A DNA stretch of 64,000 nt from Dehalococcoidia bacterium (GTDB lineage Bacteria; Chloroflexota; Dehalococcoidia; Bin125), in the NCBI GenBank assembly GCA_022826965.1, contig JAJDTU010000001.1, positions 186,001 through 250,000 of the forward strand. Direction: 5' to 3'. Of this stretch, positions 1 to 64,000 are shown one piece after another. How positions within the stretch are numbered: position 1 is the first letter of the stretch; each line of letters begins with the position of its first letter. The notes beneath the pieces are model-generated. The model was not told the DNA's origin. It ran no database searches and saw only the letters and a list, made by a program, of their open reading frames with translations. The translations under genes and the position numbers were made by a program.

Positions 1-2
1 AG

Positions 3-206
3 ACGAACGACGACCAGGACGCGGACGGCTTCCGCGACTGCCTCTATGCGATCACCTGGAGCGGCGGGATCGGCGATAACTACAGCTTCGACGAGCGCGG
101 CGAGGTGGTCGGTCTGGCCAACGTCGTCGTCGAAGTGCTGCCGGTCTCGGAGCGCAACGAAGACAACAACGGCTACAAGGTGCTGGGGCCCGCGCCGATC
201 AAGTAG
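3..206 (+). CDS. ABC transporter substrate-binding protein, C-terminal fragment
   Basis: Only the last 67 codons are in the window, so the start lies upstream. The tail reads as a folded periplasmic-type domain ending in VLGPAPIK and a TAG stop. It precedes LivH, LivM, LivG and LivF homologues on the same strand, which is the usual place for a LivJ/LivK-type type-1 periplasmic binding protein. The assignment therefore rests mostly on context. The fragment is acidic and polar (DQDADGFRDCLYAITW), typical of a secreted binding protein. The gap to livH is 48 bp, so it probably shares the operon and supplies ligand to that permease. The ligand is unknown: branched-chain amino acids, amides or urea are all possible. 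Confidence 0.6.
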   Translation, partial: TNDDQDADGFRDCLYAITWSGGIGDNYSFDERGEVVGLANVVVEVLPVSERNEDNNGYKVLGPAPIK

Positions 207-254
207 CATCGGTCGCCGGTTCCCCGCTCGGTCTGCGGGGAGGAGCCCAGAACC

Positions 255-1631
255 GTGACTGCCTGGTCGGGCCGTCTTGATCTGAGCGAGTTCCGCGAGC
301 GTCCGCGCGATCTGCTCGCGGTCGTGCTGGCGGCCGCCGTGGTCGGCTACATCTGCTGGGCGATCAGCCAGTCGCCGCAGCAGGCGTTGCAGTTCACCTT
401 CAATGGACTCTCGGTCGGCGCGATCTATGCGCTGCTGGCGATCGGCTTCACGCTCGTCTACAGCACGGTCTGGTTCTTCGACCTCTACTACGGCGCCGCC
501 GCGGCGATGGGCGCGTACGGCATCTTCTATCTGCGCTCGGGCGAGGCGCTGGGCGGTCAGTACCAGGTCAACGATCCGGCGGTCAACGTCGTCTTCGGGC
601 TGGTCACGGCGGGCGTGGCGTTGTGGGCGCTGCGAGAGGTCTTCCACCGCCGCCTACGCGAGCGGTTCGGGAATCGCAGTGCGCTCGCCGTGGAGGCGCT
701 GGTCGCGGGCGCGCTGGGCGCCTACATGGGTGTCGTCCTGACCTGGACGAACGATCTGCACGTCCTGTTCGCTCCGGCCATCGCTATGGCGACGGCGTTC
801 GCGGTCGCCTGGCTCGTGAGGCGCGCCGCCGCGCGACTGCCGCAACGGATTGATCGGTCCGGGTTTCCCGTAATGGCCGCTATCGCCGGAGCGGCGATGG
901 GAGTCGTGGTCGGCGTGGCGCTGGCCGATACGGGCGGTTCGAAGCTGTATCTGAGCTGGGTCGTGTCGTGTCTGTTGGCGGGGATGGTCGGGCTCGCGTT
1001 CTACCGCGGCCTGTACGTGCAGATCATCCAGCGCACGCGTTCGCGCCTAATCATGCTGGTCGCCTCGCTCGGTGTCCTGCTGGCCTTGACCGCGCTGACA
1101 GTCATCGTCTTCGAGAGCGCTCCACGTCCCTTGCCCGACGTATTCGGCAGCGTTCCCTGGGAGGTCGGCGGCGCGACGATCAAGGGCTTCAACGTCTTCG
1201 CCATCGGCGTCGCTTGCGCGGCGTTTGTCGGACTTCTGCTGTTGCTCAAGCGGACTGCGTTCGGCAAATCGGTGCGGGCGATCGGCGACGATGAAGAGGT
1301 CGCGAAGGTGGTCGGGATCAACACGACCGTGGTCATCGCGATCGTCTTCTTCCTCGGCGCCGTGTTCGCGGCGTTGGCCGGAGTGCTCAACGGCCACGAC
1401 ACGGCGATCCAGCCGCGCATGGGGTTGATCATGTTGCTCAAGGGCTGGATCGCGTCGGTGGTCGGCGGGATTGGCAACCTGTACGGCGCGATCGTCGGCG
1501 GCTTTGCGCTGGGCATGATCGAGCAGTTCGGGATCTGGAGCCTGGCCGGGGAATGGAAGGACGTGGTTTCGTTCGTGGTGCTGATTCTGTTCCTCTCGTT
1601 CTGGCCCAACGGCCTGTTGCCGAGGAGGTGA
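255..1631 (+). CDS. livH: branched-chain amino acid ABC transporter permease (LivH family), with inserted membrane region
   Basis: Inner-membrane permease of a Liv-type importer, 458 residues. The N-terminal part (FTFNGLSVGAIYALLAIGF, then FTLVYSTVWFFDLYYGAAAAMG) and the C-terminal half (RAIGDDEEVAKVVGIN, then VVGGIGNLYGAIVGG) match the LivH/LivM permease fold, including the EAA-like cytoplasmic loop that docks the ATPases. Family members are usually about 290-300 residues. The excess lies between about residues 85 and 225 and contains several extra hydrophobic stretches. It begins 48 bp after the binding-protein gene and is followed 4 bp later by livM. Substrate unknown. Confidence 0.9.
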   Translation: MTAWSGRLDLSEFRERPRDLLAVVLAAAVVGYICWAISQSPQQALQFTFNGLSVGAIYALLAIGFTLVYSTVWFFDLYYGAAAAMGAYGIFYLRSGEALGGQYQVNDPAVNVVFGLVTAGVALWALREVFHRRLRERFGNRSALAVEALVAGALGAYMGVVLTWTNDLHVLFAPAIAMATAFAVAWLVRRAAARLPQRIDRSGFPVMAAIAGAAMGVVVGVALADTGGSKLYLSWVVSCLLAGMVGLAFYRGLYVQIIQRTRSRLIMLVASLGVLLALTALTVIVFESAPRPLPDVFGSVPWEVGGATIKGFNVFAIGVACAAFVGLLLLLKRTAFGKSVRAIGDDEEVAKVVGINTTVVIAIVFFLGAVFAALAGVLNGHDTAIQPRMGLIMLLKGWIASVVGGIGNLYGAIVGGFALGMIEQFGIWSLAGEWKDVVSFVVLILFLSFWPNGLLPRR

Positions 1632-1635
1632 TTCG

Positions 1636-2652
1636 GTGTCGGTGATTCCGCAGGCACTCCGCGAGCGGCCGCGCGCCGATATCGAGCGCGTCGCGACCGT
1701 GTTCGTGCTTGGCTGGGCAGTGGCGTTCATGCTCTGGCAGGGGACCGGATTCACGGTCACGCTGATGACGGTCTTCGCGATCTGGGCGATCCTGGCGGTC
1801 AGTCTGAACCTGGTGGTGGGATTTACCGGGCTGCTCTCGGTTGGACACATCGGATTCTTCGGGATCGGCGCCTACACGATGGCGATCCTCGCCTCGGACG
1901 CGTCCTACGATCAGCTCCGCACCGAGGCGATCCCAACCCCCGGCTGGCCGTTCTTTGCCGCGCTGCCGATCGCCGTGGCGCTGACCGCGCTGGTCGCGAT
2001 TGGCGTGGGGATCGTCTTCAACCGTTTCCGCGATGACATCTTCGTGCTTGTTTCATTCGGCTTCGCGATCATCGCGTTCAGCTTCTTCCTCAACCTGCGC
2101 GAGATTACGCGGGGGGCGTTTGGGATCCACGAGATCCCACGGCCGGCGTTCGGAGGCTGGGTCCTCGACGGAGAGGTCGAGTTCCTCGTCTTCGCGCTGG
2201 TCTGCCTGGGCCTCGTGGTGCTGCTCTGTTGGCTGATCGTGACTTCGTCGTTTGGCCGCGTGCTCACCGCGATCCGCGAGGACGAGGAGGCGATCGCCGT
2301 GTTCGGCTACCAGGTGACGCACTTCAAGCTGGCGGTCTGGGTGCTCTCGGCGATGATGGCCGGGCTCGCGGGCGCGCTGTTCGCGAGCTGGACGAGCTTC
2401 ATCGATCCCAACTCGTTCATCCTGCTCGAATCGATGCTGCTGATCGCGATCGTGATTCTCGGCGGGCTGGCGACGATCTGGGGTTCGCTCCTGGGCGCGA
2501 TGGCGTTCGTCCTGCTCGAGGAGGGGATGCGTTTCCTACCCTTCCTCCCGGCAGAGTTCGTCGGACAGGCGCGGCAGGTCGTGCTCGGCGTGTTGCTCGT
2601 CCTGCTCATGCTGTTCCGACCGCAAGGTCTGGTCGGGAGGTACAGGCTGTGA
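1636..2652 (+). CDS. livM: branched-chain amino acid ABC transporter permease (LivM family)
   Basis: Second membrane subunit of the Liv-type importer, 338 residues with about eight to ten hydrophobic segments. The LivM signature region is clear: LNLVVGFTGLLSVGHIGFFG near residues 55-75 and the coupling loop LTAIREDEEAIAVFGYQ near residue 210. It starts at GTG 4 bp after the livH stop, preceded by the purine-rich GAGGAGG sequence of the livH end, and its TGA overlaps the GTG start of livG. Translational coupling through the operon is likely. It pairs with LivH to form the translocation pore. Confidence 0.93.
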   Translation: MSVIPQALRERPRADIERVATVFVLGWAVAFMLWQGTGFTVTLMTVFAIWAILAVSLNLVVGFTGLLSVGHIGFFGIGAYTMAILASDASYDQLRTEAIPTPGWPFFAALPIAVALTALVAIGVGIVFNRFRDDIFVLVSFGFAIIAFSFFLNLREITRGAFGIHEIPRPAFGGWVLDGEVEFLVFALVCLGLVVLLCWLIVTSSFGRVLTAIREDEEAIAVFGYQVTHFKLAVWVLSAMMAGLAGALFASWTSFIDPNSFILLESMLLIAIVILGGLATIWGSLLGAMAFVLLEEGMRFLPFLPAEFVGQARQVVLGVLLVLLMLFRPQGLVGRYRL

Positions 2653-3395
2653 CCGACTCGGCTGGCGCCGTGATTCACACGGTCGAACTGTCCAAGCACT
2701 TCGATGCGGTGCGCGCGGTCGATGAGTTGACCGTCTCGATCCCAAAGACGGGGATCACGAGCATCGTCGGACCGAACGGGTCGGGCAAATCGACGTTCGT
2801 CAACCTGCTCAGTGGGACGCTGCCGATCGACGGCGGACTCGTGATCATCGACGGCGTCGGCTTGCGCGTGGTGAAGGCCCACGAGTCTCCGCAACACGGC
2901 GTCACGCGGACGTTCCAGGAAGTGCGGCTGTTCGACCAGATCTCGGCCTGGGACAACATCATGGTCGTGCTGACCGAACGTCGGTTGCTGCCCTCGCTCC
3001 TGGAGCGGCGGCGTCCCGCTCACCGCGAGAAGGCCGAGCGCATCCTCAAGGAGGTGGGGATGTGGGAGAAGCGTGAGGCGATGGCCGGCGAGCTGTCGTA
3101 CGGACAGCGCAAGCTGCTCGAGATTGGCCGGGCGATGGCGATGGATGCGCAGACCTACCTGTTCGACGAACCGTTCGCGGGTCTCTTTCCGCAGATGCTG
3201 GAGCGGGTCAAGGAGATCGTGGTCCGTATGCGCGACGAGGGGCACACGCTGATCTTCATCTCGCACAACATGGACATCGTGCGCGAGCTGCCGGACCACT
3301 TGATCGTGCTGGACAGCGGCAAGCTGCTGACTCAAGGCGAGGTGCACGACGTGCTCAGCCGCGAGGAAGTGATTGAGGCCTACCTCGGAGAGTGA
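2649..3395 (+). CDS. livG: branched-chain amino acid ABC transporter ATP-binding protein (LivG family)
   Basis: Cytoplasmic ATPase of the Liv importer, 248 residues from a GTG that overlaps the livM stop by 4 bp. Walker A is GPNGSGKS (about residue 40), the ABC signature is LSYGQRKLLEIGRAM and Walker B is TYLFDEPFAGL, followed by the H-loop ISHNM. The open frame continues upstream inside livM, but that part is shadow coding. The signature LSYGQ replaces LSGGQ, a common variant in LivG. It works as a heterodimer with LivF downstream. Confidence 0.93.
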   Translation: MTDSAGAVIHTVELSKHFDAVRAVDELTVSIPKTGITSIVGPNGSGKSTFVNLLSGTLPIDGGLVIIDGVGLRVVKAHESPQHGVTRTFQEVRLFDQISAWDNIMVVLTERRLLPSLLERRRPAHREKAERILKEVGMWEKREAMAGELSYGQRKLLEIGRAMAMDAQTYLFDEPFAGLFPQMLERVKEIVVRMRDEGHTLIFISHNMDIVRELPDHLIVLDSGKLLTQGEVHDVLSREEVIEAYLGE

Positions 3396-3402
3396 TCGAG
3401 CA

Positions 3403-4158
3403 ATGACCGCGTCGAACGACGCCACGCTGGAGCTGACCGATATCGCCGTCCATTACGGCGCGGTGCGGGCCTTGGACGGTGTGTCTCTGGGCATCCGCCG
3501 GGGCGAGGCGGTGGCCGTGATGGGACCCAACGGCGCCGGCAAGTCGACGGTACTGAAGGCGATCATGGGGCTCGCCCCGGTCGTGGCCGGCGCCGTCTAC
3601 TGGCGGGGACAGCGGCTCGAGGCGGCGACGCATGACATCGTCAAGGAGGGCATCTGCTTCGTCCCCCAGGGCCGACGCGTGTTCACCCACCTGACGATCG
3701 AAGAAAACCTCGAGATGGGCTGCCTCTACCTCGGCGACGATACCGAGAAGCAGCGACGGCTCGACTCGGTCATGGAACTCTTCCCCATCCTGCATGACAA
3801 ACGACGCGACATGGCTAGCCAGATGTCGGGCGGACAGCAACAGATGCTCGCGCTGGGTCGCGGGTTGATGGGCGCGCCTGACTTGCTCTTGCTCGACGAG
3901 CCGACGCTCGGCCTCGCGCCGATCGTGGTCGGCGAGGTGTTCGAGAAGGTCCGCGAGATCAGCGAGCGGCTGAACACAACGATCATGGTCGTGGAGCACA
4001 ACATCAAGGGCGTGCTCGACATCGTCGACCGCGGCTATGTCCTGGATAAGGGCCGCGTCGTGCATGAAGGCACACCGCAGTCAATCCGCGACACCGACAT
4101 CCTGACCGACGTCTTTCTCGGCCGTGTCAACCCCGAGCGCGAGGAGGCTGCGGGCTAG
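3403..4158 (+). CDS. livF: branched-chain amino acid ABC transporter ATP-binding protein (LivF family)
   Basis: Second ATPase of the Liv importer, 251 residues. Walker A GPNGAGKS, Q-loop VPQGRRVF, signature MSGGQQQMLALGRGLM, Walker B LLLLDEPTLGL and the H-loop VEHN are all present. The ATG at 3403, 7 bp after the livG stop, gives the normal LivF N-terminus; an upstream in-frame ATG at 3373 would only add ten residues overlapping livG. It is the last gene of the importer operon, 12 bp before the MFS gene, which may be co-transcribed. Confidence 0.93.
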   Translation: MTASNDATLELTDIAVHYGAVRALDGVSLGIRRGEAVAVMGPNGAGKSTVLKAIMGLAPVVAGAVYWRGQRLEAATHDIVKEGICFVPQGRRVFTHLTIEENLEMGCLYLGDDTEKQRRLDSVMELFPILHDKRRDMASQMSGGQQQMLALGRGLMGAPDLLLLDEPTLGLAPIVVGEVFEKVREISERLNTTIMVVEHNIKGVLDIVDRGYVLDKGRVVHEGTPQSIRDTDILTDVFLGRVNPEREEAAG

Positions 4159-4170
4159 ACTCGACCCGCC

Positions 4171-5538
4171 ATGTCAACCGCATTCGACGGCGCGCCACCG
4201 CCCGAAGTGCTGCAGATGCGGCGCCGATTCGCTCGCAACATCCCCGTCTACTACCTCTTCTACGGCGTCAGCGGATTCCTGATCTGGATGCCGATCTGGG
4301 TCATTTACCTGCAGGAATTCCGGGGGATGAGCCTGACCCAAATCGGATCGATCGAGGCGATTTTCTGGATCACCGTGGTAATCGCCGAAGTGCCGACCGG
4401 GGCGGTCGCCGACCGCTGGGGTCGACGCGTCTCGCTCGTGCTGGGCGGCGCGATGTTCTGCGTGGGTTCGGTCGTCTTCGCATTCAGCTCCACGTACGTC
4501 GTCCTGTTAGTGGCGTACCTGACCATCGCCGTGGCGATGACGATGTACTCGGGCGCCGGCCACGCGCTGGTCTATGACACGCTGCGCCAGCTTGGCCGGA
4601 CCGAGGAGTACGAGAAGCACATCGGGCGCTCGGAAGCGATGGCGTTCGGCTCGATGCTGGTCGCAACGCTGCTCGGCGGACCGTTGGTGGCGCTGATTGG
4701 ATACTCGGAGACGATCCTCGTGGGTGCCGTGTTCATGGGCGCGGCCGGCGCGGTCGCCCTGTTCCTGCGCGAGCCGCCGCGCAGCGAAGCGGCGATCTCC
4801 GGAGAGCCGACGAGTCAACACGTAAGTCGGAACAGCGTCGCCGCAGAACCACGCCGCAGCGTGCTGGGCAACATGCTCGGCGGCGTGCGCGTCGTCTGGA
4901 GCAGCAAGCTGTTGCTCTGGTACATCCTGTTCGCGACGTTGCTCTCCGGCGTGATCATGATCTCGACCGACTTTCTGATCCAACCGCTCGTGGTCTACCA
5001 CGGCGTCGACCCGGCCAGTGGCGTCGAAACCGGACTCGCCTACTCGGGCATCTTGATGTCGCCGGTCGCGGGGATGGTCGTCGGCTCGTTGCTGGCGGCC
5101 TGGATCGCCAGTCGGTTCGGCGAGCGCCGTTCACTCGTGATTCCGCTGATGGTCGGCGCATTGGTCTTCCTCGCCCCGACCCTCTGGGATTCTCTCTGGG
5201 TAGTCGTAGCCATCGGCGTGCTGGCGGCCATACGCGGCATGATTCGTCCGATCGCCACGGGCTACATCAACCGGCGCATCCCGTCCGATCAGCGAGCGAC
5301 CGTGCTGTCGATGTTCGAGCTCTCGACAGCGCTGGTCGTGGCCATCGTGTTGCCCCAGACGGGCGCGGTTGCCGACGCAGTCGGCTTCCCGGCGTCGTTC
5401 GGCTTGCTGCTCGTGGTATTGATCGGAGCGGGTGGCCTGTTCGCCCTGATCTGGCGGCTGCTCCACGGCAGAGAGCAAGCGCGCCTGGCCTTCACACTCA
5501 ACTCGATGACCAAGCCGCAGGCGGCGGCGCCGAGGTAG
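4171..5538 (+). CDS. MFS transporter
   Basis: Major facilitator superfamily protein of 455 residues with about 12 hydrophobic segments split by a cytoplasmic loop near residues 200-230. The MFS motif between helices 2 and 3 is visible as GAVADRWGRRVSL (about residues 75-87). The first helix starts after a short basic N-terminus (RRRFARN). It lies 12 bp downstream of livF and ends just before the cobalamin riboswitch, so it belongs to the upstream unit. The substrate cannot be told from sequence; drug/metabolite efflux is the usual default for this subgroup. Confidence 0.85.
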   Translation: MSTAFDGAPPPEVLQMRRRFARNIPVYYLFYGVSGFLIWMPIWVIYLQEFRGMSLTQIGSIEAIFWITVVIAEVPTGAVADRWGRRVSLVLGGAMFCVGSVVFAFSSTYVVLLVAYLTIAVAMTMYSGAGHALVYDTLRQLGRTEEYEKHIGRSEAMAFGSMLVATLLGGPLVALIGYSETILVGAVFMGAAGAVALFLREPPRSEAAISGEPTSQHVSRNSVAAEPRRSVLGNMLGGVRVVWSSKLLLWYILFATLLSGVIMISTDFLIQPLVVYHGVDPASGVETGLAYSGILMSPVAGMVVGSLLAAWIASRFGERRSLVIPLMVGALVFLAPTLWDSLWVVVAIGVLAAIRGMIRPIATGYINRRIPSDQRATVLSMFELSTALVVAIVLPQTGAVADAVGFPASFGLLLVVLIGAGGLFALIWRLLHGREQARLAFTLNSMTKPQAAAPR

Positions 5539-5566
5539 AAGGTCAACACTCTGGCATTAGCCTGGC

Positions 5567-5575
5567 TGTGATAAT
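5567..5575 (+). promoter_or_regulatory. candidate extended -10 promoter for the cobalamin operon
   Basis: TGTGATAAT gives a TG-N-GATAAT extended -10 element about 18 bp before the first base of the riboswitch P1 helix. No good -35 hexamer is seen at 17 bp, which is tolerated with extended -10 promoters. Placement just upstream of the aptamer supports it; this is sequence inspection only. Confidence 0.4.
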
Positions 5576-5592
5576 CTCGGGCTGGTTCTGTT

Positions 5593-5774
5593 CGTCCAGG
5601 TGCCCGTCCCGGGAGAATAGGGAAGTCGGTGCAAATCCGACGCGGTAGCGCCACTGTTAGCGGGGCTGACTCGATTGAGTGAGCAGATCGGAGCGCCGAG
5701 ACTCACTGTCGCCAAGGCGATGGGAAGGGCTCGGCAGCAACCTCCGCCCGTAAGCCAGGAGACCTGCCTGGACG
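5593..5774 (+). promoter_or_regulatory. cobalamin (AdoCbl) riboswitch
   Basis: Classic B12 aptamer. The P1 helix closes perfectly: CGTCCAGG at 5593-5600 pairs with CCTGGACG at 5767-5774. Inside are the conserved GGTGCCC start, GGGAGAATAGGGAA, the repeated CGGTGCAAATCCG hairpin, GCGCCACTGT and the B12 box AGCCAGGAGACCTGCC (about 5753-5768). The element sits before an uptake and cobalamin-assembly operon and is followed by an intrinsic terminator before the first gene. Control by premature termination when adenosylcobalamin is bound is the likely mode. Confidence 0.95.
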
Positions 5775-5840
5775 AGAGGTGATGACTCTCCGCATTAGAG
5801 GGGTCCCTCGATCTCCGGGTCGAGTTCCCGGTCGATCGAA

Positions 5841-5875
5841 CTCCAGACCTTCAGCGGAGAGCTGGAGGTTTTTTT
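5841..5875 (+). terminator. intrinsic terminator, expression platform of the cobalamin riboswitch
   Basis: CTCCAG (5841-5846) pairs with CTGGAG (5862-5867) and is followed by seven T residues at 5869-5875, all between the aptamer and btuC. A second hairpin, CCGGG/CCCGG flanked by CGATC/GATCG, lies just upstream (about 5808-5838) and could compete with it. A terminator located 44 bp before the start codon, rather than after the operon, fits transcriptional attenuation. Confidence 0.85.
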
Positions 5876-5918
5876 CTTGCTCTACGCGGGTGTCTCCGGG
5901 CTGCGCGGCTATCGCCAG

Positions 5919-6953
5919 ATGCGGGTTTCGGCGCGCCTCGCCATCGGCGCGGCGATCCTGCTGGCGCTCGTACTGGTGGTGGCGCTGATCTCGCTCAGCC
6001 TCGGCCCGGTCGACATTCCGACCAGCCACGTCGCCGCGATCATCCTCTCGTCGATCGGGTTCGACGTGGCGGAGTTCGCCCGCACCGAGCAGCTGGTGAT
6101 CGACCAGATCCGGTTGCCGCGGATCATTGTGGGCGCGTCAGTCGGTATGGCGCTCGGCGTCGCCGGCGCGACGATGCAAGGCCTGTTCCGCAATCCGATG
6201 GCAGATCCGGGAATCATCGGCGTTTCGGCCGGCGGTGCGCTGGGCGCCGTCATCGCGATCGCAACCGGAACTGCAGCGCTGTTCTTTCTGGCGCTGCCGG
6301 TCTTCGCCTTCGTTGGCGCGATGGCCGCGGCCTTCCTGGTGTACGGGATCGCTGCGGTGGGCGGACGTTTCTCGATGGCGACCCTGCTGCTCGCCGGCGT
6401 CGCGGTCAATGCGTTCTTGGGCGCAATCGTGTCGGCGATCATCATCGTCCTGCCCGACAACGAGGCGCTGCGCGAGATCCTCTTCTGGCTGGCCGGCGGA
6501 CTCGACTCCCGCTCTTGGGAGCACGTCCGCATCGCGACGCCGCTGATCGTCGCCAGCACGGCGGTGCTGCTGCTGATGTCCCGTGATCTGAACCTGCTAA
6601 TGCTGGGCGACGACGAGGCCCGCTCGATGGGCGTGCGCGTCGGCGCGACGCGGATTGTCCTGCTCGCCGCCGCGGCGCTCGCGACGGGCGCGGCCGTCGC
6701 CGTGAGCGGCACGATTGCCTTCGTTGGGCTCATCATTCCGCACACCCTCCGATTGGTGCTCGGTCCCGACAATCGCGTGCTGATCCCGCTGAGCGCGCTG
6801 GCTGGCGCGGTCTTCGTGATCCTCGCCGACACCGTCGCCCGAACGATCATCGAGCCCGCCGAGTTTCGGGTCGGGATCCTGACGGCCTTCGTCGGCGCGC
6901 CGTTTTTCATCCTCCTGCTGATCAAGAACAAGCGACAGGTCTACTCGCTATGA
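5919..6953 (+). CDS. btuC: cobalamin/corrinoid ABC transporter permease (BtuC/FecCD family)
   Basis: Inner-membrane permease of 344 residues. Family landmarks include LPRIIVGASVGMALGVAGATMQ, NPMADPGIIGVSAGGALGAV, AVNAFLGAIVS, FIGLIIPH-like VGLIIPHTLRLVLG and the DTVART end. The ATG at 5919 gives the usual FecCD N-terminus; an upstream in-frame TTG at 5877 sits against the terminator T-run and is less likely. FecCD permeases carry either siderophores/haem or B12. The riboswitch and the following cob genes argue strongly for corrinoid. No periplasmic binding protein (BtuF) is encoded in this operon. Confidence 0.9.
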   Translation: MRVSARLAIGAAILLALVLVVALISLSLGPVDIPTSHVAAIILSSIGFDVAEFARTEQLVIDQIRLPRIIVGASVGMALGVAGATMQGLFRNPMADPGIIGVSAGGALGAVIAIATGTAALFFLALPVFAFVGAMAAAFLVYGIAAVGGRFSMATLLLAGVAVNAFLGAIVSAIIIVLPDNEALREILFWLAGGLDSRSWEHVRIATPLIVASTAVLLLMSRDLNLLMLGDDEARSMGVRVGATRIVLLAAAALATGAAVAVSGTIAFVGLIIPHTLRLVLGPDNRVLIPLSALAGAVFVILADTVARTIIEPAEFRVGILTAFVGAPFFILLLIKNKRQVYSL

Positions 6954-7954
6954 GCAAACACCGCCCCTCGGTGTCCGACAGGAACAATCACGCGGCGGAG
7001 CAGCGTGCGGGCGAGGCGTGGCCGGAAGACGCTCGCGATCTGCCTCGGCAAGGGCAAGCAAAGCCCGATCACAGTCCGACGGTCGAGGCAAAGGCGCTCT
7101 CCTTCTCCGTCAATGCGAAGCAGCTGCTCGACAGCGTCGATCTACGGGCCGAGAGCGGACAGTTCGTTGGGCTGATTGGCCCTAACGGGGCAGGCAAGAC
7201 GACGCTGCTTCGCTCGATCTCGAACGTGCTCAGCTACGACCAGGGATCGGTCCGCCTGCTCGGTGAGGAGCTGGACAAGCTGCCGGCCCGGCACGTGGCG
7301 GAGATCCTCGCGCTGGTGCCGCAGATCGCGCCGTACACGCAGGGCTTCACCGCGTTCGAACTGGTGCTGATGGGTCGCTACCCCCACATGGGACGCTTCC
7401 AGGTCGAGGGCAAGGAGGACGACGGAATCGCGGAGCGTGCGATGCGGCTGACCGAAACGGAGTCGTTCGCGACGAGGACGCTGGAGACGCTCTCGGGCGG
7501 CGAACGCCAGCGGGTGTTCCTGGCGCGGGCCATCGCGCAACAGCCGCGCGTACTATTGCTCGATGAGCCGACCTCGAACCTCGACGTCCTCCATCAGCTC
7601 AAGATCCTGACGCTCGTGCGAGAGCTGGTCGACGACGGGCTGACGGCGGTCGCCGCAATCCATGACCTCAACCTGGCGGCGCGATTCTGCGATCGCCTGG
7701 TCCTGCTCGCCGACGGAGAGGTGCAGACCGAAGGAGTGCCGGAGGACGTGTTGACCGCTGAGACGATCGAGGCCGTGTTCGGCGTCGAAGCGGCGGTCTA
7801 CCGCGAGCCGGCGACCGGCGCCCTGGCGATCAGCTTGATCGCCGCGGCTGAGAGCGCCGACGTTGAGGCTCCGGTTGGTAGCGAGGTGATGGAAGCGCCG
7901 TCCGGCAAGCCGGCCGTCGCGGCGCGAAGTGAGGCGACCAGTGGCATCCGCTGA
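6950..7954 (+). CDS. btuD: cobalamin/corrinoid ABC transporter ATP-binding protein (BtuD/FecE family)
   Basis: ATPase of 334 residues whose ATG overlaps the btuC stop (ATGA). Walker A GPNGAGKT, signature [17 protein letters not shown], Walker [12 protein letters not shown] and H-loop IHDLN are present. Compared with a normal BtuD/FecE (about 250-260 residues) it carries a polar N-terminal extension of about 45 residues (rich in R, E, Q) and a C-terminal extension of about 60 residues, both without recognisable domains. It energises BtuC. Confidence 0.9.
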
Positions 7955-8504
7955 GCGCGCCTCGGTTGAGCGCCGCCGTCAGCGCCAGCAGGGACTCGTG
8001 ATCGTCAATACCGGCGAGGGCAAGGGCAAGACGACCGCGGCGCTGGGCGTGCTTTTCCGCGCCCGCGGTCGTGACTTTCGCGTGCGCATGTTCCAGTTCA
8101 TCAAGCACTCGACGGCGAAGTTCGGCGAGCATCGAGCGGCGAAGCGGCTGGAAATTCCGATCGAGTCGCTCGGAGACGGCTTCACCTGGCTGTCGAAGGA
8201 CATGGACGAGACGACCGCGCTGGCCGTCGCCCAGTGGGACCGCTGCAAGGAGGCGATCGCCGACGGTGAAGAAGACATCATCGTGCTCGACGAATTCACC
8301 TACGCGATGCACTACGGCTGGGTCGAAGTCGCAGAAGTGATTGAAACGCTCAGGCGTCGGCCCAGACGGATGCACGTGATCATCACGGGCCGCTACGCGC
8401 CCCCGGAGTTGATCGATTTCGCCGATCTCGTCACCGAGATGAAACTGATCAAGCATCCCTACGAGGAGCAGGGAATCCGAGCCCAACCGGGCATCGAATA
8501 CTAG
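7941..8504 (+). CDS. cobO: cob(I)yrinic acid a,c-diamide adenosyltransferase
   Basis: CobO/BtuR-type corrinoid adenosyltransferase, 187 residues, which attaches the 5'-deoxyadenosyl group from ATP to Co(I) corrinoids. The P-loop [15 protein letters not shown] near the N-terminus and the [11 protein letters not shown] and [15 protein letters not shown] segments are diagnostic. GTG at 7941 has a GAGG six bases upstream; GTG at 7929 is the alternative, and both overlap the end of btuD. Co-transcription with the importer lets incoming corrinoid be adenosylated immediately. Confidence 0.93.
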
Positions 8505-8523
8505 AGAGCGCGGCGGCGTTGCG

Positions 8524-9603
8524 ATGATCATGCTCGACGACATCCTTCGGATCATTGAACCGCTGGACCGCGAAGCCATGGCGGCGGCGGAGCGGCGCCA
8601 GCACCAGTTGACGAAGCCGCCGGGCAGCCTGGGCCGGCTGGAGGAGCTGTCGGTCCTGCTGGCCGGCATGCAGGGCGACGAGCATCCGCGCGCATATCGC
8701 AAGCAGCTCATCCTGGCTGCTGCCGATCACGGCGTCGCAGCGAGCGGGGTGAGCAGCTATCCGCAGGAGATCACCGCGCAGATGGTGCAGAACTTCCTCG
8801 AAGGCGGCGCAGCGGTCAACGCGCTCGCGCAACGAGCCGGCGTCGAGCTCACCATCGTCGACGCCGGAGTCGCCGTGCCGGTGGGTCCGTCGGATGAGTT
8901 GGTCTCGCTGCGGCTCGGATTCGGCACGCGGAACATTGCCGATGGGCCGGCGATGACACTGGAGCAGGCAGAGGTCGCACTAGACACGGGCGCCAAGATC
9001 GCGCGCGCCGCGGCGGCCTACGACGACATCATCGGTGTCGGAGAGATGGGCATCGCGAACACGACCTCCGCCGCCGCGATCGCCTCGGTGCTCTGCGGGC
9101 GTCCGCCAGAGGAAGTCACAGGACGAGGCGCGTCTCGCAGCGACGAACAGCTCGCCGCAAAGGTCGCCGTGGTGAAACAGGCGATCGCCGTCAACCGACC
9201 CGACCCGACAGACGGCATGGACGTGCTACGCACGCTCGGAGGCTTCGAGATTGGTGTCCTGGCCGGCGTCGTGCTGGGCGCAGCCTCGCGCCGCACGCCG
9301 GTGGTCTTGGATGGATTCATCACTGCTGCCGCCGCGTTGATCGCACAGTCGATCGTGCCGCTGAGCCGCGATTATCTGATCGCCGGCCATCGCTCTGCGG
9401 AGCGCGGTCACGGCATCGCGCTGGAACAGCTGCGGCTGAAGCCGCTGCTGGACCTCGACATGCGGCTCGGCGAAGGCTCGGGCGCAGTGCTGGCGATGGC
9501 CATCGTCGACGCCGCAGCCGCCTGCCTCAACGAAATGGCCACCTTCGACGAGGCCGGCGTGTCCGATGCAACGTCGGGTGGGTCGGCAGCGCGACCACGG
9601 TGA
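8524..9603 (+). CDS. cobT: nicotinate-nucleotide--dimethylbenzimidazole phosphoribosyltransferase
   Basis: CobT, 359 residues, makes alpha-ribazole phosphate from nicotinate mononucleotide and dimethylbenzimidazole (or another lower-ligand base). Family motifs are LTKPPGSLGRLE near residue 30, AADHGVAASGVSSYPQEIT, GVGEMGIANTT and DGFITAAAALIA; the acidic catalytic end LRLGEGSGA is present. ATG at 8524 is 19 bp after cobO, and a second ATG at 8530 is possible. Its stop overlaps the start of cobS. Confidence 0.95.
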   Translation: MIMLDDILRIIEPLDREAMAAAERRQHQLTKPPGSLGRLEELSVLLAGMQGDEHPRAYRKQLILAAADHGVAASGVSSYPQEITAQMVQNFLEGGAAVNALAQRAGVELTIVDAGVAVPVGPSDELVSLRLGFGTRNIADGPAMTLEQAEVALDTGAKIARAAAAYDDIIGVGEMGIANTTSAAAIASVLCGRPPEEVTGRGASRSDEQLAAKVAVVKQAIAVNRPDPTDGMDVLRTLGGFEIGVLAGVVLGAASRRTPVVLDGFITAAAALIAQSIVPLSRDYLIAGHRSAERGHGIALEQLRLKPLLDLDMRLGEGSGAVLAMAIVDAAAACLNEMATFDEAGVSDATSGGSAARPR

Positions 9604-10361
9604 CAGGTTTGCGGCTGGCGTTCGGCTTTCTCACGATCCTCCCGGTTACCTCATCCGCTGAGGCGCCCACTGCGTCGTCGAGAGCCTGGTTTCCCTTCGT
9701 CGGACTCGCCTTGGGAGCGCTTCTGGTCGGGCTCGATGCGCTCCTGCGCCTGGGTTTACCGGCGATCGTCGTCGGAGCGCTGCTGCTGGCGGCGATGTTG
9801 ATCGTGACGCGCGCCCTGCACACCGAGGGGTTCCTGGACTGCTGCGACGGGTTGTTCGGCGCGTACACGCCGGAAGCTCGACTGAAGATCCTGCGCGACA
9901 CGCACGTCGGGGCGTTCGCGGTCATCGGGGGCGCGGCGCTGCTGACCCTGAAATGGGGACTGTTGGCGAGTCTGCCCGACGATGTACGCATCGGCCTGCT
10001 GCTCGTGTTCCCCTGCCTGTCGCGGATGGGCATGTTGCTGACGATGTCGATGTTTCCCTACGCGCGCCGGTCGGGATTGGGCACGACGCTCCAGGAGGGT
10101 GCCTCGCGCTGGCAAGTGATGGTTGGTCTGGCGACCGGCGCGGTGGCAGGCGCCCTGTTCCTCGGGCCGGGCGGATTCATACTGTTCGGCATTGCGATCG
10201 TCGCTGCATTCGGCACGGGACGTTGGATCAGCGGCCTGCTGGCCGGCATGACCGGCGACGCGTACGGTGCGGTGAACGAGGTTGCCGAGGTCGCGATTCT
10301 CGTGTCAGGCATCGCCCTGGCGTCGGCGCTCGCCGGCCTCTTCGAGGCGCCGTTCTGGTGA
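9600..10361 (+). CDS. cobS: adenosylcobinamide-GDP ribazoletransferase (cobalamin synthase)
   Basis: Integral membrane enzyme of 253 residues that joins adenosylcobinamide-GDP to alpha-ribazole (phosphate). The characteristic N-terminal LRLAFGFLTILPV and the acidic motif EGFLDCCDGLFG, followed by RLKILRDTHVGAFAV, are clear; several hydrophobic helices follow. It starts at a GTG overlapping the cobT stop by 4 bp. It is the final condensing step of the nucleotide-loop pathway encoded by this operon. Confidence 0.95.
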   Translation: MTGLRLAFGFLTILPVTSSAEAPTASSRAWFPFVGLALGALLVGLDALLRLGLPAIVVGALLLAAMLIVTRALHTEGFLDCCDGLFGAYTPEARLKILRDTHVGAFAVIGGAALLTLKWGLLASLPDDVRIGLLLVFPCLSRMGMLLTMSMFPYARRSGLGTTLQEGASRWQVMVGLATGAVAGALFLGPGGFILFGIAIVAAFGTGRWISGLLAGMTGDAYGAVNEVAEVAILVSGIALASALAGLFEAPFW

Positions 10362-10371
10362 GAGTTCCAAC

Positions 10372-11034
10372 ATGAGCGACAAGTCCACCTTTGTCACCTG
10401 GGATGCCGGTTGTAGCTGGTATCTCGCCCGACACGGCGAGACGGACTGGAATCGAGAGCGTCGAATTCAGGGCCAATCCGACACGTCGCTCAACCAGAGA
10501 GGTCGGGAGCAGGCCGCATCGCTTGGAACGCGGCTTGCCGACATCGACTTTTCTGCGATTTACACCAGCGACCTATCGCGAACCATGGAGACGGCTCGAC
10601 TGGTCGCCGGAGAGCAGAGCGCGGAGATCACTCCAGTTCGCGAGCTACGTGAGATCGACTACGGGGAGTGGGAAGGGTTCACCTTTGCCGAGGTCGAATC
10701 GCGCGACCCCGAAGGCTTCGCCGAGCGCATGATGCGCCAGAACGTGGACTTCTCTCCGCCCGGCGGAGAGGACCCGCATCAGTTGACCGCACGAGTTGGC
10801 CGGTTCTATGACCGAGTGCGACCGGGGCTGGCTTCAGGCGAGAACGTGCTTGTCGTCGGTCACGGCGGATCCTTGCTGGCCCTGTTGACCTGCCTGCTCG
10901 GTATGCCGGTCGAGTATCTGATGCGCTTTCGACTCAACCCGACCGGTCTCTCCATCGTGCGAACCTTCTCCCAGGCAGGTGTGCTGGAGCTGTGGAACGA
11001 CACCGGCCATCTCGCGATTGAACTGAAGGAGTAG
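10372..11034 (+). CDS. cobC: histidine phosphatase family protein, probable alpha-ribazole phosphatase
   Basis: Phosphoglycerate-mutase-like histidine phosphatase of 220 residues. The catalytic RHG is seen in YLARHGETDWN, with Arg in the SDLSRTMETA block, Glu in LREIDYGEWEG and the second catalytic His in LVVGHGGSL. The fold alone is not specific, but its position between cobS and cobU points to CobC, which dephosphorylates alpha-ribazole-5'-phosphate or adenosylcobalamin phosphate. ATG at 10372 lies 10 bp after cobS; longer in-frame reading would overlap cobS. Confidence 0.85.
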   Translation: MSDKSTFVTWDAGCSWYLARHGETDWNRERRIQGQSDTSLNQRGREQAASLGTRLADIDFSAIYTSDLSRTMETARLVAGEQSAEITPVRELREIDYGEWEGFTFAEVESRDPEGFAERMMRQNVDFSPPGGEDPHQLTARVGRFYDRVRPGLASGENVLVVGHGGSLLALLTCLLGMPVEYLMRFRLNPTGLSIVRTFSQAGVLELWNDTGHLAIELKE

Positions 11035-11037
11035 TCC

Positions 11038-11568
11038 GTGAGCAAGCGGCTATCCCTCGTGCTGGGCGGTGTCCGAGCCGGCAAGAGCAGCTACGCGCAG
11101 CAGCTCGCGCAAGCTGGCGAACGCGTCCTGTTCGCGGCCACGGCGGAGGCACGCGATGACGACATGACCCGGCGGATTCGCGCTCATCAGGAGGCCCGGC
11201 CATCCGAATGGGACACCCTGGAGGAACCGCTGGACATCGTCGGCAGCCTCGCCGCGAGATTGCGCGGCTACGACACTGTCCTGCTCGATTGCCTGACGCT
11301 CTGGGTGAGCAACCTCATGCTGGCCGAGACCGTAACCGATATCCCGGCCGAGGCCCGCCGCTTGCTCGACCTCTACCAGGACGGCGATGCCTCATGGATC
11401 GTCGTCAGCAACGAGGTCGGCTTGGGCATCATCGCACCGACCAGACTGGGCCGCGTCTATGCGGAAGAACTAGGCCGGGTCAATCAGATAGTCGCGGCTG
11501 CGGCCGACGAGGTGTACTTCATGGCCGCCGGGTTGCCGCTCAGTCTCAAGTCGCCTGCCGACCGCTAG
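11038..11568 (+). CDS. cobU: bifunctional adenosylcobinamide kinase / adenosylcobinamide-phosphate guanylyltransferase
   Basis: CobU/CobP, 176 residues. It phosphorylates adenosylcobinamide and transfers GMP from GTP to give the CobS substrate. P-loop GGVRAGKSS is at the N-terminus (GGARSGKS in most members), RRIRAHQ-type block DDMTRRIRAHQEARP follows, and NEVGLGIIAPTRLGR with GRVNQIVAAAADEVYFM closes the protein. GTG start, 3 bp after cobC. It is the last gene of the riboswitch operon; a 68-bp gap follows. Confidence 0.95.
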   Translation: MSKRLSLVLGGVRAGKSSYAQQLAQAGERVLFAATAEARDDDMTRRIRAHQEARPSEWDTLEEPLDIVGSLAARLRGYDTVLLDCLTLWVSNLMLAETVTDIPAEARRLLDLYQDGDASWIVVSNEVGLGIIAPTRLGRVYAEELGRVNQIVAAAADEVYFMAAGLPLSLKSPADR

Positions 11569-11600
11569 CGCAATCGACCCTTCTCCACAGAAGCCCGCGC

Positions 11601-11606
11601 TAGAAT
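11601..11606 (+). promoter_or_regulatory. candidate -10 element (TAGAAT)
   Basis: TAGAAT in the sequence CGCGCTAGAATAG lies 31 bp before the ATG of the CapA-like gene and after the end of cobU. An almost identical CGCGCTAGTAT precedes the ThuA-like gene at 15323. There is no strong -35 hexamer, so this is tentative. Confidence 0.3.
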
Positions 11607-11636
11607 AGAACGCCGGGTGGTGGTTTGGGCGTCTCC

Positions 11637-13337
11637 ATGTTCCGGTCACCGGTTGTGTCGAGGCTGCGCCTGCTCGTGCGCGCCGTCGCCTCGCCCTTGA
11701 GGCGGCGCGGGCCCCATCTGGCCGCCGTGGTTGTCGCATCGATGGTGCTGCTTGCCTCGTCGGAGGGCGGAGGACCGGACACCGACTTCGGTTCGTCGCT
11801 CGAATCAAACGCCCTCACGATTTCGATGCCGGCCGGCGATCGTTCCCAGCGGAACGACGAGAGCGGTCTGAGGCAGCGGGCGCTGCGCGTCGTAGTTGCT
11901 CACTGGGCGGCGATCACCGATCAGCGTCGGGACGTGCTTGATCTGCGGCGCAGCGACGTCGTTCGCATACTGACCGGCCGCGTGCGCGACTGGTCCGAGT
12001 TGGGCGGCAGTCCGATGCCGCTTGCCTTGTACCTACCCAAGTCGCAAACGCGCCTAATCGCGAACGCGTTCGGCCTGTCGACGGCAGAGCTCGCCGTCGC
12101 GGTGGTCCCTGATGACCAGATCATGGACTTGGTCGAGCACAAGCCCGGCGCGTTCGCCCTGGTCCGATCCCAGCGGCTGCGTCTGGGCGTGCTGGCGCTG
12201 ACCGTGAACGGCCACGATCCGTACCGCGACCCCGGTCTCGAGTCACCGCTTCGTTTGGTGCGCTGGATCTCGTCTCCCACCAGCCCCGATCAACTCCCGC
12301 AGTTCTTCAACGAATTCCTCCGCATGGCGCCGCCATTCGATCCGGCTGGCCTGCTGATCACCGGCGAACTGATTCCCGTGCGCTGCACCAATCATGTGCT
12401 TGCGGCGCTCGGCGACTACGACGCCATGTTCAATGGCGTGCGCGACGCCATCACGGCAGCCGACCTGGCGGTCGCACCGCTCGAGTTGCCGCTCACCGCG
12501 AACAAGGAACTGACACCGTGCGTCGAGACCGTGGTCTTCACCGGCAGCTACAAGGCCGTGCCGGCGATGGCTAATGCCGGGCTCGATGTAGTGCTGACGA
12601 TCGGGAATCACATGATGGACTGCTGGAAGGGCTGCTCGGGCGTGGCTGCGCTCTACGAGACGCTGGCGAGGTTGCGCAACGCCGGCATCGTCACGGCCGG
12701 GGCTGGAAGCAACCTGCAAGCGGCGCGAACGCCTGCGCTGGTCAGCGTGCCGACCAGGCAGGGGCCGGTCCGGTTCGCCTTCCTCGGCTACGACATCATC
12801 GCGCCTTGGTATCACGCCGACGAAGACCAGCCGGGAACCGCACCGCTTGAAGCGGAGTACGTCCGCCGAGACGTGAGCCTGGCTCGCAAGATCGCCGATC
12901 ATGTACTCGTTGGCGTCAACTGGGGCGTGGAGTACTCGGCCAATCCGGTTGCCTACCAACGCCGTTTGGCCGGAGTGGCGATGCAGGCCGGCGCAACGCT
13001 TCTGTTCGGCAACCACCCGCATTGGGTGCAGGCGGTCGAGCACTTCGATGACCAGTTCGTGGCGTACTCGTTCGGCAACTTCATCTTCGACCAGAACTGG
13101 TCGGTGCCGACCACGCAAGGCATGTTGATGGAGCTGGGGTTCACCAAGGATCGGTTGCTCGGCTATCGAATCCGCCCGGTCGTGATTCGAGCCCACTCCA
13201 GCCAACTCCCATGGCTCTACCGTCCCGAGTTCGTCGATCCGGCCGGCGAGGGGCGACCGATCATGGATCGGATCTCGACGGCTACGGATCGGCTGCCCAC
13301 ACGTCCTGCCCAGACCGGTACTATCCCTGAGAACTAG
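11637..13337 (+). CDS. CapA-family metallophosphatase with N-terminal PstS-like domain
   Basis: Protein of 566 residues. Residues about 25-45 form a hydrophobic signal/anchor after a very basic N-terminus. Residues about 60-230 resemble a phosphate-binding-protein-like (PstS) domain: VVRILTGRVRDWSELGGS and PLALYLPKS are typical of that fold. From about 235 on it is a PGA_cap/CapA calcineurin-like domain (GDYDAMFNGVRDAITAADLAVAPLE, TIGNHMMDCW, GVNWGVEYSANP, LLFGNHPHWVQ, SFGNFIFDQ). CapA proteins act in capsule or poly-gamma-glutamate formation, but many homologues have no known substrate. An in-frame TTG lies four codons upstream. Confidence 0.75.
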   Translation: MFRSPVVSRLRLLVRAVASPLRRRGPHLAAVVVASMVLLASSEGGGPDTDFGSSLESNALTISMPAGDRSQRNDESGLRQRALRVVVAHWAAITDQRRDVLDLRRSDVVRILTGRVRDWSELGGSPMPLALYLPKSQTRLIANAFGLSTAELAVAVVPDDQIMDLVEHKPGAFALVRSQRLRLGVLALTVNGHDPYRDPGLESPLRLVRWISSPTSPDQLPQFFNEFLRMAPPFDPAGLLITGELIPVRCTNHVLAALGDYDAMFNGVRDAITAADLAVAPLELPLTANKELTPCVETVVFTGSYKAVPAMANAGLDVVLTIGNHMMDCWKGCSGVAALYETLARLRNAGIVTAGAGSNLQAARTPALVSVPTRQGPVRFAFLGYDIIAPWYHADEDQPGTAPLEAEYVRRDVSLARKIADHVLVGVNWGVEYSANPVAYQRRLAGVAMQAGATLLFGNHPHWVQAVEHFDDQFVAYSFGNFIFDQNWSVPTTQGMLMELGFTKDRLLGYRIRPVVIRAHSSQLPWLYRPEFVDPAGEGRPIMDRISTATDRLPTRPAQTGTIPEN

Positions 13338-13357
13338 AACTGGATGAGGAATCGTTC

Positions 13358-14269
13358 ATGCGAATCGAAGACGACAACGGGATCTCCGAACTGCTGGTCG
13401 GCGAGGAAACTCGCCTCTGCGGCGGATTCGGCTTCATTGAGGGGCCGATCTGGATCGCGTCGGACGACGCGCTGGTCTTCAGCGACATTCCGGGCAACCG
13501 ACAGCACATCTGGCGGCCGGGAGAGTCCGAGGCGGCCGTCTACCGCGATCCGTCAGGCTGGTCCAACGGGCTGACGCTCGACGCCGGCGGCAACCTGCTC
13601 GCCTGCGAGCACGGCGGTCGGCGCGTGTCGAGCGCGCCCTACGGCTCGCCGGGCAGCGAGACCGCGCTGGCCGACTCGTGGGACGGCAAGCAACTGAACA
13701 GCCCCAACGACCTCGTCGTCCACTCATCCGGCGCAATCTTCTTCACCGACCCGAACTATGGGAATGACTCGGGCCGCACGCCGCGCTTCGGGCAGGAGGG
13801 GCAGTCGCAGGAGCTCGACTTCCAGGGCGTCTACCGGATCGACCCCGACGGTTCGCTGAGCCTAGTCGCGCCGAGCGGTTTCTCCAATCCCAACGGGCTT
13901 GCGCTCAGTCCGGATGAATCGCAGCTCTACATCGGCGACTCGCAGGAAGGCCTGATCTGGCGCTACGAGGTCAACGACGACCTCTCCCTCGGAGACCGGA
14001 TTCTGTTCGTAGACCAGTCCAACGACGACCGCCTGGGAGCGCCGGACGGGATGAAGGTCGACACCGACGGGCGTCTCTGGACCACCGGCGCGGGTGGAGT
14101 CTCCGCCCATGCGGCCGACGGTACCTACCTCGGCGTCTTCGAGATGGACGAGCACGCCGCCAACCTGACCTTCGGCGGCGACAACTTCTCAACGCTGTTC
14201 ATGACGGCGGGGACAAGTCTGTTCAGCATCGAGACGGCCGTGCGTGGGATTGTCCCGGGGTCGCGGTAG
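13358..14269 (+). CDS. SMP-30/gluconolactonase/LRE family protein
   Basis: Six-bladed beta-propeller of 303 residues, the SMP-30/gluconolactonase/regucalcin family of metal-dependent lactonases. Family motifs are FIEGPIWIASDDALVFSDIP near the start (metal-binding Glu in EGP), GWSNGLTLDAGGNLLACEH, NSPNDLVVHSSGAIFFTDP (metal-binding Asn) and GAPDGMKVDTDGRLW (catalytic Asp). No signal peptide. It follows the CapA-like gene by 20 bp and may share its transcript. Substrate, probably a sugar or other lactone, is unknown. Confidence 0.9.
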   Translation: MRIEDDNGISELLVGEETRLCGGFGFIEGPIWIASDDALVFSDIPGNRQHIWRPGESEAAVYRDPSGWSNGLTLDAGGNLLACEHGGRRVSSAPYGSPGSETALADSWDGKQLNSPNDLVVHSSGAIFFTDPNYGNDSGRTPRFGQEGQSQELDFQGVYRIDPDGSLSLVAPSGFSNPNGLALSPDESQLYIGDSQEGLIWRYEVNDDLSLGDRILFVDQSNDDRLGAPDGMKVDTDGRLWTTGAGGVSAHAADGTYLGVFEMDEHAANLTFGGDNFSTLFMTAGTSLFSIETAVRGIVPGSR

Positions 14270-14317
14270 GCCGCTGAGCCCGCAGGGCAGGCGTCGCCGC
14301 CGGATTAGGGCCACCCG

Positions 14318-14719
14318 ATGAGATTCATCTTCGTAGGGTTTCAGGGAAGCAGCGACCTGAGCACACTGCCGGAAACCTGGGCCAGGTTCCGTGCCAGCGC
14401 ACTGTCCCAGCTACCGGATCACGCCTGCGTCTATGTACCCGACGGCGTCGGCGTGACTCACTTCATTGGTGTGCCGAGCGCGAACGTCCCAGACCACATT
14501 CCAATGGAGGATTTCGACTCCGCGGAGGTGGAGTACGAGTTTCCTACGACCCGAGTTCTCACGGCGGAGACAGAGGAGGAGTTGTCCCGGAAGATCTACG
14601 AGTTTTGGACCAGGGACCACTACGAGGTTGAGCACGCGCTACCGGGCGGAATCGAGATCCACAAAATCAGTCCGCAAGGGAAGAAGTACGCACAACTCAT
14701 CTTGACCCTGAGTGAGTAG
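14318..14719 (+). CDS. hypothetical protein
   Basis: 133 residues, not recognised. It begins MRFIFVGFQG and contains a long central acidic segment (MEDFDSAEVEYEF, ETEEELSRKIYEFW) and a basic C-terminus ending in QLILTLSE. No signal peptide or membrane segment. Base composition is slightly lower in GC than its neighbours. It stands alone between the SMP-30 gene and a convergent CinA-like gene. The predicted mixture of short strands and one helix would fit a small alpha/beta protein, but no function can be claimed. Confidence 0.5.
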   Translation: MRFIFVGFQGSSDLSTLPETWARFRASALSQLPDHACVYVPDGVGVTHFIGVPSANVPDHIPMEDFDSAEVEYEFPTTRVLTAETEEELSRKIYEFWTRDHYEVEHALPGGIEIHKISPQGKKYAQLILTLSE

Positions 14720-14780
14720 CGAGCGCAGCCGCCAACTTCACGGGGGCGGCCTGGCTTCGTGCTCCAGGCGAACGAAACGC

Positions 14781-15278
14781 TTACTCCGAGCCGGAAGACG
14801 CGCGTAGCACCGACTCGAATACTTCGAGCGTTCGCTTCGTGAAGAGCCACATGTTCTCTTCGCGGTCCTCAAGGCCGGTTTCGAGGGTCTCGACGTACTC
14901 GCTCGGGCCGGATACGGCGATGCAGGTGTGCCCAGAGGCGTCTCCGTAGACGTTGCCGCCCGGTCCGGCGGCGCCCGTCTCTCCGATGCCCCAGGTAGCT
15001 CCGAGGCGCTCGCGGATCGTCTCGGCAATGATCTGAGCGTAAGGCTCACTGCTCGAACGGACGCCGGGATAGTCCTCGAGCTCAATCTCGAGAAACGTCG
15101 AGCGGGCAACGCCGGTGTAGGTCACCGCGGCGCCGGCGTAGTAGCGCGATGCGCCGGGGATCGAGAGCAGCGCCGCCGATACCAGCCCGCCCGCGGTTGT
15201 CTCGCAGATCGCCACCGTTTCTCCGCGTTCGCGCAGCAGCCCCGCAATCGCATCCGCCATCGGTTGTAGTGCTTCCAT
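14781..15278 (-). CDS. CinA-like C-terminal domain protein (nicotinamide-nucleotide amidohydrolase family)
   Basis: 165 residues, matching the stand-alone CinA C-terminal (PncC) domain that deamidates nicotinamide mononucleotide in NAD recycling. Motifs are AICETTAGGLVSAALLSIPGASRYYAGAAV (in most members ES-TGG), SEPYAQIIAETIRERLGATWGIGETGAAGP and a central glycine-rich loop. The usual catalytic SC/ES-TGG segment reads ETTAGG here, which may mean altered activity. No CinA N-terminal domain is attached. It is divergent from the following ThuA-like gene. Confidence 0.8.
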   Translation of the reverse strand: MEALQPMADAIAGLLRERGETVAICETTAGGLVSAALLSIPGASRYYAGAAVTYTGVARSTFLEIELEDYPGVRSSSEPYAQIIAETIRERLGATWGIGETGAAGPGGNVYGDASGHTCIAVSGPSEYVETLETGLEDREENMWLFTKRTLEVFESVLRASSGSE

Positions 15279-15322
15279 CTCGTCGCTCCGTCCCTGATCA
15301 AAGTCTTCGTTCGACTACGCGC

Positions 15323-15328
15323 TAGTAT
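15323..15328 (+). promoter_or_regulatory. candidate -10 element (TAGTAT)
   Basis: CGCGCTAGTAT in the divergent gap, 33 bp before the ThuA-like start. It repeats the CGCGCTAGAAT found before the CapA-like gene. No convincing -35 hexamer. Confidence 0.25.
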
Positions 15329-15361
15329 CGCCGCAAGCCGAAACGGCTGGAGGAGATGAAC

Positions 15362-16180
15362 ATGACTACGCCAATTCGCGTCCACGTCGTTGCTGGAGGG
15401 TTCCCTCCGGGCAAACACGCCGGACATGACATGGACTACGCGCGCATGCGCATTTTGATGGCCTTGCAGTCGAACGAGGATGTGCACACCACCGTGAGCA
15501 GCGACTTCACCGACTGCCACAAGTGGATTCGCGACGCGCATCTATTGATCTGCTACGTCGCCGGACCGTTCGCCGACGAATACCAGACCGGCGTGATCCG
15601 CGACTGGCTGGGCGATGGAGGGCGCTGGCTCGCGCTGCACGGCTCGACCGGCGGCAAGGCCGAGCGCATCGGCGACGGCACCGGCCGGCGCCGGTTGGTC
15701 AAGATGGACTACCACGAAGCGCTGGGCGGCTTCTTCATGACCCATCCGCCGATCCGCGAGATGGATGTCAAGGTCTCCGACCACAACCATCCGCTGACGT
15801 ACAACCTGCCCAGCAACTTCCCCGTCCAGGACGAGCCGTACATGGTCGAGGTGATTCATCCCGACACGCAGGTGCTGTTGACGACTGAAGACATCGAGTC
15901 GCCGCCCCACGTACACGAGATCTACGGCGGGGATCTTTCGCTGCTGCCCGACGGCAAATCGCACGCGCTCGGCTTCGCCCGCAAGGTCGGAGAGGGCGAG
16001 ATCGCATACATCGCGCCGGGACACTGTCACACGCCGCTGACCAACGGCCAGCGAACAGTCCACGAGAGCATCTCCCCGGATGGCAAGGTGCCGTTGCGCT
16101 TCCGCGGTCCATGGGAGACCAAACCGTACGAGCAACTCTTGAAGAACGCAATCGATTGGGGCACCGGTGTCAACGGCTAG
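15362..16180 (+). CDS. ThuA-like domain protein
   Basis: 272 residues resembling the ThuA (trehalose utilisation) domain, a class I glutamine-amidotransferase-like fold of uncertain biochemical role. Supporting segments: VHVVAGGFPPGKHAGHDMDYARMRIL, DAHLLICYVAGPFADE, WLALHGSTGGKAER, GGFFMTHPPIREMDVKV and GRGEIAYIAPGH-like GEGEIAYIAPGHCHTPL. ATG at 15362 has GGAGGAG six bases upstream, which favours it over the ATG at 15356 that abuts the same sequence. It overlaps the following carboxyltransferase by 14 bp, so the two are probably co-translated. Confidence 0.75.
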   Translation: MTTPIRVHVVAGGFPPGKHAGHDMDYARMRILMALQSNEDVHTTVSSDFTDCHKWIRDAHLLICYVAGPFADEYQTGVIRDWLGDGGRWLALHGSTGGKAERIGDGTGRRRLVKMDYHEALGGFFMTHPPIREMDVKVSDHNHPLTYNLPSNFPVQDEPYMVEVIHPDTQVLLTTEDIESPPHVHEIYGGDLSLLPDGKSHALGFARKVGEGEIAYIAPGHCHTPLTNGQRTVHESISPDGKVPLRFRGPWETKPYEQLLKNAIDWGTGVNG

Positions 16181-17675
16181 CCCTTCGAGATCGCTCGCTC
16201 AAGCCGACCTCAAGAATCTCGCCGAATTGCGTCGTCGCCGCGATCAGTTCTTCGCTCCGAATCCGACCGGGGACGAGCGGGCGCACAGCCGTGGTCTGCT
16301 GACCGCGAACGAGCGGATCGAGCTGCTGCTCGATCCGGGCAGCCAGTGGGCGTTTGGCTACGGCCTGGGTCCGACACCGCTGCAACTGGGCTTTGGCGAA
16401 ATCCACGGCCGGCCGGTGCTCTACAAGGCGCACGACACCTCGGGCGGCGTCGGCGCTTACAACCTGCGCTCGCGAGTCAACATGCGCGCCGTGGGACACA
16501 TCGTCGACAAGGCCGCGCTGCCGATGTTCTACCTCTTCCAGGGCGCGGGTGGACAGATCGAGGACCACGTCATGTCGTCGGGCTTCTCCGCCGTTGGCGG
16601 ACAAAATGTCGGCGCACGATCCAGCGTGCCTCGTCGCGGCGGCGTGTTCACCGCGATCCTGGGTAACTCGTTCGCTCCCTGGGCGGCGTCGGTGGCCGAT
16701 TTCTCGGTGATGACGCCGCGGGCCACAGCGACCTTCGTCAGCCCGTTCATCATCGAGTTCGCCACGGGCAAGCGGCCCGACCTCTACGAGATGGGCGGCG
16801 TCGACGTCCACACCAAATTGACCGGCCAGATCTGCCGCCGCGCGGAAGATGAGGCGGAGGCAATGGAGACGCTGCGGACCTGCTTCTCCTATCTGCCCGG
16901 TCACGCGTTTGAGTCCGCCCCGCGGATCATGACTGGCGATCCACGGGACCGCTGCGACGACGAATTGCAGTCGCTGGTGCCCAAGTATCCGAATCGACCC
17001 TACGAGGTTCGCAAGATTATCGAGCGGGTCGTCGACCGGGACAGCTTCTTCGAGTGGCAGCCCGAGTTCGGCATGAACATGGTGACCGGTTTCGCTCGGC
17101 TCGACGGTCGCACGGTTGCGATCATGGCCAATCAGCCGAAGGTGCGCGGCGGCGCGATCGACATGAATGCGCTGTTCAAAGCACGCCGGATCGTCAAGAC
17201 GGCACGCACGTTCTCGTTACCGCTCCTCTCCTTCTGCGATACGCCCGGGATCATGACGACGCAGGAGGAAGAGCACAAGGGTCTGCTGACGGAAACCACG
17301 GTGTACATCTCGGAGAAGATGGAGTCCGAGGTCCCGACCGTCTGCGTGACGTTGGGCAAGGGCATCGGCATGGGCTACTTCATCATGGGCGGCAGCGATC
17401 CGGAGGCGATCACGCTGTCCTGGCCAACGACGCAGATCGCTTATCTCGGGCCTGAGGGCGGCGCTGCGGTCGTGCACCGCAAGAAGCTGGCCGCGGTTGA
17501 AGAGCCGGACGATCATCGTCTGATGCTGGATGAACTGGCCGAGCCGTTCCGCCGCAACATGAACCCCTGGCGCGGGGCGCAAATGGCGACGATCGACAAC
17601 ATCATCGATCCCGCCGAGACACGCCCTCGCGTGATCCAGGCCTTCGAAGCGTTGGGAAGAGGAGGGCGCAAATGA
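16167..17675 (+). CDS. acyl-CoA carboxylase carboxyltransferase subunit
   Basis: Carboxyltransferase of 502 residues, of the propionyl-CoA carboxylase beta/methylmalonyl-CoA decarboxylase alpha type with N- and C-terminal crotonase-like halves. Landmarks: RVNMRAVGHIVDKAALP, MFYLFQGAGGQIEDHV, GGVFTAILGNSFAPW, FSVMTPRATATFVSP, PYEVRKIIERVVDRDSFFE, MANQPKVRGGAIDMNALFKA and a C-terminal PWRGAQMATIDNIIDPAET. It starts at GTG inside the ThuA-like gene end and overlaps the next carboxyltransferase by ATGA. No biotin carboxylase or biotin carrier gene is adjacent. Confidence 0.85.
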   Translation: MSTASPSRSLAQADLKNLAELRRRRDQFFAPNPTGDERAHSRGLLTANERIELLLDPGSQWAFGYGLGPTPLQLGFGEIHGRPVLYKAHDTSGGVGAYNLRSRVNMRAVGHIVDKAALPMFYLFQGAGGQIEDHVMSSGFSAVGGQNVGARSSVPRRGGVFTAILGNSFAPWAASVADFSVMTPRATATFVSPFIIEFATGKRPDLYEMGGVDVHTKLTGQICRRAEDEAEAMETLRTCFSYLPGHAFESAPRIMTGDPRDRCDDELQSLVPKYPNRPYEVRKIIERVVDRDSFFEWQPEFGMNMVTGFARLDGRTVAIMANQPKVRGGAIDMNALFKARRIVKTARTFSLPLLSFCDTPGIMTTQEEEHKGLLTETTVYISEKMESEVPTVCVTLGKGIGMGYFIMGGSDPEAITLSWPTTQIAYLGPEGGAAVVHRKKLAAVEEPDDHRLMLDELAEPFRRNMNPWRGAQMATIDNIIDPAETRPRVIQAFEALGRGGRK

Positions 17676-19105
17676 CGACTCGACGCCAGCGGCACGTCAG
17701 CCCGGAGAAGAATCGGACGATGGCCGAACGCCTCCAGCGCGTCGACGAGGAACGCTCCCACATCGACGCGTTCGACCGCGACCGGGAGTTGCAACCAGGA
17801 CAACTGAGTCCGCGCGCTCGGATCGCTGCGCTGGTGGATGATGACTCGTTTCTCGAGATTGGCGCGTTCGCCAAGAGTCAGCATCTCGATGCCGCCTCAG
17901 AGACGCCGGCCGACGGCGTCATCGTGGGATACGCCGAGATCGGCGGCCGGCGGGCGGCTGTGATTGCGGAAGACCCGGTCGCGCTCGCCGCGACCGATGC
18001 CCAGGTCGGCAAGAACAAGCGCAATCGGATCATCTCCAACGCGATCTATCGCCGCCTGCCGATCGTCTATCTGGCCGACGGCTCGTCAGGGGAGCCGCCC
18101 GAATTCGACATGCATGGCGGTAAGCTTCTGAGCCGGGTTGCCGAACAGTTGCCCGCCCGAGACATCGCCGAACGCGAAGCGCCCATGATCACCGTTGCCT
18201 GCGGTTTCTGCGCGGGTCAGAATGGCTCCCTGGCCGTGCGATCCGACCTGCTGGTGGCCACACCATACGCACGCTTTGGTGCAACAAGCGGATCACCTGG
18301 TGCCGTCGCCGATGTAGTGATTGAGAGCGACGCCGACGCCATCGCCGCTGGCCGGCGCTTCCTGAGCGGTCTGCCCGAGGCTCTGGACTCACCACTCGAG
18401 CCGCTGACCCATACTCCCGCCGGACCGTCGAACATCCTCCTGGACGAACACATGGATGCCTCTCTGGAGGAACAGTTCGAGTCAATCTTCGACGGTGAAG
18501 GCTCGGTGCTGTTGAGCGACCCTGACGCGAGTTGCGTTGTCGGGCTTGGCCGCATCGAGGGGATTCCCGTCAGCTTTGCGCTGACGGGCGGAGAATCGCG
18601 CACGGCGCTGACGACCGCGGACATGAAGCGGATCGCCAAGGCCGCCTCCTGGAGCGCCGACTACCAGATCCCGTTCATCTCGACCCAGGACACGCTTGGC
18701 TACCACACGGCGGATGCCTCCACAGCGGAGTTCATGTTCGCCGCCGCGCGGGCCGTCGAGTCGCTGCGCGCCTCGCATGCCGCCAAGATCACGATCATCA
18801 CCGGCTGGGGCTATGCGTTGGGCGACTTCGCCCTCGGAGGCATGGGCACCGGCTTCGATTTCATGTGGTGCTGGCCGTCAGCCCGGCTCGCAATGACCGA
18901 GAGTCCCGGCTACCTCGCCCGCGACCCCGAGTCGCCGCCCTCGGAGGGTCCCTGGGAGGCGGCCGACCTGGGCCTCGTCTCAGAGATGATCACCCCGGCC
19001 GAGACGCGCTCGTGGGTTGCGCGCGCCCTACAGTTGCTCGGTCCCGGGCGAGCGTTGCCGGCCGCCCACTACGACCGAGGCCAGCAGATCCACGACATGA
19101 CCTAG
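17672..19105 (+). CDS. acyl-CoA carboxylase carboxyltransferase subunit, second copy
   Basis: 477 residues, homologous to the preceding protein and with both crotonase halves. Visible segments: LSPRARIAALVDDDSFLEIG, ADGVIVGYAEIGGRRAAVIA, NRIISNAIYRRLPIVYLADG, RFGATSGSPGAVAD, TLGYHTADASTAEF and the C-terminal DLGLVSEMITPAETRSWV. The ATG overlaps the stop of the first carboxyltransferase, so equimolar production and a hetero-oligomeric enzyme are plausible. The carboxyl donor would have to come from a biotin carrier encoded elsewhere. Acyl-CoA substrate unknown. Confidence 0.8.
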   Translation: MTTRRQRHVSPEKNRTMAERLQRVDEERSHIDAFDRDRELQPGQLSPRARIAALVDDDSFLEIGAFAKSQHLDAASETPADGVIVGYAEIGGRRAAVIAEDPVALAATDAQVGKNKRNRIISNAIYRRLPIVYLADGSSGEPPEFDMHGGKLLSRVAEQLPARDIAEREAPMITVACGFCAGQNGSLAVRSDLLVATPYARFGATSGSPGAVADVVIESDADAIAAGRRFLSGLPEALDSPLEPLTHTPAGPSNILLDEHMDASLEEQFESIFDGEGSVLLSDPDASCVVGLGRIEGIPVSFALTGGESRTALTTADMKRIAKAASWSADYQIPFISTQDTLGYHTADASTAEFMFAAARAVESLRASHAAKITIITGWGYALGDFALGGMGTGFDFMWCWPSARLAMTESPGYLARDPESPPSEGPWEAADLGLVSEMITPAETRSWVARALQLLGPGRALPAAHYDRGQQIHDMT

Positions 19106-19163
19106 CCGACAGCGTTCAGCGCTGCCCTCGACAGCCAGCCGACTCATATGCAAGGAACAGATC

Positions 19164-19988
19164 ATGACCTACACCGCTATCGAGTTTGAGACCGACGGTC
19201 CGATCGCCACGATCACAATGGACCGACCGGAGAAGCGCAATGCGCTCAATCATGCGTTGCTTGATGATCTGTTGCACTCGCTCAATGTGGTTGCCGAAGA
19301 TGACTCGCTGAAGGTCGCGATCTTGCGAGCGAACGGCCCGGCCTTCAGCGCCGGGTACGACATCGACGGCAGCCCTTACATCAATACGCCCGACGGCGAC
19401 TCCGAGTGGAACATCGTCAACGGGCACAAGCACCAGCGGATCATGCGCGGGATCTACGAGGCGATCTGGGACAACCCGAAGGTGATCATCGCCCAGATTC
19501 AGGGCCACGCCATCGCCGGCGGGATGTATATCTCGATGCTCTGCGACCTCGTGGTCGCCGCCGACGAAGCGATCATCGGCGAGCCCTTCATGCGTATGGG
19601 CGGGGCCAGCTCGATCCCGTTCTGGAGCTACCTCGTCGGCCCCCGCCGCGCCAACGACATGCTCTTCACCGGCCGTGTGCTCTCGGGCAAGGAAGCCGAG
19701 GAGTGGGGGCTGGTCACGCGCAGCGTGCCCGACTCGGAGCTGGACGAGACTGTCCTGGCGATGGCGCAGAGCGTTGCTGAAGCTCCTCTGGCCAGCCTGC
19801 TGACGAAGAAGGAGATGTGGCACACCCAGGCCGACATGCTCGGCTGGGGCGCGCAGTTCCGTTACACGACCAGTCTCAACTCGTGGCTCCGGATGGCGCC
19901 GCCACCGCCCGACAGCGCGGGCAGCATGCGCGATTTCATGAACGAGCGCAAGGCTCAACAGGAGCGTGGCGAGGCGACCGACTACTAG
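19164..19988 (+). CDS. enoyl-CoA hydratase/isomerase family protein
   Basis: Crotonase-fold protein of 274 residues. N-terminal TITMDRPEKRNALNHALLDDLL, the first oxyanion-hole segment PAFSAGYDIDG and the second, QGHAIAGGMYISMLCDLVVAA, are clear; the acidic position at the third helix is GEPFMRMGGASSIPFW. It follows the two carboxyltransferases by 58 bp on the same strand and probably takes part in the same CoA-thioester pathway. The stop codon overlaps the convergent amidase stop by 4 bp (shared CTAG). Exact substrate unknown. Confidence 0.88.
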   Translation: MTYTAIEFETDGPIATITMDRPEKRNALNHALLDDLLHSLNVVAEDDSLKVAILRANGPAFSAGYDIDGSPYINTPDGDSEWNIVNGHKHQRIMRGIYEAIWDNPKVIIAQIQGHAIAGGMYISMLCDLVVAADEAIIGEPFMRMGGASSIPFWSYLVGPRRANDMLFTGRVLSGKEAEEWGLVTRSVPDSELDETVLAMAQSVAEAPLASLLTKKEMWHTQADMLGWGAQFRYTTSLNSWLRMAPPPPDSAGSMRDFMNERKAQQERGEATDY

Positions 19989-21382
19989 AGCTCCGGGTTG
20001 CGCATGAAGTCGGTCGCCCGCTCGTAGGCGTAGCCGGCTCGGCACAGCGCTTGCTCACTGCCCAACGGACCCACGAGCTGCAGCGCGATCGGCAGACCCT
20101 GTTCACTCCAGCCGTTGGGCAGGGTCAGCGTCGGCGCGCGGTTCATGTCCCACGGGGCCGTGTACTGCAGACGCGACCACTGGAACTCGCCCGGTGTGTC
20201 GTCGTACATCATGTCCTCGGTCACTTGGTGCGGCAGCGTGCCCTGGGCCGAACAGGCCAGCATGTCGATATCGGCGAAGACCCGCGCCAGCCGACCCCGA
20301 AGCTCCTCGCGCCGGATGCAGGCGTCGGCGTAGTCGGTCGCGCTGACGGACGATCCCAGCTCGAGCCACGCGCCGAACCAGTTCCCGTAGTCGTCGGCCC
20401 GCTTGGGATAGTTGTCCAGATGCGCATGCAGGGCCTCGACCGAGCAGAGCGTCGGCCAGTCCGCCATGTATGGCTCGAAAACGGGGAGCTCGACCTCCAC
20501 GATCTCGGCTCCCAGTGAGGCCAGCGTCTCGACCGAAGCAGCGACCGCCTCCGCAATCGGCGGGATCACCTCTTCGGTCGCATAGCGCTCGTCGTAGCCG
20601 ATCCGCATACCTGCGACGCCGGCGTCGATCCCGTCCAGCATCGCCGGCGAGGGCTCGGGCAGAGTGGTCGGATCGTTCGGGTCGTCGCCGGCGATCACCT
20701 CGAGCGTGACTGCGCAGTCCCAGGTCGAGCGGCACATTGGTCCGACGTGGTCGAGCGACTGCGCCAGGTCGAGCACGCCGTAGCGGCTCACCCGACCCCA
20801 GGTCGGCTTGAGACCGACGATGCCGCATGACGCGGATGGTCCACGGATCGAGCCGCCGGTGTCGCTACCTAACGACGCGTAACAGAGACCAGCCGCCGTG
20901 GCCACGCCTGAACCGCTGGACGAGACACCAGTCCATCGCCCGGCGTCCCAGGGATTGACCGGTACCTGACGGGCGCGGTTGTATCCGGCCATTGCACCCT
21001 CAGTCAGGTTGAGCTTGCCCAGCATCACGGCGCCGGCGTCCTTGAAACGGGCCACGACGGTGGAATCGAACTCGGGAACGAAATCCTCCAGCACTTTCGT
21101 CCCGCCCATGGTCCGCACACCGGTCGTGTAGCACAGGTCCTTGACTGCGATCGGAATCCCGTGCAGCGGACCGCGATAGTTGCCGGCGGCGATTTCGTCC
21201 GCAGCCTGTTGGGCTTCGGCCAGTGCCGAATCGGCCATCACCGTGGCATAGCTCTTGAGTCGGCCGTCGTGCGCTTCGATTCGGTCAAGCTGGGCCTGAG
21301 TCAAATCGACTGGTGATAGCTCCCCCGAGGCGATCCGTGGGGCGAGTTCTTCGATCGTGGCGTAGGCGAGGTCATCGGTCAT
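19985..21382 (-). CDS. amidase (amidase signature family)
   Basis: 465-residue amidase-signature hydrolase. The catalytic Ser-cisSer-Lys triad is visible: Lys in IPIAVKDLCYTTGVRT (about residue 80), and the serine-rich loop TGVSSSGSGVATAAGLCY followed by LGSDTGGSIRGPSASCGIVG holding the two serines. GLKPTWGRVSRYG and the C-terminal LTLPNGWSEQGLPIALQLVGP complete the family pattern. GatA-type subunits share this fold, but there is no gatB or gatC nearby, so a catabolic amidase is the better call. It is 45 bp upstream of nothing on its own strand except the EthD gene behind it, which may be co-transcribed. Confidence 0.9.
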   Translation of the reverse strand: MTDDLAYATIEELAPRIASGELSPVDLTQAQLDRIEAHDGRLKSYATVMADSALAEAQQAADEIAAGNYRGPLHGIPIAVKDLCYTTGVRTMGGTKVLEDFVPEFDSTVVARFKDAGAVMLGKLNLTEGAMAGYNRARQVPVNPWDAGRWTGVSSSGSGVATAAGLCYASLGSDTGGSIRGPSASCGIVGLKPTWGRVSRYGVLDLAQSLDHVGPMCRSTWDCAVTLEVIAGDDPNDPTTLPEPSPAMLDGIDAGVAGMRIGYDERYATEEVIPPIAEAVAASVETLASLGAEIVEVELPVFEPYMADWPTLCSVEALHAHLDNYPKRADDYGNWFGAWLELGSSVSATDYADACIRREELRGRLARVFADIDMLACSAQGTLPHQVTEDMMYDDTPGEFQWSRLQYTAPWDMNRAPTLTLPNGWSEQGLPIALQLVGPLGSEQALCRAGYAYERATDFMRNPEL

Positions 21383-21427
21383 CGGTCGTCTCCGTCCAGC
21401 TCGGGGGCCGCGACTGGGTTCAGGCGC

Positions 21428-22174
21428 TCACGGAATGCCAATCAACTCAGTGTCAGCGCCGAACCAGATGGTCTCGGAGATGTCGACCAGTGGTCCGAAG
21501 GCGTCCGGTTTGATCGTCTCGCCGTAGCGAGCCCAGCCGGACGGGTCGCGGAAGTAGAGCTCCGCCATGCCTGCGTAGGGCTCGTCGTAAGGGTCGATGC
21601 TGTGGCTGACCACGTAGCGCAACCCGCCGACCTGGTGCATCGTCTGCTCGACGTTCGGTGCGTGGTCCTCCAGCCAAACGTGGAAGAACTCGTCCCAGTC
21701 GACGCCTTCCTGGGCCTTGACCAGGAATGTGACTTTGAACAGGTTGCTACGAGTCGTCGGGAAGGGCTCGTTCAGTGTCAGCGGTACAACCGGCAGATCC
21801 TCGGCGCCGTCGATGATGACGTGCTCGGTGGTCGCCCAGGGGACGAAGGGTTCTACCTTCTGATCGAAGGTGTCCCGCGGCTCGGTGAACATTGGGCCAT
21901 CAGGCTTGCGCAGCGGCTTGTCGAACCAGAGTTGGGCCATGCCGTCATAGGTTGGCCGAGGTTCGTGCTCGCCGCCCTCGCCGTTGAACAGCGTGACCAG
22001 GTACTTCCGAGCCGGACGGCGGCCGGCCGCTTTGGCGGCCTCTTGCGCCTCGAGCACTCCGGGCATGTGGTTCTTGTACCAGTGCGCGATCATCTCGTCG
22101 CGCGAGGCGTCTTCGCGACGGCGGATCATGAACATCATCTTCGCCCCCGGAGTCGTCGTGATGGCGTCGGTCAT
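21428..22174 (-). CDS. EthD domain-containing protein, tandem repeat
   Basis: 248 residues containing two dimeric alpha/beta-barrel EthD-like modules. The first (residues about 12-110) has KMMFMIRRREDASRDEMIAHWYKNHMPGV; the second (about 140-245) has FKVTFLVKAQEGVDWDEFFHVWLEDHAPNV. The FHxxWxxxHAP pattern is the EthD hallmark. EthD proteins are small accessory factors in ether and other degradation pathways, with unclear chemistry. It sits upstream of the amidase on the same strand, gap 45 bp, and divergent from the aminotransferase. Confidence 0.75.
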   Translation of the reverse strand: MTDAITTTPGAKMMFMIRRREDASRDEMIAHWYKNHMPGVLEAQEAAKAAGRRPARKYLVTLFNGEGGEHEPRPTYDGMAQLWFDKPLRKPDGPMFTEPRDTFDQKVEPFVPWATTEHVIIDGAEDLPVVPLTLNEPFPTTRSNLFKVTFLVKAQEGVDWDEFFHVWLEDHAPNVEQTMHQVGGLRYVVSHSIDPYDEPYAGMAELYFRDPSGWARYGETIKPDAFGPLVDISETIWFGADTELIGIP

Positions 22175-22268
22175 GAGGGGTTCCTCCCGCTTCGAACTGG
22201 CATCGAGTCTTGGCGGAGTCTAGGCGTCGCAGGTTGCAACCGTGGGGCGCAGCACAGACAATCGGCAC

Positions 22269-23552
22269 ATGACAACTCCTACGACTCAAGACCTGCTCAA
22301 GCGCCGGGAGCGGCTGCTGGGTGCAGGCATCGCAACCTTCTACGAGGACCCGGTGCACATCGTCCGCGGCGAGGGTGTCTGGCTCTACGACGCCGACGGC
22401 CGGCGCTATCTCGACCTCTACAACAACGTGCCTTGTGTCGGTCACGCGCATCCGCACGTGGTCGAGGCGATGCAGCGTCAGTCGGAGACGCTCAACGTCC
22501 ACTCGCGCTACCTGCACGAGGGCATCCTCGACTACGCCGAGCACCTCACCTCCGTGCACGCCGATCACCTGACCACCGCCGTGTTCGCCTGCAGCGGCAC
22601 CGAGGCGAACGAGATCGCCTTGCTGATGGCTCGCGCCGCGACCGGCGGCCGCGGACTGATCTACACGCAGGCCGCCTACCACGGCAACTCGACCGAAGTG
22701 CGCAAACTCTCGCGCCTGCGCGGCGACGACGAGCCGGAGTTCCGCTCGATTCCGGTGCCGCAGCGCTATCGGCCGATCGAGGAAGGGCTCGAAGACGAAG
22801 CGCTGACGCAGGCCTATCTCGGTTGTCTGCAGGCTGAAATCGATGCCTTCGCCGAGGACGGCGTTCCCTTTGCAGGCATGATGGTCTGCTCGATCCTGGC
22901 TAATGAGGGTCTGCCGGACATTCCGCCGGGCTTCATGCCTCGGGCCGCGGAGATGGTCCGTGAGGCTGGTGGCCTGTTCATCTGCGACGAGGTGCAGGCC
23001 GGTTTCGCCCGCTCGGGCAACTGGTGGGGCTACGAGACGACCGGCGTCACACCCGACATCGTCGGCATGGGCAAGCCGATGGGCAACGGACTGCCGCTCT
23101 CCGGCGTCGTGGCGTCGCGAGAACTGGTCGAGAACTTCCGCGACAAGACCCGCTACTTCAACACCTTCGCCTCAAGCCCCCTGCAGGCGGCCGTGGGCAA
23201 GGCGGTACTCGAAGTAATCGAAGGCGAAAGCCTGGTCGAGAGCGTGGCCGACGTCGGGCGCTACCTGATCGACAACCTGCGCACGCTGCAAGAAGGCTGC
23301 GAGCCGATGTCGGATGTGCGCGGCCACGGCCTCTTCATCGGCATGGAGTGGGTAAAGGATCGCGAGAGCAAGGAACCCGATCAGGCCGGAGCCGCGGTCA
23401 TTGTCAATCGCCTGCGCCAAGCGGGCTTTCTGATGGGCCAGGCCGGCGAGCACGGAAATGTGCTCAAGGTGCGGCCGCCGCTGGTGCTCAAGCGCGAACA
23501 GGCCGATCTGTTCCTGGAAGCGTTCGAGGCCGCCATCGCCGAGCCTGTCTAA
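22269..23552 (+). CDS. class III aminotransferase (PLP-dependent)
   Basis: 427 residues of the acetylornithine/4-aminobutyrate/alanine-glyoxylate aminotransferase fold. The PLP pocket is seen in CSGTEANEIALLMARAATGG, FICDEVQAGFARSG (Asp contacting the pyridine N) and MGKPMGNGLPLSGVV (Schiff-base Lys). ATG at 22269 is preferred to an upstream in-frame start. It lies 7 bp before a hydroxylysine-kinase-like phosphotransferase. In eukaryotes and many bacteria the same two activities are paired or fused, with the aminotransferase-fold partner acting as a phospho-lyase, so a phosphoamine lyase is a real alternative. Confidence 0.85.
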   Translation: MTTPTTQDLLKRRERLLGAGIATFYEDPVHIVRGEGVWLYDADGRRYLDLYNNVPCVGHAHPHVVEAMQRQSETLNVHSRYLHEGILDYAEHLTSVHADHLTTAVFACSGTEANEIALLMARAATGGRGLIYTQAAYHGNSTEVRKLSRLRGDDEPEFRSIPVPQRYRPIEEGLEDEALTQAYLGCLQAEIDAFAEDGVPFAGMMVCSILANEGLPDIPPGFMPRAAEMVREAGGLFICDEVQAGFARSGNWWGYETTGVTPDIVGMGKPMGNGLPLSGVVASRELVENFRDKTRYFNTFASSPLQAAVGKAVLEVIEGESLVESVADVGRYLIDNLRTLQEGCEPMSDVRGHGLFIGMEWVKDRESKEPDQAGAAVIVNRLRQAGFLMGQAGEHGNVLKVRPPLVLKREQADLFLEAFEAAIAEPV

Positions 23553-23559
23553 CGATCCG

Positions 23560-24561
23560 ATGCCCGAGCCGACGAATCTGAGCGACGCTGATCTGACTGT
23601 GATCGCCGAGCGGTCACTGCCAGCCTGGGGACTGAAGCCGGACGCGATGGAGTTGGTCTCGCGTAGCGAGAACACCGTCTTCCGGCTCGACATGCCCAAT
23701 CGACGGCGCTACGCGCTGCGGATCCACCGTCCCGGCTATCACACGCTCCCGGAGCTCGAGTCGGAGCTCCTCTGGACGCAGGCGCTCAACGATGCGGGGA
23801 TTCGGGTGCCGGTCGGCGTGCGGACCTTAAGCGGTCCCGGCTACGTCACGATCCCGACGCCCGAAGGTGATTCGAGCCGCGCCGTCGGCCTGGTCAACTG
23901 GCTCGAGGGGGAGTTGTTGAGCTCGGTGATGGAAGGCGAACCGGGTGATACGACGACCGTGGAGCACTTTCGCCAAATCGGGCGAGTCCTGGCCGCGATG
24001 AACAACCAGGCGAGCGCCTGGACGCCGCCATCTGAGTTCACGCGGCACGCCTTTGATGTCCCGGGCTACGTCGGCGAGGCGCCATTCTGGGGACGATTCT
24101 GGGACATTCCTCCGCTCACTGCGGCGCAACGCGATCTACTCTCCGGCGTGCGTGAGAACATCCGTCAAGTGCTCAGCGAATACGGCAAGGATCGCGGCAC
24201 ATACTCGATGATCCATGCAGATCTGCACGCCCACAACATCCTGCTCGATCCGTCGGGCAACCTCCAGGCGTTCGACTTCGACGACGCCGGTTTCGGCTGG
24301 CACCAGTACGACCTGGCGGTCGTCCTCTTCGGCCTGGAGGACCAGCCCTACTTCGACGCGATCACCGATGCCCTCGTGGACGGCTATCGCTCGATTCGAC
24401 CCTTCAGCGACGAGGCGCTGTCCCTGCTGCCGTTGTTTCTTCTGATCCGTCGGCTAGTCGTGATCAGCTGGCAGTGGGATCGGCCCGAATTGGGTCGCCG
24501 CAAAGGGCTCGAGGCGTACATTGCGGACGCCTGCGACCGGGCCGACGCATTCTCCTTCTAG
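23560..24561 (+). CDS. phosphotransferase (APH/hydroxylysine kinase-like)
   Basis: 333-residue aminoglycoside phosphotransferase-fold small-molecule kinase. N-terminal nucleotide-binding lobe: ENTVFRLDMPNRRRYALRIHRPGYH (Lys replaced by Arg/His-rich segment). Catalytic loop: MIHADLHAHNILLD (HxDxxxxN), followed by the metal-binding AFDFDDAGFGWHQYD. The pair with the class III aminotransferase, only 7 bp upstream, resembles hydroxylysine kinase with 5-phosphohydroxylysine phospho-lyase, or ethanolamine-phosphate lyase systems. The ATG at 23560 avoids a long overlap into the upstream gene. The substrate is probably a hydroxylated amine. Confidence 0.8.
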   Translation: MPEPTNLSDADLTVIAERSLPAWGLKPDAMELVSRSENTVFRLDMPNRRRYALRIHRPGYHTLPELESELLWTQALNDAGIRVPVGVRTLSGPGYVTIPTPEGDSSRAVGLVNWLEGELLSSVMEGEPGDTTTVEHFRQIGRVLAAMNNQASAWTPPSEFTRHAFDVPGYVGEAPFWGRFWDIPPLTAAQRDLLSGVRENIRQVLSEYGKDRGTYSMIHADLHAHNILLDPSGNLQAFDFDDAGFGWHQYDLAVVLFGLEDQPYFDAITDALVDGYRSIRPFSDEALSLLPLFLLIRRLVVISWQWDRPELGRRKGLEAYIADACDRADAFSF

Positions 24562-24583
24562 GCGACCGAAGACAGCGCGCCGC

Positions 24584-24612
24584 TTGACATCGGCCTAGGG
24601 TCCAGATACTTT
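24584..24612 (+). promoter_or_regulatory. sigma-70-type promoter of the arsR-SRPBCC operon
   Basis: TTGACA at 24584-24589 and TACTTT at 24607-24612 are separated by exactly 17 bp. This is the best housekeeping-type promoter in the window and lies 35-63 bp before the regulator start codon. The -10 element touches the inverted repeat described next, so repressor binding would block the polymerase. Confidence 0.75.
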
Positions 24613-24638
24613 ACCAACAGGTTAGATAACCGATTGGT
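24613..24638 (+). promoter_or_regulatory. inverted-repeat operator, probable ArsR-family autoregulatory site
   Basis: A 26-bp imperfect palindrome with half-site ACCAA-NN-GGTTA and 20 of 26 positions symmetric. It begins directly after the -10 hexamer and ends 8 bp before the GTG start. Operators overlapping the transcription start are typical of ArsR-family repressors, and the next gene encodes one. Binding itself is inferred. Confidence 0.65.
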
Positions 24639-24646
24639 GAAATTAA

Positions 24647-25054
24647 GTGCCGACCACCACTCTGTCCCGCGATCCGCTCAGCGCTACCTTCGCGGCGTTG
24701 GCCGACCCGACCCGCCGGTCCATACTGACGACCCTCGCCGATGGTGAGGCGTCGGTGACTGCACTGGCCGAGCCATTCGACATGACCCTGCCGGCGGTCT
24801 CCAAGCACCTCAAGGTGCTTGAGCGCGCCGGCCTGATTGAACGCAGCAGTCGTGCTCAGTGGCGGCCCTGCCGGCTCTCGCCCGAACCGCTCAAGGACGT
24901 GTCCGACTGGGTCGAGCGCTATCGCGAATTCTGGGAACCACGACTCGATCGTCTCGACGAATACCTCAGTGATCTGCAGGGCAACGTTGCCGACGATCGG
25001 GAGCGTGAGCGCGCACAGTCAAACGAGCGAGAGGAACAGGAGCCCCCGCGATGA
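24647..25054 (+). CDS. ArsR-family transcriptional regulator
   Basis: 135-residue winged-helix repressor: FAALADPTRRSILTTLADGEASVTALAEPFDMTLPAVSKHLKVLERAGLIERS is a textbook ArsR HTH. The N-terminal CVC metal site of metal sensors is absent, and the partner downstream is an SRPBCC (AHSA1-like) protein, a combination common in the non-metal subgroup. The C-terminal tail is long and charged (RERERAQSNEREEQEPPR). GTG start at 24647 is set by the promoter position; the stop overlaps the next ATG (ATGA). Probably autoregulated through the adjacent palindrome. Confidence 0.9.
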   Translation: MPTTTLSRDPLSATFAALADPTRRSILTTLADGEASVTALAEPFDMTLPAVSKHLKVLERAGLIERSSRAQWRPCRLSPEPLKDVSDWVERYREFWEPRLDRLDEYLSDLQGNVADDRERERAQSNEREEQEPPR

Positions 25055-25509
25055 CCGCCGCCGAAAGCACCATCACCACCGACGAACGAGGAGTGCAACT
25101 CGAACGAATCTTCAATGCATCGCCGGCGCTTGTCTGGCAAGCGTGGACCGAGGCCGAGCACTTCGCCCGCTGGTACGGCCCCGAGGGATTCACGGTCCCG
25201 ACCTGCGAGTTCGACTTCCGTGTCGGAGGTGAGTACACCCTGGTGATGCGCTCGCCGGATGGTTGGGAAATGCGCAACTACGGCGTGTTCAAGGAGATTG
25301 TGCCGCTGGAGCGATTCGTCGCCACGATGTCAGCGGACATGCACGGCGAGACGACCTTGACCGTTGCACTGGAAGACCTGGGCGACGGCCGCACCAGGTT
25401 GACCATGCGCCAGGACGGCTGGCCCGACCCGCAAATGGCCGAAGGCGCCGGCGGCGGCTGGTCTCAGGCATTGGAGAAGCTGGCTCGCGAGTTGACGAAG
25501 TCCGGCTGA
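25051..25509 (+). CDS. SRPBCC family protein (AHSA1-like)
   Basis: 152-residue START/Bet v1-like cavity protein of the Activator of Hsp90 ATPase homologue 1 group: LERIFNASPALVWQAWTEAEHFARWYGPEGFTVPTCEFDFRVGGEYTLVM and the C-terminal GGGWSQALEKLARELTKS are diagnostic. It binds small hydrophobic ligands; the physiological ligand is not known. It is translationally coupled to the ArsR regulator and presumably controlled by it. Confidence 0.9.
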   Translation: MTAAESTITTDERGVQLERIFNASPALVWQAWTEAEHFARWYGPEGFTVPTCEFDFRVGGEYTLVMRSPDGWEMRNYGVFKEIVPLERFVATMSADMHGETTLTVALEDLGDGRTRLTMRQDGWPDPQMAEGAGGGWSQALEKLARELTKSG

Positions 25510-25531
25510 ACGTTCAGTTGGGAGCGATCAG

Positions 25532-26116
25532 CTACGCGATTTCGGCATCAGGATCGTCGACGCCGACGTATGGGCCGACCGGTCCGACCATTGCGAAGTG
25601 GCCCGGCTGCGAACGGCTGCCGTCAGACTCCTTTGTGGTGCCCATACCCAGGTAGACGCCGTCTGCCAGCTTGCGAATCTCGTCGACCAGGTCCGACCTG
25701 GGCTGGCTGCCGTCGGCGCGGACATAGGCGCCGTAGTACATCAGCAGCGCAGGCTTGCCGTCGATCAGCGACGGTCCCATCTCTGTGCCGAAGCGGATGT
25801 TGCGCTCGACGTTGCCACCCGGTCGACGCCAGCGGTTGTAGCCGTCGCCCGTGGTCTCGGTCAGCGGTGTGTATGCCTTGCCCAGCCAATAGCCGATCGC
25901 GCTGTTCTCGTTGTACATCACCTCGGCCACGCGAGCCTTAGCCTCGGGGTCTCCGGCATTGGGGACCAGACCCTCGTACTCGCCGTTCAACTCCGCCATG
26001 TCGACGGCCGGGGCTGCACTCCAGAGCGCAATCAGTTCCTCGCGGCTGAGCCCCAGGACCCGCTCCCGGGTCCATACCTCGGTGAGTTCGGCTGCTGGCG
26101 CTGTTTGGGTGGTCAT
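25532..26116 (-). CDS. hypothetical protein, possibly DUF4334/GXWXG-like
   Basis: 194 residues. Visible blocks are LNGEYEGLVPNAGDPEA near residue 45, IGYWLGKAYTPLTE near 80, GYNRWRR, and KPALLMYYGAYVRADGS near 125. The layout (a small glycine/aromatic block, then W/Y-x-GK-x-F/Y) resembles the GXWXG-DUF4334 family, but this is a weak judgement. ATG at 26116 has CCAAGGAG 7 bp upstream. No signal peptide. It faces away from the large acyl-CoA carboxylase gene, with 106 bp between the two start codons, so it could share a regulatory region with it. Confidence 0.5.
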   Translation of the reverse strand: MTTQTAPAAELTEVWTRERVLGLSREELIALWSAAPAVDMAELNGEYEGLVPNAGDPEAKARVAEVMYNENSAIGYWLGKAYTPLTETTGDGYNRWRRPGGNVERNIRFGTEMGPSLIDGKPALLMYYGAYVRADGSQPRSDLVDEIRKLADGVYLGMGTTKESDGSRSQPGHFAMVGPVGPYVGVDDPDAEIA

Positions 26117-26222
26117 GGGAATCTCCTTGGAGTCGTCGATCGAGTGCAAACTAACACAGGCGCTGGCCAGCGGCTGCCAATGCACAAGGCGCCGGTATTC
26201 TGCTCTCCGACAAGGAGTCCCT

Positions 26223-29200
26223 ATGCCCGTCAGCAAACTCTTGGTCGCCAATCGTGGCGAGATCGCGATTCGGATCATCCGCGCCGCGCGCGAACTTGGC
26301 ATTGCCTCGGTCGCGATCCACTCACAGGACGATGCCGACTCGCTGCACGTTCGCCTCGCGGACGAAGCGGTTGCACTGGACGGCGCCGGCGCTCGCGCCT
26401 ACCTCGAAGTCGAATCGGTCGTCGGAGCTGCGACGGACGCCGGATGCGACGCGCTGCATCCCGGTTACGGCTTCCTCGCCGAAAGCGCGGAGCTCTCCAG
26501 GACCTGTGACGACGCAGGAATCACCTTCGTCGGGCCGACGCCCGAATCGCTCGAACTGTTCGGCGACAAGGCGCGCGCCCGGGCGCTGGCCGTGGAGCTT
26601 GCCGTACCAGTTCTTCCGGGGACTGAGGCACCTGTTGACCTCGCCGGCGCGACCGACTTCTTCCGCTCGCTCGGCGACGGCGGCGCGATGGTGCTCAAAG
26701 CGATCGCGGGTGGTGGAGGTCGTGGGATGCGTGTGGTCACAGCGGCGGACCAGATTGCCGAGGCGTTCGAGCGGTGCCAGTCGGAGGCCGCCGCGGCGTT
26801 CGGCAACGGCGATTTGCTGGTCGAACGGCTGATGACCCGAGCACGGCACGTGGAAGTCCAGATCGTTGGTGATGGCTCGGGTGCGGTCGCGCACCTGGGC
26901 GAGCGTGAATGCAGCCTGCAGCGGCGGCACCAGAAGGTCGTCGAGTGGGCGCCGAGCCCATCGATCTCCGACCAGACGCGCGAGCGTCTGACCTCCGCCG
27001 CTGTGCGGCTGGCGTCCTCAGACAACTACCGGAGCCTGGGCACATTTGAGTTCCTCGTCAATGCCGAAGACGAGTCGGATCTGGCGTTCATCGAGGCGAA
27101 TCCTCGTCTACAGGTGGAGCACACGGTGACCGAGGAGGTGACCGGCGTCGATCTCGTCCGCTCCCAATTGCGAATCGCGGGAGGCGAGTCGCTAGAGGCG
27201 GTCGGTCTCTCGCAATCGAGTGTCCCGGGTGCGCGCGGATTCGCGATCCAGGCGCGGGTCAATATGGAGCGGATGGAGCCGAGCGGGGAGGTACGGCCTT
27301 CGGGCGGGACGCTGACCGCGTTCGAACCACCATCCGGACCTGGCGTTCGGGTCGACAGTTATGGCTATCCCGGCTACACGACCAATCCCAACTTCGACTC
27401 ACTGCTGGCCAAGGTGATTACCTACTCCGCCTCGGCCGACTTCAGTGATGTCGTCGGCCGGACACGGCGAGCCCTGGCCGAATTTCGGATCGAGGGAGTT
27501 GAAGCCAATCTCTCGTTCCTCGAGCACTCGCTGGCACATGACGACTTCTGCTCGGGTGGCATCTACACCCGCTGGGTGGACGACCATGTCGCCGAACTGG
27601 CGACGCCGCAGGTCGAGGCGGCCGATCAGAGTGGAGCTTCCGGTTTGCAGGCCGGCCTCGCCGGAGCGCAACTCGACACGCTCGATCCGCTCGCCGGATT
27701 GAACTACTTCCGCGAGGGCTCAGGCACGAGAGCCGGCCAGGGCGTTGCCACCATGACGCCGGGGACGCAACCGGCGCCCAACATCGTCGGACCGCCGGGC
27801 ACCGAAGCGATCCCCTCACCGCTCCAGGGCACGATCATTCAGATCCTGGTTGAGGAAGGCGACGCCGTCCGCGAGGGCCAGCAAATGTTCGTGATGGACT
27901 CGATGAAGATGGAGCACATCATCAACTGCGACATCGGCGGCTACCTGCGACAACTCACGGTCGCGGTCGGCGATGTGGTCTACGAGGGACACCCGCTCGC
28001 CTTTATCGAACAGGCCGATGTTGGCGATGCGATCCATGAGGAAGAAGCAGAGATCGACCTCGACTACATCCGGCCCGACCTGCAGAAGCTGTTCGACAAT
28101 CTCGACGCGGGCAAAGACGAGAACCGTGAACCGTGGGTCGAGCGACGGCATGCGAAGGGCAAGCTGACCCAGCGCGAGAGCCTGGCGGAGCTGGTCGACG
28201 AGGGCACCTGGGTAGAGATGGGCGAGCTGGTCCTCCCCGCTCGACATCGGATCATGTCGTTCGAGGAGATGCGAGTACGCGCTCCGGCCGACGGGATGAT
28301 CACCGGGATCGGCACAGTCAACGGAAACCTGTTCGACGAGCAGCGCGCGACCACGCTGGTCGCGATGTACGACGAGACCGTCTGGGCCGGCACGCAGGGC
28401 ATGATGGGTCACCAGAAGACGGACCGGGTGATCAAGTTCGCCGACGAACAGGCGACACCGCTGATCGTCTGGGCCGAAGGAGCCGGCGGTCGTTCCGGCG
28501 ACACGGACTTCTCCGATGTCTCCTCCGCCGGGCAGTGGGTGCCGACCTACGACATGATGGCGCGAATCAGCGGCACCGTGCCGATGATCGGCATCACCGC
28601 CGGGCGGACCTTCGCCGGCAACGCGTCGATACTCGGGATCACCGACTGCATCATCGCCACCCGCGATGCCAACATCGGCATGGGCGGACCGGCGACGATC
28701 GAGGGCGGCGGTCTGGGATTGTTCACCCCTGAAGAGATTGGGCCGATGTCCGACCTCGGACCCGCCGGCAGCGTCGACATCCTGGTCAACGACGAACACG
28801 AAGCGATCGCCGCAGCGAAACAGTACCTCTCCTACTTCCAGGGCTCGATTCCGAGCTGGGATTGCGTCGATCAGCGACACCTACGGCACGCGATTCCCGA
28901 GAATCGCAAGCGTCCCTTCAGCGTGCGCAAGGTGATCGAGCAGATGGCGGATATCGACTCGGTGCTGGAACTGCGCGGCGAGTTCGGGGTCGGGATCATT
29001 ACCTCGTTGATTCGAATCGAGGGTCATCCGATCGGCGTCATCGCGAACAACAACCAGCATCTCGGTGGCGCGGTCGACAGCGATGGCGCAGACAAGCTCT
29101 GCCGCTTCGCGCAGCTCTGCGACTGCTTCAATATTCCGATTCTCGTGCTGGTCGACACGACCGGGATGATGGTTGGCCCCGACATCGAGCGCACCGGCCT

Positions 29201-29630
29201 CGCCCGCAAGTGCAACAACGTCTTCGTCACGCTGGCCAACGCGCAGTCGCCGCGATTCACGATCATCCTGCGCAAGTCCTACGGTCTGGCCGCACAGGCG
29301 ATGATGACCGGCAGCTCGCGCGCGCCGCTGTTCGCGCTGGCCTGGCCGACGGCGGAGTTAGGCGGCATGAACCTCGAAGCGGCCGTCCGCCTCGGCAACA
29401 GGGCCGAGCTCGAGGCGATCGAGGACATTGAGGAACGCGCCGCTCGCTACGAGGCGCTGGTCGCCGACGCCTATTGGAGGGGCAATGCGATCAACTCGGC
29501 CTCCGTGCACGAGAACGACGGCGTGATCGATCCGGCCGACACTCGCCGCTGGATCGTCCGAGGTCTGATGGCTTGCGAGAACCCCGAGCCGATCCGCCGC
29601 GGTCGGCGGCCTAACATCGACACGTGGTGA
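26223..29630 (+). CDS. single-chain acyl-CoA carboxylase (biotin carboxylase + BCCP + carboxyltransferase)
   Basis: 1135-residue polypeptide with all acyl-CoA carboxylase parts. Residues 1-450: biotin carboxylase (KLLVANRGEIAIRIIRAA, glycine-rich AGGGGRGMRVV, ERECSLQRRHQKVVEWAPSP, EANPRLQVEHTVTEEVTG). About 530-600: biotinyl carrier, with MKM and Lys562 as the biotinylated lysine (DSMKMEH rather than EAMKM). About 610-1135: carboxyltransferase halves (SFEEMRVRAPADGMITGIG, AEGAGGRSGDTDFSD, ITAGRTFAGNASILG, VIANNNQHLGGAVDSDGADK). The order matches the homohexameric long-chain acyl-CoA carboxylase described in mycobacteria. The start is ATG at 26223, 8 bases after an AAGGAG. Substrate chain length is not readable. 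Confidence 0.92.
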   Translation: MPVSKLLVANRGEIAIRIIRAARELGIASVAIHSQDDADSLHVRLADEAVALDGAGARAYLEVESVVGAATDAGCDALHPGYGFLAESAELSRTCDDAGITFVGPTPESLELFGDKARARALAVELAVPVLPGTEAPVDLAGATDFFRSLGDGGAMVLKAIAGGGGRGMRVVTAADQIAEAFERCQSEAAAAFGNGDLLVERLMTRARHVEVQIVGDGSGAVAHLGERECSLQRRHQKVVEWAPSPSISDQTRERLTSAAVRLASSDNYRSLGTFEFLVNAEDESDLAFIEANPRLQVEHTVTEEVTGVDLVRSQLRIAGGESLEAVGLSQSSVPGARGFAIQARVNMERMEPSGEVRPSGGTLTAFEPPSGPGVRVDSYGYPGYTTNPNFDSLLAKVITYSASADFSDVVGRTRRALAEFRIEGVEANLSFLEHSLAHDDFCSGGIYTRWVDDHVAELATPQVEAADQSGASGLQAGLAGAQLDTLDPLAGLNYFREGSGTRAGQGVATMTPGTQPAPNIVGPPGTEAIPSPLQGTIIQILVEEGDAVREGQQMFVMDSMKMEHIINCDIGGYLRQLTVAVGDVVYEGHPLAFIEQADVGDAIHEEEAEIDLDYIRPDLQKLFDNLDAGKDENREPWVERRHAKGKLTQRESLAELVDEGTWVEMGELVLPARHRIMSFEEMRVRAPADGMITGIGTVNGNLFDEQRATTLVAMYDETVWAGTQGMMGHQKTDRVIKFADEQATPLIVWAEGAGGRSGDTDFSDVSSAGQWVPTYDMMARISGTVPMIGITAGRTFAGNASILGITDCIIATRDANIGMGGPATIEGGGLGLFTPEEIGPMSDLGPAGSVDILVNDEHEAIAAAKQYLSYFQGSIPSWDCVDQRHLRHAIPENRKRPFSVRKVIEQMADIDSVLELRGEFGVGIITSLIRIEGHPIGVIANNNQHLGGAVDSDGADKLCRFAQLCDCFNIPILVLVDTTGMMVGPDIERTGLARKCNNVFVTLANAQSPRFTIILRKSYGLAAQAMMTGSSRAPLFALAWPTAELGGMNLEAAVRLGNRAELEAIEDIEERAARYEALVADAYWRGNAINSASVHENDGVIDPADTRRWIVRGLMACENPEPIRRGRRPNIDTW

Positions 29631-29667
29631 TGATCATGCGACGCTGTATCCAGTAGGGAAGTGAACG

Positions 29668-30837
29668 ATGACTGAGCAACCCTCCGGAGATGCCCTAATC
29701 CGGGAGCAGATTGGCAAACTGCCGGTCCCACAGTTCTCCGAGACGGCCTGGACGGCGCCGCCGCCTTTGTCGGAGGCGAGAGTGGCAGTCGTGACTTCGG
29801 CGGCGCTCTACCCGCGAGACGGCGAGCCATTCACAGTGACCGACACCAGCTATCGCGCGCTCGATCACGACCAGCGCCAGCTGGTGATGGGACACTGGAG
29901 CCCAAACTTCGACCGTTCCGCCTTCGGCATCGACTACAACGTTGTCTATCCCCTCGCCCGACTGGATGAGCTGGCCGAACAGGGAGCAATCGGGTCGGTT
30001 GCGTCGAAGCACTACGCGTTTGCCGGCAATCAGCCGGATGACGTCGCCACGATCCGGCATGACTCCGGTCCCGCCTGCGCGGCTGCACTGAAGGCAGACG
30101 GCGTTGATGTCGTCTTCCTGACTCCGGTTTGACCGCTCTGCTCGCGTACCGTGTGTACGCTGGCCCACGTCTTCGAGGCCGCCGGCCTGTCGACCGTGAC
30201 GATCACATCGATTCGCTCGGTCGGCGAACGCATGCGCCCGCCGCGAGTGCTGCATTGCGAGTTCCCGCTCGGACGGCCCTTGGGCAAGACCAACGATCCC
30301 GACTTCCAGCACGACGTGCTGCGTCGCGCGTTCTCGTTGCTCGAGCGTGAGTCCGGCCCGGTGCTGGAAGACCACCCGGAAGAAGTGGCGGGCAACGAAG
30401 AACCCTTGAGTTGCACGGTACCGCCGCGCTTCGATCCCGACCTCGCCCCCGCCGTTGACGAGGCCCGCGGACTACGCAAGGCGTATGACCGCGCTCTCTC
30501 CCGCCGGGGAGTGAGCGAGGTCGGCAACGCCGTTGACGCCGACGGTGTGCCGGACGCGCTGGATGTGCTGCAGAACATCGTTGACGGGACTCCGTGGAAA
30601 GAGGCGGGCATTCCAGGCGGCCACACGACCGCGCTCGCCAACGACATTCGCGCCTACTACGAAGAAGCCGCGCTGGAACTGACCGACGCACCCAATTCGG
30701 GCGGTCATCAGTCAGAAGCCTGGTTCTTCGAGCGCACCGAAGCGGGCAAGCTCATCCTGGCCGTGAGGAAAGCGCTCGCCGCGCAGGGCGCACCCCAGCC
30801 CGTCTGGTTCTACATGGCGCCGATGTACCGCAGTTGA
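29668..30837 (+). CDS. selenoprotein B-like protein (GrdB family), in-frame TGA read as selenocysteine
   Basis: One frame of 389 residues interrupted by TGA at 30130-30132 (codon 155). The second half continues in the same frame with no frameshift. Around the TGA the protein reads FLTPV-U-PLCSRTVCTLAHVFEAAG, a U-x-x-C redox motif. The N-terminal part (DTSYRALDHDQRQLVMGHW, DRSAFGIDYNVVYPLARLDELAEQGAIG, HYAFAGNQPDD) and downstream RVLHCEFPLGRPLG match the glycine/betaine/sarcosine/D-proline reductase selenoprotein B family. Many aerobic members have Cys here. A hairpin follows the TGA (separate entry). The C-terminal 120 residues are unassigned. It starts 37 bp after the carboxylase with GGGAAG upstream. 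Redox partner and substrate are unknown. Confidence 0.85.
30130..30164 (+). promoter_or_regulatory. candidate bacterial SECIS element after the in-frame TGA
   Basis: GCGTAC (30144-30149) pairs perfectly with GTACGC (30155-30160), closing the five-base loop CGTGT. Below a C-T mismatch three more pairs extend the stem (30140-30142 with 30162-30164). The loop begins 18 nt after the TGA, contains GU, and has G in its second position. Known bacterial SECIS hairpins bound by SelB lie 16-37 nt after UGA with a guanine early in the loop. Confidence 0.7.
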
Positions 30838-30856
30838 GCGAGCGGCGGCCGTTCCC

Positions 30857-32020
30857 TTACCAGAAGGGAGCGCGAGGCTGGTCGCCCAACAACACGCGCG
30901 CCGCGGCCGCGTAGTTGGACGCCCCCAGCACCACGTGCTGATTCATTGCGTGGATGTCGCGAAGCCGGCGGTCGAGCGTGGACCGATCTGAGTAGAGCGC
31001 CGTGGAGCCTGCCACGGCGTAGAGTCGCTCAACGACCTTCTGGCTCTCCTGGTGGACGTGAGTGATCGCCAGGCGCAGGTTGACGCGGTTGGCGTCCGAC
31101 ATCTCGCCGGTCTCGCAGACTTCTTGCCAGGCGGCATCGGAAGCGGACAGCGCGTAGGCGCGGCAGGCGGCGATCTGCGCCGCCGTTTCGCCGAGCGTCG
31201 CCTGGGTGAGCGGATCCTCCCGCAGTGCTCCTCGAAAGGCGACGCGCTCACGGGCGAGCGCGATCACCTCGTCATGCGCCGCCTCGACCAGGCCGAGCGC
31301 CACGCCGAGGTGTTTGGGCAGTAGCCACGCCGGATGACGCAATGGATCGCCCGGCACGGAGCGATTTGAGGGTCTTGGCGGCACGCTGCGCTCGTCCGGG
31401 ATGAACAGGTTGTTGACTTCAACGTCGTGGCTGCCGGTGCCGCACATGCCGCCCGTTCTCCAGGTATCGAGGACGGTGACCTCGTCGCGGTGAGCGACCA
31501 GTCTGATGAACGGCGGACCGTCCGCAGGCGCGTCGCCGCCCGACAGTCGGCAGTTCATCTGCACCCAATCGGCGTGGGTGATCCCGCTCATGTAGGGCCA
31601 GCGACCGGTTGCCAAGTATCCGCCCGCAACGCGACGAGCCGTTCCGGGAGGAAACCCCGCGCCGCAGGTCGCGGCGTCAACGTCGGAGTACATCTTCCGG
31701 GCGACCTCCGGCTCAAGTTCACGCGACAGCAAGCCGCCGTCGCAGCCAATCATCACGCACCAGGCGGTCGAGGCATCGGCCTTGGCCAGCTCCGCAATGA
31801 ACAGGATCTGCGTCACCGGATCGGCGTCGTGGCCGCCCAGCCATCGCGGCTGAAGTAATCGGAACGCGCCAATGCTCCTCAGCAGGTCGACGATGTGCGT
31901 CGGTAGCTGCCGCGCGGCTTCGATTTCCTCGGCCGCGTCGCGAATCTGCGGCGTAATCGAGCGAGCCGCGTCAAGCAGAGCCTCGCGCTCCTCAAGTGTG
32001 GCACCGAACGAGGGACTCAT
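30857..32020 (-). CDS. acyl-CoA dehydrogenase-like flavoprotein (HsaA-type monooxygenase family)
   Basis: 387 residues of the acyl-CoA dehydrogenase fold. The N-terminal helical domain (ARQLPTHIVDLLRSIGAFRLLQPRWLGG), middle beta region (VAGGYLATGRWPYMSGITHADW) and C-terminal helical domain (TLGETAAQIAACRAY, AIHMNQH-like RDIHAMNQHVVLGAS) resemble group D flavin monooxygenases such as HsaA and p-hydroxyphenylacetate hydroxylase oxygenase. The catalytic Glu of true acyl-CoA dehydrogenases is not evident. A flavin reductase partner is not adjacent. It probably hydroxylates or desulfurises an aromatic or heterocyclic compound. Confidence 0.8.
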   Translation of the reverse strand: MSPSFGATLEEREALLDAARSITPQIRDAAEEIEAARQLPTHIVDLLRSIGAFRLLQPRWLGGHDADPVTQILFIAELAKADASTAWCVMIGCDGGLLSRELEPEVARKMYSDVDAATCGAGFPPGTARRVAGGYLATGRWPYMSGITHADWVQMNCRLSGGDAPADGPPFIRLVAHRDEVTVLDTWRTGGMCGTGSHDVEVNNLFIPDERSVPPRPSNRSVPGDPLRHPAWLLPKHLGVALGLVEAAHDEVIALARERVAFRGALREDPLTQATLGETAAQIAACRAYALSASDAAWQEVCETGEMSDANRVNLRLAITHVHQESQKVVERLYAVAGSTALYSDRSTLDRRLRDIHAMNQHVVLGASNYAAAARVLLGDQPRAPFW

Positions 32021-32036
32021 GAACTCGTGGACACTG

Positions 32037-32060
32037 TGTCAGGATCGGTGTCAGGATCGC
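32037..32060. repeat. 12-bp tandem repeat, two copies
   Basis: GTGTCAGGATCG is repeated exactly twice, head to tail, between the start of the flavoprotein gene and the end of the VOC gene. It lies 17-40 bp upstream of the flavoprotein start on the minus strand. It could be a duplicated binding site or replication slippage. Confidence 0.6.
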
Positions 32061-32085
32061 TCTGGGCGCATCCGGCGCCCGAGGG

Positions 32086-32526
32086 CTACAGCTCCATCGG
32101 CGCACCCTGGGCGACCTGCTGCGGGTCGGTCTTCCAGATGTCCGAGCCGTCAACGTAGAGTTCGACGCCGTTCCCGTCCGGGTCGTTCAGGTAGAGAGAC
32201 TTTGAGACGACGTGGTCGATCGTGGCGAAGACCTTGACACCGGCCGCTTCCAGTTCGTCGCGCGCCTCGCGCAGCTCGTCCAGTGTGTCGCCAATGCAGA
32301 AGGCGAGATGGTAGAGGCCGGGCGCCTTGGGGTCGGCGGTCTCGGGGCCCTCTTCGCCGACTTCGAGCAGGGCGAGGTCGTGATGATTGCCGAGGGTGTA
32401 GAAGCTCATCGGCATCTGTTCGTGTCGGGCGGCGAGCTTCATGCCCAGGATCTCGCCGTAGAACGCTTCCGAGCGCTCCATGTTCCGGACCTTGATGACT
32501 GCGTGACCGAGTTCCTTGACCTTCAC
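32086..32526 (-). CDS. VOC family protein (glyoxalase/extradiol dioxygenase fold)
   Basis: 146 residues with the paired beta-alpha-beta-beta-beta modules of the vicinal oxygen chelate fold. Metal-ligand positions are seen as His in LGHAVIKVRNMERSEAFYGEILG (first module), His in LYHLAFCIGDTLDELREA (second module) and Glu in NDPDGNGVELYVDG at the C-terminus. This combination fits a metal-dependent glyoxalase or dioxygenase. It has CGGTGAAG-type purine sequence before the start and lies 66 bp upstream of the HsaA-like gene on the same strand. The reaction is unknown. Confidence 0.85.
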   Translation of the reverse strand: MKVKELGHAVIKVRNMERSEAFYGEILGMKLAARHEQMPMSFYTLGNHHDLALLEVGEEGPETADPKAPGLYHLAFCIGDTLDELREARDELEAAGVKVFATIDHVVSKSLYLNDPDGNGVELYVDGSDIWKTDPQQVAQGAPMEL

Positions 32527-32666
32527 CGGTCTCTCCTTCGTACCAGGTGCCGCGCAGACGCAGCGGATATCTGCGCATCATTCTATGCCTGCCGGCGCAC
32601 GGAAGGGGATTTCCTATCTTGGCAGTCAACTCGTACGAAAGCATCGAGCGTCGGGAGAAGATTGAG

Positions 32667-33419
32667 ATGGACGAGATCGGCTACTCGGTTCACGGACACA
32701 TCGCCTCGGTCCAGCTGCTGCGCCCGGAGAAGCTGAACGCAATGACCGACGAGATGTACCACGCGATTGGCGACGCATTCAAGGAAGCGGACGCCGATCC
32801 TCAAGTGCGCTGTGTGGTGATCAGCGGCTCCGGGCGGGCCTTTACCTCGGGGCACGACCTGCTTGAGTTCGGCGAGCGCCAGGCATGGAAGCCATGGGCG
32901 GCCGAGCGCTTTGACAACGGCCTGGAGACGGCCAAGCCTGTCATTGCCGCGATCAACGGCTATTGTCTCGCCGGCGGACTCGAGCTGGCCCTGTACTGCG
33001 ACATCCGCATCTGCGATACCACGGCGCAGTTTGGCTGTCCCGAGCCGCGCTGGGGCATCCTCCACGGCTACGGCGCGTTGCGCACACCGGGCCTGGTCGG
33101 CACCTCGGACGCCATGCGCTTGCTCCTGACCGGCGAATTCATCGACGCGGCTGAGGCGCTGCGCATCGGTTTGGTCAGCATGGTCGTGGAGCCGGAGGAC
33201 CTGATCTCCACCGCCAATGACATGGCAGCCAAGATCGCCGTCAATAGCCCACTCGCCATACGCCTGACGAAGGAGCTCGCCCGCCGAGGGCCTGACATGT
33301 CACTGTCGGACGGTCTGCGCCTATACCAGGAGTACTCGCGCCTCGCCTTCAGCTCCGACGATGCACGAGAGGGCACAAGAGCGTTCGCGGAACGTCGCGA
33401 TCCCGAGTACCAGGGTTAG
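32667..33419 (+). CDS. enoyl-CoA hydratase/isomerase family protein
   Basis: 250-residue crotonase-fold protein: LLRPEKLNAMTDEMYHAIG, the first oxyanion-hole block GSGRAFTSGHDLLEFGE, and AAINGYCLAGGLELALYCDIRI. The FGCPEPRWGILHGYGALRT segment holds the acidic catalytic position region. ATG at 32667 follows GGGAGAAG at good spacing and gives the usual N-terminus; the upstream frame is open but not family-like. It is divergent from the VOC gene with 140 bp between them. Substrate unknown; it shares only the fold pattern with the hydratase at 19.2 kb. Confidence 0.88.
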   Translation: MDEIGYSVHGHIASVQLLRPEKLNAMTDEMYHAIGDAFKEADADPQVRCVVISGSGRAFTSGHDLLEFGERQAWKPWAAERFDNGLETAKPVIAAINGYCLAGGLELALYCDIRICDTTAQFGCPEPRWGILHGYGALRTPGLVGTSDAMRLLLTGEFIDAAEALRIGLVSMVVEPEDLISTANDMAAKIAVNSPLAIRLTKELARRGPDMSLSDGLRLYQEYSRLAFSSDDAREGTRAFAERRDPEYQG

Positions 33420-33499
33420 TCCGACCACGATACGAACAGAACACTCTGAAATCTCTAGCCTGTCCGAGATCCAAATCGCACACACGAAAGGAGCGCACT

Positions 33500-33985
33500 A
33501 TGCCGCTCACCGCTGACGACCGTTCCGAAATCATCGTGCTTGCAGGACGCTACAGCCAATCCCTAGACCTCCGCGACCCCGACAGCTGGCGCTCCTGCTT
33601 CACCGACGACGCCGTGATGGAAATGGAGTTGCAGGAGCTGTGGATCACCGGCGATGCGCTCTGGGGGCTCGCATCGGGCGTCACCGACAATGACGACGAC
33701 CGCGTGTCCCGCCACCAGCCGTCGAACTTTGTCATCGACGGCGACGGTGACGAGGCGACGATGTCGTCGTACTGCACGGTCGTGAGTGGGGGAAGTCGGG
33801 ACAATCCCTTTGTCGAACCGGCCCGGATCACGTTCCAGGGACGTTACGTCGATCGCCTGCGCCGGGTCAACGGCGCCTGGAAGATCGCGCACCGCAAGAT
33901 CATCACCGACTGGATCGACTCGGACATCAACGCCGAGGTCACATCCGCCCAGTCCGACAGCAGTGTCAGCGAAGCTGCGTCGTAG
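33500..33985 (+). CDS. SnoaL/NTF2-like family protein
   Basis: 161 residues of the NTF2-like cone fold, in the SnoaL-4/ring-hydroxylating dioxygenase beta-subunit group. The N-terminal helix and catalytic-type block is RYSQSLDLRDPDSWRSCFTDDAVMEME, followed by strands RHQPSNFVIDGDGDEATMSSYCTVVSGG and the C-terminal GRYVDRLRRVNGAWKIAHRKIITDW. It has AAAGGAG upstream of its ATG. It is 80 bp downstream of the enoyl-CoA hydratase and convergent with the SDR gene. Such proteins are isomerases, hydratases or structural subunits; the role here is unknown. Confidence 0.85.
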   Translation: MPLTADDRSEIIVLAGRYSQSLDLRDPDSWRSCFTDDAVMEMELQELWITGDALWGLASGVTDNDDDRVSRHQPSNFVIDGDGDEATMSSYCTVVSGGSRDNPFVEPARITFQGRYVDRLRRVNGAWKIAHRKIITDWIDSDINAEVTSAQSDSSVSEAAS

Positions 33986-33991
33986 ATCTGC

Positions 33992-34792
33992 CTAAATCTT
34001 CGCGGCGACGCCGCCGTCGATGTTGATGATTTCCCCGGTGATGAACCTCGAGTCCTCGCACGACAGGAACAGCACCAGGTTGGCGACGTCGATGGAGTAG
34101 CCAGGGCCCTGCACGATCTGGGCGAAGTCGAACATCTTCTCGAAGACGTGATGTCCACCGTCGGGGTCGTTGTAAGTGCCGCGGGTCGCGCCTGGCGTGA
34201 TGATCTGACCCGGCCGCACGCAGTTGACGCGGATATTGTCGCGACCGCCGACGCCGGCCATGTAGCGGGTGAGGGCGTCGACGCCCGCCTTGGCCGCGTA
34301 GTACGAGGCCGAGGTCGTGCCGAACTCGTCCTGCATCCGCGAGGAAAATCCTCGCTGCGCCGCCAGGGATGACATGTTGACGACCGCGCCGCCGCCAGCC
34401 GCGACGATGTGCGGCCAGACCGCCTGGCTGACGTAGAACGTGCCGGTCAGGTTGACGTTGATCACCCGAAGCCACATCTCGTTGGGCTCGTTGGGGAAGT
34501 ACTCGCCCGCACCACCGCCGGCGTTGTTGAACAGCAGGTCGATCTGGCCGTAGGCGTTCGCCGCTTGATCAACCGCTGCGACGACGGAATCGTTGTCGCC
34601 CACGTCACAGGCGATGAAGGTCGCCTCGCCGCCCGACTCCCTGATTTCGGCGACGATCGCTTCGCCCTCCGCGACGCGTCGCGCCATCAGGATGACCTTC
34701 GCGCCTTCGGCTGCAAACAGCCGCCCGGTCTCGGCTCCGATTCCGCTGTTGCCTCCGGTGATGATTGCTACTTTGCCGTCAAGCTTGCCCAC
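33992..34792 (-). CDS. short-chain dehydrogenase/reductase (SDR) family oxidoreductase
   Basis: 266-residue classical SDR. Cofactor motif VAIITGGNSGIGAETG, NNAGGGAGEY and the catalytic Tyr-x-x-x-Lys in SASYYAAKAGVDAL are all present; MSSLAAQ supplies the Ser. The residues after the glycine motif (VILMARR) with Arg favour NADP(H) over NAD(H). GTG at 34792 has GGAGAG four bases upstream and gives a normal N-terminus; a longer reading to 34843 adds 17 unlike residues. It ends 7 bp from the convergent SnoaL gene. Substrate unknown. Confidence 0.9.
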   Translation of the reverse strand: MGKLDGKVAIITGGNSGIGAETGRLFAAEGAKVILMARRVAEGEAIVAEIRESGGEATFIACDVGDNDSVVAAVDQAANAYGQIDLLFNNAGGGAGEYFPNEPNEMWLRVINVNLTGTFYVSQAVWPHIVAAGGGAVVNMSSLAAQRGFSSRMQDEFGTTSASYYAAKAGVDALTRYMAGVGGRDNIRVNCVRPGQIITPGATRGTYNDPDGGHHVFEKMFDFAQIVQGPGYSIDVANLVLFLSCEDSRFITGEIINIDGGVAAKI

Positions 34793-34865
34793 GCGACTCT
34801 CCAACCGCTCAAAGCGCCCGACACGGTGGCGGTCGGTGCTCACACGATGTTAGCGAGGGGTTGGC

Positions 34866-35291
34866 TCAGTCTTCCTGAGGCGGTTGCCAGAGGATCTGCC
34901 AGGCGATCCCGAACCGGTCCCTGCAGGAGCCGAAGTAGTCGCCCCAGAACATCTCGGCCATCGGCATGTCCACCTGTCCACCGGCCGAGAGCCCCGCGAA
35001 TTTCTCGTCGGCGTCGGCGCGGCTGGCGGCGGCGAAGCTGATCGAGAAGTTGGTGCCCACGACCGGTCCGGGACCGAATGCGGGGTTGGAGTCACTGCCC
35101 ATCAGAACGCTCTCGCCGATTGGCAGGGAGACGTGCATAATCCGCCCCTGGGCGTCGTCGGGCACGCCCATGTCGGGCGGACCGTCGCCGAAGGTCTGCA
35201 GTTCCGAGAACTCGCCGCCGAACACCGATTGGTAGAACTCGAAGGCCTCGCGGCAGTTGTCATCGAAGGTCAGGTAGGTATTCAGGGTCAT
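34866..35291 (-). CDS. VOC family protein (PhnB-like)
   Basis: 141-residue glyoxalase-fold protein of the PhnB/YjdN group: LNTYLTFDDNCREAFEFYQSVFGGEF, MHVSLPIGESVLMGSD, and the C-terminal EMFWGDYFGSCRDRFGIAWQI are characteristic. Members of this group lack a clear enzymatic assignment. The ATG at 35291 is upstream of the SDR gene on the same strand with 73 bp between, so they may be one unit. The gap of 170 bp to the next gene contains no further coding frame. Confidence 0.88.
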   Translation of the reverse strand: MTLNTYLTFDDNCREAFEFYQSVFGGEFSELQTFGDGPPDMGVPDDAQGRIMHVSLPIGESVLMGSDSNPAFGPGPVVGTNFSISFAAASRADADEKFAGLSAGGQVDMPMAEMFWGDYFGSCRDRFGIAWQILWQPPQED

Positions 35292-35425
35292 CGTGATCTC
35301 CCGTGAGGTTCAGCCTGTGACGTCCTCAGACCACACTGTATCGTCACGCACATCGAATGGCGTCTCCGCAGATACGCGGCCGCTGTCCCGCTACGCGCTC
35401 AGAAGGGGTCCCTGCCCAACTACCG

Positions 35426-35431
35426 TAGAAT
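35426..35431 (+). promoter_or_regulatory. candidate -10 element (TAGAAT)
   Basis: TAGAAT 31 bp before the luciferase-like monooxygenase start, at the same distance as the TAGAAT before the CapA-like gene. No convincing -35 hexamer. Confidence 0.25.
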
Positions 35432-35461
35432 TCATGAACTTGAACGGGGTTGGATGTTTCT

Positions 35462-36580
35462 ATGCCTGATTCTCGTATCCGCTTCGGTTGGTACATCCCC
35501 ACGCACGGGGATCTGACCAACTTCGCCGATCCCGACCAGTTCATCCCGGCCTCGATGGAGATGTTCGAGCGCGTCGCCCTGGCGGCCGAATCGGCGGGCT
35601 TCGAGTATGCCCTGGTTCCGGTGACGCCGACCTGTTGGGAGGCCTGGATTTCGACGGCGATGATGTCGGCCAAGACGACCAAACTGAAGATGCTCGTGGC
35701 GGCGCGGCCGGGATACATTTTGCCGACCCAGATGGCGCGGATGATCGGAGCCTTCGACCAGCTCTCGGAGGGCCGGGTGTACATCAACCTGATCGCCGGC
35801 GGTAATCCACGCGAGCTGGCCGGCGATGGAATCACGTACAGCCACGACGAGCGCTACGAGGTGATGGACGAATCGGCGCAGGTGATGAAGGCGCTCTGGA
35901 CCTCACAGGAGCGGATCGACTGGGAGGGCAAGCATTACCAGCTCAAGGGCGCGCACGCCTACCCCAAGCCATACCAGGATCCGTGGCCGCGCTTCTACAT
36001 CGGCGGAGAGTCCGACGCCGCGCGCGACGTCGGTGCCAGGCACGCCGACTGTTACTTCTTTTGGGGCGACACGCCCGAGGCGACTGCCGCCAAGGTGATT
36101 GACGTCAGGCAACGAGCGGAACGCTTCGGACGACCCAGCATCAACTTCGGCATGCGCCTCCAGGTCTGCGTTCGCGAAACCGAGGACGAGGCCTGGGAGG
36201 CGGCGCACAGCCTGATCGAAGGCACGACCGAGCGTCAGCGGCAGGCCCGCAAGAACTGGCGCGGCGAGTCAGAGGCGGACAGCCGCATGTGGCAGCTCGC
36301 CGACGAGTCCAGGGACAACGACTATCGGATCGCGCCGCATCTGTGGAGCGGGCTGAGCACGGTGCGCGGCGGCGCCGGATTGGCGGTCGTCGGCAAGCCA
36401 CAGCAGGTCGCCGACACGCTGCAGGAGTTCGTTGAGATCGGCTGCACGGAGTTCTGCCTGTCCGGTTACCCGCACGATGACGAGGCGAAGCGGTTCGGTG
36501 ATTGGGTCATGCCGATCGTGCAGGAACGCAATAGGCTGGCCTTGAGGAGCGACGAACCCGAACTGGCCGTCGCTGATTGA
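35462..36580 (+). CDS. LLM class flavin-dependent oxidoreductase (SsuD-like)
   Basis: 372-residue luciferase-like monooxygenase with the SsuD/DmoA alkanesulfonate monooxygenase pattern: FGWYIPTHGDLTNF, ESAGFEYALVPVTPTCWEAWISTAMMSAKTTKLKMLVAARPGYILPT, FDQLSEGRVYINLIAGGNPREL, YSHDERYEVMDE, and GGESDAARDVGARHADCYFFWGD. These FMNH2-dependent enzymes desulfonate organosulfonates or oxidise related compounds. There is no sulfonate ABC transporter or flavin reductase gene next to it. ATG at 35462 is preferred to a TTG four codons earlier. Co-directional with the ArsI-like gene 12 bp downstream. Confidence 0.9.
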   Translation: MPDSRIRFGWYIPTHGDLTNFADPDQFIPASMEMFERVALAAESAGFEYALVPVTPTCWEAWISTAMMSAKTTKLKMLVAARPGYILPTQMARMIGAFDQLSEGRVYINLIAGGNPRELAGDGITYSHDERYEVMDESAQVMKALWTSQERIDWEGKHYQLKGAHAYPKPYQDPWPRFYIGGESDAARDVGARHADCYFFWGDTPEATAAKVIDVRQRAERFGRPSINFGMRLQVCVRETEDEAWEAAHSLIEGTTERQRQARKNWRGESEADSRMWQLADESRDNDYRIAPHLWSGLSTVRGGAGLAVVGKPQQVADTLQEFVEIGCTEFCLSGYPHDDEAKRFGDWVMPIVQERNRLALRSDEPELAVAD

Positions 36581-36592
36581 GGAGGATCTGAG

Positions 36593-37069
36593 ATGTCGCG
36601 AGTGCAACTGGCGCTGAATGTGGCCGAGCTTGATTCGGCGATCGACTTCTACGCGCAGATGTTCAGGACCGAACCGCACAAGGTTCGTCCCGGTTACGCG
36701 AACTTTGAGGTCGAGGACCCGCCGCTGAAGCTGGTGCTGATCGAGAATCCGTCGGCGGCCGCGCCGCTCAACCATCTTGGGGTCGAAGTGGCGACGACGT
36801 CCGAAGTCCACGCCGAAACGCAACGCTTTGGCGGTCTGGGACTCGAGATGGAGATTGAGGACGCGGTGGTTTGCTGCCACGCCGAGCAGGACAAGGTCTG
36901 GGTTTCCGACCCGTCCGGCACGCGTTGGGAGGTGTACACGATCACCGACGACTTGCCGGAAGCCTCCTACGCGGAGCGCGCCCAAAACCTGATCCCGTTG
37001 GCCGATGTCACTGCGGGCGCAGAATCGATCGAGGACTGCTGCGCCGATGGCGGTCTTTGCGTCGGCTAG
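36593..37069 (+). CDS. arsI: ArsI/CadI family VOC protein (heavy-metal/organoarsenical lyase-like)
   Basis: 158-residue glyoxalase-fold protein resembling ArsI C-As lyase and CadI. The landmark block EDAVVCCHAEQDKVWVSDPSGTRWEVY carries a vicinal Cys pair (about residues 96-97) for trivalent arsenic. The N-terminal LNVAELDSAIDFYAQMFRTEPHKVRPGYANFEV and HLGV metal His are present. The C-terminus SIEDCCADGGLCVG adds two Cys. ArsI breaks C-As bonds in trivalent organoarsenicals. It follows the LLM gene by 12 bp and overlaps the start of the nucleotidase gene. Confidence 0.85.
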   Translation: MSRVQLALNVAELDSAIDFYAQMFRTEPHKVRPGYANFEVEDPPLKLVLIENPSAAAPLNHLGVEVATTSEVHAETQRFGGLGLEMEIEDAVVCCHAEQDKVWVSDPSGTRWEVYTITDDLPEASYAERAQNLIPLADVTAGAESIEDCCADGGLCVG

Positions 37070-39348
37070 TTCCACGGCTGACGCGGCCGGGTCGCAGGGC
37101 GGGCGCCCTGCTCGCCCCGGCGCTGGCGGCGGCGGTGGTCGTCGCCTTCAGCGCATGTGAATCCGGTACCGAGGCCGACTCAACTCAGACTGAAGCGTCG
37201 GCCCAGGTTCAAGCGTCGCAGGATCAGGGAGCGACGCAGGCTGTAACGCCTCCGCGTCCGACTGCACCGCAGCGTGCGACTCGGCCGGTCTCAGAGCGGG
37301 ACAGCGACTCGACCGGCGAACCAGCGAGCGCCATCGTCGTTACTGAGACGGAAAGCAGTCAGGCGGCGGACCCGGGATTCGTCGTGCAGCTGCTGCACGC
37401 GGCGGACATGGACGGCGCGGTCGGGGCGCTTGACAACGTTGAGACGTTTTCTGCCCTCCTCGACGGGTTCCGCTCGCAGATGCCGAAGCGCACGCTGGTC
37501 CTGAGTTCCGGGGACAACTTCATCCCCGGACCGCGCTTCTACGCGGCAGCCGATCCACGCACCGCCAGGCTGCTGGGCGTGCCGGGAATCGGTCGCGGCG
37601 ATATCGCCCTGTTGAACGCGATGGGGTTTCAAGCCGCGGCGCTGGGCAACCACGAATTCGACCTGGGACCGCGCGCGCTCGCATCGATCATCGCACCGGA
37701 GGAAGGAGAGGGCGGCTTGTACCCCGGGGCCGCCTTCCCGTATCTGTCGGCCAATCTTGGCCTGGCCGACGACCCGCACCTGCGGCCCTTGGTCGCCGTC
37801 GACGCCCTGCGCACGCCGTTGGGCGCGGGCAGCCTGGCGCGCAGCGTGATCCTCGAACTGGACGGCGAATCCATCGGCATCGTCGGGGCGACGACGCCGC
37901 ATCTGGCCTGGATCTCCAGCGCTGGTGACGTGACGGTGGAACCCCTCGATGGATTCGACCTCGACGCGCTCGCCGCTGTCATTCAACGGGCGGTGGACGA
38001 TCTGACAGGGCTCGGCGTCGACAAGATCATTCTGCTCGCCCACATGCAGCAGATTGAGATCGAACAGCGACTGGCGAGCCGACTCCGTGACGTTGACATC
38101 ATTGTTGCGGGCGGCTCGAACACCATCCTCGCCGACAAGACGGATCGCCTGCGTAGCGGCGATCGGGCGGCAGGCAGCTATCCGCTGCGCATGACGTCGG
38201 CGAACGGTGAGCCGCTTCTGCTGGTCAATACCGACGCGGACTACCGCTACCTCGGACGCCTGGTGGTCCGCTTCGATCGTGACGGGTTGGTGATGCCAGA
38301 GAGCGTCGATCCCTCCGTGAGCGGCATCTACGCCACCGACAAAGACGGTCAGAGGGCAGCGGCGGGCGCGCCGATCCCCGGCGTGAGCCGAATCGTCGAA
38401 ACGCTGCGGGCGGTGATCCAACAACGGGATCGCGAAATCGTGGGGCGGACGAGCGTCTATCTCGCCGGGCGACGAGGCGATGTCCGTACGCAGGAAACCA
38501 ATCTCGGGAACCTCGTCGCCGACGCGTTTCTATGGCTGGCGCGTCAGTATGACCCTCGAGTCGCCGTTGCGCTCAAGAACTCCGGCGGCATTCGAGATCA
38601 GATCGGCCGGGTCTGGCAGCCAGCCGGTGCGCTTCGGGCGGACGAGGTCGTCTTCGCTCCGCCGGCGGCCAATCCGGCCAGCGGTAAGCGTGAAGGCGAC
38701 ATTTCACGATTCGCCGTCGAGAGCGTGTTGCGCTTCAACAACGGACTGGTGATTGTCCCGGTCACGGCGCGGCAGTTGGTGGAGCTTCTTGAACACGGCG
38801 TCGGCTTCGATGGCGTCGGCGATGTCCCCGATGGCCGCTTCCCGCAGGTCGCCGGGATGCGTTTCAGCTTCGATCCCGCCGAGCCGCCGGGACGGCGGAT
38901 TCGTTCGCTCGCCATCATCGACCAGCTGGATCACGTCGCGGACCGGGTCGTGGAGAATGGCGTCCTGGTCGGCGACCCCGAGCGCATGATTCACATGGCG
39001 GTGCTCAACTTCACCGCCAACGGCGGCGACGGCTATCCCTTTGCGTTGCCGGCGCGGGGTCGGATCGATTTGGCCGGCGAAGCGGGCCAATACAATCCGC
39101 CGTCGACCGAGTTTCCCGACACCAACGGCAACGGCCTGATCGATGGTGCCGTTGCAGTCGGTCCCGGCCTGGTCGACTTCGCCGCACCGGGCACGGAGCA
39201 GGACGCGCTCGCGGAGTATCTTGCGCGGTTCTACCGGCATACGCCGTTTGCTCGGCTTGAGACCGGCAGGGTCGAGGATCGACGGATACAGAATCTCGGT
39301 GTCGCCGGCGCGCGCGACACGGTCTTCGAACCCCCGGCCGCCCGCTGA
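37057..39348 (+). CDS. 5'-nucleotidase/2',3'-cyclic phosphodiesterase family lipoprotein
   Basis: 763 residues. The TTG at 37057 gives a lipoprotein-like signal: basic RRLVPRLTRPGRR, hydrophobic ALLAPALAAAVVVAF, then SAC with Cys34; it overlaps the ArsI-like stop by 13 bp. A linker rich in Gln, Ser, Pro and Thr follows. The calcineurin-like domain has LLHAADMDG (usual Asp-x-His altered to ADMDG), LSSGDNFIPG, GNHEFD and HMQQ-type blocks; the C-terminal 5'-nucleotidase domain has NLVADAFLW, LKNSGGIRDQIG and FNNGLVIVPVT. It likely hydrolyses extracellular nucleotides. No better start is seen. Confidence 0.8.
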   Translation: MRRLVPRLTRPGRRAGALLAPALAAAVVVAFSACESGTEADSTQTEASAQVQASQDQGATQAVTPPRPTAPQRATRPVSERDSDSTGEPASAIVVTETESSQAADPGFVVQLLHAADMDGAVGALDNVETFSALLDGFRSQMPKRTLVLSSGDNFIPGPRFYAAADPRTARLLGVPGIGRGDIALLNAMGFQAAALGNHEFDLGPRALASIIAPEEGEGGLYPGAAFPYLSANLGLADDPHLRPLVAVDALRTPLGAGSLARSVILELDGESIGIVGATTPHLAWISSAGDVTVEPLDGFDLDALAAVIQRAVDDLTGLGVDKIILLAHMQQIEIEQRLASRLRDVDIIVAGGSNTILADKTDRLRSGDRAAGSYPLRMTSANGEPLLLVNTDADYRYLGRLVVRFDRDGLVMPESVDPSVSGIYATDKDGQRAAAGAPIPGVSRIVETLRAVIQQRDREIVGRTSVYLAGRRGDVRTQETNLGNLVADAFLWLARQYDPRVAVALKNSGGIRDQIGRVWQPAGALRADEVVFAPPAANPASGKREGDISRFAVESVLRFNNGLVIVPVTARQLVELLEHGVGFDGVGDVPDGRFPQVAGMRFSFDPAEPPGRRIRSLAIIDQLDHVADRVVENGVLVGDPERMIHMAVLNFTANGGDGYPFALPARGRIDLAGEAGQYNPPSTEFPDTNGNGLIDGAVAVGPGLVDFAAPGTEQDALAEYLARFYRHTPFARLETGRVEDRRIQNLGVAGARDTVFEPPAAR

Positions 39349-39395
39349 GCCGCAGCCGGCGCACAAGGACAAGAACGCGCGGGGAGCGCCGGTGC

Positions 39396-40085
39396 CTAGC
39401 TTGCCAGCTCTGCGGCGCGTCGGAAGATCCCGGCCAGCATCTCCTCCGTGAGCAGTCCGGTGAAGGTGTTGCGCTGGCTGGGGTGATAGGAACAGACCAC
39501 GGTCAGGTCTCCAAGCGAGTGTTCTAGGCCGTGGGCGAACCTCGGACGCGGCCGTATGCCGAGTTGTCGGGCGGAGTTCTCCCAGGCGTAGGCGCCGAGG
39601 CAAACGATCACTCGCAGGCCCGTGATCAGTTCAAGCTCGCGACGGAAGTAGGGCAGACAGCGGTCGCGTTCGTCGACGGTTGGCTTGTTGTCCGGCGGCG
39701 CGCAGCGGACGATCGACGTGATCCTGGTGTTGACCAGTTCGAGGCCGTCGCTGGCCGAGGTTGACTCCGGCTGGTTCGCCAGGCCGGCACGCCACATGGC
39801 CCGGTACAGCAAGTCCCCCGAGCGGTCGCCGGTGAACATGCGACCGGTGCGGTTGGCGCCATGCGCGGCGGGGGCGAGTCCGACGACAAGGATGCGGGCG
39901 TCGGCGGGACCGAACGATGGCACCGCCCTGCCCCAGTAGTCCTGATCGCGGAAGGCGGCGCGTTTCTCGGTCGCGGCTTGCTCGCGCCATTCGACAAGCC
40001 GTGGGCAGCGGCGGCAGCCTGCGACGGCATCGTTGAGCTGGGCGATGTCGAATTTACCGATTTGCGGATCGTCGACCGGGGCCAT
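39396..40085 (-). CDS. uracil-DNA glycosylase (family 5 / UdgB-like)
   Basis: 229-residue Fe-S uracil-DNA glycosylase. The N-terminal CRRCPRLVEWRE supplies the first two cluster Cys; IVRCAPPDNKP and the C-terminal VCSYHPSQRNTFTG supply further ligands and the active site block. Motif A is VVGLAPAAHGANRTGRMFTGD, where the alanine replaces the catalytic Asp/Asn as in type 5 (UdgB) enzymes. It removes uracil and damaged bases from DNA. The start is uncertain: ATG at 40133 would add 16 residues and overlap the divergent gene. Confidence 0.88.
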   Translation of the reverse strand: MAPVDDPQIGKFDIAQLNDAVAGCRRCPRLVEWREQAATEKRAAFRDQDYWGRAVPSFGPADARILVVGLAPAAHGANRTGRMFTGDRSGDLLYRAMWRAGLANQPESTSASDGLELVNTRITSIVRCAPPDNKPTVDERDRCLPYFRRELELITGLRVIVCLGAYAWENSARQLGIRPRPRFAHGLEHSLGDLTVVCSYHPSQRNTFTGLLTEEMLAGIFRRAAELAS

Positions 40086-40113
40086 TCGCCCATAGTGGAG
40101 CCATGACAGGCCG

Positions 40114-40815
40114 ATGTCCAGATTCGACGCCATGATTCAGATCAGATCACTTCCCGCCGGCGTGCCGAACCGATCCTCCGGGCGAGGCAGTCGGTTGGCC
40201 AGGTCTCGCTCGATCGCTTCGATCCCGGCGCTCGTTGACTGGCGGCGGTCGCTGGTGCTGCTCCGACGCCTGCTGGCCGGCGAGCTTGGCGTTGTCGGCG
40301 ACGTGACGACCAGAGAGACCGATACACGTCCAACGTTGGCGGTGCTCGTGATCGGCGTGCTGTTCGCAAGCTTGGGCGGCTGGCTCTGGCTGGTGATCGA
40401 CACTGGCGGGGCCGCGGTCGCCGATCCCGCGCTCAAGGTGCTGCTGCTCGGCTCGATAGCGTCGCTGGGCGGCTGGGCGCTCTGGCTCGGAATCACCTGG
40501 CAGGCGCTTCGGTCGATCTTTGAAATCAACGTCGACCTCCGTGCGCTGATGCGCTCGATGGCGCTGGTCGGCGGATTTGCCGCCTGGCAGGTGTTCATGT
40601 TCGTTGGTCCCGCCAGCTTCGCCGTCGGCCTGATCGTGACGATCGCCAGCGTGATGCTGACCGTGATCGCCGTGCGCGCCGCCGCACCGGATGCCGACGA
40701 CCGCGCCGCCATCGTCAGCGTCGGAATCGGCTTCGGGATCTATGCGCTGGCGCTATCTCTGCTGGCCGACCTGGCCGGAGTCGGCTCCGGCCTCTTCGTT
40801 CACGCGATCGGCTAA
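40114..40815 (+). CDS. YIP1-family-like integral membrane protein
   Basis: 233 residues with a basic, arginine-rich N-terminus of about 40 residues followed by RSLVLLRRLLAGELGV and five hydrophobic segments (about residues 70-230). The layout resembles Yip1/YIPF-like five-helix membrane proteins found in many bacteria; function is unknown. The start could also be ATG at 40132 (six codons later). It is divergent from the glycosylase, with overlapping 5' ends if the longer glycosylase start is used. Its stop shares CTAA with the convergent pyrE stop. Confidence 0.55.
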   Translation: MSRFDAMIQIRSLPAGVPNRSSGRGSRLARSRSIASIPALVDWRRSLVLLRRLLAGELGVVGDVTTRETDTRPTLAVLVIGVLFASLGGWLWLVIDTGGAAVADPALKVLLLGSIASLGGWALWLGITWQALRSIFEINVDLRALMRSMALVGGFAAWQVFMFVGPASFAVGLIVTIASVMLTVIAVRAAAPDADDRAAIVSVGIGFGIYALALSLLADLAGVGSGLFVHAIG

Positions 40816-41387
40816 GTGATCGTCAGCTCAACCCCCGCCTCGCACAGCACGCAGTCGTCCGGTTCGTAACTGGCGACGTCGATCGCCAGGCAAGCAAACG
40901 TCTCGAGTTCCCCGAAACTGGTCGCGCCGTTGGTGCGATCGACCACGAGCCCCACTCCGATCGGCCTGCCTCCAGCACGAACGACGGCGTTCAGCGTGTC
41001 TCTCACCGAGCCACCCGTCGTCAGCACGTCATCGACGACCAGCACCGTCTGACCCTCCGAGACTATGAACCCGCGGCCAAGGTACCGACCACCATCCTCG
41101 CTACGCTCGGCGAAGTACGCCTTGATCGACTCGCCCAGGTGTTTGGCCGTTTCATGGGCAAGCAGGATGCCGCCCGTGGTGGGTCCGACGACCAGTTCGG
41201 GATTTAGTGGGCGAAAGTGTTCGGACAGTTGACGACAGAGCGCCTCGGTGACGTGCGGCTTCTCGAGCAGGCGGAATTTTTCGATGTAAGTATCGCCGTG
41301 GCGGCCCGACGCGTATTGGAAGTGACCCTTCAGCACGGCTCCCGCCTCTTCCAGCAGGCTCATTGCGTCCGAGCCGCCGTCGCTCAT
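40812..41387 (-). CDS. pyrE: orotate phosphoribosyltransferase
   Basis: 191-residue PyrE, which converts orotate and PRPP to orotidine 5'-phosphate in pyrimidine synthesis. The PRPP motif VLVVDDVLTTGGSV and substrate blocks HFQYASGRHGDTYIEKFRLLE and LVVGPTTGGILLAHETAKHLG are present. The N-terminus lacks the FILTSG form, showing KGHFQYASGRHG instead, as in the PyrE group of Thermus/Chloroflexi and others. ATG at 41387 overlaps the lepB stop by 4 bp. Co-transcribed with lepB. Confidence 0.9.
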   Translation of the reverse strand: MSDGGSDAMSLLEEAGAVLKGHFQYASGRHGDTYIEKFRLLEKPHVTEALCRQLSEHFRPLNPELVVGPTTGGILLAHETAKHLGESIKAYFAERSEDGGRYLGRGFIVSEGQTVLVVDDVLTTGGSVRDTLNAVVRAGGRPIGVGLVVDRTNGATSFGELETFACLAIDVASYEPDDCVLCEAGVELTIT

Positions 41388-42025
41388 GGCAGAACGTTCC
41401 CTTCGTAGTCGGTGGCGTGCCGTGAGATGTCGCTGCTGATCTTGTTGAACGGGAACCAGCGGAACATCACTTCTCCGACGATCTGGTCTTCGTGGATCGG
41501 GCCAAACGCGTGCGAGTCCTGGCTGCTGTTGCGATTGTCGCCGAGTACGAAGTAATGCTCGGGCGGGATAACGGCTGGGCCCCACTGGTAGTTGGGCGGC
41601 CCGAAGATGTAGCTGTGCTCGTTCAGTTCGACCCCGTTGACGAACACTCGACCAGCCGTGACTTCCACGGTGTCTCCGGGCAATCCAATCACCCGTTTGA
41701 CGAAGTCGTGCGCGCTCTGATACGGCGGTCTGAAGATGATCACCGAGCCGCGATGCGGGCCGGAAAGCAGGAAATCGCCGTTGTTGCGGCCCGGCACCAG
41801 CGCGTCAAAGGGTCCCAGATCGACCTCCCAGTAGCCGATCTTGTTGACCAGCACGAGTTCGGAGCTGGCCAGCGTGGGCTGCATCGAGCGGCCCTCGACC
41901 TGGAAGTTCTGTACCGCCTCACGAGCCAGCAGGAAGACAATCAGCCCGAGAATTGCGGTCTCGATGATCTCTCGCAGCGGGCCGTACTGCAGCCTCATAC
42001 GATTGAGCTTATCCGCCCCTACCAT
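41384..42025 (-). CDS. lepB: signal peptidase I
   Basis: 213-residue membrane-bound type I leader peptidase. One N-terminal hydrophobic helix (ETAILGLIVFLLAREAV), catalytic Ser in VEGRSMQPTL and catalytic Lys in DFVKRVIGLPGDTVEV, then the conserved ends GDNRNSSQDSHAFGP and MFRWFPFN. It removes signal peptides from secreted proteins at the outer face of the cytoplasmic membrane. ATG at 41998 would shorten it by nine residues and is an alternative start. It is upstream of pyrE. Confidence 0.95.
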   Translation of the reverse strand: MVGADKLNRMRLQYGPLREIIETAILGLIVFLLAREAVQNFQVEGRSMQPTLASSELVLVNKIGYWEVDLGPFDALVPGRNNGDFLLSGPHRGSVIIFRPPYQSAHDFVKRVIGLPGDTVEVTAGRVFVNGVELNEHSYIFGPPNYQWGPAVIPPEHYFVLGDNRNSSQDSHAFGPIHEDQIVGEVMFRWFPFNKISSDISRHATDYEGNVLP

Positions 42026-42068
42026 GGGCCAGAGTGGGGCTAGATCGAGTGTTTACGGAGTCTCGGAG

Positions 42069-43004
42069 ATGAGAGCAGTTCGGCTATCGACCGACGGTCC
42101 GATCATCCGGCCAAACATGGATCAGCGAATGGGAGACAACATCAACGGGCCCTCGTTGATCCGCACGCCGGATTGGCTGCCGAATCGGCTCGGTGAGTTC
42201 TACCTCTACTTCGCCGACCACAAAGGCTCGTACATCCGGCTGGCGGCGGCCGACCATCTGCTCGGTCCGTGGAGCATGCACGAGCCCGGCGCGCTACAGC
42301 TCTCCCAGACCGCATTTCCGAAGTCGGATAGTGAGTTCGACCCGAAACTGGGGCCGGCCAAAAGGAAGGGCCACGTCTATCCGCATATCGCCTCGCCAGA
42401 TGCGATCGTGGACGAAGAGTCGCGTCAGATCCGGCTCTACTTCCATGGTCAGCTCTACGACGGACGCCAGGTGTCGCGGGTAGCGACATCAAGCGACGGG
42501 ATCAACTTCGAGGCCGGCGAGGAGATCCTCTCGACCAGTTACCTGCGCATGATTCACTTGGCCGACGTCGACGAACCGGGCTGGTACGGCATGTCGATGC
42601 CGGGGATCATCTACCGCTCCGACGACGGCCTGTGCGGATTCGAGCAGGGATCGCAACTGTTTGCCGACACGATGCGCCACTGCGCTCTGCTGCGTCGCGG
42701 CAAAACGCTTCGGGTGTTCTGGTCCAACGCTGGAGACGCACCCGAACGGATCTTCGTCTCACCGATCGATCTGTCGGGAGACTGGCGTACGTGGACCGCC
42801 GGTGAACATCGCGAGGTGCTGCGCCCGGTCTACGACTGGGAAGGGGCCAACCTGCCGATCGCGCCGAGCGTGCGCGGGTTCGCTCCCGAACCGGTCCACG
42901 AGTTGCGCGATCCTGCAATCTTCGAGGACAACGGCAACGCGTACCTGCTCTACACCGTCCAGGGCGAGCGCGGGATCGGTATCGCCCAGCTCGATGCCGG
43001 CTAG
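42069..43004 (+). CDS. glycosidase-like five-bladed beta-propeller protein
   Basis: 311 residues with repeated propeller-blade patterns: GEFYLYFADHKGSYIRLAAADHLLGPWSMHE, RQIRLYFHGQLYDGRQVSRVATSSDGINFE, KTLRVFWSNAGDAPERIFVS and a C-terminal DPAIFEDNGNAYLLYTVQGERGIGIAQL. The pattern resembles clan GH-F/J-type hydrolases (GH43/GH32-like), but the catalytic acids cannot be placed with confidence. It lacks a signal peptide. ATG at 42069 follows GGAG; the longer upstream frame overlaps lepB on the other strand. 19 bp before the sirC gene, possibly co-transcribed. Confidence 0.6.
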   Translation: MRAVRLSTDGPIIRPNMDQRMGDNINGPSLIRTPDWLPNRLGEFYLYFADHKGSYIRLAAADHLLGPWSMHEPGALQLSQTAFPKSDSEFDPKLGPAKRKGHVYPHIASPDAIVDEESRQIRLYFHGQLYDGRQVSRVATSSDGINFEAGEEILSTSYLRMIHLADVDEPGWYGMSMPGIIYRSDDGLCGFEQGSQLFADTMRHCALLRRGKTLRVFWSNAGDAPERIFVSPIDLSGDWRTWTAGEHREVLRPVYDWEGANLPIAPSVRGFAPEPVHELRDPAIFEDNGNAYLLYTVQGERGIGIAQLDAG

Positions 43005-43023
43005 TTGATGCGGCGGCGGCGAC

Positions 43024-43680
43024 GTGGTTCGTGAGTACTACCCCGTCTTCTTCGACCTGGAGAACCGCGCGGTGCTGGTCATCGGCGGCGGCCGGCTGGC
43101 CTTGGAGAAGGTTGAGGGTCTGCTCGCCGCCGGGGCTCGGGTCAGCGTGGTCGCCTACCGCCTGAATGAGGAATTGGCCGCGCTGCGCGACGCCGGACGA
43201 ATCGAGCACCTGGCGCGTGACTACCAGCAGGGAGACATGCGCGGTCGAGCGTTGGTCATGGCTGCCGGCGGCGATGCCTCGGCCAATGCGTCCCTGCACG
43301 CCGATGCCCGCGCGATTGGCGTGCCGCTCAACGCGGCCGACGATCCGACCAACTGCGATTTCATCCTGCCCGCGGTGGTGCGCAGAGCGCCGCTCACAGT
43401 GGCGATCTCCACCGGCGGCGGGAGCCCAGCCATGGCGCGCCGCGTGAGGGAAGAACTGTCCGACTATCTCGACGCGGAAACGTCGAGCCTGGCTGACCTG
43501 GTCGCGGAGGTCAGAGCCGAATTGAGAGATCAGGGCGTGTTTCGCTCGATTCCCTCGGAGGCTTGGCAGACGGCGATGGATAGCCGGCTACGCATCCTCC
43601 TGGCGCAGCGCCGCCGTGATGAGGCGAAGACCCTGCTGCTATCGCGCCTGAACACGGCGGCCGTGGCATCGGACGAATGA
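43024..43680 (+). CDS. sirC: precorrin-2 dehydrogenase / sirohydrochlorin ferrochelatase-type protein
   Basis: 218 residues, matching the N-terminal CysG/Met8 domain: YYPVFFDLENRAVLVIGGGRLALEKVEGLLAAGARVSVVA is the NAD-binding part, NAADDPTNCDFILPAVVRRAPLTVAISTGGGSPAMARRVREEL is the strongly conserved block including the catalytic Asp region. It oxidises precorrin-2 to sirohydrochlorin; some members insert iron. GTG start. It leads the haem cluster, and its stop overlaps the hemC ATG. Confidence 0.92.
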   Translation: MVREYYPVFFDLENRAVLVIGGGRLALEKVEGLLAAGARVSVVAYRLNEELAALRDAGRIEHLARDYQQGDMRGRALVMAAGGDASANASLHADARAIGVPLNAADDPTNCDFILPAVVRRAPLTVAISTGGGSPAMARRVREELSDYLDAETSSLADLVAEVRAELRDQGVFRSIPSEAWQTAMDSRLRILLAQRRRDEAKTLLLSRLNTAAVASDE

Positions 43681-44582
43681 CCATGGCAGGGGCGCTGCGA
43701 CTGGGAGGACGCGCCAGCAAGCTGTCGTTGGTCCAGGCGGAGTTGGCCTCTCGGGCGTTGGCGGCGATCGGGCTTGAGACCGAGTTCGTACCGATCGTGA
43801 CCCAGGGCGATCGCGACCGCACGTCCAGCCTGCGAACAATCGGAGGACAGGGCGTGTTCGTCCGCGCGGTTGAGTCGGCGTTGCTCAACGGCGAAATCGA
43901 TCTGGCGGTGCATTCGGCCAAGGACGTGCCGCCAACGATCCGCGAAGGCACGACCCTGGCGGCGTACCTGCCGCGCGCCGATGTACGCGACGCGCTCGTC
44001 AGCCGCAACGAGATCGGCCTGCTGGACCTGCCGATGGGGGCAACCGTCGGGACCGGATCGCGTCGACGCGCTGCTCAACTGCTGCGCCTGCGCCCCGACC
44101 TGCAAGTCGTCGACATTCGCGGGAATGTCGATACGCGCATCGCGAAAGTCGAAACGGGCGAGTTCGATGCCGTGATCCTCGCCGCCGCCGGACTACAACG
44201 GTTGGAACGCATGGCCACGGAAGTATTGCCAATCGATCTGATGATGCCGTCGCCAGGCCAGGGCGCCTTGGTGGTCCAATGTCGAGCCGAGGATGCGGAG
44301 CAGATCTCGACCGCCAACGATCTGCCCACTCGCCTCGCGGTGTCTGCGGAGCGGGCGATGCTGCGCGCGTTGGGCGCCGGTTGTTCACTCCCACTGGCAG
44401 CGATTGGAGGGGTGCGAGGAGGAGAGGTGCTGCTGGCGGGACGGTTGCTGAGCGGAGATGGTTCGGAGCGACTCGAGGTCCAACGATCCGGACGAGACCC
44501 TGAGTCGGTCGGCGGCGAAGTCGCAGAGACGCTACTCGAACGGGGTGGCCGGCGGTTGATCGAAGAGGACGCCAGGTCGTGA
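43677..44582 (+). CDS. hemC: hydroxymethylbilane synthase (porphobilinogen deaminase)
   Basis: 301-residue HemC. Cofactor cysteine in MLRALGAGCSLPLA, substrate-binding segments LRLGGRASKLSLVQAEL, DLAVHSAKDVPPT and GTGSRRRAAQLLRLRPDLQVVDIRGNVDTRI are all present. It polymerises four porphobilinogens to hydroxymethylbilane on a dipyrromethane cofactor. The reading overlaps sirC and the next gene by 4 bp each, implying coupled translation. Confidence 0.97.
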   Translation: MTMAGALRLGGRASKLSLVQAELASRALAAIGLETEFVPIVTQGDRDRTSSLRTIGGQGVFVRAVESALLNGEIDLAVHSAKDVPPTIREGTTLAAYLPRADVRDALVSRNEIGLLDLPMGATVGTGSRRRAAQLLRLRPDLQVVDIRGNVDTRIAKVETGEFDAVILAAAGLQRLERMATEVLPIDLMMPSPGQGALVVQCRAEDAEQISTANDLPTRLAVSAERAMLRALGAGCSLPLAAIGGVRGGEVLLAGRLLSGDGSERLEVQRSGRDPESVGGEVAETLLERGGRRLIEEDARS

Positions 44583-46117
44583 CCGACATCTCGGCCGACG
44601 TGCGAACCGTGTACCTGGTCGGCGCCGGTCCCGGCGATCCGCGGCTGATCACGCTCGCCGGTGCGGACGCCATTCGCGAGGCCGACGTCCTGCTCCACGA
44701 TCGCCTCGTCGCTCCCGAGTTGGTCAAGCTCGCCAAGAGCGCCGAAGTGATCGATGTCGGCAAGGCACCTGACGGTCCGGCGACCACACAGGAGCACATC
44801 ATCGAGATGATGATCGAACACTCGCGTCGAGGACAGCGTGTGGTGAGGTTGAAAGGCGGTGACCCGTTTGTCTTCGGTCGCGGCGGTGAAGAGGCCGCCG
44901 CCCTCGCAGCGGCAGGGATCCCGATTCAAGTGGTCCCAGGCATTTCCAGTGCCCATGCGGCAGCGGCTGCATTCGGAATCGCCGTCACAGACCGCCGCGC
45001 CGCTTCGGCGGTGACGATGGTGACGGGATCGGAGGGCGGTGGCGGGGCGCCGCCTGTCGATTGGCAGGCGGTCGCGCGGGTCGGAGGGACGATCGTCGTG
45101 ATGATGGGCTGGCGAAACTTCGACGAGATCGCCCGCCGTCTGGTCGAAGCCGGGCTGCCCGCGAAGACACCGTCCGCAGCAATCGAACAGGCGTGGACCC
45201 CATCACAGCGGGTCGTGTTCGCTCCGCTTGCTGAGCTTCGCGCTCGGGGGGCGGAGATGGAGCCCCCGGTGACGGTAGTGATCGGGGCCGTCACCTCCCT
45301 GGCCACCCCTGAGGTCTCGTGGAGCACGATGGGGCGCCGTGTGCTCGTGACCAGGGCGGCGGCGCAGGCGGATTCCTTGGTCCAACGTCTGCGCGCTCTC
45401 AACGCTCACGTCGTTCAACTGCCGACCATTGAGATCAGACCGATCGACAACGAACAGGTCAACGACGCGATTCGGCGATTGGCCGACGGGCGCTACGCCA
45501 TCGTGGCATTGACCAGCGTCAACGGCGTCATCCGCCTGTGGGGCGCGATGCGGAGCCGCGGGCTTGATTCGAGGGCGCTGGCGACCACTCGCGTTGCCGC
45601 GATCGGCAGCGAGACCGCGCGAGCGCTGGCGGAGCGGGGCATCGATGCCGATCTGGTGCCGACCGCATTCACGTCGGATGCGCTGGCCGAGGCATTGACG
45701 CAGCAGGACTTGCGGGGCAAGCGCGTGCTGCTGGCCCGGGCGGCACAGGCCGGGCGACAGCTCAGCGATCAGCTCCGCAACGCCGGCGCGGACGTGGACG
45801 AGACGGCGCTGTACGACATTGTGACGCCGCCTGTCGATGACGTTGCGCTGACCGAGCTTCGACAAGGCGTTGATGTGGTTACCTTGACATCGCCGTCGAC
45901 GGCTCGAGGATTAGTCGAGTTGGCTGGCGACCTCGTCGACTTAGACTCATTGCACACCGTGTGCATCGGCCCGGTGACGGCCGAGGCGGCCCGGCAACTT
46001 GGCTTCCGCGTCGTCTCGACTGCCGAGACGCACACGATCGAAGGGTTGGTTCAGGCTGTGGGGCGCTACATCGCCAGCCTTGGACCACCGCTCGACTCGG
46101 AACTGGAACCAGCATGA
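44579..46117 (+). CDS. cobA-hemD: fused uroporphyrinogen-III C-methyltransferase / uroporphyrinogen-III synthase
   Basis: 512-residue fusion. Residues 1-250 are a SAM-dependent uroporphyrinogen methyltransferase: [67 protein letters not shown]. Residues about 260-510 are Hem[64 protein letters not shown]. The fusion places the branch-point methyltransferase next to ring closure, so uroporphyrinogen III can feed sirohaem and corrinoid synthesis. Stop overlaps the hemB ATG. Confidence 0.95.
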
Positions 46118-47142
46118 CCAGCGCACAGCATCCCGCCATGGACATCGATGCAGGTAGCATTGCCACCGCTCACCGAATGCGCCGCCTGCGCCGCTCCGAC
46201 GGTCTGCGCCGCATGGTGCGCGAAACCCGTCTGAGCCCGTCCGATTTCATCTACCCGATCTTCGTAACCGTCGGCGAGGGCGTGCGCGATCCGATTCCGT
46301 CGATGCCTGGTCAGTCGCGGCTCTCGGTCGATCAGCTTGCACAGGAGGCCGCCGAGCTACGCTCGCTCGACATTCCGGCGATCCTCCTCTTCGGGTTGCC
46401 CGCGTCGAAGGATGCGGAAGGCAGCGGCGCATGGATATCCGATGGGATCGTCCAGCAGGCGACGCGCGCCCTCAAAGAGGCGCAGCCCGAGTTGATCGTC
46501 GTCACCGACGTCTGCCTCTGCGAGTACACCGACCACGGGCACTGCGGCCTGCTCGACGAGCACGGTTCGGTCCTCAATGATGCCTCCGTCGAACTGCTGG
46601 CGCAGACCGCCGTCTCGCAGGCTGAGGCCGGCGCCGACGTCATTGCCCCGTCTGACATGATGGACGGTCGCGTCGGCGCAATCCGGCAGGCGCTTGATCA
46701 GGCCGGCTTCGACGACCGCACGCTGCTCGCTTATTCGGCCAAATTCGCTTCCGCGTTCTACGGACCGTTCCGCGACGCGGCCGATTCCGCACCGCAGTTT
46801 GGCGATCGTCGCGGCTATCAGATGGACCCGCCCAACGGCCGCGAGGCGATGCGCGCGATCGAGCGCGATCTGGCCGAGGGAGCCGACATGGTCATGGTCA
46901 AGCCGGCCCTGGCCTACCTAGATCTCGTAAGAGACGCGCGGCAGCGCTTCGATGTCCCGCTGGCGGCCTACAACGTCAGCGGCGAGTACGCGATGCTCAA
47001 GGCGGCCGCGAACAACGGTTGGATCGACGAGGAGCGCGTTGTCTTGGAGACCCTTACCGGCATCCGTCGAGCCGGCGCCGATATGATCCTCACCTACCAC
47101 GCCAAGGACGCGGCGCGGTGGCTAGCCCGTCAGGGCGCTTAA
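46114..47142 (+). CDS. hemB: porphobilinogen synthase (delta-aminolevulinic acid dehydratase)
   Basis: 342-residue HemB, which condenses two 5-aminolevulinates. The zinc ligands are in [14 protein letters not shown], the first substrate Lys in [17 protein letters not shown] and the second in [29 protein letters not shown] is typical. The three-Cys site indicates a Zn-dependent enzyme. ATG at 46114 overlaps the hemD stop; ATG at 46138 is possible. The 3' end belongs to a 24-bp tandem repeat that also encodes the last residues ARQGA and the stop. Confidence 0.96.
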
Positions 47143-47221
47143 GTTAATGCCCGTCAGGGCGCTTAAGTCAGTGCCGGTCAGGGCGCCTGAGCTAAAGCCC
47201 GCCAAGGGCGGCCGAGCCAAC
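47125..47221. repeat. 24-bp tandem repeat, about four degenerate copies, covering the hemB 3' end
   Basis: Copies begin at 47125, 47149, 47173 and 47197. The unit core is GTCAGGGCGCTTAAGT. Copies 1 and 2 differ at three bases, copies 3 and 4 are increasingly degenerate. The first copy contains the hemB stop codon, so the array looks like repeated duplication of the gene end. The region beyond, to 47276, holds no other gene. Confidence 0.8.
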
Positions 47222-47276
47222 GCGGGCCGGGTCGGCCACAGGACTCAACGAAACCTCGAAGGAAGCGAAACGTCGC

Positions 47277-48089
47277 ATGAGCGAATCGAGCCAGGAGACG
47301 CCGACCGAACCGGAAGCCCCGACCGTAGGTCCCGATCAGGCGGTCGAGACCGTCCGCGCTGTAGCCTTCGACTGTTACGGCACGCTGTTGCAGCTCGAGG
47401 AGCGCGAGTTCGCTTCCTTAATCCAGGACATGCTGCACGACCACGGGGTCGAGCACGCGAGCGGCGAGGATGTCTGGGACGCCTGGCTGGAGGCGTCGCG
47501 CGAGATGGCCAAGCGGGAGGGTCGCAATCCCGAGCGTCCGCTCGAAGGCCCCGAACCGACCTTTCGCCCGTTCTCCGAGACCTGGCCGTACTTCTTCGGT
47601 GAAGCGTTCAAACATCATTCCGTTGAAACGATCCCGCCGGCGACCGCCTTCCAGCATCTCTGGGATGTACTGTCAGTCGCTCCGGCCTATCCCGAGGTGG
47701 AGACCGTCTTCGCCGAACTCGGGCGGCGAGGCTACCGTGTGGCGATCGGCAGCAACGCGGATGACGACCATCTCGAACATGCGCTTGAGAAGGCGGGCAT
47801 CGAAGTCGAAATGGTGCTCTCCTCCGAGGAGGCGCAATCGTACAAGCCGCGCAGGCCGTTTTTCGAGCAGCTCTGCGAACGGCTCAATCTCGACCCCTGC
47901 GAAGTGCTCTATGTGGGCGACAGCCCCTGGGCCGACGTCACCGGCGCCAACAACGCCGGCCTCCCGGTCTACTGGGTCTCGCGCTATCCCGATCCCGAGC
48001 GCGAGAAGATGATGCGCTCCCGACCCACCTGGAGCGGACAGGACCTCACAGGCATCCTCGCGGCGCTCCCGGAACGTGCCCCGGCTTGA
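47277..48089 (+). CDS. HAD-superfamily hydrolase (subfamily IA)
   Basis: 270 residues. The nucleophile motif is AVAFDCYGTLLQLEE (DxxxT with CYGT), motif II is RVAIGSNADDDH, the conserved Lys is in SSEEAQSYKPRRPFF, and motif IV is VLYVGDSPWADVTGANNAG. A helical cap of about 90 residues lies between motifs I and II. An acidic, proline-rich N-terminus precedes the domain. Haloacid dehalogenase-like or sugar/nucleotide phosphatase activity is likely, substrate unknown. It follows the repeat downstream of hemB. Confidence 0.85.
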   Translation: MSESSQETPTEPEAPTVGPDQAVETVRAVAFDCYGTLLQLEEREFASLIQDMLHDHGVEHASGEDVWDAWLEASREMAKREGRNPERPLEGPEPTFRPFSETWPYFFGEAFKHHSVETIPPATAFQHLWDVLSVAPAYPEVETVFAELGRRGYRVAIGSNADDDHLEHALEKAGIEVEMVLSSEEAQSYKPRRPFFEQLCERLNLDPCEVLYVGDSPWADVTGANNAGLPVYWVSRYPDPEREKMMRSRPTWSGQDLTGILAALPERAPA

Positions 48090-48099
48090 ACCAGGAAGC

Positions 48100-48108
48100 T
48101 TGTCCACA
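48100..48108 (+). promoter_or_regulatory. possible DnaA box (TTGTCCACA)
   Basis: TTGTCCACA differs by one base from TTATCCACA and lies in the gap before dnaN. A single box is not an origin; it may allow DnaA to influence dnaN, or be chance. Confidence 0.3.
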
Positions 48109-48180
48109 CTGTGTCAACCGGCCATCAACAGGTCGCCGTCGTGGCCCTCTCATCAGATAAACTGTCTACATATCGATAAC

Positions 48181-48199
48181 CCAAGTGATCAATACTTGG
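48181..48199 (+). promoter_or_regulatory. inverted repeat before dnaN
   Basis: CCAAGT at 48181-48186 and ACTTGG at 48194-48199 form a perfect 6-bp inverted repeat with a 7-bp spacer, 35 bp upstream of the dnaN ATG. It could be an operator or an mRNA 5' hairpin. The surrounding 140 bp are noticeably AT-richer than the rest of the window. Confidence 0.35.
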
Positions 48200-48233
48200 A
48201 GTGCAGCTAAGGACTCGAATCGGGGGCGGCGCG

Positions 48234-49382
48234 ATGCGTATCCAGACATCCCAGGCGGCGCTGCAGCACGGGCTCAGCGTCGTTGCCCGGGCGGTGGCGG
48301 CCCGGCACTCGCTCGATCAACTGCGCCACGTACACGTCCAGGCCGACGATGATGGCGTCCGCCTGACCGCGACGGACACCGAGATCGCGATGATCTGCTC
48401 GATCGACGCGGTTGTCTCCGAACCTGGTGGGATCACGATTCCGCACCGGTTCATCAATGACCTCGTCTCAGCGCTCTCCTCGGCCGAGATCACGATCGAT
48501 GTCGCCGAAAACTCCATGGTCGCTCAGATTCGCGCATCCGATGCGAACGAGTCCTCAATCCACGGCATGTCGCCGACGACGTATCCGAACATCCCGGGCA
48601 TCGGCGAGGGCGACTGGATCAAGATCGTTGCCCGCGACCTGCGCGAGGCCCTACGCCACGTCGTGTTCGCCGCGGCAACCGACGACGGTCGCCCCGTGCT
48701 GACCGGCGTGCATTTCCGTTTCGAGGGCGACAAGATGACCCTCGCCGCCGCCGACGGTTTCCGCTTGGCGGTGTACGACATGAACGTCGCCTCGGAGCTG
48801 ACCGAACGCCTGGAGATCACCGTGCCGGCGCGGGCGCTGAACGAACTCGAGCGGCTATTGACCGACGACGACTCGGCCGTCGAGATGTACATCCACGCCG
48901 ACCGCACCTACGTCCGCTTCCATGTCCGTTCGGTGCAAATGACGGCGCAGCTGATCCAGGGCAACTACCCCAGTTACGACCAGCTCATCCCCGCCGAGTA
49001 CCAGACTCGGGCGATCCTGCCCGGTGCGGTCCTCCAGGGAGGCGTCCGTTCGGCGGCAGTCTTCGCGCGCGAGTCGAGCGGCATCATCCGCCTGATCTTC
49101 AACGGCGAGACATCCGATCAGAACATCACCCTGACAGCCCGAGCGGAAGAGTTGGGCAATCACCGTGGCCGGGTTGACGCCGCGATCGAGGGCGACGACT
49201 CACGGATCGCCTACAACGTGCGATATCTCCAGGATGTGTTGCAGATCGCCAGCGGCGCAACCTCAGCCGAGATCGCGATGGAGACCAGCGGTCCCAGCAA
49301 TCCCGGCGTGTTCCGCGTCGTAGGACGCGACAACTACGTCCACGTCCTGATGCCGATGTTCGTTCAGTGGGAAGACGCCTAG
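48234..49382 (+). CDS. dnaN: DNA polymerase III subunit beta (sliding clamp)
   Basis: 382 residues. Three clamp repeats are visible: N-terminal GLSVVARAVAARHSL and SEAIEIAM-type HVQADDDGVRLTATDTEIAMICSIDAVV, central VLTGVHFRFEGDKMTLAAADGFRLAVYDM, and C-terminal NPGVFRVVGRDNYVHVLMPMFVQ (the usual end is MPMRI/L). It forms the ring that holds DNA polymerase on DNA. ATG at 48234 begins MRIQTS, like other DnaN N-termini; a GTG at 48201 is less likely. dnaA is not adjacent, unlike in most bacteria. Confidence 0.95.
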   Translation: MRIQTSQAALQHGLSVVARAVAARHSLDQLRHVHVQADDDGVRLTATDTEIAMICSIDAVVSEPGGITIPHRFINDLVSALSSAEITIDVAENSMVAQIRASDANESSIHGMSPTTYPNIPGIGEGDWIKIVARDLREALRHVVFAAATDDGRPVLTGVHFRFEGDKMTLAAADGFRLAVYDMNVASELTERLEITVPARALNELERLLTDDDSAVEMYIHADRTYVRFHVRSVQMTAQLIQGNYPSYDQLIPAEYQTRAILPGAVLQGGVRSAAVFARESSGIIRLIFNGETSDQNITLTARAEELGNHRGRVDAAIEGDDSRIAYNVRYLQDVLQIASGATSAEIAMETSGPSNPGVFRVVGRDNYVHVLMPMFVQWEDA

Positions 49383-49398
49383 GCCGGGCCGCCGAATC

Positions 49399-49659
49399 GT
49401 GGCTGAATGGGAAATCAAGGCCGTCGGTCGCGACCGCGCTGGCAACTCGCTCTCGTTCTGCGGCGACGAGCCGTTCCGCTGGAACGTCTGGATCCACGAT
49501 CTAATCGACGACATCGAGGGCCGGCGTCACACGTACTTCGTCACTGGTCCGTTCGGACAACGTGTTGACGTGGTGATTGAACTGACGGCCCAGGGCAAAA
49601 TCGTCCGTTCGCATCAGGACGCAGGAGACGATCTGCTCAAGCAGCTACCGCGCTGCTGA
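49399..49659 (+). CDS. small conserved protein, possibly DUF3892-like
   Basis: 86 residues: WEIKAVGRDRAGNSLSFCGD, HTYFVTGPFGQRVDVVIEL and KIVRSHQDAGDDLLKQLPRC. A short beta-rich domain ending in LP-x-C resembles DUF3892, small proteins of unknown function; this is a weak match by eye. GTG start 16 bp after dnaN, and 17 bp before addB, so co-transcription is likely. A proximity-based link to replication or repair is speculative. Confidence 0.45.
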   Translation: MAEWEIKAVGRDRAGNSLSFCGDEPFRWNVWIHDLIDDIEGRRHTYFVTGPFGQRVDVVIELTAQGKIVRSHQDAGDDLLKQLPRC

Positions 49660-49676
49660 GCGCAGGAAGCCGCGAC

Positions 49677-52600
49677 ATGGCAATCCACGCGACGGCTCAC
49701 TCGTACGGTCGCGAAGCGCAGGAAGCGCTGCGAGTGGCGATCCTGCAGTGCAAAACAATCGACGGAACCTACGATCCACTCGCACCGGTCACGATCGTCG
49801 TGCCTTCTGCGCTGTCCGGCTACCACATCAGGCGCGCATTCGGACGCTTGCCCGGCGGTCTCGTCAACGTCCAGGTCAAACCCCTGCGAGCGTTGCTGGA
49901 ACTGCACGGATCGGGCCCGCTCGCCAACCAGGGTCAGCGCCCGCTCGGCGATGCATACCGGCACGAAGCGATCCGCGCCGTGGCCGAAGCGGACCGCTCG
50001 GCGTTCGGCGACCTGCCGATCGAGGACGCGATGCTGCGCACGCTCGAGCAACGCTTCGCCGAGTTCGATCAGTGCGACGACGACGCGCTTGACCTGATCA
50101 GCCTAGGTGGGGACGTTCCTCGCTACCTGGTTGATCGCTATCGAGCGTTCCGTGGACTGACCGCGAACTTCTACTCAAACCGAGACCTGAGTGAGTCGGC
50201 GATTACCGCGCTCAGCGGACGGCCCAGCGCGCTCACTGACATCGGCTCGGTCATCGTCTATCTGCCTGGGGATATGACCTCGTCGGAGAGGAGGTTCCTG
50301 GACGCCCTTGAGGGTCACACCGGCGTGCGGGTGATCGTAGGCCTCAGCGGCGACGCGGAATCCGTCGACAATCGCGTCCTGGAGCGCTGGGGAATATCGG
50401 GCGAGAACACGCGTCCGGCCGTGCCGCATGCGCAAGGGATCCTGCAGGCCCCCGATCCTGAAGAGGAAGTACGTTCGGCGATTCGCGATATCGCCGCTTC
50501 GCTGCAGTCGGCCGAGCCGACGCCGCTGTATCGAACGGCGATTCTCTACCGCGAACCGGATCCCTATGCCCGGATCTGCGCTGAACAGCTCGACGCCGCC
50601 GGCGTTCCACGGAACGGCCGCAACGCGCGAACCCTGGCTCAGAGCATCGCCGGCAGCGTGCTCGCCGGAGTCATCCGGCTGCTACAGGAATCGACGCCCT
50701 CCTGGGCCGACGATGTCGCCCCCTGGCTCGGCGCGGGGCCGATCCGCGACCCCGATGGAGGTCCCGCGCCGACAGCACGCTGGAATCAACTCGCGAGAAG
50801 CGCCAATCTCCACCGCGGCCCTCAGGACTGGCTCGTCAGGCTGCAACGCTATCGCGCCAATCGGAGGGAAGACCTCGAGCGTCTGCAGCGAGACCCGGAC
50901 GGCGAACGGCCGGGACGTCTGTCGTGGATCAGAAGCGAAATCGCGCAGATTGACCGGCTGGTCCGGTTCACGACGCAACTCGCCGAGTTCCTCGACGACC
51001 TGCCGGCTGACGCCGCATGGTCGGAGTATGTCGAGCGGACCCGCCGACAACTACGCACACTCACTGGTGACCGCAACGCCTTCGCCCGGGCCGTACACGC
51101 CGGAGATGACGACCGCGAGCTCGCCCGTTGGGACAATGTCGAAGCCCTGCTGGAGTCGCTGAGCGCCTTGGACGATCTTGGCCCAACGACGCGTGACCGC
51201 TTCGCCTCGGCGGCCGCGAGAGGTCTCACGCGGCAGATCGGCCACCACGGCAGGCTCGGCGACGGCGTATACGTCGGCTCGCTGAACTCCGCGCTGGGCA
51301 TGGAATGGGATGTCGTCTACATCGTCGGCGCGGCCGAGCGGTCGTTGCCGTCCGCGCGATCCGAGGACCCGCTGCTATCTGACGAACTCCGCGCTCGCAC
51401 GTCCCTTCCGGTCAGCCGCGATCACTTGCGGCGTGAACGGGCGGACTTTCTGGCTGCGCTGCATGCCGCCGACCGGCGGATCCTCAGTTATGCGCGCGCC
51501 GACGTTCGGGCGCAGCAGGCTCGCTTGCCCAGCCGCTGGCTGTTGGAATCGGCGACCGCGCTGCACGGCGAGCGCGTCTATGCCTCGAAGATCAATGAGG
51601 TCGGCGGAGGCGCCATCGATGTGACGCCCTCATTTGAGCACGCGGTGACCAGCGAGGCCCAGTACGCCGACTTGAACGAGTACGACCTCGCGGGCCTGAG
51701 GCGCAGCGCCAGGCCGGCTAGACACTCTCTCGCAGAAGCGATCCCGTCCCTGGGTCGAGGGTACGAACAGCGATCCTCGAGGGCGGCGCAGTCGTTGACC
51801 CGCTGGGACGGGTTGATCGCGGAGGGAGCGCAGCAGGCTGCAAGCCAGCCGCACTCTGCGGGAGCGCTGCAGGATTGGGCCACCTGTCCCTATCGCTACT
51901 TCCTCGGGCGTGTGCTCCGCGTCGAGGAACGCGACGAGCCGCGCGACGACCTGCAAATCACCCCGATCGACAAGGGTTCTCTGATTCACGACATCCTCGA
52001 GCGCTTCTTCAAGGCGACCCCGACGCAACCGGAACCGGGGACTGGTTGGTCCACCGCCGACCGCGACCGTCTCTTCGCCATCGCCGAGGAGCGGATGCAG
52101 CACACCGAGGCGCAAGGTCTCACCGGCCGGGGCCTGCTCTGGACGCGCGATCGGCGGCGCATCGTCGACGACTTGCGCACACTCATCGATGCGGACGATA
52201 TCCATCGCGCCCGGTTTCAGGTGCAACAGGTCGCGGGAGAGCTGACGTTCGGCAAGCTGGACGGGAGTGCGGGTCTCGTCGAACTTCCCCTCGCTGACGG
52301 CGACAGCCTCTCGTTGCGCGGCAGGATCGACCGGGTCGATCAGTCCGCGAACGGCGATCTGGTCATGGTGATCGACTACAAGACCGGCGCGGAGTTCCCC
52401 AAACGCCGCGAACTGGAGGACGATCCGGTCGTCGGCGGACAGTACCTGCAGCTGCCGATCTATGCCGTCGCCGCTCGACAGCTCCTCGAAGCAGGAGCCG
52501 GCGAGGTCGTCCGCTCCGCCTACTGGTACATCACGGAGCGCGGCGGCTTTGCCTTCAACGAAGTCTCCTGGGGCGAGGACAACAGCGCCCGCTTTGAGTC

Positions 52601-52823
52601 GGTCGTCAACCTGATCATCGACAACGTCAAGCAGGGCAGATTTCCCGCCAATCCCGGCGGCGAGTATCGCCGCGCGAGAGGCAGGCACTGCGCCTACTGC
52701 AGTTTCGACGAAGTCTGCCCCGCCGAACGACGCAGGAATTGGGAACGAATTCGGCTCGATCCGCAGCTCGCCGACTACGTCGAACTGAGCGACGGCGAGC
52801 GGCCCGAGACGTCGGAATCATGA
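49677..52823 (+). CDS. addB: AddB-like ATP-dependent helicase/nuclease subunit B
   Basis: 1048 residues. The C-terminal half holds the RecB-like nuclease: LQDWATCPYRYFLGRVLRVEE, LIHDILERFF, DRVDQSANGDLVMVIDYKTGAEFP and the C-terminal AYCSFDEVCPAERR. The Cys residues (CPYRYF plus CAYC and CPAE) look like the AddB 4Fe-4S cluster. Upstream it has UvrD-like features (GSLNSALGMEWDVVYIVGAAERSLP). No canonical Walker A is visible at the N-terminus, where AddB usually has one. It pairs with AddA, whose start overlaps the end of this gene. Confidence 0.88.
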   Translation: MAIHATAHSYGREAQEALRVAILQCKTIDGTYDPLAPVTIVVPSALSGYHIRRAFGRLPGGLVNVQVKPLRALLELHGSGPLANQGQRPLGDAYRHEAIRAVAEADRSAFGDLPIEDAMLRTLEQRFAEFDQCDDDALDLISLGGDVPRYLVDRYRAFRGLTANFYSNRDLSESAITALSGRPSALTDIGSVIVYLPGDMTSSERRFLDALEGHTGVRVIVGLSGDAESVDNRVLERWGISGENTRPAVPHAQGILQAPDPEEEVRSAIRDIAASLQSAEPTPLYRTAILYREPDPYARICAEQLDAAGVPRNGRNARTLAQSIAGSVLAGVIRLLQESTPSWADDVAPWLGAGPIRDPDGGPAPTARWNQLARSANLHRGPQDWLVRLQRYRANRREDLERLQRDPDGERPGRLSWIRSEIAQIDRLVRFTTQLAEFLDDLPADAAWSEYVERTRRQLRTLTGDRNAFARAVHAGDDDRELARWDNVEALLESLSALDDLGPTTRDRFASAAARGLTRQIGHHGRLGDGVYVGSLNSALGMEWDVVYIVGAAERSLPSARSEDPLLSDELRARTSLPVSRDHLRRERADFLAALHAADRRILSYARADVRAQQARLPSRWLLESATALHGERVYASKINEVGGGAIDVTPSFEHAVTSEAQYADLNEYDLAGLRRSARPARHSLAEAIPSLGRGYEQRSSRAAQSLTRWDGLIAEGAQQAASQPHSAGALQDWATCPYRYFLGRVLRVEERDEPRDDLQITPIDKGSLIHDILERFFKATPTQPEPGTGWSTADRDRLFAIAEERMQHTEAQGLTGRGLLWTRDRRRIVDDLRTLIDADDIHRARFQVQQVAGELTFGKLDGSAGLVELPLADGDSLSLRGRIDRVDQSANGDLVMVIDYKTGAEFPKRRELEDDPVVGGQYLQLPIYAVAARQLLEAGAGEVVRSAYWYITERGGFAFNEVSWGEDNSARFESVVNLIIDNVKQGRFPANPGGEYRRARGRHCAYCSFDEVCPAERRRNWERIRLDPQLADYVELSDGERPETSES

Positions 52824-55800
52824 CGGTCGCCGATCAGGCTGCCCGTGATCGGGTCGAGCACAGTCTCAACGAGACGCTGTTCGTCGAGGCCGGCGCCGGC
52901 ACCGGTAAGACTGAAGCACTGGTGCGACGGATCGTCAATCTGATCGCCAGCGGCGAGGTACAGGCTCACCAGATCGCCGCGATCACATTCACAGAGAAAG
53001 CGGCTGCCGAACTCTACGACCGCGTACTCGAGCGAATCGACGAGCGCCGGCTGGAGGAGGCAGACCCGGAGGTGCAGCAGCGCTTCTCCGAAGCTGCGGA
53101 GCAGTTGGACAACGCGGCGATCGAGACCCTGCACGCATTCGCCGCGCGGATCTTGAGGATGTACCCCATCGAGGCCGGACTGCCGCCCGGCTTCACGATC
53201 CTCGACGAGACCGAGTCCTCCCTCGCATTCGCTGAGCGCTGGCAGGAGGCGTTGGATGCATTGTTGGAGGACGAAGCACTCGCGGAGGAGCTGCTGGAGG
53301 CGTTCGACGCCGGCGTCGAATTGCACGACCTGCGCCAGGTTGCTCGGCGGCTGCATGAGGATTGGGATCGAGCGCAGGCGAGCGCGGCGCGACTGCAGGC
53401 GGAGGACGTCGACGTTGCGCCGTTCATCGCCAGCCTGGGCAACGCCATCACAGCGAGGCAGCGTTGCAGCGACCAAGAGGACAAGCTCTACCTGCGCCTC
53501 ACCCGGTTGATCCCGTTCCACGAGCGGCTGCAGGATTCCGCCGACGCTCCCGGGACGCTTGCGCGGCTGCTGGTTCATACATCCGAGACCTCGCTTCGAG
53601 TCCAACGAGTGGGAAGCCGGAAGAACTGGCCCGGCGATGTGCTCGCTGAAATCCGGGAAGCGATGGGCAGCCTCGACCTGCAGCGCGACGAGCTTCGCAC
53701 GGCAATCGCGCTTCGGTTCAGCGCGCCGATATTCGACGAGCTCAGGAAGTTCGTCGGTGAGTACGCCGAAGAACGTCGCCGCAAGGGCGCCCTGGAGTTC
53801 CACGATCTGCTGATTCGCGCGCGGATGTTGCTGGCAGACAATGCGGAGGTATCGGAGGCGATCGGCAGCCGATTCTGCCGCATCTTGGTCGACGAATTCC
53901 AGGACAACGATCCTCTGCAGACGCAGATCGTCGACGCAATCACGAAACGCGTGCCCGGTCGCCCCTTCTTCGTCGGCGATCCTAAACAATCGATCTACCG
54001 CTTCCGCCGCGCCGACATCCGCCAGTTCAACGAGGTCAAGCGGCGGGAAGAGGCAGGCCTGACCCGACTCACCCAGAACTTCCGCTCCGTGCCCGGCGTA
54101 ACCGAGTTCGTCAACGCCGTGTTCGCCCCCCTGATGCAAGCGGGCGGCTCGGACCAGGCCGATTGGGAAGACCTGAATGCCTTCAGACCGGCGCCTGATG
54201 GCGCATCTCCCGCCGTCACGGTGGTCGGTAGCGACATGCCGGGACCAATCGCCGGCGTTCGCCGAACCGAAGGCGATGCGCTGGCGCGCATGATTGGACA
54301 CGTCAATCATGCGCAGTGGCAGGTCTACGACAAGGCCACATCTACAACCCGCGACGCCCGGTTCGCCGACATTGCGGTCCTCGTCCCCACGCGAACGGGG
54401 CTGACGCACGTCTTGCCCGCGCTCGAGCGATACGGCATTCCCTACCGGCTTGAGAGCCGCTCGCTCGTCTACGACTCCCGGGAGGTGCGCGACCTGCTCA
54501 GCATTCTGCAGGCGATCGACGATCCGACCGACCAAATCGCGCTGCTGGCCGCGCTCAAGTCACCCGCCTTCGCCTGCGCCGACGACGACCTCTATCGCTG
54601 GAGAACTGCTCACGGTCACTGGGACTATCGAAGGGAACATCCACGAGAGGTTGTCAGGGACGATCCGGTCGCCGACTCGATGCGCTGGCTGCGGGAGACC
54701 GCGGAGCGCCGTTGGCAGATGTCGGTCAGCGCGTTGGTCGGGCTGATCATCCGCGAACGCCGACTGATGGAGTTGGCGGTCGTGGAACGGCAGCCTCGCG
54801 AGCACTGGCAACGCTACCGGTTCATGATCGACCAGGCGCGTGCGTTCAGTGATCGCGGCGGTTCGACGCTGAGCGAGTTCCTGCAATGGGCACAGCATCA
54901 GGCCGAAGAAGACACCCAGGTGATCGAATCGGTCGTACCCGAGGAAGACCACGACGCCGTGCGGATCATGACGATCCATGCGGCCAAGGGTCTGGAGTTC
55001 CCGGTCGTCGTGTTCGCCGGGCTCAACTCTGCGCCGCGCAGCGACGCCGTTCCCCTGCTCTGGCACGACGATGGGCGAGCAGAAGTCCGATGGCGCTCCG
55101 GGCTCGAGACACCCGGCTTCGCCATGCTCCGAGATCGTGAACGTGATCTGGAACGTCAGGAATACGTGCGTCGAAACTACGTGGCGGCGACTCGAGCCCG
55201 CGACTACCTGATCGTCAGCTTGTATCGCGCTGACTCCGGGAAGAGCGACGCCCAGCAGATCGACGGAGTGCTGACCACGGCTCCGGTGCAATACCGCCGC
55301 CTGCTCCACGACGGGATACCGGATTACGAGGCTCCGCTGCGATCGTCATCAACGGCTGCGCAACCGAACTCGATCGACGATCGGAAGCGTTGGATTGAGG
55401 ATCGCGAACAGGCGATACGGCGGTGGACGTCGTTGCCGCATGAGTCCGCCACCGGAGTCGCCAGGCCGACGGTCGATGACGCGCTCGCGCCGGCCCCGAA
55501 TCCGAACCTCGAGCCCGACGATGATCTGCCCGCCTGGCGGCGCGGTCGCGCCGGAACCGCGATCGGTCGCGCCACGCACGCAGTCGTCCAGGTGATTGAT
55601 CTGGACAACCCCGCCGATGACGAGATCGCAAATGCCGCTCGTGCCCAGGCCGCGGCGGAATCGCTGCCGAGGCAGGCCGCCGGCGAAGTCGAACGGCTCG
55701 TCAATCGGGCGCTCGAGAGCCGGTCGGTACGCGAGGCGGTGAACGCCCGGCGCCTCTGGCGCGAGATCTACGCCGCAGTCGAGATCGACGGTGTCTTGCT

Positions 55801-56104
55801 CGACGGGTTCGTCGACCTGCTCTACGAGCTGCCCAACGGGAACCTCGTCGTCGTCGACTACAAGACCGATGCACTGCGCGAAGCGGAGGCCGTTGACCAG
55901 GCGCTGGCCCGCTACCGCCTGCAGGCTGCGTCGTATGCCCTGATTCTCGAACAGTCCCTCCAACGCCCGGTCGAGCGCTGCGTCCTGCTCTTCCTCCATC
56001 CCGGTGAAGAGCGCGTAGTCGCCGATCTCGAAGCTGCGATGCAGGAGGTCAGGGATCGGCTGACCCGGGCCCCGGAACAGATCCAGACCACGCAATCGCA
56101 CTAG
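52820..56104 (+). CDS. addA: AddA-like ATP-dependent helicase/nuclease subunit A
   Basis: 1094-residue SF1 helicase fused to a nuclease. Walker A VEAGAGTGKTEALVRRIV, motif Ia AITFTEKAAAELYDRV, Walker B ILVDEFQDNDPLQ, motif III FFVGDPKQSIYRFRRADI, motif IV-like RLTQNFRS, motif V TIHAAKGLEFPVVVFAG and motif VI NYVAATRARDYLIVS. The C-terminal nuclease has LLDGFVDLLYELPNGNLVVVDYKTD. With AddB it unwinds and degrades DNA from double-strand ends until a recombination hotspot. Start ATG overlaps the addB stop. Confidence 0.95.
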   Translation: MTVADQAARDRVEHSLNETLFVEAGAGTGKTEALVRRIVNLIASGEVQAHQIAAITFTEKAAAELYDRVLERIDERRLEEADPEVQQRFSEAAEQLDNAAIETLHAFAARILRMYPIEAGLPPGFTILDETESSLAFAERWQEALDALLEDEALAEELLEAFDAGVELHDLRQVARRLHEDWDRAQASAARLQAEDVDVAPFIASLGNAITARQRCSDQEDKLYLRLTRLIPFHERLQDSADAPGTLARLLVHTSETSLRVQRVGSRKNWPGDVLAEIREAMGSLDLQRDELRTAIALRFSAPIFDELRKFVGEYAEERRRKGALEFHDLLIRARMLLADNAEVSEAIGSRFCRILVDEFQDNDPLQTQIVDAITKRVPGRPFFVGDPKQSIYRFRRADIRQFNEVKRREEAGLTRLTQNFRSVPGVTEFVNAVFAPLMQAGGSDQADWEDLNAFRPAPDGASPAVTVVGSDMPGPIAGVRRTEGDALARMIGHVNHAQWQVYDKATSTTRDARFADIAVLVPTRTGLTHVLPALERYGIPYRLESRSLVYDSREVRDLLSILQAIDDPTDQIALLAALKSPAFACADDDLYRWRTAHGHWDYRREHPREVVRDDPVADSMRWLRETAERRWQMSVSALVGLIIRERRLMELAVVERQPREHWQRYRFMIDQARAFSDRGGSTLSEFLQWAQHQAEEDTQVIESVVPEEDHDAVRIMTIHAAKGLEFPVVVFAGLNSAPRSDAVPLLWHDDGRAEVRWRSGLETPGFAMLRDRERDLERQEYVRRNYVAATRARDYLIVSLYRADSGKSDAQQIDGVLTTAPVQYRRLLHDGIPDYEAPLRSSSTAAQPNSIDDRKRWIEDREQAIRRWTSLPHESATGVARPTVDDALAPAPNPNLEPDDDLPAWRRGRAGTAIGRATHAVVQVIDLDNPADDEIANAARAQAAAESLPRQAAGEVERLVNRALESRSVREAVNARRLWREIYAAVEIDGVLLDGFVDLLYELPNGNLVVVDYKTDALREAEAVDQALARYRLQAASYALILEQSLQRPVERCVLLFLHPGEERVVADLEAAMQEVRDRLTRAPEQIQTTQSH

Positions 56105-56161
56105 ACCGCTCTGTCCCCAACTTGAGGAAGCCGGTCGGCATGCGGTCGCTAGGCTCAGTCC

Positions 56162-57166
56162 ATGCCCGTCTACCTGTTCCACGGCGAGGATCGCTTTGCC
56201 CGTCTCGAGGCAGTAGCGGCGTTGCGACGCGAGCACGACAGCGACGGTTCACTCGTCAACAACTCCGCCAGCTTTGACGGGGCACGCGTGTCGCTCGGCG
56301 AGCTGGGCGCGGCCGTCTCCGCGGCCCCGTTCCTTGGTGGGGTTCGCTGGGTCCGAGTCGATGGACTCTGCGCCCGCTTCGGATTCCAACCGGGCGCACG
56401 ACGCGGACGACAGATCGGTGACTGGGATGGCCTGACCGGCATCTTGGAGCAGATACCTGCGACCACCGTGCTCGTCTTCGTCGAGGACGAACTGCGCCGC
56501 CGCAATCCGATGCTGCAACTGATCGAACCGCTGGCAGACGTTCGCGAGTTCGCAAGGCTCAAGCCGGAGCAGGCGCTCGAGTGGCTGCGCGTCGAGGTAC
56601 GCCGGCGCGGTCTGCACATGACCAGAAACGCCGCGCAGGCCCTAGTCGATCGCGCCGGCGGCGACCGCGGCGCCCTCACCCAGGCCGTCGACAAGCTCTC
56701 GCTCTACGCGGGCGACGCCAACGTTGACGAGACGATCGTGCAGGCGATGGTCCCCGCCGTGCGCTCGGTCACCATCTTCAACCTGGTCGACGCCGTCGCC
56801 GAAGGTCGTCTCGCCGACGCCATGCAGGCGCTCGACGGGGTCCGCGCCGAGGGGGAACCGGAGACGCGCATCGTCCAGATGCTGGCGCGAACATACCGCC
56901 AGGTCGTGGTCGCGCGAGAGGTGCTCGATCGCGGCGGATCGAACGAGGACGTTCAGTCGGCCGTCAAGTCCAACTTCGCCTGGCTCGCGCGCAGGCTGCG
57001 ACGCCAGGCGCAGGCCTACACCCAAGCCTCCGCCGACGCGGCACTGGCCCGAATCCTCGAGGCTGAGGTAGCGATCATCGACTATCGCAACGACCGCGGC
57101 GGCCTACCTGAAGATGTGGCAGTGGAGCTGCTGGTCGCCGAGTTGGCCGGCGCCGGCCGCGGCTAG
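56162..57166 (+). CDS. holA: DNA polymerase III subunit delta
   Basis: 334-residue clamp-loader delta subunit. N-terminal VYLFHGEDRFARLEAVAALRREH corresponds to the family YLL-GED start; the middle AAA+-like region has RRGLHMTRNAAQALVDRAGGDRGALTQAVDKLSLYAG, and the C-terminal helix domain LAQVLVREV-like RMLARTYRQVVVAREVL. It opens the DnaN ring. Placed downstream of addAB, in line with other replication/repair genes. Its stop shares CTAG with the convergent ATPase gene. Confidence 0.9.
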   Translation: MPVYLFHGEDRFARLEAVAALRREHDSDGSLVNNSASFDGARVSLGELGAAVSAAPFLGGVRWVRVDGLCARFGFQPGARRGRQIGDWDGLTGILEQIPATTVLVFVEDELRRRNPMLQLIEPLADVREFARLKPEQALEWLRVEVRRRGLHMTRNAAQALVDRAGGDRGALTQAVDKLSLYAGDANVDETIVQAMVPAVRSVTIFNLVDAVAEGRLADAMQALDGVRAEGEPETRIVQMLARTYRQVVVAREVLDRGGSNEDVQSAVKSNFAWLARRLRRQAQAYTQASADAALARILEAEVAIIDYRNDRGGLPEDVAVELLVAELAGAGRG

Positions 57167-58158
57167 ACCTCGAGCACCGGGTTGTAGCAGGCCACGCGCT
57201 GGCCGATTCGCCCGCCGTACACCTCGGCCAGGTCTGGTTCGCCCTCGGTCCGGCATTTCGTCAGGGCCTTGGGGCAGCGCGAGAGGTAGGCGCAGTGATC
57301 GCCGATCTCCTCGTCGGTCAGGTCTGGCAGTCCGCCCGGAATCTGACGCAGTCGCGATCGCCGCCGCCGGTCCAATCTCGGCAGCGTGTCCAGCATCGCC
57401 CAGGTGTACGGATGGCGTGGCTGTTGGAACAGCGGCACCACGTCGTCCACCTCCATCATCTTGCCCGCGTAGATAATCGCCACCCGCTCCGCCACCTGCG
57501 CGACGACGCCCATGTCGTGGGTGATCAACAGGATCGCCGTCCCTCGCTCATCGCGCAGACGCTCGAGCTCGTACAGGATCTGCGCTTGGACAGTGACATC
57601 CAGCGAGGCAGTCGGCTCGTCTGCGATCAGCACCTGCGGGTCGAGCGCCGTGGCGATCGCAATCATGATTCGCTGACACATGCCGCCTGACAGTTCGCCC
57701 GGGAACGACTTGGCGATCCTGACCGGATCGGGCAGGCGCATCGCATTCAGCGCGTCGAGCGCTCGCTCTCTCGCCTGGTCCTTGGACACAGAGCGATGCG
57801 ACGTGATGACCTCCTCGACCTGCTGCCCAACCGTGATGATCGGGTTGAGGCCGGCGATCGGATCCTGGAAGATCATCGAGATCTGGTCGCCGCGGATGCG
57901 CTGCAGCTCGGTCCGGTCCATCTCGCCGATGTTGCGGTGTTCGTAGCGAATCGTGCCTGTCGTCTGGTCGGCGTTGCGCGGCAGGATGCGCAGGATCGCG
58001 AGACCGAGTGTCGTCTTACCAGACCCGCTCTCGCCGACCAGGGCGACGATCTCGCCCCGATTCATGGTCAGTGACGCGCCGCGCACCGCGCGCACCGGAC
58101 CCTCGCGAGTGTTGTACTCGATGCTGACGTCGTCGATACTCAGAACCGGCGGCACCAT
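57163..58158 (-). CDS. oligopeptide/dipeptide ABC transporter ATP-binding protein (DppD-like)
   Basis: 331-residue ABC ATPase. Walker A VALVGESGSGKTTLG, signature GELSGGMCQRIMIAIATAL, Walker B LIADEPTASLDVTVQ, and the peptide-family C-terminus HPYTWAMLDTLPRLDRR with a Cys cluster (CAYLSRCPKALTKCRTEG) typical of DppD/OppD. In Opp/Dpp systems this cluster may bind Fe-S. No partner permeases, second ATPase or binding protein lie nearby, so it is an orphan. It sits 49 bp downstream of lexA on the same strand and may be read through from it. Confidence 0.88.
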   Translation of the reverse strand: MVPPVLSIDDVSIEYNTREGPVRAVRGASLTMNRGEIVALVGESGSGKTTLGLAILRILPRNADQTTGTIRYEHRNIGEMDRTELQRIRGDQISMIFQDPIAGLNPIITVGQQVEEVITSHRSVSKDQARERALDALNAMRLPDPVRIAKSFPGELSGGMCQRIMIAIATALDPQVLIADEPTASLDVTVQAQILYELERLRDERGTAILLITHDMGVVAQVAERVAIIYAGKMMEVDDVVPLFQQPRHPYTWAMLDTLPRLDRRRRSRLRQIPGGLPDLTDEEIGDHCAYLSRCPKALTKCRTEGEPDLAEVYGGRIGQRVACYNPVLEV

Positions 58159-58207
58159 TGCAGTGTACGCACAAGCGCTCGCCGGACCGCGCCGGAGAGC
58201 GCCCGAC

Positions 58208-58933
58208 CTACTGCGGTCGGCGGATGATCGACACCACGCGGCCCTGGACCTGCATGTTCGATTCGTCGGTGAAGATCGGTTGCATGGTCGGGTTCTCCGG
58301 CTGCAAGCGCACCTGCCCGCCTTCGTAGTAGAGCCGCTTGAGCGTGCAGATGTTCTCGTCCCGCAGCCAGACCGCCGCCATCTGGCCGTTCGCGACGTCG
58401 GCAGTTTCCTCCAGGATGACCGTGTCGTTGTCCGCGATCAGCGCGTCGATCATCGAGTCCCCTCGGACCGTCAGAGCGAAGACCTGCTCCGGGTCGCGCC
58501 CGCCGAGCATGTCGGCCGTAACACTGATCCGACTCTCGGCGTGGGCGACATCAACGCCGTCCGGTACCAGGGACCGCGTGCCGGCGGCAATTGAGCCGAG
58601 CATCGGGACCTCCAGCGGAGTCGCACTCGGCTCGAGTGTCGCCGCCTGGATCGGGTCGACCGGTTGGGTCAGGGAGATCGTGCGCGCCCGCTCTCGATCA
58701 CGCCGGATATGGCCTTCGCGTTCGAGGATCTTCAGGTTGTAGTCGGCAACGGATGTCGAGGAGAGCTCGCAACCTTCGACGATGTCGCGCACGGACGGCG
58801 GATAGTGGTAACGGGAGAAGTAATCCTGTAGGAACGCGAGAATGCGTTCCGGCTTGTCGGACCGCGGTCCGCGCTTTCCCCGCCGTCGAGGCGTACTGGC
58901 TTGCTCAGCCTCGGTGTTGGTCAACTCTGCCAT
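58208..58933 (-). CDS. lexA: LexA repressor
   Basis: 241 residues. Winged HTH in PPSVRDIVEGCELSSTSVADYNLKILEREGHI (about residues 45-76). Self-cleavage site Ala117-Gly118 in LGSIAAGTRSL; catalytic Ser160 in GDSMIDA and Lys199, 39 residues on. It represses the SOS regulon until RecA-ssDNA promotes its cleavage. A 20-residue Arg/Pro/Lys-rich leader precedes the HTH. ATG at 58933; the upstream 260 bp contain two possible operators. Length is slightly more than the usual 200-230. Confidence 0.95.
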   Translation of the reverse strand: MAELTNTEAEQASTPRRRGKRGPRSDKPERILAFLQDYFSRYHYPPSVRDIVEGCELSSTSVADYNLKILEREGHIRRDRERARTISLTQPVDPIQAATLEPSATPLEVPMLGSIAAGTRSLVPDGVDVAHAESRISVTADMLGGRDPEQVFALTVRGDSMIDALIADNDTVILEETADVANGQMAAVWLRDENICTLKRLYYEGGQVRLQPENPTMQPIFTDESNMQVQGRVVSIIRRPQ

Positions 58934-59000
58934 GATGAATCCCTCGTTCCTGGCAAGTCCGTCTCGGGTGGCTCGACCGGTGACTGGCTGCGGAATCCGC

Positions 59001-59023
59001 TGTCACTGTTCCTGATAGTGACA
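59001..59023 (-). promoter_or_regulatory. perfect 7-bp inverted repeat upstream of lexA
   Basis: TGTCACT at 59001-59007 and AGTGACA at 59017-59023 form a perfect inverted repeat spaced by 9 bp. It is 68-90 bp upstream of the lexA start and 171 bp from the divergent deacetylase. It is a candidate operator of an unidentified regulator. Confidence 0.5.
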
Positions 59024-59060
59024 TAATGCAATGCTAGCACAGTCTCCGCGCACGTGTGCG

Positions 59061-59072
59061 GAACCTCCGTTC
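59061..59072 (-). promoter_or_regulatory. candidate LexA (SOS) box, GAAC-N4-GTTC
   Basis: GAACCTCCGTTC lies between lexA and the divergent deacetylase. The GAAC-N4-GTTC core is the Gram-positive-type SOS box. A TATAAT at 59078-59083 is beside it, reading TATAAC on the other strand, so the site overlaps promoter elements on either strand. LexA autoregulation is the simplest reading; no binding was tested. Confidence 0.65.
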
Positions 59073-59193
59073 GTAGTTATAATCACAATGGTGGCAGGCT
59101 CGCACCGAGGCTGTCAAGTGGCCTGTGTTCCCTGATGTCGCGCTCAGACCCCGAAATGTGCAAAATTATGCGCAGACCTGAAAGTGTGTTTCC

Positions 59194-59946
59194 ATGACAG
59201 TTCCTCCCGACACCGACAACAAAGTCGGCTTGGTGGTCGCCGCGCATCCGGACGATGCCGACTTTGGCGCCGGCGGCACTGCCGCGCTCTGGACCGCGCT
59301 CGGCTGGGAGATGCATTACCTGGTCGTCACCAACGGCGCCAAGGGTTCCGCCGATCCGGAGATGACCTCGGAACGCCTTGTCCCCATGCGCGAGGTAGAA
59401 CAGCGCAACGCGGCCGAAGAGTTGGGCGTCCTGACCTGCACGTTCCTCGGCGGCGAAGACGGCGAACTCGAGTACACCCGGGAGTACCTCGGCGGCATCG
59501 TCAAGGCGATCCGCAAGGTTCAGCCGCACGCCGTGTTCACCCACTCGACCGACATCGTTCACCGACGCGCGCTTGAGGCGGATCCGGCCGATCCGCTCTC
59601 CGAGTTCCGCGGCTTCATCAACCACCGCGACCACCGCTGCACAGGAGAGATGACAATCGACGCGGTCTATCCCACCGCGAGGGATCGCCTCAACTATCCG
59701 GAGCACCTCGAGGAGGGTCTCGAGTGTCACAAGGTCGCCGAGCTCTTCATCTGGGGCAGCATGGCCGCCAACTGCGACGTCGATATCACCGACGTGATCC
59801 AGACCAAGATTCGCGCGCTAACTCGGCACGTCTCACAGTTCGGTGACCGCGGCGAGGATTTCATCGCCAATGTCGAGAAACGCTGGAGCTCCGCAGACGG
59901 CCGCTACTACGAGCACTTTGAGCGAGTCTCGTTGCCGGTCTTCTAG
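59194..59946 (+). CDS. PIG-L/LmbE-family deacetylase
   Basis: 250-residue zinc N-acetylglucosaminyl-deacetylase-like enzyme (MshB/BshB family). The metal site is AAHPDDADFGAGGT near the N-terminus and the third His is in NHRDHRCTG near residue 150. Members deacetylate GlcNAc-linked lipids, mycothiol/bacillithiol precursors or antibiotic intermediates. No mshC or bshC gene is close, so the role is not set. ATG at 59194 lies 111 bp after the TATAAT element in the lexA divergent gap, which could therefore place it under SOS control. Confidence 0.88.
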   Translation: MTVPPDTDNKVGLVVAAHPDDADFGAGGTAALWTALGWEMHYLVVTNGAKGSADPEMTSERLVPMREVEQRNAAEELGVLTCTFLGGEDGELEYTREYLGGIVKAIRKVQPHAVFTHSTDIVHRRALEADPADPLSEFRGFINHRDHRCTGEMTIDAVYPTARDRLNYPEHLEEGLECHKVAELFIWGSMAANCDVDITDVIQTKIRALTRHVSQFGDRGEDFIANVEKRWSSADGRYYEHFERVSLPVF

Positions 59947-59963
59947 TCGAGACGAGCGGCACG

Positions 59964-60446
59964 ATGCCGCCTCCGCCGAGATTCTGTCCCCAGTGCGCCG
60001 CCCGGCTCTCATCTCCGGACGGCTGTGACGACTGCGACTGGATTCACTACAGAGACCCCAAGGTCGCCGTAGTCGTGCTCGCGACCGACGAGCAGGACCG
60101 CCTGCTCTACATCCGCCGCAATCACGAACCGGCGATGTACCAGTGGGCCTGGCCCTCGGGCTTCGTCGACGCCGGCGAACGCGTCGAAGACGCCGCCGTC
60201 CGGGAAGTGCGCGAAGAGACGGGCGTCGAGGTGGAGATCGGCAGACTCTTGGGCGTTTGGTCGGAGACCGGTGACCAGACCGTTGTGATCGCCTTCCGCG
60301 CAGCGGCCGCCGGCGGAGTGCTCAGACCCGGACCGGAAGCGCTCGCCGCGGCCTGGATCCCGATCGGTCGCTCGGCCAGCATGCCTGGGCCCGTGTTTCC
60401 GCACGACGAGTCGATCCTCGCGTCAATCCTCCGCCCAGAGCGGTAG
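59964..60446 (+). CDS. Nudix hydrolase with N-terminal zinc ribbon
   Basis: 160 residues. The first 25 residues form a CxxC zinc ribbon (RFCPQCAARL and DGCDDCDW). The Nudix box is GFVDAGERVEDAAVREVREETGVEV, matching GX5EX7REUXEEXGU. NudC-like and other small Nudix enzymes hydrolyse nucleotide diphosphates linked to another group. Start at ATG 59964, 18 bp after the deacetylase, so probably one operon. The last 24 bp overlap the convergent Cys-rich gene. Confidence 0.88.
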   Translation: MPPPPRFCPQCAARLSSPDGCDDCDWIHYRDPKVAVVVLATDEQDRLLYIRRNHEPAMYQWAWPSGFVDAGERVEDAAVREVREETGVEVEIGRLLGVWSETGDQTVVIAFRAAAAGGVLRPGPEALAAAWIPIGRSASMPGPVFPHDESILASILRPER

Positions 60447-60848
60447 TCGAGCTCGACAGTGGTCGCACATCGCGATCGCTTCCGTCTGCAGTTCGCCGCC
60501 GCGCGAGACAGTCATGATCACTTGACGCAGGTGGTCCTCGCAATAGCGGCAGTAGCAGCGCTCGCAGAGCAGCGAGAACGGGCGCGAGCATTCGGGCTCG
60601 CCGCAGAGCTGTTCCTGGTTGCGGGAGCGGGCCGCCTCCTTGAACAGGAGGTGCTGCTCGACATCGGACTGTAGACGCCCGCAACGGTCCTCGACGCAGA
60701 CTTCCTGTCCGTCGTCGTACACCTGTCCGTGGCGGGAACAGAAACCACGCGCACAGTACTGGCATTGTCCGAGTAAGGGCTCGCGGCACTTGCGGATGCG
60801 GCCGCGGTGCTCGCAACGGGTCGCCTTGCGATACTCGCGAATCTCCAC
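60423..60848 (-). CDS. cysteine-rich, zinc-finger-like hypothetical protein
   Basis: 141 residues with about 16 Cys and several His arranged in CxxC/CxxH-like clusters: TRCEHRGRIRKC, GQCQYCARGFCSRHG, VCVEDRCGR, QLCGEPECSRP, LLCERCYCRYCEDHL and MCDHCRARL. It looks like a series of small zinc fingers rather than a redox enzyme. No signal peptide or membrane segment. It is not recognised as a named family. It lies convergent with, and overlaps, the Nudix gene. Confidence 0.6.
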   Translation of the reverse strand: MEIREYRKATRCEHRGRIRKCREPLLGQCQYCARGFCSRHGQVYDDGQEVCVEDRCGRLQSDVEQHLLFKEAARSRNQEQLCGEPECSRPFSLLCERCYCRYCEDHLRQVIMTVSRGGELQTEAIAMCDHCRARLPLWAED

Positions 60849-60931
60849 GCCGCCAGCCCCAACTTCAGCGGCGAACGTCCACCGCTTTGCCGTGGACGCG
60901 CCTGACTCAGGCTAGCGCGGGCGTGGGATCG

Positions 60932-60951
60932 GGCGCGCCTGCGGGCGCGCC
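60932..60951. terminator. strong GC hairpin between the two zinc-protein genes
   Basis: GGCGCGCC repeated with the loop TGCG gives a perfect 8-bp stem. It lies downstream of the small ribbon gene on the minus strand. There is no T-run on either strand, so a factor-independent terminator is uncertain. Confidence 0.4.
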
Positions 60952-60979
60952 GGGACGGGGGCCGGTTGGGCGCGGGAGG

Positions 60980-61189
60980 TTAGAGGCGGAGCTTGCCATG
61001 CGACGGCTGTCGGCGGCGCTGGCGGCCCTCCTCGACGGCCTGTTCGCGCTCAAGCTCGAAGACCGAGATGATGTTGCTCTCGTAGACATACCCGCACGAC
61101 AGGCAGCTCGAATACACGCTGTGCGCGTCCGATTCGACCAGCATCATGCCTGAGCAGCGGGGGCATTTCGACGGAGGAGTAACGGGCAT
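60980..61189 (-). CDS. small zinc-ribbon protein
   Basis: 69 residues: CPRCSGMMLVESDAHSVYSS followed by CLSCGYVYESNIISVFELE, that is two CxxC knuckles about 20 residues apart, then a charged C-terminal tail (EREQAVEEGRQRRRQ). This is a zinc-ribbon domain, possibly nucleic-acid binding. ATG at 61189 (MPVTPPSKC) is preferred because the longer upstream frame carries promoter elements and has no family features. A good promoter lies about 86 bp upstream on the minus strand. Confidence 0.65.
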   Translation of the reverse strand: MPVTPPSKCPRCSGMMLVESDAHSVYSSCLSCGYVYESNIISVFELEREQAVEEGRQRRRQPSHGKLRL

Positions 61190-61231
61190 CGGGCCGACTC
61201 GCTTTCCTACTCGACTAAATCTGCGTGGGAC

Positions 61232-61265
61232 TTTGTGAATGTCCGCACAACTGCGAGTTTGTGAA
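61232..61265. repeat. two direct repeats TTTGTGAA in the ribbon-gene leader
   Basis: TTTGTGAA occurs at 61232-61239 and at 61258-61265, 26 bp apart, the second within GTTTGTGAAAC. Both are between the minus-strand promoter and the ribbon-gene start. They may be a paired regulator site. Confidence 0.35.
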
Positions 61266-61274
61266 ACGATGCAC

Positions 61275-61304
61275 ATTATCAGCCGGTAAATCGTCGCTTG
61301 TCAA
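61275..61304 (-). promoter_or_regulatory. sigma-70-type promoter for the zinc-ribbon gene
   Basis: On the minus strand TTGACA (plus-strand 61299-61304) is followed after 18 bp by GATAAT (61275-61280). Transcription would start near 61268 and give a leader of about 80 nt before the ATG at 61189. Confidence 0.6.
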
Positions 61305-61379
61305 CTTTTTCACGAACTTCTGGGGATGCTCTGGTGCCTCTTCCGCCGTTCCCGGAGAAAATCCCGCACCAGCCCTGGC

Positions 61380-61403
61380 GCTCTGTATCGCGCGATACAG
61401 AGC
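61380..61403. promoter_or_regulatory. 24-bp perfect palindrome
   Basis: GCTCTGTATCGC followed at once by its exact reverse complement, with no spacer. It lies 38 bp before the ATG of the CbiB-like protein and about 80 bp from the minus-strand promoter. Perfect even-length palindromes of this size commonly serve as operators for dimeric regulators. The regulator is unknown. Confidence 0.6.
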
Positions 61404-61440
61404 CGGGAACTCCAGGCACGGCGGATATGCTCATAGTCCA

Positions 61441-62367
61441 ATGCGCCGCACGACCGACCGCCTCACAATCTTCGCCCTGGCTCTCATCATCCAGGCCGCG
61501 CTGCAGTACCTGCTCGGCCCGCCACCCGACGGTCGGCCGACCTGGCTCGCCTGGGCGCTGTCGAAAAGCCGCCACCTCGCGTCGCTGCCACCGCGACTTC
61601 GCGTCTTTGCGCCGTTCGCTGCATCCGCCGTCTCGATTCGCGCGGCCGCGCTGGCTGAGCGCGCTCGACCCGGCGGCGGCGGACGCGCCGCGTCGATCCT
61701 GATCCAGGCGATTCTCCTGGCGGCCACCTTCGATGCCTGGCGTGGACTCAGAGCATCCGATGCCGTGCAACGCCACCTGGCCAGTGCGCCGCTGGACGAC
61801 GATGGAAGGCCGGTCGCCGCGCTCGACAGTGAGCGGATCGAAGCTGAGATTGGCCGCCTCGCCAACGCGCCCAGCGAGAGCGTGGTCGGTCCCTGGGCCG
61901 CATATGCGGCCTTCGACCTTTCCGGCGCGGTCGCCTACGCGGCCGTCGAATCGCTCGGCGGACCCATGGCCGGACCGGGCGCGGAAGGCCCGTTGACCGC
62001 GATCCTCGATCCGCGCCGCCGTCTCGTGTCGGTGCGGCGCGCTCGCGATGCCATCGCGGCCGCAGCCACCCTCGCGGCGCGCGGCCGCTCGGATCTGCAA
62101 CCACCCGAACTGGAAGAACTGGCCCTCGGTTCGGAGACGCCGATTCCTGTCACCGCCATGTCGGTGGCGCTTGATCGGCGCACCTCGTGGAACGGCCGCG
62201 CCGTCGGCTGGCAACGACCGGCTCCGGACATTGACGACTTCAGTCGCGCCCGTCGGCTGCACCTCAAGGCGCTGGGACTGCTGGCGATGACAGCGGCCGG
62301 CGTCGTGGCCGTCGGCGATCTGTTCCGGCCCACGCCAACCTCGAACGGCGAGGAGTGGGAGGAATAG
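61441..62367 (+). CDS. membrane protein, possibly a degenerate CbiB/CobD-like protein
   Basis: 308 residues from ATG 61441. N-terminal LALIIQAALQYLLGPPPDGRPTWLAW resembles the CbiB LLGDPP-x-x-HPV entry. The blocks GLRASDAVQRHL, SESVVGPWAAYAAFDLSGAVAYAAVESLGGPMAG and RDAIAAAATLAARG lie in the same order as CbiB [40 protein letters not shown] and DDLANWLPARL segments. However, key polar residues (AEN, DG, N-x-LD) are missing. CbiB attaches aminopropanol in cobalamin synthesis, and the salvage operon in this window lacks it. A homologue with lost or changed activity is the best reading. Confidence 0.4.
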   Translation: MRRTTDRLTIFALALIIQAALQYLLGPPPDGRPTWLAWALSKSRHLASLPPRLRVFAPFAASAVSIRAAALAERARPGGGGRAASILIQAILLAATFDAWRGLRASDAVQRHLASAPLDDDGRPVAALDSERIEAEIGRLANAPSESVVGPWAAYAAFDLSGAVAYAAVESLGGPMAGPGAEGPLTAILDPRRRLVSVRRARDAIAAAATLAARGRSDLQPPELEELALGSETPIPVTAMSVALDRRTSWNGRAVGWQRPAPDIDDFSRARRLHLKALGLLAMTAAGVVAVGDLFRPTPTSNGEEWEE

Positions 62368-62468
62368 CGCTATGCAGACAATTCGCCCATGCTTGCTAAG
62401 ATCAGCCACGTACCGCAGGCACGTACCACCGAGATGTGACACCGAGACACGACGACCGGAGACCGACC

Positions 62469-62894
62469 ATGCCGCAGTTCCCCTCCGTTGAATGGTTCGA
62501 AGCGCTTCGCGACACCGTTCAGGACGACCCGCACTGGCGCGATTTCGGGATGATGGACTGCGCCATGGGCGTCAATGTGGGCGAGACCACGATCAAGCTC
62601 GTCTTCGACGGCTACGAGATCCCGGAGATCGCGGATATCTCCAGCTCCACCGATGAGGAAGACCTCGACTTCACGCTCGTGATGCCCGAAGACCGCTGGC
62701 AGGAAATGATCGAGAACATCCAGAACAACGGCCACGCCGATCTGCATCACACCCTCAACACGATCGACCTCGAGAGTCCGGAGGAACTCGCAAAGGGCGA
62801 GGACTACACCCGCCGAGACCTCTTCTATCGCTTCAACCAGACCCTCCAGGACTTTTTCGACGCGTCGTCCTCGGTAGAGACGACCTTCGCCTAG
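62469..62894 (+). CDS. hypothetical protein, SCP2-like sterol-binding fold possible
   Basis: 141 residues beginning MPQFPSVEWFEALRDTVQDDPHWRDFG. The segment PSVEWFEAL and the later VNVGETTIKLVFDGYEIPEI are reminiscent of SCP2-type lipid-carrier domains, but this is by eye. Strongly acidic in the middle (STDEEDLDFTLVMPEDRWQEMIENI). No signal peptide or membrane helix. 102 bp after the CbiB-like gene; purine-rich spacing GAGACC before the ATG is not a strong ribosome site. Confidence 0.45.
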   Translation: MPQFPSVEWFEALRDTVQDDPHWRDFGMMDCAMGVNVGETTIKLVFDGYEIPEIADISSSTDEEDLDFTLVMPEDRWQEMIENIQNNGHADLHHTLNTIDLESPEELAKGEDYTRRDLFYRFNQTLQDFFDASSSVETTFA

Positions 62895-62927
62895 ACCCGC
62901 CGTCCACGCCATTCCCCTGCGCAATCC

Positions 62928-63242
62928 ATGACCATCGCCGAACCGCGTCTTCGCGAAGTACTGCGTGCTGCCGGCTGGCCCGACAACGAACTGGAGAACG
63001 CCCTCACGATCTCCTACCACGAGAGTCGTTGGAACCCCCGAGCGGTCAACAAGGATGACCCGTCCGGTGGCAGTTACGGTCTCTTCCAGATCAATGCCTG
63101 GTGGCAGTATTTCGGCGACGCCGAGATCGGTGAAAAACTCGATCCGGTCCTCGCGATGCGCCCGCTCTACAACGCGCGCTATGCCCTGCGAATCTGGCGC
63201 AAAAGCGGCTGGAAGCCGTGGAGCACCGCTCGGTACATCTGA
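62928..63242 (+). CDS. lysozyme-like/transglycosylase SLT-type small protein
   Basis: 104 residues with the lysozyme-like goose-type core: ISYHESRWNPRAVN (catalytic Glu in HESRW), GGSYGLFQINAWWQYF and LYNARYALRIWRKSGWKPW. It has no signal peptide or membrane anchor, unlike most cell-wall transglycosylases, and is only the catalytic domain. It lies between the SCP2-like gene and thyX. Phage origin is possible but no phage gene surrounds it. Confidence 0.7.
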   Translation: MTIAEPRLREVLRAAGWPDNELENALTISYHESRWNPRAVNKDDPSGGSYGLFQINAWWQYFGDAEIGEKLDPVLAMRPLYNARYALRIWRKSGWKPWSTARYI

Positions 63243-63330
63243 GGCGAACCATGCCAATCGCAATTCGTCCTCCGCTATATTCAGTTGACATATTCACCAC
63301 CCCTCCTGTGAACCGAGTGGACGAGTAGAC

Positions 63331-64000
63331 GTGGCTATCTCCGTCAAGCTGATCGACCACACCAAGGATCCGATCCGCGCGCTCTACATGGCGTACCGCG
63401 TCTGCTACTCGGCCCTGACGCCGCAGCAGGTGCTCGACCGGATCGACGACGAGCGCATCTCACGGGAGAAGATGCTCGAATTCGTCGAGGCCCGCTTGCT
63501 CACCGGCCACATGTCCCCGCTCGAGCAGGTCCATTTCGAGTTCGGCATCTCCGGCGTCTCGCGCGCCTTCTCGCACCAGTTCGTGCGCCACCGCATCGGG
63601 ATCAGCTTCGAGCAGCAGAGCCAGCGCTATGTCACCTACAAGGGCGGCGCCTTTCCTTACACCGTGCCCAAGACCGTGGAGAAAGCGGGGCTCGGCGACG
63701 ATATGACGGCGCTCTTCGCTCAGGCCGGCGCGCTCTACGAGAAGATGGTCGAGGCCGGCGTGCCCGCCGAGGATGCCCGCTTCCTGCTGCCCAATGCCAC
63801 CAACACCAACTTCAAGATCACGGTCAACTTCGCCTCGCTCCTGCACATCTCCGACCTCCGTCTCTGCACCCGGGCACAGTGGGAGTTCCGCAAGGTCGTC
63901 TCCCTGATGCGGGCCGAAGTCGTCAAGGTCGCCCCGGAACTGGGCCGCCAGCTCCAGCCCAAGTGCGGCGAACGCCGCCTCGGCTACTGCGACGAGGACT
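63331..64000 (+). CDS. thyX: FAD-dependent thymidylate synthase, 5' part
   Basis: At least 223 residues; the window ends before the stop. The ThyX signature is in FSHQFVRHRIGISFEQQSQRY, with eight residues between RHR and Ser instead of the usual seven. LPNATNTNFKITVNFASLLHISDLRLCTRAQWE and EVVKVAPELGRQLQPKCGERR continue the family pattern. It makes dTMP from dUMP using methylene-tetrahydrofolate, FAD and NADPH. GTG start at 63331. Finding ThyX suggests that ThyA may be absent elsewhere. Confidence 0.93.
   Translation, partial: MAISVKLIDHTKDPIRALYMAYRVCYSALTPQQVLDRIDDERISREKMLEFVEARLLTGHMSPLEQVHFEFGISGVSRAFSHQFVRHRIGISFEQQSQRYVTYKGGAFPYTVPKTVEKAGLGDDMTALFAQAGALYEKMVEAGVPAEDARFLLPNATNTNFKITVNFASLLHISDLRLCTRAQWEFRKVVSLMRAEVVKVAPELGRQLQPKCGERRLGYCDED

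What the first reader, a model, noticed from the sequence alone, without database searches (positions are those of the whole stretch)
29668..30837. GrdB-family selenoprotein with an in-frame TGA in a U-P-L-C motif
Two frames that look like separate genes are in the same reading frame, separated only by TGA at codon 155. The protein on both sides is continuous with the selenoprotein B family of glycine/betaine/sarcosine/D-proline reductases, and the TGA sits where a redox Sec or Cys is expected (TPV-U-PLC). No frameshift and no other stop codon. A redox selenoprotein beside a single-chain acyl-CoA carboxylase is an unusual context, and the C-terminal 120 residues are unassigned.
Basis: partly seen in the sequence, partly recalled or inferred. 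Interest (0 to 1): 0.85.

Follow-up and report, generated by a model that had tools for sequence, protein, structure and literature searches.

The report
Partnerless GrdB/PrdB-type selenoprotein with UPLC motif
A marine-type Chloroflexota bacterium carries a real selenium-containing enzyme, read through an in-frame UGA stop codon; it resembles the enzymes with which anaerobes reduce glycine and proline, but its genome lacks their partner subunit and the protein has an extra helical domain of unknown fold, so its substrate is an open question in a widespread and abundant group.

Summary
Window 29668-30837 (+) is one 389-residue frame with a single in-frame TGA at codon 155 (TPV-U-PLC). It is a selenoprotein by independent lines: all 80 homologues fetched (46-93% identical, several phyla) and the genome's three paralogues have TGA there; a hairpin 15-31 nt from the TGA covaries and covers the six most synonymously constrained codons of the gene; selection is equally strong on both sides of the TGA; the genome has selA, selB, selD and tRNA-Sec. 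The TGA aligns with that of GrdB genes found with their partner GrdE. It is not a GrdB or PrdB: it falls below every NCBIfam cut-off for them, lacks GrdB's N-terminal domain and UGTxTRxG motif, has UPLC instead, carries an extra 145-residue helical domain with an invariant Cys249 and no PDB match, and the genome lacks the PrdA/GrdE partner (PF09338). Marine metagenome studies filed UxxC 'PrdB' proteins as abundant; this is probably part of that pool. The carboxylase next door is an LCC-type single-chain enzyme, collinear only in the close clade. Proposed: a stand-alone Sec155/Cys158 reductase in small-molecule catabolism, substrate unknown. The selenoprotein is near certain; the reaction is inferred.

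The parts
29668..30834 (+). selenoprotein gene, 389 residues, TGA (Sec) at codon 155
   Evidence: all 80 homologues have TGA at this codon and conserved sequence on both sides
30130..30132 (+). in-frame TGA, Sec155 of the U-P-L-C motif
   Evidence: 80 of 80 homologues TGA; aligns with the TGA of GrdB genes from genomes with GrdE
30144..30160 (+). SECIS-type hairpin GCGTAC-CGTGT-GTACGC, bases 15-31 counted from the T of the TGA
   Evidence: 98% of pair cells formed in 74 distinct sequences, compensatory TA to CG and, in distant homologues, AT to GC; loop NGTNN in 68 of 74; codons 159-164 are the six most synonymously constrained of 376
29719..30387 (+). GrdB/PrdB-like core domain, about residues 18-240
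   Evidence: PF07355, TIGR04483, TIGR01918 matches; alignment to GrdB frames
30400..30834 (+). C-terminal all-helical domain, residues 245-389, with Cys249 invariant in the subfamily
   Evidence: no Pfam match for residues 240-389; AF2 pLDDT 89.7 alone; no PDB fold match; Cys249 in 80 of 80
30835..30837 (+). true terminator TGA, so TGA is both Sec and stop in this gene
   Evidence: homologues end at the same place
26214..29630 (+). single-chain acyl-CoA carboxylase (BC-BCCP-CT, LCC type) ending 37 bases before the selenoprotein ATG; probably cotranscribed
   Evidence: Pfam, best PDB match 4rcn long-chain acyl-CoA carboxylase; collinear in the close Chloroflexota loci

Best explanation
The gene makes a full-length, cytosolic selenoprotein by SelB-dependent recoding of UGA155, directed by the hairpin just downstream. 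It has the GrdB/PrdB core but works without the PrdA/GrdE (pyruvoyl) subunit: the Sec155 selenolate attacks an electrophilic substrate (a polarised C-X, S-X or N-X bond), and Cys158 (UxxC) resolves the intermediate as a selenenyl-sulphide that thioredoxin or a small thiol reduces again; Cys249 of the added helical domain is a candidate third redox or substrate-site residue. It would serve a step in small-molecule catabolism. Shown here: Sec coding (by comparative evidence), hairpin, conservation, absence of the known partner. Inferred: chemistry, electron donor, substrate class.
For: TGA in 80/80 homologues and in 3 paralogues. Hairpin with compensatory pairs and GT loop, top six synonymous constraints. 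Purifying selection after the TGA. selA 523 bits, selB 347 bits over its pieces, selD 352 bits, tRNA-Sec by Rfam and ARAGORN; selA in 29 of 30 carriers from other groups and in 91 of 102 class genomes with a match against 117 of 192 without. No PF09338 in this genome or its genus while 12 of 294 class genomes have it, and none in 29 of 30 other carriers. U155, P156, C158 invariant, Cys249 in 80/80 and 18/22 distant homologues. Neighbours are CoA-ester and oxygenase-type catabolic genes.
Against: No reaction can be tested here; no conserved gene neighbourhood names a substrate. A partner of another family could exist. UxxC is also the motif that the literature gives for true PrdB (PMC1088965).
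Confidence: 0.6

Rival explanations
1. It is the PrdB subunit of a D-proline reductase or the GrdB subunit of a glycine/sarcosine/betaine reductase, as its annotation by PF07355 would suggest.
For: Sequence relation to both; TGA at the Sec position of GrdB; UxxC as reported for PrdB (PMC1088965).
Against: Below every NCBIfam cut-off (115.8 against 300; 41.8 against 65.45). No PF09338 partner in a 97% complete genome nor in 29 of 30 other carriers. No GrdA found (control silent). UPLC instead of UGTxTRxG, no N-terminal domain, extra C-terminal domain.
Confidence: 0.08
2. A general thiol/selenol oxidoreductase (antioxidant or disulphide reductase) without a dedicated metabolic substrate.
For: UxxC motif; scattered neighbourhoods in different lineages; DsbD-like and thioredoxin-domain genes beside it in two Gammaproteobacteria.
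Against: Many invariant non-Cys residues (H76, S78, N80, D82, H115) look like a substrate pocket; several paralogues per genome suggest substrate diversity; the core is that of amino-acid reductase subunits, not of thioredoxins.
Confidence: 0.25
3. The TGA is a real stop and two polypeptides are made, or the genome reads TGA as a sense codon everywhere.
For: TGA is a stop in the standard code.
Against: TGA terminates this gene and the carboxylase upstream; hairpin and Sec genes present; all homologues keep TGA, with equal selection on both sides.
Confidence: 0.02

Closest known systems
PrdB, selenoprotein subunit of D-proline reductase (TIGR04483)
   Same: Same core over residues 21-226 and a Sec in UxxC
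   Different: 115.8 bits against a cut-off of 300; extra 145-residue helical domain; no PrdA partner in the genome
GrdB and relatives (PF07355, TIGR01918), including the GrdB-like FarB of monofluoroacetate reduction (PMC10838667)
   Same: Core domain and position of the Sec
   Different: No N-terminal domain of about 200 residues, UPLC instead of UGTxTRxG (STUG-type motif), no GrdE partner, 41.8 bits against 65.45
Marine 'proline reductase PrdB' selenoproteins of the Sargasso Sea and GOS metagenomes (PMC1088965, PMC2398784)
   Same: Same Pfam assignment, UxxC, aquatic hosts, high abundance (42 and 235 Sec sequences)
   Different: Those papers name them proline reductase; I could not compare the sequences themselves, so identity with this subfamily is likely, not shown
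Long-chain acyl-CoA carboxylase LCC (PDB 4rcn), for the neighbour gene
   Same: Single-chain biotin carboxylase, carrier and carboxyltransferase; best PDB match, 947 bits
   Different: Substrate not known

Membership tests
Sec-containing selenoprotein | in-frame TGA conserved at a redox position | tested here: met
   80 of 80 homologues and 3 paralogues
Sec-containing selenoprotein | bacterial SECIS hairpin directly downstream | tested here: met
   covarying 6-bp stem with GT loop at bases 15-31; similar distance to, and in some relatives the same GGTCT loop as, E. coli fdhF
Sec-containing selenoprotein | selA, selB, selD and tRNA-Sec in the genome | tested here: met
Sec-containing selenoprotein | selenium in the full-length protein | not testable with these tools
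   needs labelling or mass spectrometry
D-proline reductase PrdB (TIGR04483) | score over the curated cut-off | tested here: not met
   115.8 against 300 bits
D-proline reductase PrdB (TIGR04483) | PrdA pyruvoyl partner (PF09338) in the genome | tested here: not met
   no match in own genome; same search finds it in 12 of 294 class genomes
GrdB / selenoprotein B family (TIGR01918) | score over the curated cut-off | tested here: not met
   41.8 against 65.45 bits; a GrdB from a locus with GrdE scores 527
GrdB / selenoprotein B family (TIGR01918) | N-terminal domain and UGTxTRxG (STUG-type) motif, as in the GrdB genes found in loci with GrdE | tested here: not met
   window protein matches the profile only from position 203 on and has TPVUPLC
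GrdB domain PF07355 (Pfam) | score over the gathering threshold | tested here: met
   28.4 against 22 bits
GrdB complex | GrdA (PF04723) in the genome | tested here: inconclusive
   no match, but no control genome rang either

The most novel reading that the evidence does not exclude
A large group of selenoenzymes filed as 'proline reductase' in aquatic, apparently aerobic bacteria is in fact a separate enzyme class: partnerless Sec/Cys reductases with a helical domain of a fold not seen in the PDB, using a Sec-Cys pair and a distal Cys to cleave or reduce a substrate not yet known.
Probability: 0.45. Interest if true: 0.75.

Novelty: new variant of a known kind. Interest (0 to 1): 0.5.

Why it matters
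UxxC 'PrdB' proteins are among the most abundant selenoproteins of the sea (PMC2398784, PMC9402790) and are named after a Clostridium amino-acid fermentation. If the carriers lack the partner subunit, as here and in 29 of 30 other carriers, that name is misleading and a major use of selenium in aquatic bacteria has no assigned reaction. Every member examined keeps Sec, which suggests that the chemistry needs it. The protein is one chain and could be expressed and assayed.

Tried and rejected
Fold searches: whole model, no Foldseek match under 1e-3 and best VIA Z 7.9 to unrelated Rossmann-like and periplasmic-binding-like proteins, not informative; C-terminal domain alone, nothing with Z 5 or more. 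Sequence search of the PDB: no relative. Gene neighbourhood of 24 dereplicated loci: the most frequent family occurs in 4 of 94 neighbours, so no common partner; carboxyltransferase in 2. Rfam on the window gave only a cobalamin riboswitch. Code reassignment and sequencing error rejected. GrdA search gave no hit but its controls were silent. I could not obtain the metagenomic PrdB sequences to compare directly.

Full report
What is there. The window lies in a 3.0-Mb, 97% complete genome; the nearest relatives of this gene are Chloroflexota/Dehalococcoidia MAGs (that several of these come from sponges or the sea is my reading of isolate names). The frame 29668-30837 reads through one TGA at codon 155 to a second TGA at codon 390.

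Is the TGA a selenocysteine codon? (1) All 80 homologues fetched from the species-genome collection, 46-93% identical and titled as Chloroflexota, Actinomycetota (Acidimicrobiia), Gammaproteobacteria and Binatia or Deltaproteobacteria, have TGA there. In 294 genomes of the window's class, 102 have matches, and every match listed contains at least one TGA. (2) Bases 15-31 counted from the T of the TGA form a 6-bp hairpin with 98% of cells paired in 74 distinct sequences; in distant homologues the pairs change together (TA to CG, AT to GC) and 93% stay paired; the loop keeps GT at the same place in most. Sliding the partners lowers pairing to 1-74%; the slide by two is high because the stem holds a GTAC palindrome, so covariation is the better argument. 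Codons 159-164, exactly this hairpin, hold the top six of 376 positions for synonymous constraint. Some relatives (L055, L058, L065, L070) have the loop GGTCT of E. coli fdhF, whose SECIS sequence I recalled and confirmed by search. (3) dN/dS is 0.03-0.10 before the TGA, 0.05-0.12 just after it, and 0.04-0.08 in the C-terminal domain. (4) The genome has selA, selB, selD (whose frame itself holds an in-frame TGA) and tRNA-Sec with anticodon TCA. TGA is still a stop in this gene and in the carboxylase upstream.

What family? NCBIfam places it below all cut-offs, nearest to PrdB. To have reference genes in hand I took loci from class genomes that carry PF09338 (GrdE/PrdA): four GrdB-like frames lie in these loci in three genomes, and in the alignment their TGA coincides with U155; one scores 527 bits for TIGR01918. 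They have an extra N-terminal domain and T-U-G-T-x-T-R-x-G, of the 'STUG' type that PMC10838667 discusses as part of the substrate-activating site; the window protein has T-P-V-U-P-L-C. A third, short form (core only, UPVC or UPLC) also exists in the class (L147, L148).

The partner. PF09338 is absent from this genome and from every same-genus genome, while the same search rings in 12 of 294 class genomes. In 30 carriers from other groups it rings in one, while selA rings in 29. So the long UPLC form does not depend on a GrdE/PrdA-type subunit. selA also goes with the gene within the class (91/102 against 117/192, Fisher p 2e-7; genomes are related and some incomplete, and the 102 include true GrdB and short forms, so this is only supportive).

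The C-terminal domain. Residues 240-389 match no Pfam model. Folded alone it is helical with pLDDT 89.7 and has no counterpart in the PDB by Foldseek or VIA-align; absence of a match does not prove a new fold. Cys249 at its start is invariant in 80 of 80 and present in 18 of 22 distant long homologues.

Context. The upstream carboxylase ends 37 bases before the ATG and the pair stays collinear in the close clade, so they are probably cotranscribed; in L117/L032 (72% identity) a carboxyltransferase is also adjacent but in the opposite orientation. Elsewhere the neighbours differ: luciferase-like monooxygenases, SDRs, enoyl-CoA hydratases, transporters. This fits varied small-molecule catabolism and does not name a substrate. 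The single-chain carboxylase is of the known LCC type.

Mechanism. By analogy with GrdB/PrdB (Sec attacks a carbon bearing a leaving group) and with UxxC redox pairs, Sec155 should be the nucleophile and Cys158 the resolving residue. GrdB-like proteins have been linked to another leaving group, fluoride, in FarB/FarE of a monofluoroacetate-degrading bacterium (PMC10838667). Because no pyruvoyl partner was found here, amine substrates activated as Schiff bases are less likely; a pre-activated electrophile is more likely. This part is inference.

Prior knowledge. UxxC 'proline reductase PrdB' was the third most abundant known family in the Sargasso Sea set and a major family in GOS. I therefore do not claim discovery of the group; what I did not find in the held literature is the distinction of this partnerless long form from PrdB.

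Noticed in passing
G000 contig C2:373056-375534 (L106) and C4:595588-596697 (L107): Three paralogues of the selenoprotein in the same genome, two of them in tandem, each with one in-frame TGA; related genomes carry up to five copies.
   Followed up: partly
L109 (G000:C12:264989-265930): The genome's selD itself contains an in-frame TGA, so SelD is probably a selenoprotein too.
   Followed up: no
window 5581-5785: Cobalamin riboswitch (RF00174, 92.8 bits).
   Followed up: no
L117 (598-1260) and L032, next to the selenoprotein: A carboxyltransferase gene lies next to the selenoprotein but in the opposite orientation, so the association with a carboxylase may outlast the collinear arrangement.
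   Followed up: partly
L080 and L105 upstream of the selenoprotein: DsbD-like and thioredoxin-domain (DUF255-like) genes with a carboxyltransferase fragment nearby, in two Gammaproteobacteria.
   Followed up: no
G018 (L143, L147, L148): A 95% complete class genome with several TGA-containing GrdB/PrdB-like genes in which selA was not found; missing contig or a divergent SelA.
   Followed up: no
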